From Capnocytophaga sp. oral taxon 863 str. F0517 (GTDB lineage Bacteria > Bacteroidota > Bacteroidia > Flavobacteriales > Flavobacteriaceae), in NCBI RefSeq assembly GCF_000466425.1, contig NZ_KE992164.1:62987-99489 (forward strand): a DNA stretch of 36,503 nt, in the 5' to 3' direction. The translations under genes were made by a program, and so were the position numbers. Below, piece by piece: positions 1 through 36,503 of the stretch; position 1 is the first letter of the stretch; each line of letters begins with the position of its first letter. Under the pieces are notes generated by a model. That model searched no databases, had not been told where the DNA came from, and was given only the letters and a program-made list of their open reading frames with translations.

Positions 1-41
1 CTATATTAATCTATTTTTTAACTATTGATTCGCATTACTAA

Positions 42-82
42 GCGCTTTTCACTTTTCACTTTTCACTCTTCACTTTTCACTA
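42..82. repeat. TTTTCAC-word tandem repeat
   Basis: Imperfect tandem copies of a CTTTTCA/CTCTTCA heptamer begin a few bases after a possible tail of the dispersed element (1-40) and run to the dsbD stop codon at 80-82. The same word recurs at 17300-17359 and 36470-36503. No inverted partner is visible inside the window here. Confidence 0.85.
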
Positions 83-2044
83 TTTACTCACTCCCTTCCT
101 AAGCCACTCCTTATAGGTCTCCACATCCACATATTGTACAGGGGTGGAGAGCAGCTCGGTATCAGGGGAGAGTAATACATAATAAGGCTGAGAAGCAGAA
201 GAGAAATTCACCTCTTGGAAGGTTGCCCACTTGTCACCTATAGTTTTGATATATTCTACACGACCATTATGGTGTTTGAAATCAAATTGCTTTTCCTTGG
301 GGAGCTCCTCTTTGTCATCTACATAGAGGGAGATAAGCACATATTGCTGCATGAGCTTTTTCACTTCAGGGTCTGTCCATACATGCTCTTCCATTTTACG
401 ACAGTTCACACAAGCCCAGCCGGTAAAGTCGAGCAATACAGGCATACGATGCGCCTTGGCATAGGCCATCCCTTCATGGTAATCCTTGAAAATAATCTGC
501 TCGCTCTTGTGTTCCTTAGCAAAGAAGGCGTAGGACTCCGGAGGTGGGAACCCACTGAGCAGGCGCAGGCTATTTTGTCCCACAAGCCCCAAGAACAGAT
601 ATACCGAGAAAGCAGCCGAGAGCACTCCTATGAGCAAGCGACCTTTGGAATATTGCTTAAGTGGCTTGCGCGGCTCATCGTGCGGAAAGCGGATAAAGCC
701 GAACAGATAGAGGGTCAGCAAAACAAAAAGTAACAGCCAAAGCCCTACAAACACCTCACGCTTGAGCAACCCCCAGTGCTCTACCAAATCGGCATTGGAG
801 AGAAACTTGAGCGCAAAGGCAAGCTCCAAGAAGCCTAAGAATACCTTAGCAGTGGTCATCCAGCCCCCTGACTTAGGCAAAGAGTTCAGCCAAGAAGGGA
901 AGAGGGCAAAGAGCACAAAAGGCAAGGCCAATGAGAGTCCAAAACCTGCCATCCCTAAGCTCAGCTGGGTAGCACCTCCCGAGGAGAGCGAACCGGCTAA
1001 AAGCGATCCTAAGATAGGCCCCGTACAGGAGAAGGAGACAATGGCCAAGGTAAGTGCCATAAAGAAGATGCCTATGATCCCCCCTACATTGGAGGCATTG
1101 TCCATCTTATTCCCCCATGAGGAGGGTAGGGTAATCTCATAGAAACCAAAGAATGAAAAGGCAAATACCACGAATATGACAAAGAAAGCCACATTGAGCC
1201 ATACATTGGTGGAAATGGTATTGAGAATCTCCGGATCTATATTATCCAAGAAGTGGAAAGGTATACTCAGAAGAACATAGATCAGTAGTATAAAGAAGCC
1301 ATACAAGAAGGCATTGAAGATTCCCTTCTTGCGGTTTTTGCTTTGCTTGGTAAAGAAAGAAACCGTCAGCGGAATCATCGGGAATACACAAGGGGTAAGC
1401 AAGGCAATAAAGCCACCGAGGAAGCCTAATACAAAGACCATCCAGCCGGATTCCTTTTCGGGCTTGCCGATAAGTTCCTTGTTCTTGAGCGGAATCTCAA
1501 GGCTCTTGGCCATATCCTCACTGCGGGCATCCACTTGTTTTTGCTCCACCTGAGCTACGGAACCGTCAAGGGAGAAGACAAAGTCCTCCTTGAGGTTGAT
1601 ACATACATCAATACAGGCTTGGCAGAAGATATTCCCCTTGATATGGGTGACCTTAGGATCGGTGAGTTTCACCTTTTGGGTGATGCGGATATTGTTCTCG
1701 AAGAAGAGCTCGTCCACCCCAAAAATATCATTGAAGGCTTTTTGAAGGCCTTCTTCCTGAGAGTCACCTACCAGCTCTATCCCTTCGGTAGTATAGGTAA
1801 TGACCATCGGGAGGGCTCCTCCCTTAGGATTGTTCTGAGAATAGACATGCCACTTAGGGGCTATCTTCCCCTGAAAGGTCAGTAGGTATTCCCCCTCGGA
1901 GAGTTTCTGCTGGGAGAAAGTCCATACTACAGGATTCTCTTCCTGCTGTGCACCTGCTCCAAACGAGGGTTGAAAGTTGATTTGCGCTGTAGCGAAAACC
2001 ATCGCCCACAGGGCTATAAAAAATGTAAGAATATTTCTGTTCAT
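80..2044 (-). CDS. dsbD: Thiol:disulfide interchange protein DsbD
   Basis: 654-residue membrane reductase that moves electrons from cytoplasmic thioredoxin across the inner membrane to periplasmic thiol partners. A signal peptide ends near residue 20. The N-terminal periplasmic domain (about 35-165) has a cysteine cluster C141/C144/C148. The membrane domain (about 201-490) has the two DsbD/CcdA cysteines, C219 in LLTPCVFP and C340 in SFSCTGP. The C-terminal thioredoxin-like domain has a WACVNC active site (C545, C548). Length and domain order match full-length DsbD. It is the last gene of a ubiE-porT-dsbD operon; only 9 bases separate it from the porT stop. No separate promoter was seen. Which domain-alpha cysteines form the active pair cannot be decided from sequence alone. 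Confidence 0.93.
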   Translation of the reverse strand: MNRNILTFFIALWAMVFATAQINFQPSFGAGAQQEENPVVWTFSQQKLSEGEYLLTFQGKIAPKWHVYSQNNPKGGALPMVITYTTEGIELVGDSQEEGLQKAFNDIFGVDELFFENNIRITQKVKLTDPKVTHIKGNIFCQACIDVCINLKEDFVFSLDGSVAQVEQKQVDARSEDMAKSLEIPLKNKELIGKPEKESGWMVFVLGFLGGFIALLTPCVFPMIPLTVSFFTKQSKNRKKGIFNAFLYGFFILLIYVLLSIPFHFLDNIDPEILNTISTNVWLNVAFFVIFVVFAFSFFGFYEITLPSSWGNKMDNASNVGGIIGIFFMALTLAIVSFSCTGPILGSLLAGSLSSGGATQLSLGMAGFGLSLALPFVLFALFPSWLNSLPKSGGWMTTAKVFLGFLELAFALKFLSNADLVEHWGLLKREVFVGLWLLLFVLLTLYLFGFIRFPHDEPRKPLKQYSKGRLLIGVLSAAFSVYLFLGLVGQNSLRLLSGFPPPESYAFFAKEHKSEQIIFKDYHEGMAYAKAHRMPVLLDFTGWACVNCRKMEEHVWTDPEVKKLMQQYVLISLYVDDKEELPKEKQFDFKHHNGRVEYIKTIGDKWATFQEVNFSSASQPYYVLLSPDTELLSTPVQYVDVETYKEWLRKGVSK

Positions 2045-2053
2045 ATCTGGAGA

Positions 2054-2746
2054 TTATTCAAAAGTCAAATTAATCATTATTGCTCTAGTATAGATACTTC
2101 TAAGGTTACTTGTCCAGGGACTGGAGGGATCAGCATCGGGTATGAGTTCGTTATTAATAGAAAAGAGCCCTCGAATGGAGGGGGTAAAGCGGAAATGGGG
2201 CGTATAGAAATCCACTCCAAAGCCTAATTCATAAAAGAACACGGTGGGATTGACCCGAAATTTGCCTTGGGCATTATCATCCCGAGACTTGTTGTTAGCA
2301 CTAAGGTTCAGTGTCATGGAGGCACCCCCGGTAAGATAGGGCTTGAAGTTGTCCCAGCGCTTAGCGCTATACTTGAGCAATATCGGTATATAGATATAGG
2401 TGGAGGCTACCTCTCTGTAGCGCGAACGATCTTGGGCAAAGCCTGGGAAGTCCAGCTGCCGCTTGTTGTACACCAAGCCCGGCTCGAAACGCAAGTTCAG
2501 GTAATCTATCAGTCGTAGATCTCCGGTAAGGCCTACATTGAAGCCATTGGATTTTTTAGTCTGTATATCAGCACGATAGGGCTGGTTATAGTCGAAGCTC
2601 TCATAGTCCAAGCGGAAATCCATCGTATTGAGGCCAAAGTAGTACCCCCATTGGAATTTTTGATAGTCAAAATCTTCCAAGTTGATAATCGGCTGGGCAC
2701 TCACCAGGGCTGGCAGCCACCAAAGAAGCAATAGTATTTTCTTCAT
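2054..2746 (-). CDS. porT: Type IX secretion protein PorT
   Basis: 230-residue outer-membrane beta-barrel protein. A signal peptide (MKKILLLLWWLPALVSA) is followed by repeated amphipathic strands typical of 8-stranded barrels (FQWGYYFGLN, LKYSAKRWDNFKPYLTGG, YELGFGVDFY) and a C-terminal strand ending MINLTFE. The ubiE-porT order is conserved in Bacteroidota and supports PorT, a component of the T9SS export and gliding machinery. An in-frame GTG lies two codons upstream (2750-2752), almost touching the ubiE stop, but the ATG at 2746 gives a clean signal peptide and is preferred. It lies between ubiE and dsbD with near-zero spacing, so it is probably translationally coupled. The call rests on family resemblance plus synteny; a generic PorT-family barrel is the alternative. 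Confidence 0.82.
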   Translation of the reverse strand: MKKILLLLWWLPALVSAQPIINLEDFDYQKFQWGYYFGLNTMDFRLDYESFDYNQPYRADIQTKKSNGFNVGLTGDLRLIDYLNLRFEPGLVYNKRQLDFPGFAQDRSRYREVASTYIYIPILLKYSAKRWDNFKPYLTGGASMTLNLSANNKSRDDNAQGKFRVNPTVFFYELGFGVDFYTPHFRFTPSIRGLFSINNELIPDADPSSPWTSNLRSIYTRAIMINLTFE

Positions 2747-2752
2747 AATCAC

Positions 2753-3487
2753 CTACTTATCCGCAACATAGATGGTTGCAACTCCTAAGAACTGAGGTTC
2801 GAACTTCACCTGAGAGAAGCCTATTTCCTCCCTTAGGATCTTGGCCAATTGTGCCCCAAAAGGAAACTTAGCCGCCGACTCGGAGAGGTAGGCATAAGCA
2901 TTCTGGTTCTTGGCCAGTAACTTACCCATCAGGGGAACGACAAACTTGGTATAGAGCTTATACCCCTGCTTATAGGGGAAGCGGGTAGGCACAGAAGTCT
3001 CCAATATAACCAACCTTCCGCCTGGGCGTAGTACCCGCCTAAGCTCGGAAAGTCCTTTTTCCAGATGCTCGAAGTTGCGCACCCCGAAGGACACCGTAAC
3101 GGCATCGAAGCTGCCATCGGCAAAGGGCAAGCGTTCACTATCGGCCAGCTGCATATGGATACGCTCCGAAAGCCCCAGCGCCTTGACCTTCTGCTCCCCT
3201 ACCGAGAGCATCCCCTGGGAGATGTCCACCCCTGTAATTTGTGCTCCTGCAATCTTGGAAAGCTCTATAGCCAAATCGCCCGTCCCGGTAGCCACATCAA
3301 GAATTGTGCCAGCCTTTACCACTGCCACTTTTTCCCTAACACGCCTGCGCCAGCGAATATCCATCCGAAGGGTCATAACGCGATTGAGGCCATCATAGGA
3401 GGGGGAGATATTGTCGAACATCTCCTGTACTTGTTCTTTCTTTCCCTTATCCGAATGCTTGTCGGGGGTTACAATCTCTGCTTGCAT
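2753..3487 (-). CDS. ubiE: Demethylmenaquinone methyltransferase UbiE/MenG
   Basis: 244-residue class I SAM-dependent methyltransferase for the final C-methylation in menaquinone synthesis, the quinone expected in this lineage. Visible motifs are the SAM-binding LDVATGTGDLAIEL, the acidic VDIS after strand 2, VSFGVRNFEHLEKGL (UbiE/COQ5 signature) and LRPGGRLVILE. The frame stays open 16 codons further upstream to 3535, but a Bacteroidota promoter (-7 box 3505-3512) lies inside that extension, so ATG 3485-3487 is the real start. First gene of the ubiE-porT-dsbD operon, with the porT start directly abutting the stop codon. Confidence 0.95.
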   Translation of the reverse strand: MQAEIVTPDKHSDKGKKEQVQEMFDNISPSYDGLNRVMTLRMDIRWRRRVREKVAVVKAGTILDVATGTGDLAIELSKIAGAQITGVDISQGMLSVGEQKVKALGLSERIHMQLADSERLPFADGSFDAVTVSFGVRNFEHLEKGLSELRRVLRPGGRLVILETSVPTRFPYKQGYKLYTKFVVPLMGKLLAKNQNAYAYLSESAAKFPFGAQLAKILREEIGFSQVKFEPQFLGVATIYVADK

Positions 3488-3504
3488 GTGTTTGGTTTGA
3501 GGTG

Positions 3505-3536
3505 CAAAGATACAACAATAATGACTAATGACCAAT
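3505..3536 (-). promoter_or_regulatory. ubiE promoter (TTGG-N19-TATCTTTG)
   Basis: On the minus strand TATCTTTG (3505-3512) is the -7 box and TTGG (3533-3536 region) the -33 box, spaced about 19 bases, matching the Bacteroidota sigma-A consensus TTG-N19-TAnnTTTG. It fixes the ubiE start at 3487. Confidence 0.8.
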
Positions 3537-3685
3537 GACTAATGACTAATTTTTATCAGCCGACAAATAACAAACCTTATTAATGACAAGTGACTAATGA
3601 CTAGTGACAAATATCATTCAAAAATGATTCGTCACTTATCATTAGTCACTAGTCATTAGTCACTAGCCGTTAGTCGTTAGTCACT
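3520..3685. repeat. GACTAAT-word repeat with perfect hairpin
   Basis: Many copies of TGACTAA / TTAGTCA and close variants fill the gap between two minus-strand genes. A perfect 20-base inverted pair lies at 3589-3608 and 3645-3664 with a 36-base loop. It sits directly after the stop of the barrel gene at 3684, so it may serve as that gene's terminator; this role is inferred. Confidence 0.85.
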
Positions 3686-5033
3686 ATTGATAGATATTTC
3701 CGAAGCGGAGCCCTACGAAGGCATTTAGTTCTTTGGCAGTACCGATAAGGTTTCCAAAGACACTACGAGAGCCTAATACCAAGGGGCCTACTTGAAGCGC
3801 TACCCCAGCGTTGAGGCTGGATACACTGTTATAGCTAATAGGCAGATAGGCACCGAAAACGCCTCCTCCCCAGTGAGTTTCATAGCGTGGGGTAAGTACA
3901 AAATCATTGCCATAGTAGGCGTTGTACTCATTCTTAGGCACCATATTGAGTTGGCTGGAGAAGTTTAGGTATACCCCATCTACGAAGCGGTAATCCAAAT
4001 TCACATTCAAGGTTGTAGGTAAGGATGATTTGAAGGTGGTACCTCCCAGTTCTTTTGGGCGTAAATCAGCTTCTTTCAAGGCTTTTTCTATATCATTAAG
4101 CTTGATGCTTTTGTTTACCAAGTTATACGCATAAGAGTTTCGGTTGGTCTCATAGCTAAGCCTACCCAAATCAAGCAAAGACACTCCTACTTTAAAGCGA
4201 TAAGGCACGTGTCCATCACAGTTAGGACAGCCGTCTTCACTATATTCGTAGATTACCCCCAAGTCCACCCCAACAGTAGTAGCTGCGGTACCGAAGAAGT
4301 CGGGAGAGCCGTTGAGTACATCCAAGCCTCCACTTCTTACCTCTGCTTTGGCATTCCCCACACGAAGTACCATATCTCCATCGCTATCCTTTCCTAAGGA
4401 GAAGTTGTTTGCATTAACCCCTTCAAATCCCATACGGAAGCTACCTGTACCCTGTACAAGCTTAACCCCTACTCCTACACGGAGCAAGTTATAACCATCG
4501 TTCATCGCAGTATAGCTCCATACAGCGCCTATTTCTCTGAAGGCATTGGCCAATAGGTTCATATCAGAAATACCTTCTAGGTTTCTAAACCCATCAATAT
4601 CCATTTTCTTACCATTGATAAGCGCATTTAGCAAGTTGGCATCGATACCTGTGGTACCAGCCATCAGGCGCATACGAGAAACCAAGCCTACGGCATTTTC
4701 TTTATTGACACGCACAATGAAGGAGGGACCTACCACATCGGCATTGATACCTGCATTGACAGAAGTAGCCTCTCCTGCGGCTAATTTCTTGGTAAATTCA
4801 TTGAAAGAGCCTTCCAAGTCCCAATTCAGGCCAATGGCATTGCTATTCAAATTGGCATCAATGGAAAGAAGTGTCGCATCCCAAGGGCGTGCCCCGAGGG
4901 CATGGGCTGGATTGGAGAGCGTGGTAAGCACCCCTCCATAGGTACTGGTTCTAAGCCCAGTGAAAGACTGTTGAGCTATCCCCTGATAAGCTACCAAGCC
5001 TAATACGGAAAGAAGAATTTTTTTCATAACCAT
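3684..5033 (-). CDS. Outer-membrane beta-barrel protein (DUF5723-like)
   Basis: 449-residue secreted protein of unknown function. It starts with a signal peptide (MKKILLSVLGLVAYQGIA) and continues with a motif RTSTYGGVLTTLSNPAHALG, followed by long stretches of alternating polar and hydrophobic residues and a C-terminal aromatic strand (LNAFVGLRFGNIYQ), as in FadL-like or DUF5723 outer-membrane proteins. A CPNCDGH pair occurs mid-protein. Two ATGs are possible, 5033 and 5027; the second fits a standard MKK signal start equally well. It has its own promoter (-7 box 5054-5061) and is followed by the GACTAAT hairpin repeat, so it looks monocistronic. The family name is from memory of the N-terminal motif; the outer-membrane location is better supported than the family. 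Confidence 0.65.
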   Translation of the reverse strand: MVMKKILLSVLGLVAYQGIAQQSFTGLRTSTYGGVLTTLSNPAHALGARPWDATLLSIDANLNSNAIGLNWDLEGSFNEFTKKLAAGEATSVNAGINADVVGPSFIVRVNKENAVGLVSRMRLMAGTTGIDANLLNALINGKKMDIDGFRNLEGISDMNLLANAFREIGAVWSYTAMNDGYNLLRVGVGVKLVQGTGSFRMGFEGVNANNFSLGKDSDGDMVLRVGNAKAEVRSGGLDVLNGSPDFFGTAATTVGVDLGVIYEYSEDGCPNCDGHVPYRFKVGVSLLDLGRLSYETNRNSYAYNLVNKSIKLNDIEKALKEADLRPKELGGTTFKSSLPTTLNVNLDYRFVDGVYLNFSSQLNMVPKNEYNAYYGNDFVLTPRYETHWGGGVFGAYLPISYNSVSSLNAGVALQVGPLVLGSRSVFGNLIGTAKELNAFVGLRFGNIYQ

Positions 5034-5053
5034 TTATCGATTTTTCTAAGGGG

Positions 5054-5061
5054 CAAATGTA
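5054..5061 (-). promoter_or_regulatory. -7 box for barrel gene at 3684-5033
   Basis: Minus strand reads TACATTTG, a match to TAnnTTTG, about 20 bases before the start codon. The -33 box is weak (TTAG-like near 5081-5085). Confidence 0.55.
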
Positions 5062-5110
5062 CAAAAATAATAATTAATTAGCTAACTTTGTTTAGGTTTT
5101 AACACTAATA

Positions 5111-5142
5111 GGGGCAAAGTCCGGCCTCGCGGACTTTGCCCC
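5111..5142. terminator. Perfect 13-bp stem-loop
   Basis: Arms 5111-5123 and 5130-5142 are exactly complementary (GGGGCAAAGTCCG and its partner) with a six-base loop. It lies 21 bases after the stop of the minus-strand gene at 5163 and before the promoter of the next minus-strand gene, as expected for a terminator, though no strong U-tract follows on the minus strand. Confidence 0.7.
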
Positions 5143-5162
5143 CACTATTGTTTTTTTATACT

Positions 5163-5690
5163 TTAGAATTTGTAGGTAATACCGAGCTTAGCACTACTGG
5201 TGGCACTAGCCCCTGATAATTCAAGATTAGCTGCTAAGACATCATTAAAGAAATAACGTCCTCCTACTATCAGACCAGCTGAAAAACTTGAGAGATTGCT
5301 TCCAGTATAAGACAAACCATCCTTATTAGAAACAGAGGCAATAAAGTAACCTAATGCAAGCCCTCCATAAAGATCATATTGAGAAGGGATGTTGAGCACA
5401 CGATTAAAATGATAATTCGTATTAGCCAAAATACCAATATAGGTGTAATTCCATTCAATCTTAGCCCCCCCAAAAATGTCTATTTTATCAGTATGAGAAC
5501 GATAAGAAAGCTCTCCTCCTACGGTGAGATCATTACCTATTCCATAATCTAAACCTAAAGAAATAGGCACACCCCAACCAGAGAGTCCTACTCCTGCATT
5601 TAGCTGAAATCCTCCTTTTTCTAAAGGAGCTTGTGCTGAGGCAGTGGCTACCGCAAAGAAGAGCCCTGCTAAGAATAGTAATTTTTTCAT
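5163..5690 (-). CDS. Small outer-membrane beta-barrel protein
   Basis: 175-residue protein with a clear signal peptide (MKKLLFLAGLFFAVATASA, cleavage before QAP) and about eight predicted amphipathic strands with Gly/Tyr/Phe-rich turns (LNAGVGLSGWGVPISLGLDYG, LYGGLALGYFIA, SAGLIVGGRYFF). It ends in the barrel-type strand SAKLGITYKF. Size and pattern match the OmpW/OmpX-like single barrels (porin-family, PF13568/PF13505 type) common in Bacteroidota. The role is unknown. It is monocistronic: a near-consensus promoter lies upstream and a 13-bp hairpin downstream. Confidence 0.75.
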   Translation of the reverse strand: MKKLLFLAGLFFAVATASAQAPLEKGGFQLNAGVGLSGWGVPISLGLDYGIGNDLTVGGELSYRSHTDKIDIFGGAKIEWNYTYIGILANTNYHFNRVLNIPSQYDLYGGLALGYFIASVSNKDGLSYTGSNLSSFSAGLIVGGRYFFNDVLAANLELSGASATSSAKLGITYKF

Positions 5691-5716
5691 TTGAATAAAT
5701 ATTTAAGATTAAGGGG

Positions 5717-5747
5717 CAAAGATAATACTTTTTTTGGTAGAAACAAA
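5717..5747 (-). promoter_or_regulatory. Promoter of barrel gene at 5163-5690 (TTTG-N19-TATCTTTG)
   Basis: Minus-strand -7 box TATCTTTG at 5717-5724 and -33 box TTTG at 5744-5747, exactly 19 bases apart: a full match to the Bacteroidota consensus. Confidence 0.88.
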
Positions 5748-5792
5748 GGAATTATGTAAAAATTAGCGTACTTTAAATATTAGGATTCGCAC

Positions 5793-5823
5793 TTGGCTGT
5801 TTAGTATAAAATTCGTATTTTTG
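5793..5823 (+). promoter_or_regulatory. Promoter of toxin-like gene (TTGG-N19-TATTTTTG)
   Basis: Plus-strand -33 box TTGG at 5793-5796 and -7 box TATTTTTG at 5816-5823 with 19-base spacing, about 35 bases before the start codon. Confidence 0.82.
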
Positions 5824-5858
5824 TAAGGCTTTTCTAAAAAATACGCACAAAATCTATT

Positions 5859-6365
5859 ATGGAAGAGAATACTACAGACCATAAGATAAGCTCCCTCAAA
5901 GAAAGATACCATGGAATTACTTTCTCTGTACTATATGAGAGTCCTAATGGAGGATTAGTTGAAAGATTCAATCAAGGAGTACAAGGAAAAAAAGAAAAAT
6001 ACAAGAATATAGAGGCCTTAAAAATTTTAGCAGATAGCGGCCGGCAATATAGGTTGTTACCTCTTATTCAAGATGGAGAGAAGAACCCCGATGCCTTCAA
6101 TCTGCATACAGAAAAGTATGTAGATATTAAGGTGGGTGAGAGTAATAACGGGAAAAACATCATACAAGGTGCCTTAAAAGAAGCGAATCGACAAGGGGTA
6201 GCCGAAGTAATCATTCATTTCACCCAAGAATTAACCTCCAATCGAGAAGTATATGACGCTCTAAAGGCTACTTTTAAACTAAAAAGAGCTGAAAAAATTC
6301 AGGAGATTACAATCATCACTCACAGAAATAGGATAATAGCTTTTAAGACAGATCGGCTAAAATAA
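5859..6365 (+). CDS. Putative CdiA C-terminal-like nuclease domain protein
   Basis: 168-residue soluble protein without a signal peptide. Residues about 60-165 resemble the CdiA C-terminal toxin domain, also seen at the end of some Bacteroidota phage minor-head proteins: LLP, then KNPDAF (candidate acidic metal ligand), VDIKVGES (D-x-K as in PD-(D/E)XK-type nucleases), NIIQGALKEANRQG, and a closing hydrophobic strand pair. The first 60 residues have no recognised delivery module, so the domain stands alone rather than at the tip of a large exoprotein. It has its own consensus promoter and a 14-bp hairpin downstream, and no obvious immunity gene is adjacent. It could be an orphan toxin tip, a domesticated nuclease or a remnant. 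The fold call is by eye and moderate; activity is an inference. Confidence 0.5.
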   Translation: MEENTTDHKISSLKERYHGITFSVLYESPNGGLVERFNQGVQGKKEKYKNIEALKILADSGRQYRLLPLIQDGEKNPDAFNLHTEKYVDIKVGESNNGKNIIQGALKEANRQGVAEVIIHFTQELTSNREVYDALKATFKLKRAEKIQEITIITHRNRIIAFKTDRLK

Positions 6366-6368
6366 CTA

Positions 6369-6401
6369 GGAGGCAAATTGAAGTTTATTCAATTTGCCTC
6401 C
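6369..6401 (+). terminator. 14-bp stem-loop after toxin-like gene
   Basis: Arms 6369-6382 and 6388-6401 are perfectly complementary (GGAGGCAAATTGAA and its partner) with loop GTTTA, starting 4 bases after the stop codon. A run of seven Gs rather than Ts follows, so it may be a processed 3-prime end or a non-classical terminator. Confidence 0.65.
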
Positions 6402-6539
6402 CGGGGGGGTGCGGGCTTATAGAGACCCGAAGTCTCGTCCCCCACCATTCAAAATAGGACTTCCCATTTCGCGCTGCAAAGGTAATACTTTTATCAGAAA
6501 AAAGCAAGAGAATTATTGTTTTTTTATTACCCCATAAAA

Positions 6540-6567
6540 AAAGCACTTACATCACTGTAAGTGCTTT
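6540..6567 (-). terminator. Terminator of the tRNA gene
   Basis: Arms AAAGCACTTAC (6540-6550) and GTAAGTGCTTT (6557-6567) with a six-base loop; on the minus strand the stem runs into a T-tract. Located 9 bases after the tRNA 3-prime end. Confidence 0.85.
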
Positions 6568-6575
6568 AGCGAAGG

Positions 6576-6649
6576 TGGTCCAGCTTGGGCTCGAACCAAG
6601 GACCCCCTGATTATGAGTCAGGTGCTCTAACCAGCTGAGCTACAAGACC
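6576..6649 (-). tRNA. tRNA with anticodon CAT (elongator Met type)
   Basis: 74-nt cloverleaf on the minus strand. The acceptor starts GGTCTTG and pairs with CTGGACC (one T-T mismatch and one G-T wobble). The D arm is GCTC..GAGC, the anticodon stem CCTGA/TCAGG with loop CTCATAA gives anticodon CAT, the variable loop is GGGTC, and the T arm is CTTGG/CCAAG with loop TTCGAGC. The discriminator is A and the full CCA is not encoded. The GGTC variable loop and D arm resemble elongator tRNA-Met. tRNA-Ile2, which also has a CAT anticodon modified to lysidine, shares the loop and cannot be strictly excluded by eye. Confidence 0.93.
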
Positions 6650-6666
6650 TCGCTTTTTTCAGGGTG

Positions 6667-6697
6667 CAAAAGTACAACCTTTTTCTTATATATCAAA
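6667..6697 (-). promoter_or_regulatory. tRNA promoter (TTTG-N19-TACTTTTG)
   Basis: Minus-strand -7 box TACTTTTG at 6667-6674 and -33 box TTTG at 6694-6697 with exactly 19 bases between, placed 18 bases upstream of the tRNA 5-prime end. Confidence 0.88.
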
Positions 6698-6756
6698 ATT
6701 TTATTCTTACTTTTTTCTCAAAAAGCAGCTAAAAACCTGAAAGCAAAAGGCTTACC

Positions 6757-6990
6757 TTACAAAAATCTTCTGAGCAAGAAGCTCGTCACCAGCGAGAGGA
6801 GGCTTTTTTGCTTCTCTACAATGGCATGGCGTAGGTGCCCTAAGCTGTCGGCAAAGAGTTCGCTAATAGAAAGATGGCGTAGCAACCCCTGATAGTCACT
6901 CTTAAGACACATCAGGTCTATGTCCTTCTTGAGCCTAAGGGCTCTCAAGTCATTTTCTATTTCTTCTAAGGAGGTGTATTTTCTTTCCAT
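6757..6990 (-). CDS. DUF6327-like small protein
   Basis: 77-residue protein of unknown function. The N-terminal half (YTSLEEIENDLRALRLKKDI) is a charged helix; the rest is helical and basic at the end (FLLRRFL). It has no signal peptide or membrane span. It follows the holin-like gene by 3 bases as the third member of a ytxH / holin-like / small-protein operon, an arrangement common in Flavobacteriia where this position is held by the DUF6327 family. The name rests on that context and the TSLEEIENDL start. Confidence 0.65.
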   Translation of the reverse strand: MERKYTSLEEIENDLRALRLKKDIDLMCLKSDYQGLLRHLSISELFADSLGHLRHAIVEKQKSLLSLVTSFLLRRFL

Positions 6991-6993
6991 AAG

Positions 6994-7344
6994 CTATTCT
7001 TTAAAATATATTTCAGACAATTTACCCAATATAGGCTTATTGATCCAGCGCTTGCGATTGGCATAGATCAACCATAGGACAAGCATAAAGAAGACGCCCA
7101 CCACCAAGAAGCCTAAGGCGGAGCTCCCCAGCCACTCTCCTATGGCAAAGGCCGAAGCCAAGGCCAAGAAAAAGGCTATAATTAGCACTAAGAGTGCCAC
7201 TACAAAAAGGCTTACGAAGCCCATAGCAGTCTTGGCTATAATCCGGAAGATATAGAGCTTGTAGTACTCCAAATGAGAATTGACTGTTGCCTCTACTTCA
7301 TTGGGCAAGGTGCTTACCGTTTCTTTTAGTTCTCTTAGTGCCAT
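6994..7344 (-). CDS. Phage-holin-like membrane protein (DUF1469 type)
   Basis: 116-residue inner-membrane protein. A cytoplasmic amphipathic helix (residues 1-35, ELKETVSTLPNEVEATVNSHLEYYKL) precedes two long hydrophobic segments (about 40-70 and 74-96) and a short basic tail. This is the arrangement of the PF07332/DUF1469 putative actinobacterial holin-X or phage-holin-3-6 superfamily, which in chromosomes like this is not a phage gene but an envelope-associated protein. It is the middle gene of the ytxH operon: 17 bases after the YtxH stop and 3 before the next start. No lysis cassette is nearby. Confidence 0.8.
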   Translation of the reverse strand: MALRELKETVSTLPNEVEATVNSHLEYYKLYIFRIIAKTAMGFVSLFVVALLVLIIAFFLALASAFAIGEWLGSSALGFLVVGVFFMLVLWLIYANRKRWINKPILGKLSEIYFKE

Positions 7345-7361
7345 AGTGATGTGCTTATAGG

Positions 7362-7688
7362 TTATTTTTGAAATCTTGCATTGGCCTTCTTCAGGTCTTC
7401 GAGCTTTCTTTCGAGGGCTTCGATAAGCTCTTCGGCCTTATAGCTGGACTTGGACAAAAGGCGTTCTACATTGTCCTCCAAGCTACCTTTGAGCTTGAGT
7501 TTCTTCTCTTTAAGGTTTTCGTTCAGGTGGGTGAGCTTATCCTTGAGGTTGTCAGAAACCCCTTCCAAAGACTTGCGAATGCGCTTGCGAGTCTTCTTTC
7601 CTTCATCAGGAGCGAAAAGGATACCTACGCCTACCCCTATTGCAGCCCCTAATGCCAAGGCTGCCAATGTATTTCCTATCTTGGACAT
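7362..7688 (-). CDS. YtxH domain-containing protein
   Basis: 108-residue protein with one N-terminal membrane span (ALAALALGAAIGVGVGILFAPDEGKKTRKRIRKSL; the AxxxGxxxGxLFAP signature is typical of YtxH/GvpT). A long charged coiled-coil region follows, about residues 42-106, rich in KL/LE heptads (ENLKEKKLKLKG, ALERKLEDLKK). YtxH proteins are stress- or envelope-associated; function here is unknown. First gene of a three-gene operon with its own -7 box at 7713-7720. Confidence 0.85.
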   Translation of the reverse strand: MSKIGNTLAALALGAAIGVGVGILFAPDEGKKTRKRIRKSLEGVSDNLKDKLTHLNENLKEKKLKLKGSLEDNVERLLSKSSYKAEELIEALERKLEDLKKANARFQK

Positions 7689-7712
7689 AATAAAAGTGTT
7701 TTATATACCCTG

Positions 7713-7720
7713 CAAAGATA
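7713..7720 (-). promoter_or_regulatory. -7 box of the ytxH operon
   Basis: Minus strand TATCTTTG, 25 bases before the ytxH start. The -33 region is T-rich and lacks a good TTG, so the promoter may be weak or factor-dependent. Confidence 0.6.
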
Positions 7721-7763
7721 CTCTTTTTTTTCTAAATAAAGATAGTACCGTCTGTTAATTCTA

Positions 7764-7901
7764 TGTTAGTGGTTAGTGGTTAGTTGTTAGTTTTTAGTGG
7801 TTAGTGGTTAGTCATTAGTGATTAGTTACTGATCACTAGTCATTAGTCACTCGTCATTAGTCACTGGTCACTCGTCATTAGTCACTATTGTTGGTCACTA
7901 T
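7764..7901. repeat. GTTAGTG / CATTAGTCACT repeat tract
   Basis: Tandem heptamers of the GGTTAGT type turn into CATTAGTCACTCGT units across the divergent gap between ytxH and accD. Unlike the tracts at gene ends, no long inverted arms are present, so no terminator-like hairpin is predicted here. Confidence 0.85.
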
Positions 7902-7934
7902 TAAAAAAACTTATCAACATTAACACATTCCCCA

Positions 7935-7966
7935 TTTGACAATATAGAGAAAATGTAGTACCTTTG
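7935..7966 (+). promoter_or_regulatory. accD promoter
   Basis: TTTG at 7935-7938 and TACCTTTG at 7959-7966 match the Bacteroidota -33/-7 boxes with 20-base spacing. The implied start of transcription near 7972 leaves a leader of roughly 75 bases before accD. Confidence 0.78.
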
Positions 7967-7980
7967 CCCTTGCTAATTTC

Positions 7981-8028
7981 TAAGGTAGTTTTTTTTGGAT
8001 TATTTATCCAAAAAAATCCACTATCTTA
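7981..8028 (+). promoter_or_regulatory. Long stem-loop in the accD leader
   Basis: The untranslated leader folds into a 20-pair stem. The lower stem is 7981-7989 with 8020-8028 (one G-U pair). The upper stem is 7990-8000 with 8006-8016 (GGAT/ATCC topped on a T7/A7 helix). The loop is TATTT and a three-base bulge lies at 8017-8019. The start codon is 20 bases further on. It could regulate translation or stability of accD, or act as an attenuator; its role is inferred. Confidence 0.7.
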
Positions 8029-8047
8029 CTACTAATGAGAAACATAT

Positions 8048-8902
8048 ATGTCCTGGTTCAAAAGGAAAACAAAAGGTATACAGACCTCCACTGAGGAGAA
8101 AAAAGACATCCCTCAGGGGCTATGGTATAAGTCCCCTACAGGGAAAATCGTGGAAACAGAGGAGCTGGCAAGAAACTTCTACATCAGCCCTGAAGATGGC
8201 TATCATGTACGCATCGGTAGCAAGGAATACTTCGAGATCCTCTTCGATGGCAAGTTCAGCGAATTAGACAAAACCATGCGTTCCAAAGACCCCTTAGACT
8301 TCGAAGATACTAAGAAATACAAGGACAGACTTAAGGAAGCTCATAAGAAGTCCGACCTATACGATGCCGTACGCTGTGCCGTAGGCGAGTCCAAGGGTCG
8401 TGAGTTGGTGATTGCTTGTATGGACTTTGACTTTATCGGCGGCTCCATGGGAAGCGTGGTAGGGGAAAAGATCGCCCGTGCTATCGACTATGCTATCAAG
8501 AACCGCTTACCCTTTATGATGATTTCCAAATCGGGAGGCGCTCGTATGATGGAGGCTGCCTTCTCCCTGATGCAAATGGCCAAGACTTCGGCCAAGCTCG
8601 CCCAATTGGACGATGCCGGACTGCCCTATATTTCCCTTTGTACCGACCCTACCACTGGAGGGGTCACCGCTTCTTTCGCTATGCTGGGAGATATCAATAT
8701 CGCCGAACCAGGCGCCCTCATTGGTTTTGCAGGTCCTCGTGTGGTCAAGGATACCACCGGTAAGGAACTCCCCAATGGCTTCCAAACCGCTGAGTTCGTC
8801 CAAGAACATGGCTTTTTGGACTTCATCGTCAACCGCAAAGAACTCAAAGACAAGGTCAATCTCTACATCGACTTAGTGATGAACCTCCCTATAAGATCTT
8901 AA
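8048..8902 (+). CDS. accD: Acetyl-CoA carboxylase carboxyltransferase subunit beta
   Basis: 284-residue cytoplasmic subunit that, with AccA, transfers the carboxyl group from carboxybiotin to acetyl-CoA in the first step of fatty-acid synthesis. The N-terminal stretch [19 protein letters not shown] aligns to the zinc ribbon of classical AccD, but all four zinc cysteines are replaced (S29, G32, S47, D50). The carboxyltransferase crotonase-type core is intact: [57 protein letters not shown] recall the same loss in other Flavobacteriia. The gene stands alone with its own promoter and a long leader hairpin, and converges on dtd. Confidence 0.96.
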
Positions 8903-8945
8903 TTGCTCTCTCAAGTTCAAGCCTAATTTATATTTCATTATTCTA

Positions 8946-8981
8946 AAAAATGCGTGATTTCCTTAAAAATCACGCATTTTA
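8946..8981. terminator. Bidirectional terminator shared by accD and dtd
   Basis: Perfect 14-bp arms AAAATGCGTGATTT (8947-8960) and AAATCACGCATTTT (8967-8980) with a six-base loop. On the minus strand a T-run follows. The right arm and part of the loop are the final codons (KMRDF-stop) of dtd, so the hairpin overlaps coding sequence. Confidence 0.85.
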
Positions 8982-9418
8982 CTATCAATAAAGATGGTAA
9001 CAGGACCGTCATTTAAAAGACTTACCTGCATATCGGCTCCGAATACCCCTGTGGCAACCGGCCGCCCGATAAGTCCTTGGAGCCGCTCGACAAAGGCTTC
9101 ATAGAGCACCATGGCCTGCTCCGGCCGAGCCGCTCGAATATAAGAAGGACGATTGCCCTTCTTGGTTTGTGCATAGAGGGTGAACTGGCTCACAACCATC
9201 AGATCGCCGCCTATATCCTGTACTGATAGGTTCATCACCCCTTGGGAGTCTTCAAAAAGGCGAATTTGAACAACCTTCCGACAGAGATAGTCGATATCTT
9301 CCGCGCCATCAGCTTCCTCTATCCCTAAGAGAAGCAGCAAGCCTCGGGCGATTTGCGAATGAACCGCCCCGGCTATGGCCACCTCGGCATGACTGACACG
9401 CTGAATAAGGATACGCAT
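8963..9418 (-). CDS. dtd: D-aminoacyl-tRNA deacylase
   Basis: 151-residue enzyme that hydrolyses D-amino acids (and glycine misloaded on tRNA-Ala) from tRNA. The diagnostic motifs are SQFTLYA (77-83) and the Gly-cisPro-containing NDGPVT (136-141); the N-terminal MRILIQRVSHAEV is typical. The frame is open seven codons further upstream, but MRILIQRV is the family start, so ATG 9416-9418 is chosen. The last five codons form one arm of the terminator shared with accD. It lies 117 bases downstream of cysK across a repeat tract without a recognisable promoter, so it may be read from the cysE promoter. Confidence 0.96.
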   Translation of the reverse strand: MRILIQRVSHAEVAIAGAVHSQIARGLLLLLGIEEADGAEDIDYLCRKVVQIRLFEDSQGVMNLSVQDIGGDLMVVSQFTLYAQTKKGNRPSYIRAARPEQAMVLYEAFVERLQGLIGRPVATGVFGADMQVSLLNDGPVTIFIDSKMRDF

Positions 9419-9537
9419 GATAATTAGATAATTAGACAATTAGACAATTAGATAATTTGCCAATTAGCTAATTAACAAATTGGCAAATTGGCTCATCGAC
9501 AAATTGACTCATTGACAAATTGGCAAATTGACTCATT
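9419..9537. repeat. AATTAGACA / AAATTGGC repeat tract
   Basis: Runs of AATTAGA(C/T)A units change into CAAATTGGC and TTGACTCA units. Inverted arms TTTGCCAATT (9456-9465) and AATTGGCAAA (9478-9487) can pair. The tract fills the whole gap between cysK and dtd. Confidence 0.85.
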
Positions 9538-10459
9538 AATACGGATTTTCCTCAAAAAGATCAGCCACTGACCAGTAGCGGTCTCCTGAATCGTAGTTTA
9601 CGGTTAGTACCACTTCGTTTTCCTTGATTTCAGGGAGCTTCTTAGCTACAGCAGCCAAAGAAGTACCCGTGGAGATACCTGCTAAGATACCTTCTGTCTT
9701 GGCCAAGCGACGGGTGTAGTCGAAGGCTTCCTCCTTGTCAATGGTGATAATACCATCGTAAATAGAGGTATTGAGGGTCTTAGGAATGAATCCGGTTCCG
9801 ATACCCTGTAGCGGGTGAGGCCCTGGCTTGTTGCCACTAAGTACAGCAGAGGTAGCAGGCTCTATACCAAACACCTTTGTCTGTGGGAACTTCGCTTTGA
9901 GCACTTCCCCAACCCCAGAGAGGTGTCCACCGGTTCCGATACCAGAGATAAAGTAATCCACCCCCTGAGGGAAGTCTGCCACAATCTCTTGAGCGGTAGT
10001 AAGGCGGTGTATCTCTGGGTTAGCTGGGTTCTCGAACTGTTGTGGGATCCAAGAGTTAGGAATAGATGCGGCCAATTCTTTGGCTTTCTCTACCGCTCCT
10101 CCGGTTCCTTTTTCCTTAGGTGTAAGTACATAGGAGGCTCCGTAGGCTGAAACGAGCTTACGACGTTCCACACTCATTGATTCAGGCATAACAAGTACCA
10201 GCTTGTAGCCCTTCACCGCAGCTACTAAGGCCAAGCCTACTCCCGTATTCCCAGAGGTGGGCTCTATAATTACAGTATCTTTGTTGATAAGACCTTCTTT
10301 TTCAGCCTTTTCGATCATTGCTAAGGCAATACGATCTTTGATGCTTCCCCCTGGGTTGCTCTTTTCTAATTTAATCCATACTTGGTGAGTAGGAAAAAGT
10401 TTTGCCAAGCGGATCACAGGGGTATTCCCTATGGCTCCTAAGATGTTGTTATACTTCAT
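9536..10459 (-). CDS. cysK: Cysteine synthase A (O-acetylserine sulfhydrylase)
   Basis: 307-residue PLP enzyme making cysteine from O-acetylserine and sulfide. The PLP lysine is K41 in [10 protein letters not shown]. The substrate loop TSGNTG is at 68-73, the phosphate-binding glycine loop is [10 protein letters not shown], and GIEPATSAV and GISTG follow near the C-terminus. Length is normal for CysK. Second gene of a cysE-cysK operon (33-base gap), so the enzyme that makes its substrate is encoded just upstream and the two probably form the cysteine synthase complex. The serine-acetyltransferase tail EPIFFHI of the neighbour ends in a hydrophobic residue as needed for docking. Confidence 0.96.
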
Positions 10460-10492
10460 ACGATTTGTTAATTATGTTAATTAAAAAGTTAC

Positions 10493-11317
10493 TTATATAT
10501 GAAAAAAGATAGGTTCCGGAGATAGGTTCTTCTGCCGAGTGATCATCTCACTCTTGTAATAGACCAATGTATAGGGCTCCACTCCTTCGGTTAGCCAAAC
10601 ATTCCCCCCTATGGTGCTGTCGTGTCCTATATGACCATTGCCTAAGATAGTCGCTCCGGAGTAGATTACCACATTGTCCCCTATATGAGGGTGGCGTACC
10701 GTGTCCTTCTTATCTTTGGTCACCGAAAGCGCCCCGAGGGTCACTCCTTGGTATATCTTGACATTGTCGCCTATCACGCAGGTCTCCCCTATGACAATAC
10801 CCGTACCATGATCTATACAGAAGTTTCGCCCTATCCGAGCGGCTGGATGTATATCAATCCCCGTACGGCTATGAGCGTATTCCGACCATACCCTTGCCAG
10901 CAGCTTCAGTCCCTGCTGCCATAGCTGATGTGCCAGCCTATGGATGGCGATGGCATAGAAGCCAGGGTAGGACATATACACCTCTTCTAAGTTCTGCGCC
11001 GCCGGGTCATTCTCCAATATTGCCCGCGCATCGCTTAGCAAGAGCGGATACACCTGAGTGATAGAGGCAAAGAACCGCTCGGTCTCCCGTTCGGTAGTGA
11101 GCGCATCCTGCAAATAGTCATAGACAATTTCGGAGAGCTCCAGCTGCTTGCTACGAAGGCGTTGCGCTATCTCATACCCATTGTCACAAGAGGTCGCATC
11201 CAAGTTGAACAACAAGCGATAGAGCTGATCGACAAAGTCCTCCGCTTTCTTCTTCGGAAAGGTATTCTTCAGATAACCACGCTGCTCCAAGATCAGTTCG
11301 GTAAGTGTCTTCTCCAT
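10493..11317 (-). CDS. cysE: Serine O-acetyltransferase (EpsC/CysE type)
   Basis: 274-residue enzyme that acetylates serine from acetyl-CoA, the entry step of cysteine synthesis. The N-terminal helical domain spans about 1-150. The left-handed beta-helix starts near GIDIHPAARIGRNFCIDHGTG and continues through VIGETCVIGDNVKIYQGVTLGALS, with the catalytic His-Gly (DHGTG) and the acetyl-CoA-binding hexapeptide repeats visible. The C-terminus ends in Ile. The N-terminal domain is longer than in E. coli CysE, as in EpsC-type enzymes. It leads the cysE-cysK operon with a -7 box at 11349-11356. Confidence 0.94.
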   Translation of the reverse strand: MEKTLTELILEQRGYLKNTFPKKKAEDFVDQLYRLLFNLDATSCDNGYEIAQRLRSKQLELSEIVYDYLQDALTTERETERFFASITQVYPLLLSDARAILENDPAAQNLEEVYMSYPGFYAIAIHRLAHQLWQQGLKLLARVWSEYAHSRTGIDIHPAARIGRNFCIDHGTGIVIGETCVIGDNVKIYQGVTLGALSVTKDKKDTVRHPHIGDNVVIYSGATILGNGHIGHDSTIGGNVWLTEGVEPYTLVYYKSEMITRQKNLSPEPIFFHI

Positions 11318-11348
11318 GAGTTATAAAAGGATAACCAAAAATTCTTTG

Positions 11349-11356
11349 CAAAGGTA
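11349..11356 (-). promoter_or_regulatory. -7 box of the cysEK operon
   Basis: Minus strand TACCTTTG, 32 bases before the cysE start. The -33 position is a poly-T/A run without a clear TTG. Confidence 0.6.
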
Positions 11357-11486
11357 CATCTTTTTTCCGGAAAAAAAAATTTATTTTTACTTTTTTCAAG
11401 AAAATTTTTTTGTTTACAAACCTTCTCACAAAAGCAATTTATTAGATTGTTGGTTTTCAATAACTTAAAAAAAAATACTGTAATAC

Positions 11487-11570
11487 ACTACATTAATCAT
11501 TAATAATTAACCATTAATAATTGATAATTAACCATTGATAATTGACAATTGACAATTAACAATTAATTTC
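11487..11570. repeat. TTAATAATTAACCA / TTGACAA repeat tract
   Basis: About 80 bases of AT-only words (ATTAATAATTAACC, ATTGATAA, TTGACAA). Related tracts occur at 13600-13626 and 13840-13880. The 3-prime end of this one supplies the TTGA -33 box of the next promoter. Confidence 0.8.
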
Positions 11571-11579
11571 GTATTTTTG
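11549..11579 (+). promoter_or_regulatory. Promoter of the small Cys-rich ORF
   Basis: TTGA at 11549-11552 and TATTTTTG at 11572-11579 with 19-base spacing; the start codon follows 20 bases later. Confidence 0.82.
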
Positions 11580-11599
11580 CCCTTTCAAAACACCTTATC

Positions 11600-11722
11600 A
11601 TGATACAAGATATAATCACTTATGCCTTAGTGGCTTTGGCTGTCTTTGTCTTGGCCAAGAAATTCTTTTTTAACAAGAAAAAAAAATGTGGGGGCGGCCC
11701 CGATTGCAAATGTGGGGGATAA
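11600..11722 (+). CDS. FeoB-associated-type Cys-rich membrane protein, 40 aa
   Basis: A 40-residue ORF starting at ATG 11600. It has an N-terminal single membrane span (IITYALVALAVFVLA, about 5-19), a basic linker (KKFFFNKKKKK-like) and a cysteine-glycine tail C-GGGPDC-K-C-GG ending at the stop 11720-11722. This matches the small FeoB-associated Cys-rich membrane proteins (PF12669 type) thought to accompany iron transport. No feoB is in the window. A consensus promoter precedes it, and its coding sequence contains the -33 box of pdxJ. Overlap with that promoter and the coherent membrane/Cys design support a real gene; function is inferred from family. Confidence 0.82.
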   Translation: MIQDIITYALVALAVFVLAKKFFFNKKKKCGGGPDCKCGG

Positions 11723-11734
11723 TTTGTAACTTTG
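11704..11734 (+). promoter_or_regulatory. pdxJ promoter inside the small ORF end
   Basis: TTGC at 11704-11707 and TAACTTTG at 11727-11734, 19 bases apart. The -33 box lies within the last codons of the preceding 40-residue gene; pdxJ starts 23 bases after the -7 box. Confidence 0.78.
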
Positions 11735-11757
11735 CCCCTGGTTAAAAACTTTCTCAA

Positions 11758-12471
11758 ATGACAAAACTCAGTGTAAACATCAATAAAATAGCGACCTTGC
11801 GCAACTCCCGCGGAGGCAATGTGCCGGATTTGTTACAAGTGGCTACCGACATACAGGAGTTTGGCGCCGAGGGCATTACCATCCACCCTCGCCCCGATGA
11901 GCGACACATCAGGTATCAAGATGCCTTAGACCTCAAGCAAATCGTCCATACCGAATATAATATAGAAGGAAACCCCATCCCTAAGTTTATCGACTTAGTA
12001 CTTCAGGTAAAGCCTACTCAGGTGACCTTGGTACCCGATGCAGAAGATGCCATCACCTCCAATGCCGGTTGGGACACCCTCACCCATAGGGACTACCTAA
12101 GGGAAGTCGTAGCCGAGTTCAAGCGCCATGGGATTCGCACCTCCTTATTTGTAGACCCTATCGCCGAAATGGTCGAAGGAGCTGCTCAGGTCGGTGCCGA
12201 TCGGGTGGAGCTCTATACCGAGGCCTATGCGCGCGACTATGCCCGTGGCCATAAGCAGGGAATTGCGCCTTATGTTCAGGCCGCACAAGTCGCCCAGCGT
12301 GTCGGCTTAGGCCTTAATGCCGGACACGACCTAAGCTTAGACAACTTACAATATTTCAAACAACAGATACCCAACCTCTTGGAGGTCTCCATAGGGCATG
12401 CCCTCATCAGCGAAGCGCTCTACTTAGGCCTTCAGAATGTGGTCAGCATGTATCTGTATCGCCTTAAATAA
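11758..12471 (+). CDS. pdxJ: Pyridoxine 5'-phosphate synthase
   Basis: 237-residue TIM-barrel enzyme that condenses 1-deoxyxylulose 5-phosphate with 3-amino-2-oxopropyl phosphate to pyridoxine 5-phosphate, the vitamin B6 de novo route. Characteristic motifs are LSVNINKIATLRNSRGG at the N-terminus, GITIHPRPDERHI, VTLVPD, SLFVDP, RVELYTEAYA, and GLGLNAGHDLSLDNL near the end with the EVSIGHALISEAL closing motif. Length is standard. First gene of a three-gene operon with an alpha/beta hydrolase (7-base gap) and a small membrane protein. PLP made here is the cofactor of the CysK and MetY enzymes nearby, though no regulatory link is visible. Confidence 0.97.
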   Translation: MTKLSVNINKIATLRNSRGGNVPDLLQVATDIQEFGAEGITIHPRPDERHIRYQDALDLKQIVHTEYNIEGNPIPKFIDLVLQVKPTQVTLVPDAEDAITSNAGWDTLTHRDYLREVVAEFKRHGIRTSLFVDPIAEMVEGAAQVGADRVELYTEAYARDYARGHKQGIAPYVQAAQVAQRVGLGLNAGHDLSLDNLQYFKQQIPNLLEVSIGHALISEALYLGLQNVVSMYLYRLK

Positions 12472-12478
12472 CCGTATT

Positions 12479-13249
12479 ATGGAACTTATCAACTCTCAGA
12501 TCGTAGGGGAAGGAAAGCCCCTTATCATCCTTCATGGCTTCTTAGGCATGGCCGACAATTGGCGTACGCATTCCCTACACTTTGCCCAAATGGGCTATCA
12601 GGTGCATGTCATCGATGCCCGCAACCACGGACATAGCTTTCATTCACCTGATTTTTCCTATGCCCTGATGGTAGAAGACCTCATCCGCTATATGGATTAC
12701 CACCAGATAGCCTCCGCCCCCCTGATCGGGCACTCCATGGGGGGAAAGACAACCATGCTGCTGGCCGTCACTCACCCCGAGCGCGCCGAGCGTATCGTGG
12801 TGGTGGATATGGCTCCCAAGTACTACCCTGTACACCACAAGGTAATTCTCGATGCCCTCTCCACCCTCGACTTTAGCCAAATCAAAACCCGTGAGCAGGC
12901 CGACCAACAACTGGGAAAGTTCATCATCGATACCGATATACGACAATTCCTGCTCAAGAATGTATATAGGAAAACAGCCGAAGAGCTTGCCCTACGTATC
13001 AACCTACCTGTATTGCGCGAGCGTGTTGCCGAAATAGGTACTGCCCTACCCGTAGGTACTATCTACCAAGGGCCTACCCTTTTTATCATAGGAGCCAAAT
13101 CCCACTATGTCCTCCCGGAAGACCTCCCGCTGATCAGGCAACATTTCCCCCAGGCTACCGAGGTAACTATCGAAGGCGCCGGACACTGGGTACAGGTGGA
13201 AAAACCAAAAGAGTTCTTCGATTACACCTATCAATTCTTACAAAAATAA
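12479..13249 (+). CDS. Alpha/beta-fold hydrolase (YbfF-like esterase)
   Basis: 256-residue serine hydrolase. The oxyanion region LHGFLGMADNW (about 18-28), the nucleophile elbow GHSMGG with S86, and the late GAGHWVQVEKP histidine segment define the alpha/beta hydrolase fold. IDARNHGHSFHS is the motif shared with YbfF-type acyl-CoA thioesterase/esterases and dihydrolipoamide-like hydrolases. The frame opens 14 codons earlier inside pdxJ, but the ATG at 12479 just after the pdxJ stop gives the family N-terminus. Substrate is unknown. Second gene of the pdxJ operon, followed 12 bases later by a holin-4-2-like gene. Confidence 0.88.
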   Translation: MELINSQIVGEGKPLIILHGFLGMADNWRTHSLHFAQMGYQVHVIDARNHGHSFHSPDFSYALMVEDLIRYMDYHQIASAPLIGHSMGGKTTMLLAVTHPERAERIVVVDMAPKYYPVHHKVILDALSTLDFSQIKTREQADQQLGKFIIDTDIRQFLLKNVYRKTAEELALRINLPVLRERVAEIGTALPVGTIYQGPTLFIIGAKSHYVLPEDLPLIRQHFPQATEVTIEGAGHWVQVEKPKEFFDYTYQFLQK

Positions 13250-13261
13250 AACTAAACATAG

Positions 13262-13591
13262 ATGAGATCGATCCTAAACCTTATCGTCACCAGCCTACTC
13301 ATCTTGGGCTTAAGTAGGGTCTTGCCACATATCAATGTACATGAGTTCTCCGATGCCCTTTGGTTCGCCATAGTGGTAAGCCTGCTCAATATATTCCTCA
13401 GGCCTATCCTGATTGTCCTATCGCTACCCATCACCATGGTTACCTTCGGACTATTCTTGATCGTTATCAATACCTTGATCATCATGCTGGCCGACCGCCT
13501 AATCGATGGTATCGAGATTGTTGGCTTCTGGTATGCTGTACTCTTCAGCCTCTGCCTCTCCGCCGTGCAGTCGCTCCTTAATAAGGATTAA
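13262..13591 (+). CDS. Phage-holin-4-2-like membrane protein (PF04020 type)
   Basis: 109-residue integral membrane protein with four hydrophobic segments (about 4-20, 29-46, 50-78 and 86-105). The diagnostic pattern is LNIFLRPILIVLSLPITMVTFGLFLIVINTLII, as in the YvlD/PF04020 family often annotated as phage holin but chromosomally encoded in many bacteria. Function is unknown. Third gene of the pdxJ operon, 12 bases after the hydrolase. No phage genes are nearby, so a lysis role is unlikely. Confidence 0.88.
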   Translation: MRSILNLIVTSLLILGLSRVLPHINVHEFSDALWFAIVVSLLNIFLRPILIVLSLPITMVTFGLFLIVINTLIIMLADRLIDGIEIVGFWYAVLFSLCLSAVQSLLNKD

Positions 13592-13637
13592 TGTTCAATT
13601 GTTAATTATCAATTATTAATTATCAACCCTTCGTTGT

Positions 13638-13850
13638 CATATCCCCCTGCCCCTCCTCAAGAGAGGAGTTACGGAGTGGTATCAAACAGAGTGGTGAAAG
13701 TTTAACCTAAGTATACTGATAACCAGCATGATAGTTCAACAATATCCTATTCCCCCCTTGAGGGGGGCTAGGGGGATGTAGAAAAAAACATTGAACATCA
13801 ATGAATTACTATATAAAGTATATTATTTCAACCATTGATTCACATTAACA
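13638..13850. repeat. MITE-like dispersed element, copy 1
   Basis: Non-coding element with a 63-nt core (13678-13740) that is 59/63 identical to 22473-22535. It is flanked by C-rich/G-rich palindromes (left 13640-13665, right 13750-13780 with CCCCCCTTGAGGGGGG) and an AT-rich tail (13781-13850) ending in CCATTGATTCACATTAA. There is no ORF. It fills most of the 13592-13980 gap between the pdxJ operon and rplU. Confidence 0.8.
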
Positions 13851-13914
13851 ATTAACCATTGATAATTAACAATTAATCATTCGCTTCTACCGAAAAAAAT
13901 TATCGCAAAAAAAA

Positions 13915-13946
13915 TTTGGCTATTTCTCAAAAAAGCCTTACTTTTG
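13915..13946 (+). promoter_or_regulatory. rplU-rpmA promoter
   Basis: TTTGG at 13915-13919 and TACTTTTG at 13939-13946 with 19-20-base spacing. The short leader (about 28 bases) includes no recognisable L21-binding structure. Confidence 0.8.
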
Positions 13947-13980
13947 CACCCAATATTGTTTCATTTAAAAGTAATTGAAT

Positions 13981-14595
13981 ATGTATGCAATTGTAGAGAT
14001 GGCAGGGCAACAATTCAAAGTTAGCAAAGACCAAAAGGTATTTGTTCACCGCTTGGAAGAAGCCGAAGGAAACGAAGTCATTTTTGACAAAGTCCTTCTA
14101 ATTGACCAAAACGGTGCCATTACCATAGGCGCCCCAACCATAGACGGAGCTTCTGTGCAAGCTAAAGTATTACGCCACGTGAAAGGCGACAAGGTGATCG
14201 TTTTCAAAAAGAAAAGACGCAAAGGCTACAAGGTGAAAAACGGACACCGCCAGCTATTTACCGAAATCCAAATAGCTGAAATCCTTGCCTCTGGTGGTAA
14301 GAAAGCCCCTGCTAAAGAAAGCAAACCTAAGAAATCTCAAAAAGATGACCTCACTAAGGTAGAAGGTATCGGCCCTAAGGCTGCTCAAGCTCTTACTGCT
14401 GCTGGGGTAGATACTTTTGAGAAACTTTCCAAAAAAACCGCTGAAGAAATTCGCGCTATCCTAGTGGCTGCTAGCAAAACCCTAGCACACCTCGACCCGC
14501 AGACTTGGGCTCAGCAAGCACGCCTTGCCGCCGATGGTAAGTGGGACGAACTGAAAAAATGGCAAGACGAACTTAACGGTGGTATCGTAAAATAA
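13981..14595 (+). CDS. rplU: 50S ribosomal protein L21 with C-terminal HhH extension
   Basis: 204-residue ribosomal protein. Residues 1-103 are canonical L21 ([38 protein letters not shown]). The usual protein ends there at about 103 residues. Here a Lys-rich linker ([16 protein letters not shown], about 105-120) leads to a second domain of about 80 residues with a helix-hairpin-helix motif, [18 protein letters not shown] (126-143), resembling DNA/RNA-binding HhH repeats. ATG 13981 is chosen over the TTG two codons earlier. It forms an operon with rpmA (42-base gap). The extension is familiar in Flavobacteriia, but its role is unknown. Confidence 0.95.
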
Positions 14596-14637
14596 TTGTA
14601 TAACCGCTTGAGAATCAAGCATTAATAATCAGATAAC

Positions 14638-14901
14638 ATGGCTCACAAGAAAGGTGTCGGTAGTTCCAAGAACGGTAGAGAATCTCACTCTAAACGCCTC
14701 GGCGTGAAAATATACGGTGGACAGCTCGCAGTGGCTGGTAACATCATCGTTCGCCAAAGAGGTACAGTACACACAGCTGGAGAAAATGTATACATGGGTA
14801 AAGACCATACTTTGCATGCAGCTGTAAGTGGAATTGTCAAATTCCAAAAGAAAAAGAACAACAAATCCTTTGTTTCTATCGAACCACTCGCAGAAGCATA
14901 G
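14638..14901 (+). CDS. rpmA: 50S ribosomal protein L27
   Basis: 87-residue large-subunit protein near the peptidyl-transferase centre. It starts [20 protein letters not shown], so there is no N-terminal cleavable extension as in Firmicutes, and continues [27 protein letters not shown]. Length is normal. It follows rplU in the conserved L21-L27 operon and is closed by a strong intrinsic terminator. Confidence 0.98.
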
Positions 14902-14930
14902 GAAAAAGTATAATTTACTTTTGTCAATCC

Positions 14931-14968
14931 AAAAAAGCAATAAGAAAAAACTTATTGCTTTTTTTTAT
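14931..14968 (+). terminator. Intrinsic terminator of rplU-rpmA
   Basis: Arms AAAAAGCAATAAG (14932-14944) and CTTATTGCTTTTT (14951-14963) with an A6 loop, followed by a T-run to 14967. Stem plus U-tract make this a textbook terminator. Confidence 0.92.
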
Positions 14969-14981
14969 TCCAAAAAAAACG

Positions 14982-14989
14982 TATCTTTG
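14982..14989 (+). promoter_or_regulatory. -7 box of the S9 peptidase gene
   Basis: TATCTTTG, 18 bases before the start codon. The -33 region overlaps the T-run of the preceding terminator and has no clear TTG at the right spacing. Confidence 0.6.
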
Positions 14990-15007
14990 TAACCTAATTA
15001 TAGTATA

Positions 15008-17137
15008 ATGAGACGTATCACACTACTTATGGCCTTATGCCTACCACTGCTATGCTTCGCTCAAAAAGAACGCGTGGCCACCGATAAGGCCAACTATGAT
15101 CCTAAGCTATGGACCAAGCGCTTGTATAACCTACAGTGGATCCCTGGTACCGAAACCTACATGTACTACAAAGATGGGAATATCGCTATCTTTGACCCCA
15201 AGGGGGAAGAAGTAGGTGGTATCAATATCGCAAAACTTTCCCAAACCTACGAGCTCAAAAGCTATCCCGACATCGTATATGTGGACGGCAGCCAAGTGGT
15301 GGTGGAAACACCCGACCATTTCTATATCTATGACTACCTCATAGAGCGCCCTATGTTCGAGATCGCCCTGCCTGAAAAAGCGGAAAACAGAGCCTATAAC
15401 CATGAGCAAAGAGCGGTGGCTTATACCATGGATAACAACCTCTTCCTGGCTACTGAGGCCGAACCTCGCTTCCCTATCGCAGTTTCCAAAAATGAAAATA
15501 TCATCTCCGGACAGGCCATCCATCGCAATGAGTTCGGGATCCAAGAGGGAATCTTTTGGTCTCCCAAAGGGAACTATATCGCCTTCTATGAAAAAGATGT
15601 AACCCATGTGGGGGATTATCCCTTGGTGGATATCAATACCACTCCAGCCACTCTCAAAAACATCAAATATCCTATGGCCGGCACTCACAACGAGATTGCC
15701 CGCGTAGGGGTATTTGACCTCAAGGAGCGTAAAACCAGCTACTTGCGTATCGATAACCGAGATGCCCACTACCTGACCAACCTCGCTTGGAGTCCCGACG
15801 AGAATCAGCTCCTCTTGGCCGAGGTAAAGCGCAGCCAAGACCACTATGACCTCAATAGCTATGACCGTGCCTCCGGACAGAAAATACAAACCCTATGGCA
15901 GGAAAGCAACCCCAAATGGGTAGAGCCTGAAAACGCCGCTATCTTCCTGCCCAACAAGCCTCAAGAGTTCATCTGGATGAGCGAAAAAGACGGCTTCATG
16001 AACCTATATCTATGCGATGCCTCCAGCGCTAAGTCCCGCCAACTCACCTCCTTCAAGTGGGTTGTTCAGGAGGTATTAGGCTTCGATGCCAAGGGAGAAA
16101 ACGTCTTTATCGGAGGCACTGGCGAAGATCCTCGAGAAAGACATATCTATAGTGTAAATATCCGAAAAAGTACTGTAAAAAAACTCACCACCAAGGAGGG
16201 CGCCCACGATGCCTATCTAAGCGATAATGGTCGCTATTTCCTTGATGTCCACAGCGCCCTAAATACTCCCTACAACGTCTCTTTGTTCGATATACAGGCC
16301 AACACCTCCAAAACCCTCTATGAGGCGGAAAACCCCTTGGCCAACTATCAGCTCGGTAAGGTAGAGCTACTCACCCTCAAAGCCGACGATGGTACCCCGC
16401 TCTACGCAAAGATGGTCAAGCCCAGTGATTTCGACCCTGAAAAGAAATACCCCGTATTGGTATATGTATACGGAGGCCCACACGACCAGCTGGTTATCAA
16501 TCAGTGGAATGGAGCCACCTACCCTTGGATGCTCGCCTTGGCCGAGAATGAGCAGTACCTTGTCTTCACCTTGGACAATCGCGGTTCCGAGAACCGAGGC
16601 TTCGCCTTCGAGAGTGTGATCCACCGCAACTTGGCTACCTATGCGATGAAAGACCAAATGACCGGTGTGGAATACCTCAAGTCCCTCCCCTATGTCGATT
16701 CCAATCGCTTGGCTATCTATGGATGGAGCTTCGGTGGCTTCCTTACCTCCTCCCTCATGTATCGCCATCCGGGTACCTTCACCACTGCAATAGCGGGAGG
16801 CGCCGTGATCGACTGGAAATATTACGAGGCAATGTATGGCGAACGCTATATGGATACCCCTGAGGAAAACCCCGAAGGCTATCAGGACAACCTCGTTACC
16901 CGCTATATCAAGAACCTTCAGGGCAATATCCTCTATATCCATGGCTACATCGACCCCATTGTACTCCCTCAGCACATGCTGGCTATCTCCCAAGCGGCCA
17001 TTGATGAAGGTAAGGTCATCCACTCCTTCCTATACCCCAATCAGGAACACAACGTCCGTGGAGCGGAATCCATCCACCTGACCAAAATTATCGTAGATTT
17101 CCTACTTAAAAACAACAAACCAGCAACCAATGACTAA
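15008..17137 (+). CDS. S9 family peptidase (DPP IV-like)
   Basis: 709-residue exported serine peptidase. A signal peptide ends near LLCFA-Q (residue 18). Residues about 80-440 form the beta-propeller (DPPIV N-terminal domain; repeated W/Y-S-P-D/K-G-N blades such as FWSPKGNYIAFYE and AWSPDENQLLL). The C-terminal alpha/beta hydrolase domain carries S574 in YGWSFGGF, D649 in HGYID and H681 in NQEHNV. The Asp motif reads HGYIDPIV where most relatives have HGxxDDxV, so the second Asp is replaced by Pro while the catalytic one is retained. It likely removes N-terminal dipeptides from periplasmic peptides, useful in an asaccharolytic or proteolytic lifestyle. Monocistronic, between the rpmA terminator and a convergent hairpin. 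Confidence 0.92.
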   Translation: MRRITLLMALCLPLLCFAQKERVATDKANYDPKLWTKRLYNLQWIPGTETYMYYKDGNIAIFDPKGEEVGGINIAKLSQTYELKSYPDIVYVDGSQVVVETPDHFYIYDYLIERPMFEIALPEKAENRAYNHEQRAVAYTMDNNLFLATEAEPRFPIAVSKNENIISGQAIHRNEFGIQEGIFWSPKGNYIAFYEKDVTHVGDYPLVDINTTPATLKNIKYPMAGTHNEIARVGVFDLKERKTSYLRIDNRDAHYLTNLAWSPDENQLLLAEVKRSQDHYDLNSYDRASGQKIQTLWQESNPKWVEPENAAIFLPNKPQEFIWMSEKDGFMNLYLCDASSAKSRQLTSFKWVVQEVLGFDAKGENVFIGGTGEDPRERHIYSVNIRKSTVKKLTTKEGAHDAYLSDNGRYFLDVHSALNTPYNVSLFDIQANTSKTLYEAENPLANYQLGKVELLTLKADDGTPLYAKMVKPSDFDPEKKYPVLVYVYGGPHDQLVINQWNGATYPWMLALAENEQYLVFTLDNRGSENRGFAFESVIHRNLATYAMKDQMTGVEYLKSLPYVDSNRLAIYGWSFGGFLTSSLMYRHPGTFTTAIAGGAVIDWKYYEAMYGERYMDTPEENPEGYQDNLVTRYIKNLQGNILYIHGYIDPIVLPQHMLAISQAAIDEGKVIHSFLYPNQEHNVRGAESIHLTKIIVDFLLKNNKPATND

Positions 17138-17257
17138 TCGTCTGCTGGCACGAGTTTATAACTTGTAGCTCGTATCTCCTACAAACAGCTTTTCTAATTC
17201 CCTTAAAAGAATTTAGAGATAACACAAAAAATCAATTTTCTTCATAATTTTACTAAG

Positions 17258-17295
17258 AATAAGGGGTGCCTCATCTGGTGAGCGCACCCCTTATT
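17258..17295. terminator. Convergent terminator after S9 peptidase
   Basis: Arms AATAAGGGGTGC (17258-17269) and GCACCCCTTATT (17284-17295), with further CTCA/TGAG pairing in the loop. It lies between two convergent genes and can serve both strands. Confidence 0.85.
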
Positions 17296-17299
17296 TAAT

Positions 17300-17359
17300 G
17301 AAGAGTGAAAAGTGAAGAGTGAAGAACGCTTTTCACTCTTCACTTTTCACTTTTCACTT
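17300..17359. repeat. GTGAAAA-word repeat forming a perfect 20-bp hairpin
   Basis: Tandem AGTGAAA/AGTGAAG words on the left and TTCACTC/TTTTCAC words on the right. Arms 17304-17323 and 17332-17351 are exactly complementary with an eight-base loop. It abuts the metY stop at 17354. Confidence 0.9.
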
Positions 17360-18622
17360 AAATGCTTTTTTCAAATCATTCTGTAAGTCCTCTACATCCT
17401 CCAAGCCCACGGAAAGACGGATAAGATCGGGGGTCACCCCAGTGAGTACTTGAGCCTCCTCGCTAAGCTGTTGGTGGGTCGTACTGGCCGGATGAATGAT
17501 CAGCGATTTCGTATCGCCCAAGTTGGCCAACAAGGAGAAGATCTTTACATTATTGACCGTCTTCTTAGCAGCCTCAAAACCGCCTTTGAGGCCGAAGGTA
17601 ACCAAACCGCTCTGTCCTCCTTGTAAGTATTTGTCAGCCAAAGCCTTATAGGGACTATCTTCCAATCCTGGGTAGTTCACCCAAGCCACCTCAGGTTGGG
17701 ATTTGAGCCATTGGGCAAGGGCTAAGGCATTCTCGCTATGCTTCTTCACTCGGACAGCTAAGGTCTCAAGGCTCTGCAAAATCTGGAAAGCATTGAATGG
17801 GCTTAGAGCAGTTCCCAAATCGCGCAAGCCCTCTATACGTAGCTTGGCCACAAAAGCCAAGTTCCCCAAGGCCTCATGCAACACCAACCCATGATAACCC
17901 GCAGAAGGCTCGGTAAATTCAGGGAATTTGCCACTACTCCAGTCAAAGTTACCCCCATCAATAATCGCACCCCCGAGGGAGGTGCCATTACCGCCTATAT
18001 ACTTGGTAAGCGAATGCACCACTATATTAGCCCCATACTTGATCGGATTTAGCAGCACAGGAGTCGCTACGGTATTATCTACAATCAAAGGAATTTGGTG
18101 CTTTTGAGCCACTTTAGCTATAGCTTCTATATCCAGCACATCCAGCTTAGGGTTGCCCAACGTTTCTATAAAGATAGCACGGGTATGCTCCTGCACAGCC
18201 TTGTCAAAGTGAGACACCTCCTTAGGATCTACAAAGGTAGTGGTAATCCCCAAGCGAGGCAGGGTGACATTGAGCAAGTTATAGGTACCCCCATAGAGGC
18301 TGTTGGACGACACAATATGATCTCCTGTACGCAAGAGGGTCAGGAAGGTAGTTGTCAGTGCCGCAGCTCCGGAGGAGGTCACCACTGCTCCTACTCCTCC
18401 CTCTATGGCAGCCAAGCGCTGCTCCAGCACATCGTTGGTAGGGTTGTTCAACCGGGTATAGATATAGCCCGGCACAGATAGGTTAAAGCGGCCAGCTGCA
18501 TCGTCCGCATTTTCAAACACATAGGAGGAGGTTTGGTAAATAGGCACTGCCTGTGCCCCTTGGTGAGCCAAAGGCTCATAGCCCGCATGTAGGGCTTTAG
18601 TAGCTTTTTTGAAGTTTGCCAT
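17354..18622 (-). CDS. metY: O-acetylhomoserine sulfhydrylase (MetY)
   Basis: 422-residue Cys/Met-metabolism PLP enzyme (PF01053). Motifs are YIYTRLNNPTNDVLEQRLAAIEGG, TSSGAAA, SLYGGTYNL and the PLP lysine K207 in VVHSLTKYIGG; SLLANLGDTKSLIIHPASTTH near the C-terminus points to the O-acetylhomoserine aminocarboxypropyltransferase/sulfhydrylase branch, which makes homocysteine from sulfide. The frame opens 49 codons further upstream, but the promoter at 18668-18698 lies in that stretch and MANFKKATKALHAGYEP is the family start, so ATG 18620-18622 is used. The extension region has no protein-like features. It is flanked by hairpins on both sides, so monocistronic. Confidence 0.94.
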   Translation of the reverse strand: MANFKKATKALHAGYEPLAHQGAQAVPIYQTSSYVFENADDAAGRFNLSVPGYIYTRLNNPTNDVLEQRLAAIEGGVGAVVTSSGAAALTTTFLTLLRTGDHIVSSNSLYGGTYNLLNVTLPRLGITTTFVDPKEVSHFDKAVQEHTRAIFIETLGNPKLDVLDIEAIAKVAQKHQIPLIVDNTVATPVLLNPIKYGANIVVHSLTKYIGGNGTSLGGAIIDGGNFDWSSGKFPEFTEPSAGYHGLVLHEALGNLAFVAKLRIEGLRDLGTALSPFNAFQILQSLETLAVRVKKHSENALALAQWLKSQPEVAWVNYPGLEDSPYKALADKYLQGGQSGLVTFGLKGGFEAAKKTVNNVKIFSLLANLGDTKSLIIHPASTTHQQLSEEAQVLTGVTPDLIRLSVGLEDVEDLQNDLKKAFK

Positions 18623-18667
18623 GTTATTATTTTTTATATTAGCATGATTATATTCTGTTTTAGGATA

Positions 18668-18698
18668 CAAAGATAGAATATTTTTTTGAAATAACCAA
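18668..18698 (-). promoter_or_regulatory. metY promoter (TTGG-N19-TATCTTTG)
   Basis: Minus-strand -7 box TATCTTTG at 18668-18675 and -33 box TTGG at 18695-18698 with 19 bases between. The leader to the start codon is about 40 bases, too short for a known SAM riboswitch. Confidence 0.88.
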
Positions 18699-18758
18699 AT
18701 TAAGTTCTTAGCAGTTAGCGATCCGAACCAATGACAAGCCGCTACGCAATAAAATAAT

Positions 18759-18787
18759 AGAGGGCGCACCTTATAGGTGCGCCCTCT
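18759..18787 (-). terminator. Terminator of the lipoprotein gene at 18818
   Basis: Perfect 12-bp arms AGAGGGCGCACC (18759-18770) and its complement (18776-18787), loop TTATA, 31 bases after the stop codon on the minus strand and before the metY promoter. Confidence 0.85.
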
Positions 18788-18817
18788 GTTAATTAGAAAG
18801 AAAAATCATGGCAACGC

Positions 18818-19741
18818 TTAGTAGCTATATACCTTTATTTGTAGGGCTATTCCTGCTTGTTTTTGAGTAATCTTAGTAGGTTTGTTTTGGTCATTCTTTT
18901 CGATTTCGTAGGTATTGGTACCGTCATTTTTAGCGACATTCTTACTATTAATTACAAAAGGACTATCAATAGTAGCGAACTGATAACCTTCGATCCCCCA
19001 TCTATTGAAGAGCTTTGCAATATTAACCAAATAAATATATTGGTTATTTAGATCATTTACTACAGTAGTATCATATTCGAAATTAGTAGGTACTCCCAAA
19101 GAAGGTTCTTGAACTACTCGAGTTGCATTCTCTCCTGTATAGGTAATAGTATACTTAGGCTCTCCTGCTTTCTGTATTTCCACTCCAGTAGCTGTATAGG
19201 TAAAGGTAGCTTCCCAGGCTTGTCCATCCCAACCTTCGTTGCCTACATGGGTTTTTTTGGTGATGCGTCCTTGATCATCCAAGGTAATTTGATAGGTATC
19301 CTTTGTTCCTTCATCTCCTTCTCGATGACGAGTAACCTTATCCAATTTGTTATTTACGTAAAAGAAGGTATAGATCTCGGTTACACCGTTTGTCTCATCT
19401 ACTGATTTATAGGTCTTAAGGTTTGCTCCCTCATAGGTAAGGATATGAGTCTGTTTTTTACCAGTAGCCTTTCTAAGTTCTTCCCAGCCTTTAAGAACGT
19501 TGTTCTCTACAGTATAAGTAGTGGTTCTCAGCAAGCTACTATCGCTAACTTCTCTTTGATATTCCTTAATTGTTTTTACAAATCCAACCGGTACCGGCGT
19601 AGGAGTTGTAGGCTGTGAGGGCTGTCCGCCTCCTTGTTGGCTTTGGCCGGGGTTCTGGGGGTTATTGTTAGACCCTGAATCATCTTTACTGCAAGAAGCC
19701 AATACCAAGGCTACACTTGCCAGGAGAAATAGTTTTTTCAT
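18818..19741 (-). CDS. Surface lipoprotein with CSKDD export signal
   Basis: 307-residue lipoprotein of unknown function. The signal peptide ends in a lipobox LASC with lipid-modified C17; the mature protein starts C-S-K-D-D-S-G, matching the lipoprotein export signal (C-x-K-(D/E)2) shown in Capnocytophaga to place lipoproteins on the cell surface. A Asn/Gln/Pro/Gly linker (about 22-50) leads to a beta-rich region with repeated TYTVENN, FFYVNNKLDKVT, ITLDDQGRITKK and TYTATGVEI strands, resembling YD/RHS-like or DUF4595-type repeat sheets. It has its own promoter and hairpin terminator and follows the TonB receptor gene in the same orientation. Ligand is unknown. Confidence 0.72.
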   Translation of the reverse strand: MKKLFLLASVALVLASCSKDDSGSNNNPQNPGQSQQGGGQPSQPTTPTPVPVGFVKTIKEYQREVSDSSLLRTTTYTVENNVLKGWEELRKATGKKQTHILTYEGANLKTYKSVDETNGVTEIYTFFYVNNKLDKVTRHREGDEGTKDTYQITLDDQGRITKKTHVGNEGWDGQAWEATFTYTATGVEIQKAGEPKYTITYTGENATRVVQEPSLGVPTNFEYDTTVVNDLNNQYIYLVNIAKLFNRWGIEGYQFATIDSPFVINSKNVAKNDGTNTYEIEKNDQNKPTKITQKQAGIALQIKVYSY

Positions 19742-19772
19742 TCTGGTTAATTTTTAATTGATTAATACAGTG

Positions 19773-19802
19773 CAAAAATAGTTGTTTTTTCTTAACAAAC
19801 AA
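19773..19802 (-). promoter_or_regulatory. Promoter of surface lipoprotein gene
   Basis: Minus-strand TATTTTTG at 19773-19780 (-7) and TTG at 19800-19802 (-33), 19 bases apart. Confidence 0.8.
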
Positions 19803-19878
19803 GCCCTTTTCCTTAAAAAAGACATGAAAGGCTTATATTCGTGCATGAACGGTCAATTTATAACAGAATTTAACAAAT

Positions 19879-19906
19879 AACCCCCACTCAAAAGCGAGCA
19901 GGGGTT
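19879..19906 (-). terminator. Stem-loop after the TonB receptor gene
   Basis: AACCCC (19879-19884) pairs with GGGGTT (19901-19906), with inner CTC/GAG pairing and an A-rich loop. It lies 24 bases after the stop at 19930. Confidence 0.65.
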
Positions 19907-19929
19907 GTTAGATTTAAGAGAAAGTTCGC

Positions 19930-22212
19930 TTAGAATCGGTAACCTACTCCAGCCAATACACTGATCGTAGCCGCTGGCATGATCCCTCCCCAAGCTCTGT
20001 GGCGGGTAGTGAAATACTTGCGGTTAAGTAGGTTTAGGGCGTTAAGGTTCACATTCCATTGCTTAATGCTATAGTTGGCGGTAGCATTGAGCAAGAAGAA
20101 CTTAGGAATCAATCCTACATTACCATCGGCAGAACCTTCGAAGGTGTTTTTCTGATCCGAGAACTGAGAGCTTACAAAGTTTCCATAGCCGTTGAGAGTA
20201 AGGGTACCCCCTCCAAGTTCCAACTGATATTTAGCCCCTGCGGTAGCTGTATAGCGTGGTGCATAAGGCAGTCTATTACCCTTATACATGCCGTATTCTG
20301 TGGTTGCTCTCTGGATAGCACCACTTCCATAAAGTTTCAAGCCTTCTATAGGATAGATAGCTCCACTGACTTCTATTCCTTGGTGCAGTGCCTTACCTCC
20401 GTTGTTAAGCAAGCCTCCTTCACGGAATATCTTGTGATCAAAATCCAAAATATAAGCAGCTAATTCCACTTCCAACCAGTCAGTAGGTTGAGTACGTAAG
20501 CCCAATTCATAGTTGTTGGATTTTTCCGCATCCAAATCACCATTAGTTACAAAGGCATCACGAATTTGTGGCATTTTATATCCTTTGGAATAACTAAAGT
20601 ATGCACGATAGTCATCAGAGAACTTGTAGAATAACCCTAAAGAGTAGATAAAGGCATCTTCATTACTATTATCCCACTGATTACGGAAGTAATCCTCTTT
20701 GTCATAATTCACGAAGGTATAGCGTAAGCCAGGGTTCACATAGAACTTATCGGTGATATGGAACTCATCAAACACATAACCTTCGGCAACTACTACTGTA
20801 TTGGCTGAATTAGCATTGGTTTTTCCTTCTTTCACCCCTATTTTATCACCTGCTACAGATACATCATGGGTAATATCAGTATGTAAACGTACTCCTGCCA
20901 AGAATTTGTTCTCCTTACCAAAGAGTGTATTGGTACGTTCATAATCGGAGAAGAGTCCCAATGAAGGAATATCTCGTAAAGCAGAGGTGAATTTGCGCTT
21001 AGCAGGGTCTGTATTGCGGTTGTCAAGCCACCAGTCACGCTTGAGATAACTTCCATAAATAGAAGTAGTAAGAGAGTTATTCTCATCAAATAGGCGTTTG
21101 TAAGAAATAGCTGTGCTAAAGCGTCGAGCTTCAAAGAAGTCATGAGGATTCACTGATTGTTCTGGATCAGCATCCCATTGGGCTTGGCTAAGCCCTCCTG
21201 GGGTTTCTGAGTACTCGGTAAAGCCATTAACGAAGAAGCGCCATTCGTTCTTTTCACCTACCTTAGTAGTAACATTTCCGGTAAAGTCGTTCACAGCATA
21301 GTAGCTGCGTGATTTTCTAAAGCCATCTCCCTGACGACGATGGAAGCCCGCATAATAGTTCATTGCGCCTTCGTTGGTACTACCTACCGTTTCGACCCCT
21401 ATATTGAAGGCATTATGGTTTCCATATTGGAGATTAAGGTTCGTATAAGGCTGAGCGGCACCTTTCTTGGTGATGATATTCACCACCCCACCTATACTAC
21501 CACTTCCATAAAGTGCTGGAGAGGCTCCTTTGATTACCTCTACACTTTCGATAGCGCCTACCGGCATCATATAGTAGCCCCCCATATCAGAATAGCTCTG
21601 CCCAATCGGAATTTTCCCATCTATCACTACCAAGGTATTGCTGTTACGAGCCGGGTCTATACCTCGCAAGCCAATACCTGGACGTAGGCCACGGCCATCC
21701 TCATCAATATAATTGACCCCAGGCATAAAGCGTACCGCATCCCCTACTGCTGGAATGGCCAATTCTCGAATCTGGGCAGCTGAAACCACATTTACCGTAC
21801 CAGCAAAATCCTTGATATTTCGCTTGATCCCGGTAGAGGTAACTGTTACCTCAGAGAGTTCCTCTTGAGCAACCTTCAGCTGTACATTAATAGTGCTACG
21901 TCCCTGTACCGATACTTCCTGAGTATGGTAGCCTAAGGATCTGAAGACCAGCACATCATTCTCATCCACACGGATAGAATAGTAACCATCTTTGTTGGTA
22001 GCAACTCCACGCTGAGAGCCTTTTACAAGAACATTCACTCCAAAGAGTGGCGCTCCTTGAGCATCTACCACACGTCCTTCTACTTGGAGGTCTCGTACCT
22101 GTTCTATAGTACTGTAAGGAACTGCAAAATTAGCAGCATTTACCTCAGAAATAGTAAGCGCTACCATCGTTGTCAATAGCAACTTACCAAGCATTTGTGT
22201 TTTCTTTTTCAT
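19930..22212 (-). CDS. TonB-dependent receptor with carboxypeptidase-like N-domain
   Basis: 760-residue outer-membrane transporter. After a signal peptide (to about residue 26) comes a carboxypeptidase-regulatory-like domain (VEGRVVDAQGAPLFGVNVLVKGSQRGVATNKDGYYSI), the extension typical of Bacteroidota receptors. The plug domain (about 125-245) has VTSTGIKRNIKDF, VGDAVRFMPGVNYID and VEVIKGASPALYGSGSIGGVVNIITKKG. The rest is a 22-stranded barrel ending in the aromatic GVGYRF. The plug motifs resemble siderophore/iron-complex (FecA/FhuA-like) receptors more than SusC, and no SusD is adjacent. The GTG three codons upstream is rejected in favour of the ATG at 22212, which gives the MKKKTQ signal start. 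The substrate is probably an iron chelate, but no Fur box was identified. Confidence 0.9.
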   Translation of the reverse strand: MKKKTQMLGKLLLTTMVALTISEVNAANFAVPYSTIEQVRDLQVEGRVVDAQGAPLFGVNVLVKGSQRGVATNKDGYYSIRVDENDVLVFRSLGYHTQEVSVQGRSTINVQLKVAQEELSEVTVTSTGIKRNIKDFAGTVNVVSAAQIRELAIPAVGDAVRFMPGVNYIDEDGRGLRPGIGLRGIDPARNSNTLVVIDGKIPIGQSYSDMGGYYMMPVGAIESVEVIKGASPALYGSGSIGGVVNIITKKGAAQPYTNLNLQYGNHNAFNIGVETVGSTNEGAMNYYAGFHRRQGDGFRKSRSYYAVNDFTGNVTTKVGEKNEWRFFVNGFTEYSETPGGLSQAQWDADPEQSVNPHDFFEARRFSTAISYKRLFDENNSLTTSIYGSYLKRDWWLDNRNTDPAKRKFTSALRDIPSLGLFSDYERTNTLFGKENKFLAGVRLHTDITHDVSVAGDKIGVKEGKTNANSANTVVVAEGYVFDEFHITDKFYVNPGLRYTFVNYDKEDYFRNQWDNSNEDAFIYSLGLFYKFSDDYRAYFSYSKGYKMPQIRDAFVTNGDLDAEKSNNYELGLRTQPTDWLEVELAAYILDFDHKIFREGGLLNNGGKALHQGIEVSGAIYPIEGLKLYGSGAIQRATTEYGMYKGNRLPYAPRYTATAGAKYQLELGGGTLTLNGYGNFVSSQFSDQKNTFEGSADGNVGLIPKFFLLNATANYSIKQWNVNLNALNLLNRKYFTTRHRAWGGIMPAATISVLAGVGYRF

Positions 22213-22243
22213 AAAGAACACTTTTATATAACTAAAAACGGCA

Positions 22244-22251
22244 CAAAGATA
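22244..22251 (-). promoter_or_regulatory. -7 box of the TonB receptor gene
   Basis: Minus-strand TATCTTTG, 32 bases before the start codon; the -33 box is poor (TTTAG near 22268-22272), which fits a gene needing an activator or relief of repression. Confidence 0.6.
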
Positions 22252-22347
22252 GCGGTTTATATTTAATCTAAATAGAAGTTTAGCTTTTGTTTATGTTAAA
22301 TGTTATACTAACCCCTGAAACGTCTACTGTTTATCTTTTGTTCTCTG

Positions 22348-22667
22348 CTATTAATGCGAATCAATAGTTAATGAACTAGAAATATATACATCTACAAAAG
22401 TTGTAAGTAAATCATTGTCAATAATTTATAATTACATCCCCCTAGCCCCCTTCAAAGGGGGAATAGCAGATTGGTATCAATCAGAGTGGTGAAAGTCTAA
22501 CCTAAATATACTGAAAACCAGCATGATAGTTCAACGGTGTCCAATTCCCCCCTTGAGGGAAGTCCGCGAGAGCGGAGTATGTGAAGGGGATGTAGAAAAA
22601 AATATACTGAATATCAATAAATTACTATGTAAAGTATATTATTTTAACTATTGATTAGCGTTATTAA
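22348..22667. repeat. MITE-like dispersed element, copy 2, with terminal inverted repeats
   Basis: About 320 bp of non-coding DNA bounded by inverted ends: the left end (22348-22371) read in reverse gives TTAACTATTGATTCGCATTA and the right end (22644-22667) gives TTAACTATTGATTAGCGTTA. Inside are a C-rich/G-rich palindrome (22435-22464), the 63-nt core (22473-22535, 59/63 identical to copy 1) and a second palindrome carrying an extra GTCCGCGAGAGCGGA hairpin (22562-22578). No ORF. It occupies most of the 22252-22767 gap. Confidence 0.8.
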
Positions 22668-22691
22668 TACAAATCAATCGCTAATTACTAA

Positions 22692-22722
22692 TTGACTATT
22701 TGCTAAATTATCCTTACCTTTG
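22692..22722 (+). promoter_or_regulatory. Promoter of the YARHG operon
   Basis: TTGA at 22692-22695 and TACCTTTG at 22715-22722, 19 bases apart, 45 bases before the start codon. The leader includes the AAAACTC repeat tract. Confidence 0.82.
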
Positions 22723-22737
22723 TCCCTATCCAACTAC

Positions 22738-22767
22738 TCAAAACTCAAAACTTAAAACTCAAAACTT
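22738..22767. repeat. AAAACTC-word repeat
   Basis: Four to five copies of CTCAAAA/CTTAAAA immediately before the start codon at 22768, so the repeat forms the transcribed leader. The same word occurs at 25695-25733 and 26058-26140. Confidence 0.85.
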
Positions 22768-23856
22768 ATGAAGTGGTTTTTACTCTTATTAAGCACTGCC
22801 CTTTATGCCAATGATGGGGCTTTTTTCGGTTCGGGCAATCACTTAGTCCCTATCATGGAAACCGATATTTCCGTACAAAAGGAGATTCTATATCTCAAGA
22901 AGATACAAAACAATTATATAGAAGTCTCCGTCTATTACGAGTTCTTCAACCCCAAGGAGGACAAAGAAATCACCGTAGGCTTTGAGGCGGAAAGCCCCAG
23001 TGGCGATGTAGATGGTGCCCCTAAGAACGGACACCACCCTTATATGTTTGATTTTACGGTAAACCTCAACAATGCCTTCCTTCCCTACCAAATCTCCTAC
23101 GTAACCGATTCCCTCTATGCAAAAGGCGGAAAAATAAAGAGCATAGACCTCAACACCTTCGATGGAAATAAGGACGGTAACGATATTGATTTCAGGTATG
23201 TCTACCACTTCAAAGCCAAGTTCAAAAAGGGGGTCAATATCCTCAAGCATACCTACAAATACAACATCTCTGGCGGCATCGCCTACAACTACCACTTTGA
23301 CTATATCCTTACTGCTGCCAACCGCTGGGCGAACAAGCGTATAGACGACTTTACCCTCATCATTGATATGGGCGCTTTCCAAACCGCCTCCATAGAACAT
23401 ACCTTTTTCAAAAGCGGCAGAGAATGGCTTCTCAGCGGTGTAGGCAAGATCACCGAAACAGCCCACAAAGGCCCAGGAGACGGTACTGACCTGAATACTA
23501 CCAACTTCTATGTACAACAGGGATTGCTCCTTTTCCAGAAGAAGAACTTTACCCCCAAGGGCGAACTCCATATCTGTGATTGGGCACTATGGGTACATCA
23601 GAGTGCGGGCTTCCCTATTGACTACCCCTTTACCATTGACCTACCCAATTTCAAAGATATATCCGAAGGAAAAACAGACGAAGAAAAGCGCCGCCTACGC
23701 AACCTCCCCTTCGCCCGCCGCGGCTATATCTTTAAGGACAAAGCGCTACAAGCCTTCTATAACAAACAAGATTGGTACCAGCCTAACCCCAGCTATATCC
23801 CTGAAGTAGAACATCTTAGCCAAAAAGAAAAAGAACTGATCAATAGCCTAAAATAA
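22768..23856 (+). CDS. YARHG domain-containing exported protein
   Basis: 362-residue protein with a short signal peptide (MKWFLLLLSTALYA, then NDGAFFGSG). The main body (about 20-300) is beta-rich, with the start NDGAFFGSGNHLVPIMETDISVQKEIL resembling the DUF4424-type extracellular domain. The C-terminus is a YARHG domain: LRNLPFARRGYIFKDKALQAFYNKQDWYQPNP (about 313-344) followed by LSQKEKELINSLK. YARHG domains are thought to act in the bacterial cell envelope, but their ligand is unknown. First gene of an apparent operon with a 74-residue protein (5-base gap) and an LRR-like protein (25-base gap). Confidence 0.82.
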   Translation: MKWFLLLLSTALYANDGAFFGSGNHLVPIMETDISVQKEILYLKKIQNNYIEVSVYYEFFNPKEDKEITVGFEAESPSGDVDGAPKNGHHPYMFDFTVNLNNAFLPYQISYVTDSLYAKGGKIKSIDLNTFDGNKDGNDIDFRYVYHFKAKFKKGVNILKHTYKYNISGGIAYNYHFDYILTAANRWANKRIDDFTLIIDMGAFQTASIEHTFFKSGREWLLSGVGKITETAHKGPGDGTDLNTTNFYVQQGLLLFQKKNFTPKGELHICDWALWVHQSAGFPIDYPFTIDLPNFKDISEGKTDEEKRRLRNLPFARRGYIFKDKALQAFYNKQDWYQPNPSYIPEVEHLSQKEKELINSLK

Positions 23857-23861
23857 AACCA

Positions 23862-24086
23862 ATGAAGAAAGAAATACTCATAAGTAGCGATAGTAATTAT
23901 GACAATTTGGTCGCTGAAATCTATATTGATGGCAAATATATCGCGCTTGTTAGCTACGATGAGGATCATAATTTTTTCGTAGAAACGCCTACCACCAATC
24001 GAAGCAATGAGGAAATAATAACCCATAAGGTAGAATACAATACCTTTATCGAACTATTAGAAGAAGCTAAAAATAGTTTAAAATGA
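23862..24086 (+). CDS. Small immunity-like protein, 74 aa
   Basis: 74-residue acidic cytoplasmic protein (MKKEILISSDSNYDNLVAEIYIDGKYIALVSYDE...). Pattern: a beta hairpin AEIYIDGKYIALVS, a FFVETP strand and a C-terminal helix YNTFIELLEEAKNSL. Proteins of this build, with Y/F-DGK-x-IALI and a C-terminal LExAKxxL, often occur near polymorphic toxins, so an immunity-type role is possible. No toxin is in the same operon here. No family name can be assigned securely. It is 5 bases after the YARHG gene and therefore probably co-translated. Confidence 0.6.
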   Translation: MKKEILISSDSNYDNLVAEIYIDGKYIALVSYDEDHNFFVETPTTNRSNEEIITHKVEYNTFIELLEEAKNSLK

Positions 24087-24111
24087 CATAGAATAAATTC
24101 TCAAAAATATC

Positions 24112-25092
24112 ATGCACAAAGAAATCCGATTTTATTCACATTACAATGGAGAGGCGCTCGCTTTGTTAGAGGTAAATAATGCCACTAATGAAACTATCTG
24201 GCAACTGAAAGAAATAGAGAATCATACCATCAGACTGTGTTTTGAGGCACCTCCCCTACCTGAAAAGCTACAAATATTAGCCGAAGTAGTAGCACTACCT
24301 CATAAGTCTGTATTTATACTACAACTTTTAAGAGATAGTAATCAAGAGGCTTGGATAAATATAGAGGATTTCAAAACGGTGTGCCAAGTAGAACAAGTAT
24401 TTATCAGCAATAGAGACAAGGGATTCGACTCGCTCAAAGGTATCGAACATTTCCAGAATCTGAAAGAATTGGATCTAATGCTTTGTTATGATAAAAATAT
24501 CAGTCTGGCTCCCTTGCAGGCTTGCCCCCAATTAGAAAGGATTAGCCTAGAGCTTCCACTCACTAAAAAGCAACACCAAGAGCTGTCCCTCTTACAATCT
24601 TTAAAGAAAATGAATGTAAGAGACTTGCAAACGGATTTGCTCCAACCCATACCTACTATGGAATCCTTGGAAGTACAAGGCTTACAAAGTACTGACCTTG
24701 ATAAGAAAATGCCTAATTTGAAAAACCTACTGATACTCAATAGCAATAAGTTGGAGGATATTAGTTTTATATCAGGCTTAAAATACTTGGAAAGTCTTTC
24801 GTTTTGTGGAGCCAATAAAGTCACTAAGCTTCCCCATCTTGCCCCTTTGAAAGAACTTAGATACCTTTCATTGATAAATATGAAGCTTCTTACTGATATT
24901 CTTAGCATTAGAGAAGCAAACCAATTACAAAGTTTGCGTATCGCTACTAATTCATTTTCATTAGCGGATTTGGCTTGGCTCTCTCCGGAAGCATTCCCTC
25001 TGTTGGAGCATATCACCATTAAGCTAAAGACTATGAAAGAGACCAAAACTTTCTTAGAGCGCTTTCCCGAAATAGGGGAAATACAATATTAG
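24112..25092 (+). CDS. Leucine-rich-repeat-like protein
   Basis: 326-residue cytoplasmic protein without a signal peptide. The first ~95 residues are a mixed alpha/beta domain. From about residue 100, imperfect leucine-rich repeats of 21-25 residues follow: FDSLKGIEHFQNLKELDLML, LAPLQACPQLERISLEL, MPNLKNLLILNSNKLEDISFISGLKYLESLSFCG, LAPLKELRYLSLINM, ANQLQSLRIATN and LLEHITIKL. It resembles the LRR proteins often placed among immunity-gene clusters in Bacteroidota. The role is unknown. Third gene of the operon starting at 22768, and AT-rich. Confidence 0.72.
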   Translation: MHKEIRFYSHYNGEALALLEVNNATNETIWQLKEIENHTIRLCFEAPPLPEKLQILAEVVALPHKSVFILQLLRDSNQEAWINIEDFKTVCQVEQVFISNRDKGFDSLKGIEHFQNLKELDLMLCYDKNISLAPLQACPQLERISLELPLTKKQHQELSLLQSLKKMNVRDLQTDLLQPIPTMESLEVQGLQSTDLDKKMPNLKNLLILNSNKLEDISFISGLKYLESLSFCGANKVTKLPHLAPLKELRYLSLINMKLLTDILSIREANQLQSLRIATNSFSLADLAWLSPEAFPLLEHITIKLKTMKETKTFLERFPEIGEIQY

Positions 25093-25250
25093 AAATCCCC
25101 TCACTAGTTCGCTTCTTGCAGCTCGCGCCCATTATAAGCAGCCCCTATGGCTCTAGTCTGAGATAAAACCAAAGGTCTTATTATAATCCGTGGGAGCTTT
25201 CGTTATGTCGAACTCACGTTAGTTTAGGAAACAATTCATCAAAATATGTA

Positions 25251-25478
25251 ATGGTCAAAATAGAAAAAATCACAAGAGGACAGATCACCATATCTTACAA
25301 AGGTCAGTATTACAATATCTTAGGTGAGGGTCTTTTACTAACTGAGGGAAACGCCTATAGTTACATTATCTATCGTAATTCCATAGATAATACACTTTCC
25401 TATGTGGAACAAGAGACTATATTACAGGCTATTATAGAACATTTTTGGAGCAAAGGACAAAAGGTAATCATTGAATAG
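25251..25478 (+). CDS. Imm74-like small immunity protein
   Basis: 75-residue protein. IEKITRGQITISYKGQYYNILGEGLL, a YIIYRNSI strand and a C-terminal helix (EQETILQAIIEHFWSKGQKVIIE) resemble the Imm74 family (ItRg-I-I-y-Gk..I-GE..., I-aIi..f...g), members of polymorphic-toxin immunity sets. No toxin gene with matching architecture is visible within the window. It stands alone in AT-rich DNA, 158 bases after the LRR-like gene, with no recognisable TAnnTTTG promoter. Homology is by eye, so the family call is provisional. Confidence 0.58.
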   Translation: MVKIEKITRGQITISYKGQYYNILGEGLLLTEGNAYSYIIYRNSIDNTLSYVEQETILQAIIEHFWSKGQKVIIE

Positions 25479-25733
25479 TTTGTTTCTCAACTTTTAATTT
25501 TTAAAGATGAACCATCATTTAGAAAACTATTATTCAGGCGATTGGGCTTGGAATCAGTTTGTAAGTATGCAGCCCCTCTGTCATCACACAGCCTGTGCCT
25601 GCTTTAGATAATCTAAGCATTGCCGACTGTATCGCAGCTCCAAATCTCCTACAAAGATTAAAAGAATGCCTTATGAGAATGGAATAGCCCCCATAACTCA
25701 AAACTCAAAATTAAAAACTTAAAACTCAAAATT
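25479..25733 (+). pseudogene. Gene-free gap with possible gene remnant
   Basis: The gap holds a short reading frame at 25507-25611 (34 residues, starting MNHHLENYYSGDWAWNQF and then losing protein-like character). The first 18 residues look like a genuine protein N-terminus, suggesting a decayed accessory gene, but no family is recognised. The rest is an AAAACTC-word tract (25695-25733). Confidence 0.25.
25695..25733. repeat. AAAACTC-word repeat before the SMR gene
   Basis: Copies of ACTCAAA/ACTTAAA end exactly at the start codon of the SMR exporter gene (25734), as also happens before the YARHG gene. Confidence 0.8.
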
Positions 25734-26060
25734 ATGTATTGGATTTTACTCATTATAGCAGGCCTTTTTGAGGTCGCTTTTACTTTCTGCCTTGGCAAAG
25801 GAAAAGAAACACAAGGTACCACGATGTACCTATGGTACGGAGGTTTTTTGGGCTGCACTTTTGTGAGCATGTCCCTACTGATGAAGGTTTCCCAACACCT
25901 TCCCTTAGGTACTGCCTATGCCGTATGGACAGGTATCGGAGCCGTAGGCACTGCTCTTGTGGGAATTTGGATCTTTAAGGAACCCGCTTCCTTCTGGCGC
26001 CTCTTCTTCCTCACCACTCTTATAGGCTCAGTCGTAGGACTCAAAGCTGTATCTAGTTAG
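25734..26060 (+). CDS. sugE: SMR family exporter (SugE/Gdx type)
   Basis: 108-residue small-multidrug-resistance protein with four membrane helices (about 3-20, 30-51, 58-78 and 85-103). The essential glutamate is E13 in IAGLFEVAFTF, and LPLGTAYAVWTGIGAVGTALVGI is typical of the SugE/Gdx guanidinium-exporter branch rather than EmrE. It works as an antiparallel dimer in the inner membrane. No guanidine riboswitch is evident in the upstream 250 bases. It lies directly after an AAAACTC repeat and is followed by a repeat-derived hairpin. Confidence 0.9.
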   Translation: MYWILLIIAGLFEVAFTFCLGKGKETQGTTMYLWYGGFLGCTFVSMSLLMKVSQHLPLGTAYAVWTGIGAVGTALVGIWIFKEPASFWRLFFLTTLIGSVVGLKAVSS

Positions 26061-26140
26061 TTTTGAGTTCATAATTTTGAGTTTATAGTTCTTCTGTTCG
26101 TAGAAAACTCTGAATTAAAAACTCAAAACTCAAAACTAAC
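26058..26140. repeat. AAAACTC-word repeat with inverted arms
   Basis: Starts at the sugE stop codon. TAGTTTTGAGTT (26058-26069) and AACTCAAAACTA (26127-26138) are exactly complementary, giving a long-range 12-bp stem around further copies of the word. It probably ends the sugE transcript. Confidence 0.8.
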
Positions 26141-26186
26141 TTGGCATACTTTTTGCTGCAAACCGTCCCTGAAAAACAACTGTAAA

Positions 26187-27041
26187 ATGAAAAAGATATT
26201 CATTATCGCCAGTATGCTATGCTTCTTTTCTGAAGCCTTGGCACAGATCAAGCTCCCCCAACCCAGCGTAAAGGGTAGCATAGAACAAATGGTCGGGCTT
26301 ACCGAAGTGGAAGTAAGCTACACCCGCCCCGCGAAGCGCGGTAGAAAGATCTTCGGAGAACTGGTGCCCTACAATCGTGTATGGCGTACCGGTGCCAATG
26401 AGAATACGACCATCTCCTTCAGTGAAGATGTCACCATTGATGGCAAAGTACTCCCCAAGGGGAAATATGCCCTCTATACCAAACCCGAAACCGGCAAGTG
26501 GACTTTCTACTTCTACAAGAAAAACGACAACTGGGGACTCCCTCAGCAATGGGACGAAAGCCAAATCGCCCTACAAGCGGAGACCAAGCCTGCTCCTTAC
26601 TACATGGAAACCGAATATCTTACCATTGAGTTAAACCCTATCAACTATAACGATGGGGAAATAGCCATCCGTTGGGACAAAACGATCGTGAGACTACCCT
26701 TCCATACCCAAACCCAAGAGCAGTCCATGGAGAACATCGCTGACAAAATCACTGCCACTTCTTCCGCTCGTGATTACTACGATGCCGCCAACTACCTACT
26801 GACCTCCAATGGCGACCTCGACAAAGCTAACGAACTGATTACCAAGTCCCTCAGCATGCAGAAGGATGCACCTTACTATATGTATCGTGCCCAAGCGATC
26901 ATCCTCTCCCGATTAGGAAAGACCAAAGAAGCCATCAAGGCGGCAGAAACCTCCCTACAAAAAGCCAAAAAAGAAGGCAATGAGGATTATGTAAAAATGA
27001 ATCAAGATTCCATTTCCCAGTGGAAGAAAAAACGAAAATAG
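26187..27041 (+). CDS. DUF2911 domain-containing exported protein
   Basis: 284-residue protein with a signal peptide (cleavage after EALA-Q, about residue 20). The DUF2911 domain spans about 20-165: LPQPSVKGSIEQMVGLTEVEVSYTRPAKRGRKIFGELVPYNRVWRTGANENTTISFSEDVTIDGK is near-diagnostic. The C-terminal third (about 175-280) is helical and TPR-like (AANYLLTSNGDLDKANELITKSL, YMYRAQAIILSRLGKTKEAIKAAETSL). Function is unknown. Only a poor promoter (one extra base within the -7 box near 26147-26156) was found, so expression may depend on read-through. It is followed by the GACAAGT hairpin repeat. Confidence 0.88.
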   Translation: MKKIFIIASMLCFFSEALAQIKLPQPSVKGSIEQMVGLTEVEVSYTRPAKRGRKIFGELVPYNRVWRTGANENTTISFSEDVTIDGKVLPKGKYALYTKPETGKWTFYFYKKNDNWGLPQQWDESQIALQAETKPAPYYMETEYLTIELNPINYNDGEIAIRWDKTIVRLPFHTQTQEQSMENIADKITATSSARDYYDAANYLLTSNGDLDKANELITKSLSMQKDAPYYMYRAQAIILSRLGKTKEAIKAAETSLQKAKKEGNEDYVKMNQDSISQWKKKRK

Positions 27042-27126
27042 TGACAAGTAACTAATGACAAGTGACTAATGACAAGTGACTAATATTCAGTGTGATATTA
27101 GTCACTTGTCATTTGTAATTGGTCAC
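27042..27126. repeat. GACAAGT-word repeat with perfect 19-bp hairpin
   Basis: Tandem GTGACAAGTAACTAAT words. Arms 27068-27086 and 27095-27113 are exactly complementary around an eight-base loop. It sits between two convergent gene ends (DUF2911 and the pseudogene). Confidence 0.9.
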
Positions 27127-27746
27127 TATTTATACATATCAATATCTATCCAGGCATTAAGCCTATGAAGTAGTTCTAATATTTTGTTATCAAAAACAAT
27201 GGCAGGGCAGCTCTCCTCAGGGCTCATTTCTACACAAAAAAGTAATTTTGGGTTAGGGGGAAATGCTTCCTTTTTCTACTAACATGTCTTTATAATTTCC
27301 TTTCTTTGTATAGAAAGTAAAGACAATAGCCGTCATTACATAATCCTCGCAACCTTCACAACACGCTTTTATAAGATCTTCCCCCAAAATGTCTGCTACA
27401 AAAATATGGTCTTCTTGTTTGAACTCAAAAGCCGTATATTCACGATATAGGAAAAATCATCCCCATTAGGATCACAACAATAACGGTCATATACTTTACG
27501 CCTCATCTTCTTATCAAGATGTTTGGCTATATATTCATCTATAAAAAACTGGCTTCCCTTAAAGCAACCTCCTATTACTGAGGCTTTAAAAGACTTACGA
27601 ACATAGGTTACTTTTTCAATTTCTCCAGTAGGAATCTTCTCATCAAAGCAAATCTGCGTTCCATCTACAAAGGTAACACACCGCTGCTGACTATAAGTAT
27701 TTCCTACCCATAAAATCCCTAAAAGGTAAAATATCCATCTTGTCAT
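27126..27746 (-). pseudogene. Frameshifted secreted protein (two frameshifts)
   Basis: The first part (27446-27746) encodes MTRWIFYLLGILWVGNTYSQ (signal peptide) and about 80 more residues. At 27445-27449 an extra AT dinucleotide shifts the frame; removing two bases joins it to YREYTAFEFKQEDHIFVAD..CCEGCEDYVMTAIVFTFYTKKGNYKDM. In the G5 tract at 27256-27260 one base too many shifts it again, and the third segment continues LLFCVEMSPEESCPAIVFDNK..LNAWIDIDMYK to a stop at 27126-27128. Correcting both gives one frame of about 205 codons. The product is unknown. As read, translation would stop at residue 116 (27396). It is the last gene behind two lipoprotein genes (8-base gap). Recent inactivation, phase variation and sequencing error are the alternatives. 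Confidence 0.82.
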
Positions 27747-27754
27747 AGTAACTA

Positions 27755-28759
27755 TTATTTGATTCCTATCTTGATATACATTCGTTGTTTGTTAAGCTCT
27801 CCTTTGCTATCTAAAAAGCTATTCATGGGATTGATAGAAACGTATAAATAACCATTTTTGGAGAAGAAAACATCATTCTCATCTATATTATAAATCTTCC
27901 AATTGCTAAGTTCTGCAGTTATAATAGGTTTAGAAACAAAGGGGGTGATACTTTCTACTCTATACAAAGAAAAGCTGTCAGGTTCAGAATAAATTTCTGT
28001 TGTTATCATAAAGAGATGTTTCCTATTGGGTGATATAAAGGGCAGATGATCAAAGGTAATTTTTCTTCCCGTTGTTTTATCTATGGTAATCTCACCATAA
28101 CCATCTCCTACTTGGCTACTTACCACATATTGATTTAAAGTGTCTATTCTTCCTATATATTCATAACTTTCATCTACTCCACTCAGTTCACCAATAGTAT
28201 CTTTAAATTTAACAACAGCTTCTTCACAAGCAATACTAAGTATTTTGCCTTTCTTTTGAAAAGTAAGTGTATCTCCAATAAAGAAATCTACCTTATTTTT
28301 AATAGCTTTTTGATACTCTTCTTTTGTGATAAGACTGATAGATAAATATGTAGAAAGACTTCCAGAAGTAGCGTTTCTTTGGCTACCTTTCAATATGAAA
28401 TTAGACTCCTCTAATTCCTCCTGAGTAAGTTTTAATTTCTCATAGTTATCGGCATCTTCTTTTAAAATATATTCTTCTTCATTGCCTTCATTACATTTGT
28501 AGAAGTGTTCAGAAACACCTACTACCCATAAAGGTTCTCCATAACTATACTGAGATTGAGCCTTAACATTTATGTCAGGAATTTTATATTTGGCAGCTCC
28601 TTCCTTAATCACATACAACTCCTTCTCCACAGGCACAAAGACCTCTTCTTGTTGCTGCTTTTCCTCTACTATAGCACTTTCCCCTGCCGGCTGTTGCCCC
28701 TGAAAGAGGTTACAGCTGGTAGATAACAATGTTAAAAAGAATATGATAAAATGTTTCAT
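27755..28759 (-). CDS. Periplasmic-type lipoprotein, paralog A
   Basis: 334-residue lipoprotein of unknown function. The signal peptide ends in the lipobox LSTSC with lipid-modified C16, followed by NLFQGQQPAGES; there is no K-D/E-D/E motif after the Cys, so surface export is not predicted. The mature part starts with an SH3-like stretch (VFVPVEKELYVIKEGAAKYKIPDI..EPLWVVGVSEHFYKC) and continues with about 200 residues of mixed sheet including FISPNRKHLFMITTE and FSKNGYLYVSINPMN. It is a clear tandem paralog of the gene at 28771-29784 (11-base gap), sharing NLFQ.QQPAGES and VFVPVEKELYV. AT-rich, in the accessory block. Confidence 0.68.
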   Translation of the reverse strand: MKHFIIFFLTLLSTSCNLFQGQQPAGESAIVEEKQQQEEVFVPVEKELYVIKEGAAKYKIPDINVKAQSQYSYGEPLWVVGVSEHFYKCNEGNEEEYILKEDADNYEKLKLTQEELEESNFILKGSQRNATSGSLSTYLSISLITKEEYQKAIKNKVDFFIGDTLTFQKKGKILSIACEEAVVKFKDTIGELSGVDESYEYIGRIDTLNQYVVSSQVGDGYGEITIDKTTGRKITFDHLPFISPNRKHLFMITTEIYSEPDSFSLYRVESITPFVSKPIITAELSNWKIYNIDENDVFFSKNGYLYVSINPMNSFLDSKGELNKQRMYIKIGIK

Positions 28760-28770
28760 TAGTTGGTTAT

Positions 28771-29784
28771 TTACTGATACCTGTCTTTTATCTTGATTAT
28801 CAAATACTTACAAGGCTTATCCTCCTCTTTATAATTATATTCATAACTATCTAAAGCATCCATAGCAACATACAAGCTCCCATCTTTGCCAAAGAAGGTA
28901 GGTCTATTTTTAGATGCTTCGTAGGCTACCCAATAGGAAATCCAAGCAGATACCACAAATTCGATAGCAAAAGGTTCTTTGTTTAGTACCTTATATAGCG
29001 CAATAGCAGTAGCCCCTCCCATCTCTGTCATCCCTAACGTGATGATATATTTTCCATTAGGCGAAAGGTAAGGGTGACTTTCTATTTCTGTCTTATGACC
29101 TGTTCTTTTATCTATAAGAAACTTATACCCTGCCTTACCCGCTATAAGATATTGGTGTATGGGCTGCATCTCTCCCTCGTATTCATAGACTTCCAAATCA
29201 TCTTGAGGCGTCATTTCTACATCCTTAAGCTTAACCACTGTATCGTTACAAGGAAGTGAGAGTATCCCCTCTTTCTTTTTTATGGCAAGTGTATCTTTCA
29301 CCAAAGGAAAGTATCCATTTTTCCTTGCCTTTTGATATGCTTCATAAGAAATCTGATCAATCGTAAAATATTTGGAAAGGGTCGTTCCCTCTTTTTCATC
29401 TACAAAAGTCTCTCCCTCCCATTTGCCTTTAAAATGAACATCTTCTAAGACTTCCTTAGTAAAACGAATATCCTCATAATTTCCCATATCTTCCTTGCGA
29501 AGATACCAATCCAAATTGCTTTTTATCTTGTAGAAATGCTCCGATTCCGCTTCTATTCGAAAAGGTCTTCCAAAAGAATACGCTTGCTCATTAGGATTAC
29601 TATGAATATCAGGCACTGTATATTGCAGTGCTGTAAAATTAGTTACATACAACTCCTTCTCCACGGGTACAAACACTTCATCTTTCCAGAAACTCGCCAC
29701 ACTCTCCCCTGCCGGCTGTTGTTTTTGGAAAAGGTTACAGCCTGCCAATAATAATGTTACGAAGAATATGATAAAATGTCTCAT
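28771..29784 (-). CDS. Periplasmic-type lipoprotein, paralog B
   Basis: 337-residue lipoprotein. The lipobox LLAGC (C16) is followed by NLFQKQQPAGES, the same linker as paralog A, then VFVPVEKELYVTNFTALQYTVPDI and an SH3-like portion (FRIEAESEHFYKI). Shared later motifs are SLPCNDTVVKLKD, KTGHK/RTGHKTE, YLSPNGKYIIT and FFGKDGSLYVAMDALDS. The two genes differ most in the middle. They likely arose by tandem duplication and face the periplasm. Together with the downstream pseudogene they form a three-gene run. Upstream is a palindrome (29809-29837) and no TAnnTTTG box, so the promoter is unclear. Confidence 0.68.
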   Translation of the reverse strand: MRHFIIFFVTLLLAGCNLFQKQQPAGESVASFWKDEVFVPVEKELYVTNFTALQYTVPDIHSNPNEQAYSFGRPFRIEAESEHFYKIKSNLDWYLRKEDMGNYEDIRFTKEVLEDVHFKGKWEGETFVDEKEGTTLSKYFTIDQISYEAYQKARKNGYFPLVKDTLAIKKKEGILSLPCNDTVVKLKDVEMTPQDDLEVYEYEGEMQPIHQYLIAGKAGYKFLIDKRTGHKTEIESHPYLSPNGKYIITLGMTEMGGATAIALYKVLNKEPFAIEFVVSAWISYWVAYEASKNRPTFFGKDGSLYVAMDALDSYEYNYKEEDKPCKYLIIKIKDRYQ

Positions 29785-29796
29785 TAGTTATTGTTT

Positions 29797-29840
29797 ATCA
29801 GTGTTTTACAATTCATCACCAGTGTGGTGATGAATTGAGG
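29797..29840. repeat. Dispersed palindrome CAATTCATCACCA, copy 1
   Basis: Perfect 13-bp inverted repeat (29809-29821 and 29825-29837) with loop GTG, preceded by TTATCAGTGTTTTA. The same unit with one base changed in the loop occurs at 33250-33293. It lies 34 bases after the stop of the minus-strand YD-like gene, so it may be its terminator. Confidence 0.88.
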
Positions 29841-29870
29841 AGTAAGTTACAAATTGGTGCTTGTTAAGAC

Positions 29871-31115
29871 CTATTCATAATAGGTAAAGTTTCTCTCTAT
29901 AAGATACTCTAAACTATCTCTAAAAAATTTAGCTTCATAGATGCAGTTGTTATACTTATCATATTTGTAAATCCTTTTACCTATAGTTTCTATGGTTCTC
30001 TTTCTTATGTTGTAGTATTTGGAAAGTTCCATAGTACAATTCCCTTTTTCATCATAAGAATAATAAACACCTCCTTGTAGCTTTCCATCGGGAAAGAATT
30101 CCTCTTGCTGGGTCGTTTTTCCATTTTCTTCTCTCCAGAAAGTAACACTTTTAAGCGCCTCTTGCACATAAGTATAATTTTCTTTCAATTTCTTATCCTC
30201 ATAGCAATAAGAAGTAACCACTTTGAAATCATCCATACTGATGTATTGGTCTTCTACCAGGTCTCCATTTGCATCATAAGTATAATAAGTGATGGTCTCT
30301 TTCCTCTTTTTATCTTTTTCTCCTGAGTAAATTTCGTAAGAAGTTTTCTGCCACACTTTTCCGTTAGAGAGATAGGCAAAGGTATCAAAATAGTGGACAG
30401 TTCCAAGTGCTATCCTTTCCTTTATAAGAAGTTGTCCTTTATCATCATAGGTATAATAGGTAGTTGTATGCTCTTCTTTATTGGTCAAATTTTTGTATTC
30501 CTCTTGGGTCAGATTTCCTTTGTCATCATAAGTGAAAGTAATTTTTGTCTGTAGTTTATTTCCAGCATACCCTGAAATACTTTCCTTTAGATCTTTGTGA
30601 TTGAACTTAGTAATATCCTTGAACACATTCGTTTTTTTCTTATCAAAATTCGTATTTAGAACGGTTTCCCTTAAGACTACTTCTTTTCCTTTATAAGCAT
30701 AAGTCTCCAAAGAATGTGCTACTTGCTTTTTGTCCTGATATTGGAAACTTTCGATATGTGAAGGGAGCCGAAGGTTATTATAAGTAAAAATCTGCTTGTA
30801 CTTTACATTGCCTAAGATATCAAATGTTTGGAATTCGGTGATATTCCCTTCCCTGTCAAAGCTATATTTGCAATGTTCGTTTGTGCTATTGGATTCATTG
30901 TCATTAGGGAACCTTTTCTTTTCTACCCCTTCGGATACTTCTCCGCCTATATAATAGATTCTCTCCACGGATTTTACATGTCCCTGAAGTGTGCCTCCAA
31001 AAACTTCTAATTGCTCTTCTGTATATTTGCCTTCATCCTTCTCTTGCGCAGAAAGTGAAAAGCAAAAGCAGAAAAGTAATGTTATAAAATAGGGTTTAAA
31101 AGGGTTTATCTCCAT
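29871..31115 (-). CDS. YD/RHS-repeat-like exported protein
   Basis: 414-residue protein with a signal peptide (FITLLFCFCFSLSA-QEK, about residue 24). The mature part consists of repeated beta-hairpin units of 20-25 residues with the pattern Y-T/S-Y-D-x-K/N-G-N/Q-L, e.g. YSFDREGNITEF, FTYDDKGNLTQEEY, YTYDDKGQLLIKE, YTYDANGDLVEDQY, YSYDEKGNCTMEL and YKYDKYNNCIYE. This resembles the YD-repeat sheets of RHS proteins, but it has no RHS core, no PVDxxG autocleavage motif and no toxin tip. Function is unknown. It starts 34 bases after the zeta toxin stop and may be in the same transcript. Confidence 0.68.
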   Translation of the reverse strand: MEINPFKPYFITLLFCFCFSLSAQEKDEGKYTEEQLEVFGGTLQGHVKSVERIYYIGGEVSEGVEKKRFPNDNESNSTNEHCKYSFDREGNITEFQTFDILGNVKYKQIFTYNNLRLPSHIESFQYQDKKQVAHSLETYAYKGKEVVLRETVLNTNFDKKKTNVFKDITKFNHKDLKESISGYAGNKLQTKITFTYDDKGNLTQEEYKNLTNKEEHTTTYYTYDDKGQLLIKERIALGTVHYFDTFAYLSNGKVWQKTSYEIYSGEKDKKRKETITYYTYDANGDLVEDQYISMDDFKVVTSYCYEDKKLKENYTYVQEALKSVTFWREENGKTTQQEEFFPDGKLQGGVYYSYDEKGNCTMELSKYYNIRKRTIETIGKRIYKYDKYNNCIYEAKFFRDSLEYLIERNFTYYE

Positions 31116-31149
31116 TATAAGAGGTCAGCCAATATGCTCATTCTCTAAT

Positions 31150-31974
31150 CTAATGGATATGGCTGTCGTCAGCCATTTTTTGAATAAGTTCCTCTACAAT
31201 AACTCTTATAGAAGGGGACATCCTAAGTTTCATTGTATTAGCTTTTTCTATCAGCTGCAACCGAAGTGCCTTATCTTGATACTGTTGTATCCTTGCTTTT
31301 ACAACTTCCTCTGAAGGCAAACGAGCTATATCCCATTGCTGAGCCAAGGTATAGGTAATAAGATGCCTTTCCGCCTGATAGCTGTAAAGATGTATCTTAT
31401 CTACTGCTTTTTCAGTATATAAGCGATCCAACGAAAGGAGCAAACCCGCTACAGCTTTATCATGGGAAGCTTTGTCGGCTAATCGTCCATATCCTTGGAA
31501 GTCTATTTCTTCCTGATAGCGCAAGTAAAAGCCCAATTCTGTAAAAAGAGCAGGTGCTGCAATAGCAAAAGCTTCTATCCTAAAACCTTTTTCTTTGAAA
31601 GCCAAGGCTGTACGCAATGGAATATCCGCATTACGCATAGTTCCTTCTACTATGATATTGTATCGGTGAGTAATAGCTTCTTGTATAAGTGCTTCTGTAA
31701 AAAAGTTAGAGAATAGTTGTGTTTCCGCTGAATAACTATCAGGGTGTTTTATAAGTTCTTTTGCCTTTGGGTGAAATTCTCTGTAGATATCCCCATTGAC
31801 AAAGAGAAAGTCTTTATCAGGAAATTGTCGTAAAATAGCCCTTGCTAACCCACTTTTCCCCGAAGCAGGTTGCCCTCCTAAGATAAAAGCAATAGGGCTT
31901 TCTTGTGAAAATTTTCCTCTAAGTAATTTATCTCTTTTAAGAAGATAAATAGCTTCAATTTCATTCAACTTCAT
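31150..31974 (-). CDS. Zeta toxin family kinase
   Basis: 274-residue P-loop kinase. Walker A is GGQPASGKS (33-41), with Ala-Ser where epsilon/zeta toxins often have GAGK. The catalytic region NGDIYREFHP has D62 and the following motif VEGTMRNADIP is a zeta hallmark. Zeta toxins phosphorylate UDP-GlcNAc or UDP-linked sugars and block cell-wall synthesis. The ~110 C-terminal residues are helical. The start overlaps the end of an upstream 95-residue ORF by 14 bases, a typical antitoxin-toxin arrangement, and the start region (ATGAAATGAA) carries a second ATG. Whether it is active depends on the partner; activity is inferred from intact motifs. Confidence 0.85.
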   Translation of the reverse strand: MKLNEIEAIYLLKRDKLLRGKFSQESPIAFILGGQPASGKSGLARAILRQFPDKDFLFVNGDIYREFHPKAKELIKHPDSYSAETQLFSNFFTEALIQEAITHRYNIIVEGTMRNADIPLRTALAFKEKGFRIEAFAIAAPALFTELGFYLRYQEEIDFQGYGRLADKASHDKAVAGLLLSLDRLYTEKAVDKIHLYSYQAERHLITYTLAQQWDIARLPSEEVVKARIQQYQDKALRLQLIEKANTMKLRMSPSIRVIVEELIQKMADDSHIH

Positions 31975-32248
31975 TCATTTTCTTTATTAAGGGACTATAA
32001 TAATGTACTATTTTATCCATTACAGAAAGGCGAGCCATATCATCAGTACCATATAGCATTTTTTCTTCCTGTGAATACATATCTATTTTTTGGCTAAGTA
32101 ACTCTTTTTCATAAGGATCACCTACTTGATCTATTTCCTTAATAGCCCTTACTTTTAAGGAGCCTACAATCTGTAAGGCGGTATCTAAACTAATGGGTTC
32201 TTTCATAATTGAGGTCTTTAACAAATATGGTTTATTCTTCTTTGTCAT
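31961..32248 (-). CDS. Putative antitoxin partner of the zeta toxin
   Basis: 95-residue, mostly helical, acidic protein (EPISLDTALQIVGSLKVRAIKEIDQVGDPYEKELLSQKIDMY...). It overlaps the zeta toxin start by 14 bases and shares its strand, as expected of a cognate antitoxin or chaperone, but its sequence does not resemble the classical Epsilon antitoxin. The frame begins with TTG at 32251; ATG 32248 is used here, and ATG 32206 (MKEPISLD) is an equally good start giving 81 residues. A candidate -7 box (TATATTTG, 32323-32330) lies upstream. Role inferred from position only. Confidence 0.6.
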   Translation of the reverse strand: MTKKNKPYLLKTSIMKEPISLDTALQIVGSLKVRAIKEIDQVGDPYEKELLSQKIDMYSQEEKMLYGTDDMARLSVMDKIVHYYSPLIKKMNEVE

Positions 32249-32526
32249 CAAAAAGTTATACGCTATTTTTTATAATAGGTACAAGCCAAACGCTCACACC
32301 AGCGAGGGCTTTTATTTTTCTGCAAATATACAAAATTAATACCTAAATAGGCGGATTACTCCCCCCACTCCTTGATCAGAGTATTTCGATATTTTGGGAT
32401 AATGTATTAAAACCCTACCACACCATTGATTCCTTACCAACTGGTAATAGGTCGGCGTATTTCGATATGAATCATAGTTTTTTGATAGTATAGTACTTGC
32501 GGTATTTTTGACAATATAGACACGAG
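32249..32526. other. Gene-free gap with short symmetric sites
   Basis: No ORF was seen. The gap holds a possible -7 box (32323-32330, minus strand), a direct repeat GTATTTCGATAT at 32385-32396 and again near 32457-32468, and a palindrome TTACCA-AC-TGGTAA at 32434-32447, which could be a repressor operator for the toxin module. These sites are weak and unverified. Confidence 0.35.
32323..32330 (-). promoter_or_regulatory. Candidate -7 box for the zeta toxin module
   Basis: Minus-strand TATATTTG matches TAnnTTTG; no good -33 box lies 19 bases away. It would give a leader of about 70 bases with a possible AAGCC/GGCTT stem. Confidence 0.4.
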
Positions 32527-33003
32527 CTACAAGCTTACTAGTTTACGTTCCAAGTAATCCAAGTTTTTCAATTGCTCATAATCAGGGTATAGTATCTTAA
32601 AGTCGTTGTATAATTTTTGTTTTACAGCTTCTATTTTATGCAGTAATTTTTTGATGCTGAACAACGACTTTCTTTGTCCATTGAATAGGATACGAACATA
32701 CGCTTCATCCTCTCTTCTGAGGGAAAAATGATAATCATCATACACACTAAACACCTCATTTTTTGTTTCTTCTCCCGAAGCTATTTTCCCTAAATCATCA
32801 GCAAAAACAATGAAGAATTTAAGCAAATCAGCCTGAAAATGAAAAAGAGTTTTATCATCATTTAAAATTAAAACCTCTCCCCATAGCATTTTCTCAACGA
32901 TTTCAGATTTAGAAAAATGATAGTATTTTTCCTTTCTTACTTTTTTATATATTTCTAAATCAATCTGATATAGGATTATTATATTACCTTTTTTCATAGT
33001 CAT
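32527..33003 (-). CDS. Hypothetical protein, 158 aa
   Basis: 158-residue AT-rich-coded protein that is not recognised. No signal peptide or membrane span. An N-terminal alpha/beta part (GNIIILYQIDLEIYKKVRKEK, VLILNDDKTLFHFQADLLKFFIVFADDLG) is followed by charged strands (YDDYHFSLRREDEAYVRILF) and a long C-terminal helix (LLHKIEAVKQKLYNDF). Size and neighbours (immunity-like and DUF6756 genes) would suit an immunity-type protein, but this is only context. Two ATGs (33003, 32997) are possible. No promoter motif was found. Confidence 0.55.
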   Translation of the reverse strand: MTMKKGNIIILYQIDLEIYKKVRKEKYYHFSKSEIVEKMLWGEVLILNDDKTLFHFQADLLKFFIVFADDLGKIASGEETKNEVFSVYDDYHFSLRREDEAYVRILFNGQRKSLFSIKKLLHKIEAVKQKLYNDFKILYPDYEQLKNLDYLERKLVSL

Positions 33004-33319
33004 TTAGTTTTCTCAAAAGTGCTATCTTTTCACAAAGGGCTTTTGTATTATGCTGATTAGGAAGGTATTGAATATTTAACAACACATCTGGAACATTACC
33101 TCATTATAACAATGATTCTGTATACAGAATTTATTGGTGAAAATTACAGAATTACGCTTAGTTGTATCATTTTCTCCGTGAAAATCTGTGGAATCCGTGG
33201 GAGAAAAAATATAATTTTGCTTACGTCGAACTCACATTAGTTGTTAGCTATCAGTGTTTTACAATTCATCACCAGCGTGGTGATGAATTGAGGTTCCTAA
33301 TTGGGGCTAGTTTTTTTCT
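33004..33319. other. Gene-free gap with dispersed repeat pieces
   Basis: No ORF. At 33175-33235 are TCCGTGAAAATCTGTGGAAT/CCGTGGGAG and CGTCGAACTCACATTAGTT; a related string (CCGTGGGAGCTTTCG and GTCGAACTCACGTTAGTT) occurs at 25188-25225, after the LRR-like gene. This suggests remnants of a shared mobile or recombination unit. The palindrome copy 2 lies at 33250-33293. Confidence 0.45.
33250..33293. repeat. Dispersed palindrome CAATTCATCACCA, copy 2
   Basis: Perfect 13-bp inverted repeat (33262-33274 and 33278-33290), loop GCG instead of GTG, with the same upstream TATCAGTGTTTTA. It ends 30 bases after the DUF6756-type gene stop, the same relative position as copy 1. Confidence 0.88.
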
Positions 33320-33799
33320 CTATGAGATAATACTTTTCAAGGCCTCTGTTTTACTGCCTGTAGCAATAAGAGCATCATGATGATTGATAGCTATAAGCCA
33401 TTCGTATTTCTTAGAAACAAAATAAAACTCATCATAATGACGAAGTTCTCCTATAAGTGAAAGTACTGGGGTTATCCTCCCTTCATAAAACCAAAACTTA
33501 TCATTCTGAGATTCCGTAAAGATAAAGAATATCTCTTCCTGTGCATCAATAAGTTCAGTAAGATAATTTTCAGGATTATGGGGCGGAACAAAAGCAACCA
33601 CTTCTTGAGAGAAATCCTCCCAAAGCCAATAGTACCTACCTCTTTGATGCTTACAGAATGTCTTATAAATCTGAGTCTCTACAACTTTCCATTCATCTAT
33701 CCCTAATGGGCGAAAATCCTCTGAAGAAATCTGCAATTGAACCACTAATTGTGCTATTTCTGTTCTAAGACTTGTCCAGGTTCGTTTTTTCTTTGCCAT
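33320..33799 (-). CDS. DUF6756-like protein
   Basis: 159-residue cytoplasmic protein (no signal). The block RGRYYWLWEDF..VVAFVPPHNPENYLTELI and QEEIFFIFTESQNDKFWFYEGRI..ELRHYDEFYFVSKKYEWLIAINHHDALIATG fits the DUF6756 family, small aromatic-rich proteins frequently found with immunity genes in Bacteroidota. Function is unknown. It lies 98 bases from the parC stop and is followed by the dispersed palindrome. It is in the accessory block by composition, and the family name is given from memory. Confidence 0.65.
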   Translation of the reverse strand: MAKKKRTWTSLRTEIAQLVVQLQISSEDFRPLGIDEWKVVETQIYKTFCKHQRGRYYWLWEDFSQEVVAFVPPHNPENYLTELIDAQEEIFFIFTESQNDKFWFYEGRITPVLSLIGELRHYDEFYFVSKKYEWLIAINHHDALIATGSKTEALKSIIS

Positions 33800-33897
33800 C
33801 AGTCATTTCATTTGTTTGTCTCTGAATGAGTTGAATTATAAACCTCTGCCAAACTGCCTTTTTTGGTAGCATTCAGTCTCTGACTTCTGACCACTGA
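33800..33897. other. Short gap with CTGAC-type words
   Basis: No gene. At 33877-33905 the words TCTGACTTCTGACCACTGACTACTGA form another local repeat, with the parC stop codon inside it. Confidence 0.5.
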
Positions 33898-36471
33898 CTA
33901 CTGATCCAAACCACTAAAAAGGTCTGGTTGTGTTGCCTCTGGTGCTGTGGTTTCGTCGTCTTCGTTGGCTTCTTCCTCAGCTTGAGGTTCTTCGTAAGGA
34001 AGTGGCTCCAAAGGAATAATCTCCTTGATACGCTCGGTGGTGAGTTGGTTACCAATAGCCTTGATTCCCTTGATAGCAATAAACGTTTCTATATTGACCG
34101 TTTGGTTTTCGGCACGTTCTCTGCCTGTCTTGGTAAATACAACCTCGGCCATAGGACGCCACTGGGTGGAGACAAAAAGCAGCTGTGACTTAGGGTGGTC
34201 GGAGATGACAAGTTCCTCACGGTTAGGGTTTTCCACTAAGAAGCGTTTGACAAAGTAGCGCTCCTTTTCTCCTTCGTAGTGAATGACCGAAATCGGCTTT
34301 TCAGGGTTCCACTTTTCTATAATCAGCAGGTTCGGGTCAAAGTGTAGGGAGAGGTCAGGGATGACCGTCTTGACGATAGCATCTTTGCCAATGAGCAGCA
34401 ACCTATCTTCCCCCTTGAAGGAGCCCAATAGCTCGCCACGGCCTTCGGTATTGAGGCGGTGCACGATAGGGTCATACCATATCTTGCGTGGCTTGAGGGT
34501 GGATACCCCCTTTTCCTTGAGTTCGATACGCTTGATAGCGTATTTGGTGACAATATTTCCGCGTACGCTACGGCCTTTGATCAAGATATCAGCGAAATTG
34601 ATATCCCACTTGAGCTTCTTCACACTACCTGCTTGGCGAAGGATCACCGTTACTACCTCTGCCTCTCCATTGGGGTTGGCCGAGAAGTAGAGTACTTGGG
34701 AGTCGGGGTGCGGTTCTACTACATCATATTCCTTGTCTCGGATAATACCGGTGACGGTAAAGCGCTTGATATAGGAGATCTTGTCATTGCCATTGCGGTA
34801 GATGAGGTTGTACACTGTACGAGTGTCATTCTTCTTGAAGACTGCCACATGGAGGATATGCTTACCGATATAGCTCTTCTCGGTTACCTTGGTGATGATC
34901 ATTTTCCCCTGAGCGGTAAAGACAATCATATCGTCTATATCGCTACAGTCGCCCACATATTCGTCCTTCTTGAGAGAGGTTCCTACAAAGCCCTCTTCTC
35001 GATTGACATAGAGCTTAAGGTTGCGTACCACTACCTTGGTAGCCTCGATAGTGTCGAAGGGGCGCATCTCGGTTTTGCGCTCTTTGCCTTTGCCATATTT
35101 CTTTTGTAGGTTCTTGAAATAATCAATGGCAAAGTCAATCAGGTGGGAGAGGTGGTCTTTGAGCTCTACTATACTTTCTTCTATCTTTAGAAGGGTTTCT
35201 TCGGCCTTGTAGGTGTCGTATCGGGTGATGCGAATCATCGGGATTTGGGTAAGGCGTTCCAAATCCTCCTCTACAATAGGGCGCAGGAGTTGCTCCTTGA
35301 AGGGCTCAAAGCGCTTGTTGAGGTAGGTATAGAGTGCTTCTTTGTTGTCATACTTTTTGAAGTCGATATACATCTCTTCTCGGATAAAAATCTTTTCCAA
35401 GGAAGCGCTGTGCCATTTTTGTTCCAGTTCATCGAGCTTGATTTCCAGCTCTTTTTTAAGAATTTCTACCGTACGGTCGGTACTCTTGCGCAGAATATCG
35501 CTTACTCCGATAAAGTGAGGCTTGTTATTCTCAATCACACAGCAAAGCGGGGAGATGGACAGCTCGCAATCGGTAAAGGCATAGAGGGCATCGATGGTCT
35601 TATCCGGAGAAATTCCCTTAGGAAGGTGTACTAATATTTCCACATGAGCAGCGGTATTGTCATCTACCTTTGCGATTTTGATTTTTCCTTTCTCATTGGC
35701 CTTAAGGATGGATTCGATCAGAGAGGCCGTAGTGGTACCGAAAGGTATCTCTGAGATGACCAAGGTGGATTTGTCCCTTTGGGCGATACGGGCGCGTACC
35801 CTAATACGCCCTCCGCGCATGCCATCGTTATAGGCGGCAGCATCCATGATACCAGCGGTAGGGAAATCGGGATATAGCTCAAAGGGCTTGCCCTCCAAGT
35901 ACTGTATGGAGGCATCGATGAGTTCGTTGAAGTTATGGGGCAATATTTTGGTCGATAGCCCCACGGCAATCCCCTCGGCACCCTGAGCCAAGAGCAAGGG
36001 AAACTTTACGGGGAGGTGTACCGGCTCGTCATTACGGCCATCGTAGCTCTTCTGCCATTGGGTCACCTTAGGGCTGAAGACCACCTCAAGGGCAAACTTG
36101 GAAAGGCGTGCTTCTATATAACGAGGGGCCGCCGCCTCGGTGCCTAAGATAACGTTCCCCCAGTTTCCTTGCTTATCGATGAGCAAATCTTTCTGTCCTA
36201 ATTGGATAATGGCATCGCCTATGGCAGCATCCCCATGGGGGTGGTACTTCATGGTATTCCCTACAATATTGGCCACCTTATTAAGGCGACCATCTTCTAT
36301 TTCGTCCATGGAGTGCATGATACGGCGTTGCACAGGCTTAAAACCATCCTCCAAGGCGGGGACAGCTCGCTCTAGAATTACATAAGAGGCGTAATCCAAG
36401 AACCAATTTTGATACATGCCACTAAGGCGCAAGATACTCTCTTGGCCTTCTGTTTGAGGTGTTTCTTCCAT
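33898..36471 (-). CDS. parC: DNA topoisomerase IV subunit A
   Basis: 857-residue type IIA topoisomerase subunit that decatenates chromosomes with ParE. The winged-helix/catalytic domain has R117-Y118 in AAAPRYIEARLS, Y118 being the DNA-linked tyrosine. The tower and coiled-coil regions (about 250-470) and a C-terminal beta-pinwheel (about 480-800) follow, ending in an acidic Glu/Asp-rich tail. The GyrA-box motif (QRRGGKG type) is not seen in the C-terminal domain, and the N-terminal SILRLSGMYQNWFLDYASYVI is flavobacterial ParC-like, so ParC is preferred over GyrA. The quinolone region reads HPHGDAAIGDA, with Ala at the E. coli Ser80 position and Asp at Glu84. A parE gene would lie upstream, outside the window. 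Confidence 0.9.
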   Translation of the reverse strand: MEETPQTEGQESILRLSGMYQNWFLDYASYVILERAVPALEDGFKPVQRRIMHSMDEIEDGRLNKVANIVGNTMKYHPHGDAAIGDAIIQLGQKDLLIDKQGNWGNVILGTEAAAPRYIEARLSKFALEVVFSPKVTQWQKSYDGRNDEPVHLPVKFPLLLAQGAEGIAVGLSTKILPHNFNELIDASIQYLEGKPFELYPDFPTAGIMDAAAYNDGMRGGRIRVRARIAQRDKSTLVISEIPFGTTTASLIESILKANEKGKIKIAKVDDNTAAHVEILVHLPKGISPDKTIDALYAFTDCELSISPLCCVIENNKPHFIGVSDILRKSTDRTVEILKKELEIKLDELEQKWHSASLEKIFIREEMYIDFKKYDNKEALYTYLNKRFEPFKEQLLRPIVEEDLERLTQIPMIRITRYDTYKAEETLLKIEESIVELKDHLSHLIDFAIDYFKNLQKKYGKGKERKTEMRPFDTIEATKVVVRNLKLYVNREEGFVGTSLKKDEYVGDCSDIDDMIVFTAQGKMIITKVTEKSYIGKHILHVAVFKKNDTRTVYNLIYRNGNDKISYIKRFTVTGIIRDKEYDVVEPHPDSQVLYFSANPNGEAEVVTVILRQAGSVKKLKWDINFADILIKGRSVRGNIVTKYAIKRIELKEKGVSTLKPRKIWYDPIVHRLNTEGRGELLGSFKGEDRLLLIGKDAIVKTVIPDLSLHFDPNLLIIEKWNPEKPISVIHYEGEKERYFVKRFLVENPNREELVISDHPKSQLLFVSTQWRPMAEVVFTKTGRERAENQTVNIETFIAIKGIKAIGNQLTTERIKEIIPLEPLPYEEPQAEEEANEDDETTAPEATQPDLFSGLDQ

Positions 36472-36503
36472 AGTGAAAAGTGAATAACGAATAGTGAAAA
36501 GTG
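36470..36503. repeat. GTGAAAA-word repeat before parC
   Basis: AGTGAAAAGTGAATAACGAATAGTG-type words run from the parC start codon to the window end; same word family as 42-82 and 17300-17359. Confidence 0.75.

Follow-up and report, generated by a model that had tools for sequence, protein, structure and literature searches.

Tandem heptamer repeats as candidate gene-end hairpins in Capnocytophaga

Short tandem heptamers lying between genes, known as STRR, are found in cyanobacteria such as Calothrix. Intergenic heptamers with the sequences GGGAATC and GGGGA(C/T)T have been described in Xanthomonas and Nostoc, with 183–186 per Xanthomonas genome, in a paper that also mentions the heptanucleotides of Calothrix (PMC4692102). 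Pairs in opposite orientation number 70 and 75 in two Xanthomonas genomes and are few in Nostoc, and assembled RNA-seq data revealed that transcripts start or stop more often at the quadruplex-forming repeats than at controls (PMC4692102). Heptamers of the TAACTGA type have been reported from Beggiatoaceae, Cyanobacteria and five Bacteroidetes, Capnocytophaga not being among the five, and two Cyanothece strains differ at these repeats mostly in 7-nt length steps (PMC4679880). In the sections of these papers considered here, the function of heptamer repeats, which are known from several phyla, is left open; replacement of terminators is a possible one.

The window analysed in this study is a stretch of 36,503 nt (G000:C82:62987-99489) of a 2.72-Mb draft Capnocytophaga genome, hereafter G000. 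Its repeats resemble the Xanthomonas heptamers in having period 7, in being mostly intergenic, paired in opposite orientation and few in divergent gaps, and in that the G strand is the coding strand next to stops and the non-coding strand next to starts (PMC4692102). However, Xanthomonas uses one G-rich, quadruplex-capable word, whereas Capnocytophaga uses many AT-rich words; the main text of that paper does not use the word 'terminator', and its parts covered here contain no comparison with terminators at orthologous ends (PMC4692102). The TAACTGA repeats are likewise intergenic direct heptamer repeats occurring in Bacteroidetes, but in the main genome most of them precede starts in a single orientation, one case being inverted, and the parts of the paper covered here describe no gene-end hairpins (PMC4679880). 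The paired uptake sequences of Neisseria share with the present hairpins a repeated inverted word, one preferred order and stem-loops downstream of genes, but consist of one fixed short word, a decamer, rather than tandem arrays of varying words (PMC3388099, in part). Neither heptamer hairpins in Capnocytophaga nor the replacement of terminators by heptamer repeats was the subject of any paper among the literature matches listed, with subscription journals mostly outside. The tracts and hairpins of the window are as follows.

3519–3550: TAATGAC tract, upstream of the start of the − strand UbiE-like gene 2753–3487 (TRF; Pfam PF01209).
3581–3612: TAATGAC/AAGTGAC tract, containing the left arm 3589–3608 (TRF, exact-arm search).
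3631–3686: GTCACTA tract, containing the right arm 3645–3664 and reaching the stop of the − strand gene 3684–5033 (DUF5723) (TRF, Pfam).
7764–7901: heptamer tract in a divergent gap, G-words followed by C-words, with only a degenerate inverted pair.
17258–17295: ordinary hairpin after the + strand gene 15008–17137, with 12-bp exact arms, a G-rich stem and an RNA fold of −27.3 kcal/mol; it lies 8 nt from the heptamer hairpin 17304–17351.
17299–17359: GTGAAAA/GTGAAGA heptamer hairpin with arms 17304–17323/17332–17351, 2 nt from the stop of the − strand gene 17354–18622 (Cys/Met metabolism PLP enzyme).
26055–26141: TTTTGAG/CTCAAAA heptamer hairpin with 15-bp arms, the left overlapping the stop of 25734–26060 (SMR family) and the right lying upstream of 26187–27041.
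27042–27125: TGACAAG/TGACTAA heptamer hairpin with arms 27068–27086/27095–27113, beginning at the stop of 26187–27041 (DUF2911).

The genes flanking the hairpins are ordinary ones by Pfam (UbiE methyltransferase, DUF5723, dipeptidyl peptidase, Cys/Met PLP enzyme, SMR, DUF2911), and at the Rfam gathering score the sole match in the window was a tRNA (6576–6649), with no known RNA family at the hairpins. The original prediction, made from the letters of the window, placed four exact arm pairs at gene ends, and all four proved to be reverse complements (20, 20, 19 and 12 bp) and to stand at gene ends, with the qualification that two also precede a start. The fourth can be extended from 12 to 15 bp (26055–26069/26127–26141). 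The hairpins 17304–17351 and 27068–27113 occupy convergent gaps, the latter facing the gene 27755–28759 or an uncalled ORF (27396–27746); 3589–3664 and 26055–26141 lie in co-directional gaps, so that the second arm of each at the same time precedes the start of the following gene.

When loops of up to 120 nt are allowed, no other distinct inverted repeat in the window exceeds these four pairs in length, a further 17-bp pair being a second register of the 27042–27125 tract. In five first-order Markov simulations of the window, exact arms (loop 3–80) never exceeded 11 bp, against 20, 20, 19, 17 and 15 bp in the real sequence, and the RNA folds of the four hairpins greatly surpassed those of dinucleotide shuffles in stability (z −7.7, −11.1, −7.0 and −6.2; the − strand of 3560–3690 folds at −51.2 kcal/mol, z −7.7). 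Simulation and shuffles together rule out a chance origin of the arms. The claim that the words are unrelated between loci did not hold: a TGACTAA/TTAGTCA family is common to 3519–3686, 27042–27125 and the right part of 7764–7901, and certain words are present in as many as 15 tracts of the G000 sample. The divergent gap 7764–7901 had been said to carry words and no arms; it has no long exact arms but does contain a degenerate inverted pair (with a local score of 15, where the best of 20 shuffles reached 9), its + strand folding at −41.5 kcal/mol (z −5.1) with G-U pairs and its other strand at −20.5 (z −2.8).

All counts were made on samples, namely 829.5 kb (30%) of G000, 400 kb each of G003, G011 and G016 and 395 kb of G012, these four being relatives of the same genus; for the orthologue comparisons, loci chosen for window genes (L119, L120, L149 and L167) were added, and the window is included unless stated otherwise. 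Genes were called with our own hexamer scorer, which missed some ORFs, e.g., 27396–27746. Gaps shorter than 20 nt were excluded and those with N runs dropped (457/465 retained in G000); the G000 tract gaps numbered 22/87/20 (convergent/co-directional/divergent) before this removal, which differs slightly from the later counts because N gaps were still included. Period-7 tracts were found in gaps rather than in genes (127 vs 2 in G000, 64 vs 8 in G011, 18 vs 1 in G012, 8 vs 2 in G003 and 4 vs 1 in G016), so that the repeats are abundant in some Capnocytophaga species and rare in others. Other periods from 4 to 16 gave 0–21 tracts in G000, except period 14 with 98, and the gaps of G000, once Markov-shuffled, yielded 2 tracts vs 120 real ones (gaps before 15-nt padding). 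Being of period 7, in tandem, between genes and present many times in the 30% of G000 sampled, these tracts have the features of intergenic heptamer SSR/STRR repeats. As a side observation, tracts were abundant where the G+C content of the sample was higher (0.426 and 0.445 in G000 and G011) and rare where it was lower (0.365 and 0.350 in G003 and G016), G012 being intermediate in both G+C (0.393) and tract number, in a series of five species only.

Long arms were distributed unevenly among gap types. Counting at least one arm inside the tract, arms of at least 15 bp occurred in G000 in 10/21 convergent, 7/84 co-directional and 0/20 divergent tract gaps, in G011 in 3/5, 3/44 and 1/15, and in G012 in 1/2, 2/15 and 0/6, respectively; there were none in the 13 tract gaps of G003 or the 11 of G016. 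Pooled over the first three species, the figures were 14/28, 12/143 and 1/41, and the contrast of convergent with divergent gaps was clear (p = 3e-6; without the window 12/26 vs 1/38, p = 3e-5). Arms equally common in promoter gaps, which would be at odds with the original prediction, were therefore not what the sampled 30% of G000 revealed. The contrast was weak when convergent and co-directional gaps were pooled against divergent ones (p = 0.27 at 12 bp, 0.034 at 15 bp), and arms of at least 12 bp in 4/15 divergent tract gaps of G011 count against a strict rule. As is usual for intrinsic terminators, the hairpins follow shortly after stops: 21/23 G000 heptamer hairpins (at least 12 bp) lie within 60 nt of a stop, but 8 of the 12 that share their gap with a start are also within 60 nt of that start. 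Tract-free convergent gaps carried arms of at least 12 bp in 18/37 (G000), 18/30 (G011), 15/29 (G016), 5/24 (G003) and 12/27 (G012) cases; gene-end hairpins are therefore common in the genus with or without heptamers. Since heptamer hairpins in the tract-bearing convergent gaps of G000 (11/21) were no commoner than hairpins in the tract-free ones (18/37), the presence of repeats does not make a hairpin in such a gap any more likely. The view that the repeats are not a passive satellite holds at most for a minority, as 73/100 tract-bearing gene ends in G000 have no heptamer hairpin.

Where a heptamer hairpin stands in a convergent gap, an ordinary terminator, defined as a stem outside the tract plus a T-run, is usually missing. 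In G000 convergent gaps of 30–260 nt it was present in 1/10 gaps with a heptamer hairpin vs 28/37 others (p = 2.8e-4), in three species in 2/14 vs 50/82, and in five species without the window in 1/13 vs 67/113 (p = 5.6e-4). By G000 gene end, it accompanied 1/27 heptamer-hairpin ends, 12/73 other tract-bearing ends and 81/314 tract-free ends. Convergent tract gaps of G000 without a hairpin do not exclude it (7/10), whereas co-directional tract gaps without a hairpin had fewer ordinary terminators than tract-free ones (7/73 vs 38/172, p = 0.02). Because of this co-directional deficit, part of the scarcity may be due to the tract and not the hairpin, although convergent gaps show no such effect. 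A further point against replacement is the window hairpin 17304–17351, which has the ordinary hairpin 17258–17295 at a distance of 8 nt.

A reading of the heptamer hairpins as canonical terminators is not supported, because a U-run (at least 6 T among the 8 nt around the end of the stem) was found at 7/33 heptamer strand-ends in G000 vs 42/60 for ordinary gene-end hairpins. The corresponding figures in G011 were 2/13 vs 37/58. GC-rich stems, typical of intrinsic terminators, are also lacking among the heptamer hairpins of the window, where 17304–17351 has 7 G-C pairs of 20 and the other arms are AT-rich; a simple, looser scan (5 T in 8) did score 17304–17351 as terminator-like on the + strand. 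The two classes also differ in composition. In ordinary hairpins of at least 12 bp from tract-free gaps of all types in the five genomes, the first arm had A over T in 142/186 (T over A in 27, ties in 17), with no clear preference for G over C (85 G, 71 C, 30 ties), whereas in the tract hairpins of the same genomes it had G over C in 39/42 (1 C, 2 ties) and little A order (24, 14, 4).

Comparison of orthologous gene ends also supported a gene-end role. Orthologues were assigned by sequence match alone, as hits within the samples of at least 50% identity reaching to within 5 residues of the end; the 16 comparisons, all that qualified among the 27 G000 heptamer-hairpin ends, came from 12 ends, in G003, G012 and G016, with 3 of the 12 being window genes that gave 6/16 comparisons, while G011 offered none for heptamer-hairpin ends and contributes only to the hairpin-free group. 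Relatives carried a hairpin at the orthologous end in 9/11 comparisons for heptamer-hairpin ends (G003 and G012) vs 12/67 for hairpin-free ends, and in 11/16 vs 18/107 when G016 and G011 were added; the yardstick, G000 ends with an ordinary terminator, was 21/43. Of the 11 G003 and G012 comparisons, 5 were outside the window, with a hairpin in 4 (p = 0.008).

Individual ends suggest that the hairpin can be kept while its words are replaced, as seen by eye at two gene ends in C. gingivalis (locus of ATCC 33624 identified by a 64% protein match to a window protein). At the end of 3684–5033, the hairpin of C. gingivalis consists of GTGGTCA/GTGGTTA words, and that of G003 is an ordinary G-rich stem (by eye); the script scored G003 at 3683 as hairpin-free, where inspection by eye revealed a G-rich stem with one mismatch. 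At the end of 17354–18622, the long perfect stem seen by eye in C. gingivalis is made of AAATGAC/AAATGGC/AAATAAC words and was scored 'canon' because the tract rule did not flag these words; the same end in G003 carries an ordinary terminator. After 27041, the stem of G003 measures 12 bp and contains a single word, with the same right flank as in G000, which we read as probable stem growth and count in favour, and G012 has an ordinary A-run/T-run hairpin. Length steps of 7 nt were not found at the 26055–26141 gap, where G000 and G012 differ by 41, not a multiple of 7.

Taking these results together, the recruitment of heptamer repeats as gene-end hairpins is partly supported, by comparison. 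Period-7 arrays are a normal component of gaps in the G000 genome, and where two opposite arrays face each other directly after a stop, the transcript can form a long stem rich in A and T. This stem occupies the position expected of an ordinary terminator hairpin and is for that reason proposed to take over the role of a gene-end hairpin, which may comprise setting the message end, protecting the 3′ end and, in convergent gaps, blocking transcription from both sides; RNA ends are predicted at the stems. We judge the chances about even that these are gene-end hairpins made of heptamer repeats and doing a gene-end hairpin's job. The gene-end position, the terminator scarcity and the hairpins of relatives speak for the proposal that they are terminators or mRNA 3′ hairpins, but its canonical-terminator part is not supported by the U-run count. 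If correct, the window would hold a natural case of new, perfectly paired gene-end stems arising from simple repeats.

The arm order of the hairpins follows a wider rule, that the G-richer strand points away from the ORF. Within 15 nt of starts (tracts shorter than 14 nt after trimming being dropped), the outward strand had G over C in 41/41 cases in G000 (4 ties), 14/15 in G011, 8/8 in G012 and 3/4 in G003; within 15 nt of stops, it did so in 48/65 (3 ties), 33/37 (1 tie), 7/7 and 2/4, respectively, and in 1/2 in G016, the tract-poor genomes G003 and G016 thus offering few cases of mixed sense. Divergent gaps obey the rule in 10/10 decided cases. Farther than 15 nt from stops the sense is reversed (outward G over C in 4/15, 0/8 and 2/6), as expected if the second arm lies there. 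Tract-free 40-nt flanks of G000 and G011 follow it more weakly (stops 214/393, starts 280/425; tests p = 3e-6 and 1e-8). The rule is not new, having already been printed for the Xanthomonas heptamers (PMC4692102, in the part considered). A supply of stop codons was considered as its cause and rejected: TGA-type words follow stops within 15 nt in 55/63 decided cases in G000 but in 20/32 in G011, which is not clear, while the excess of G over C is seen in both genomes and the Xanthomonas word, as read from its letters, lacks a stop codon. At the gene ends of the window, and at several further ones, the stop of the orthologue is in the same position (by eye), and therefore the tract did not create the stop there.

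The strand rule lends itself to an explanation without any hairpin function, in which arrays grow passively in any gap, the G-richer strand is kept outward from ORF edges, and facing edges give inverted arms as a by-product; little G and no ATG, GTG or TTG before the start would account for one side, and perhaps stop-codon supply for the other. The outward G at both starts and stops across species favours it, as does the G-first order that sets tract hairpins apart from ordinary ones, and we regard it as possible but on the doubtful side. It leaves unexplained the scarcity of ordinary terminators beside convergent heptamer hairpins, the match to hairpin-bearing ends in relatives, the rarity of long arms in divergent gaps even though the rule is obeyed there, and the matching of locus-specific words within a gap, e.g., the 29-bp arms at C89:301193.

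Quite unlikely, in our assessment, is that a mobile palindromic element (REP/REPIN or MITE-like) landed at gene ends and was later decorated by heptamers. The hairpin tip TAATAATCAGNNNGATATTAG is present at 6 genome places with at most one mismatch and at 2 more with two mismatches, against 1 for the reversed control pattern, and the convergent gaps C82a 28173 and C80 33937 have identical 19-bp arms with 22-nt loops differing at 3 bases. Nevertheless, the tip is confined to TGACTAA hairpins, the listed GTGAAAA and TTTTGAG hairpins having other loops (by eye), and a profile search for Y1_Tnp gave no match in G000, G011 and G012. A DNA-level signal such as a cruciform, an uptake sequence or a protein-binding repeat, with gene ends as the least harmful place, would recall the uptake sequences of Neisseria, which form inverted pairs in one preferred order, some being terminators downstream of genes (PMC3388099, in part). 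Uptake sequence pairs use one fixed word, whereas five words each occur in at least 9 G000 tracts and G011 uses others, and the genus includes species with few tracts, G003 having 8 and G016 having 4; we consider this reading very unlikely.

For the origin of the heptamer hairpins, we favour slippage by 7 bases combined with template switching between the arms during replication, which would copy one arm onto the other and therefore keep locus-specific words matched. In gaps with two separate tracts, arms matched over at least 12 bp in 12/34 cis pairs of G000 and 9/22 of G011 (trans 9.1% and 5.4%), the cis arm being the single best partner in just 3/34 and 6/22, and the second tract was inverted rather than direct by 27 to 5 (2 ties) and 16 to 5 (1 tie). 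The RVT_1 profile, like that of Y1_Tnp, had no match in the tract-rich G000, G011 and G012; RVT_1 is present in 7/20 genomes of the genus, the tract-poor G003 among them, and Y1_Tnp (PF01797, RAYT) in 2/20. Given the cis matching, the inverted second tracts and the lack of both profiles, slippage and template switching by the cell's own polymerases would be the simplest origin. The hairpin tip common to about six loci suggests that some copying between loci takes place as well. A template-switch origin of RNA hairpins has published precedent as a way of making and keeping long perfect stems, argued there for RNA genes by ancestral reconstruction, whereas for Capnocytophaga we infer it only (PMC8794818, in part). 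If it is true, these loci would offer a convenient system for watching hairpins being born. A further-reaching and improbable version is that the arrays supply material out of which the hairpin of a given gene end is built anew in each species, with a different word and with both arms changing together, and that the outward-G rule, met here in Bacteroidetes and in print for Gammaproteobacteria and Cyanobacteria (PMC4692102, in the part considered), reflects a shared strand-directed addition of 7-base units at the edges of ORFs, with the units joined head to head, and not selection at each site.

Several other repeats came to light. Two near-identical perfect hairpins of the window (29809–29837 and 33262–33290) have CAATTCATCACCA arms, a GTG or GCG loop and similar flanks, and no further copy with up to 3 mismatches was found in the 829.5-kb G000 sample or the samples of the four relatives. 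In G011 (L078–L097), the hairpins 148868 and 240665 have in common an inverted loop core with GCGCG, and at 336887 and 332103 mirrored heptamer arms surround an ordinary-looking hairpin (both by eye). Gaps of G011 contain 30 period-11 tracts, and those of G000 contain 19 of period 8. A period-8/16 tract of the window (GATAATTA, AATTGGCA) at 9419–9532 has strong inverted similarity, scoring 22 vs a shuffle maximum of 11.
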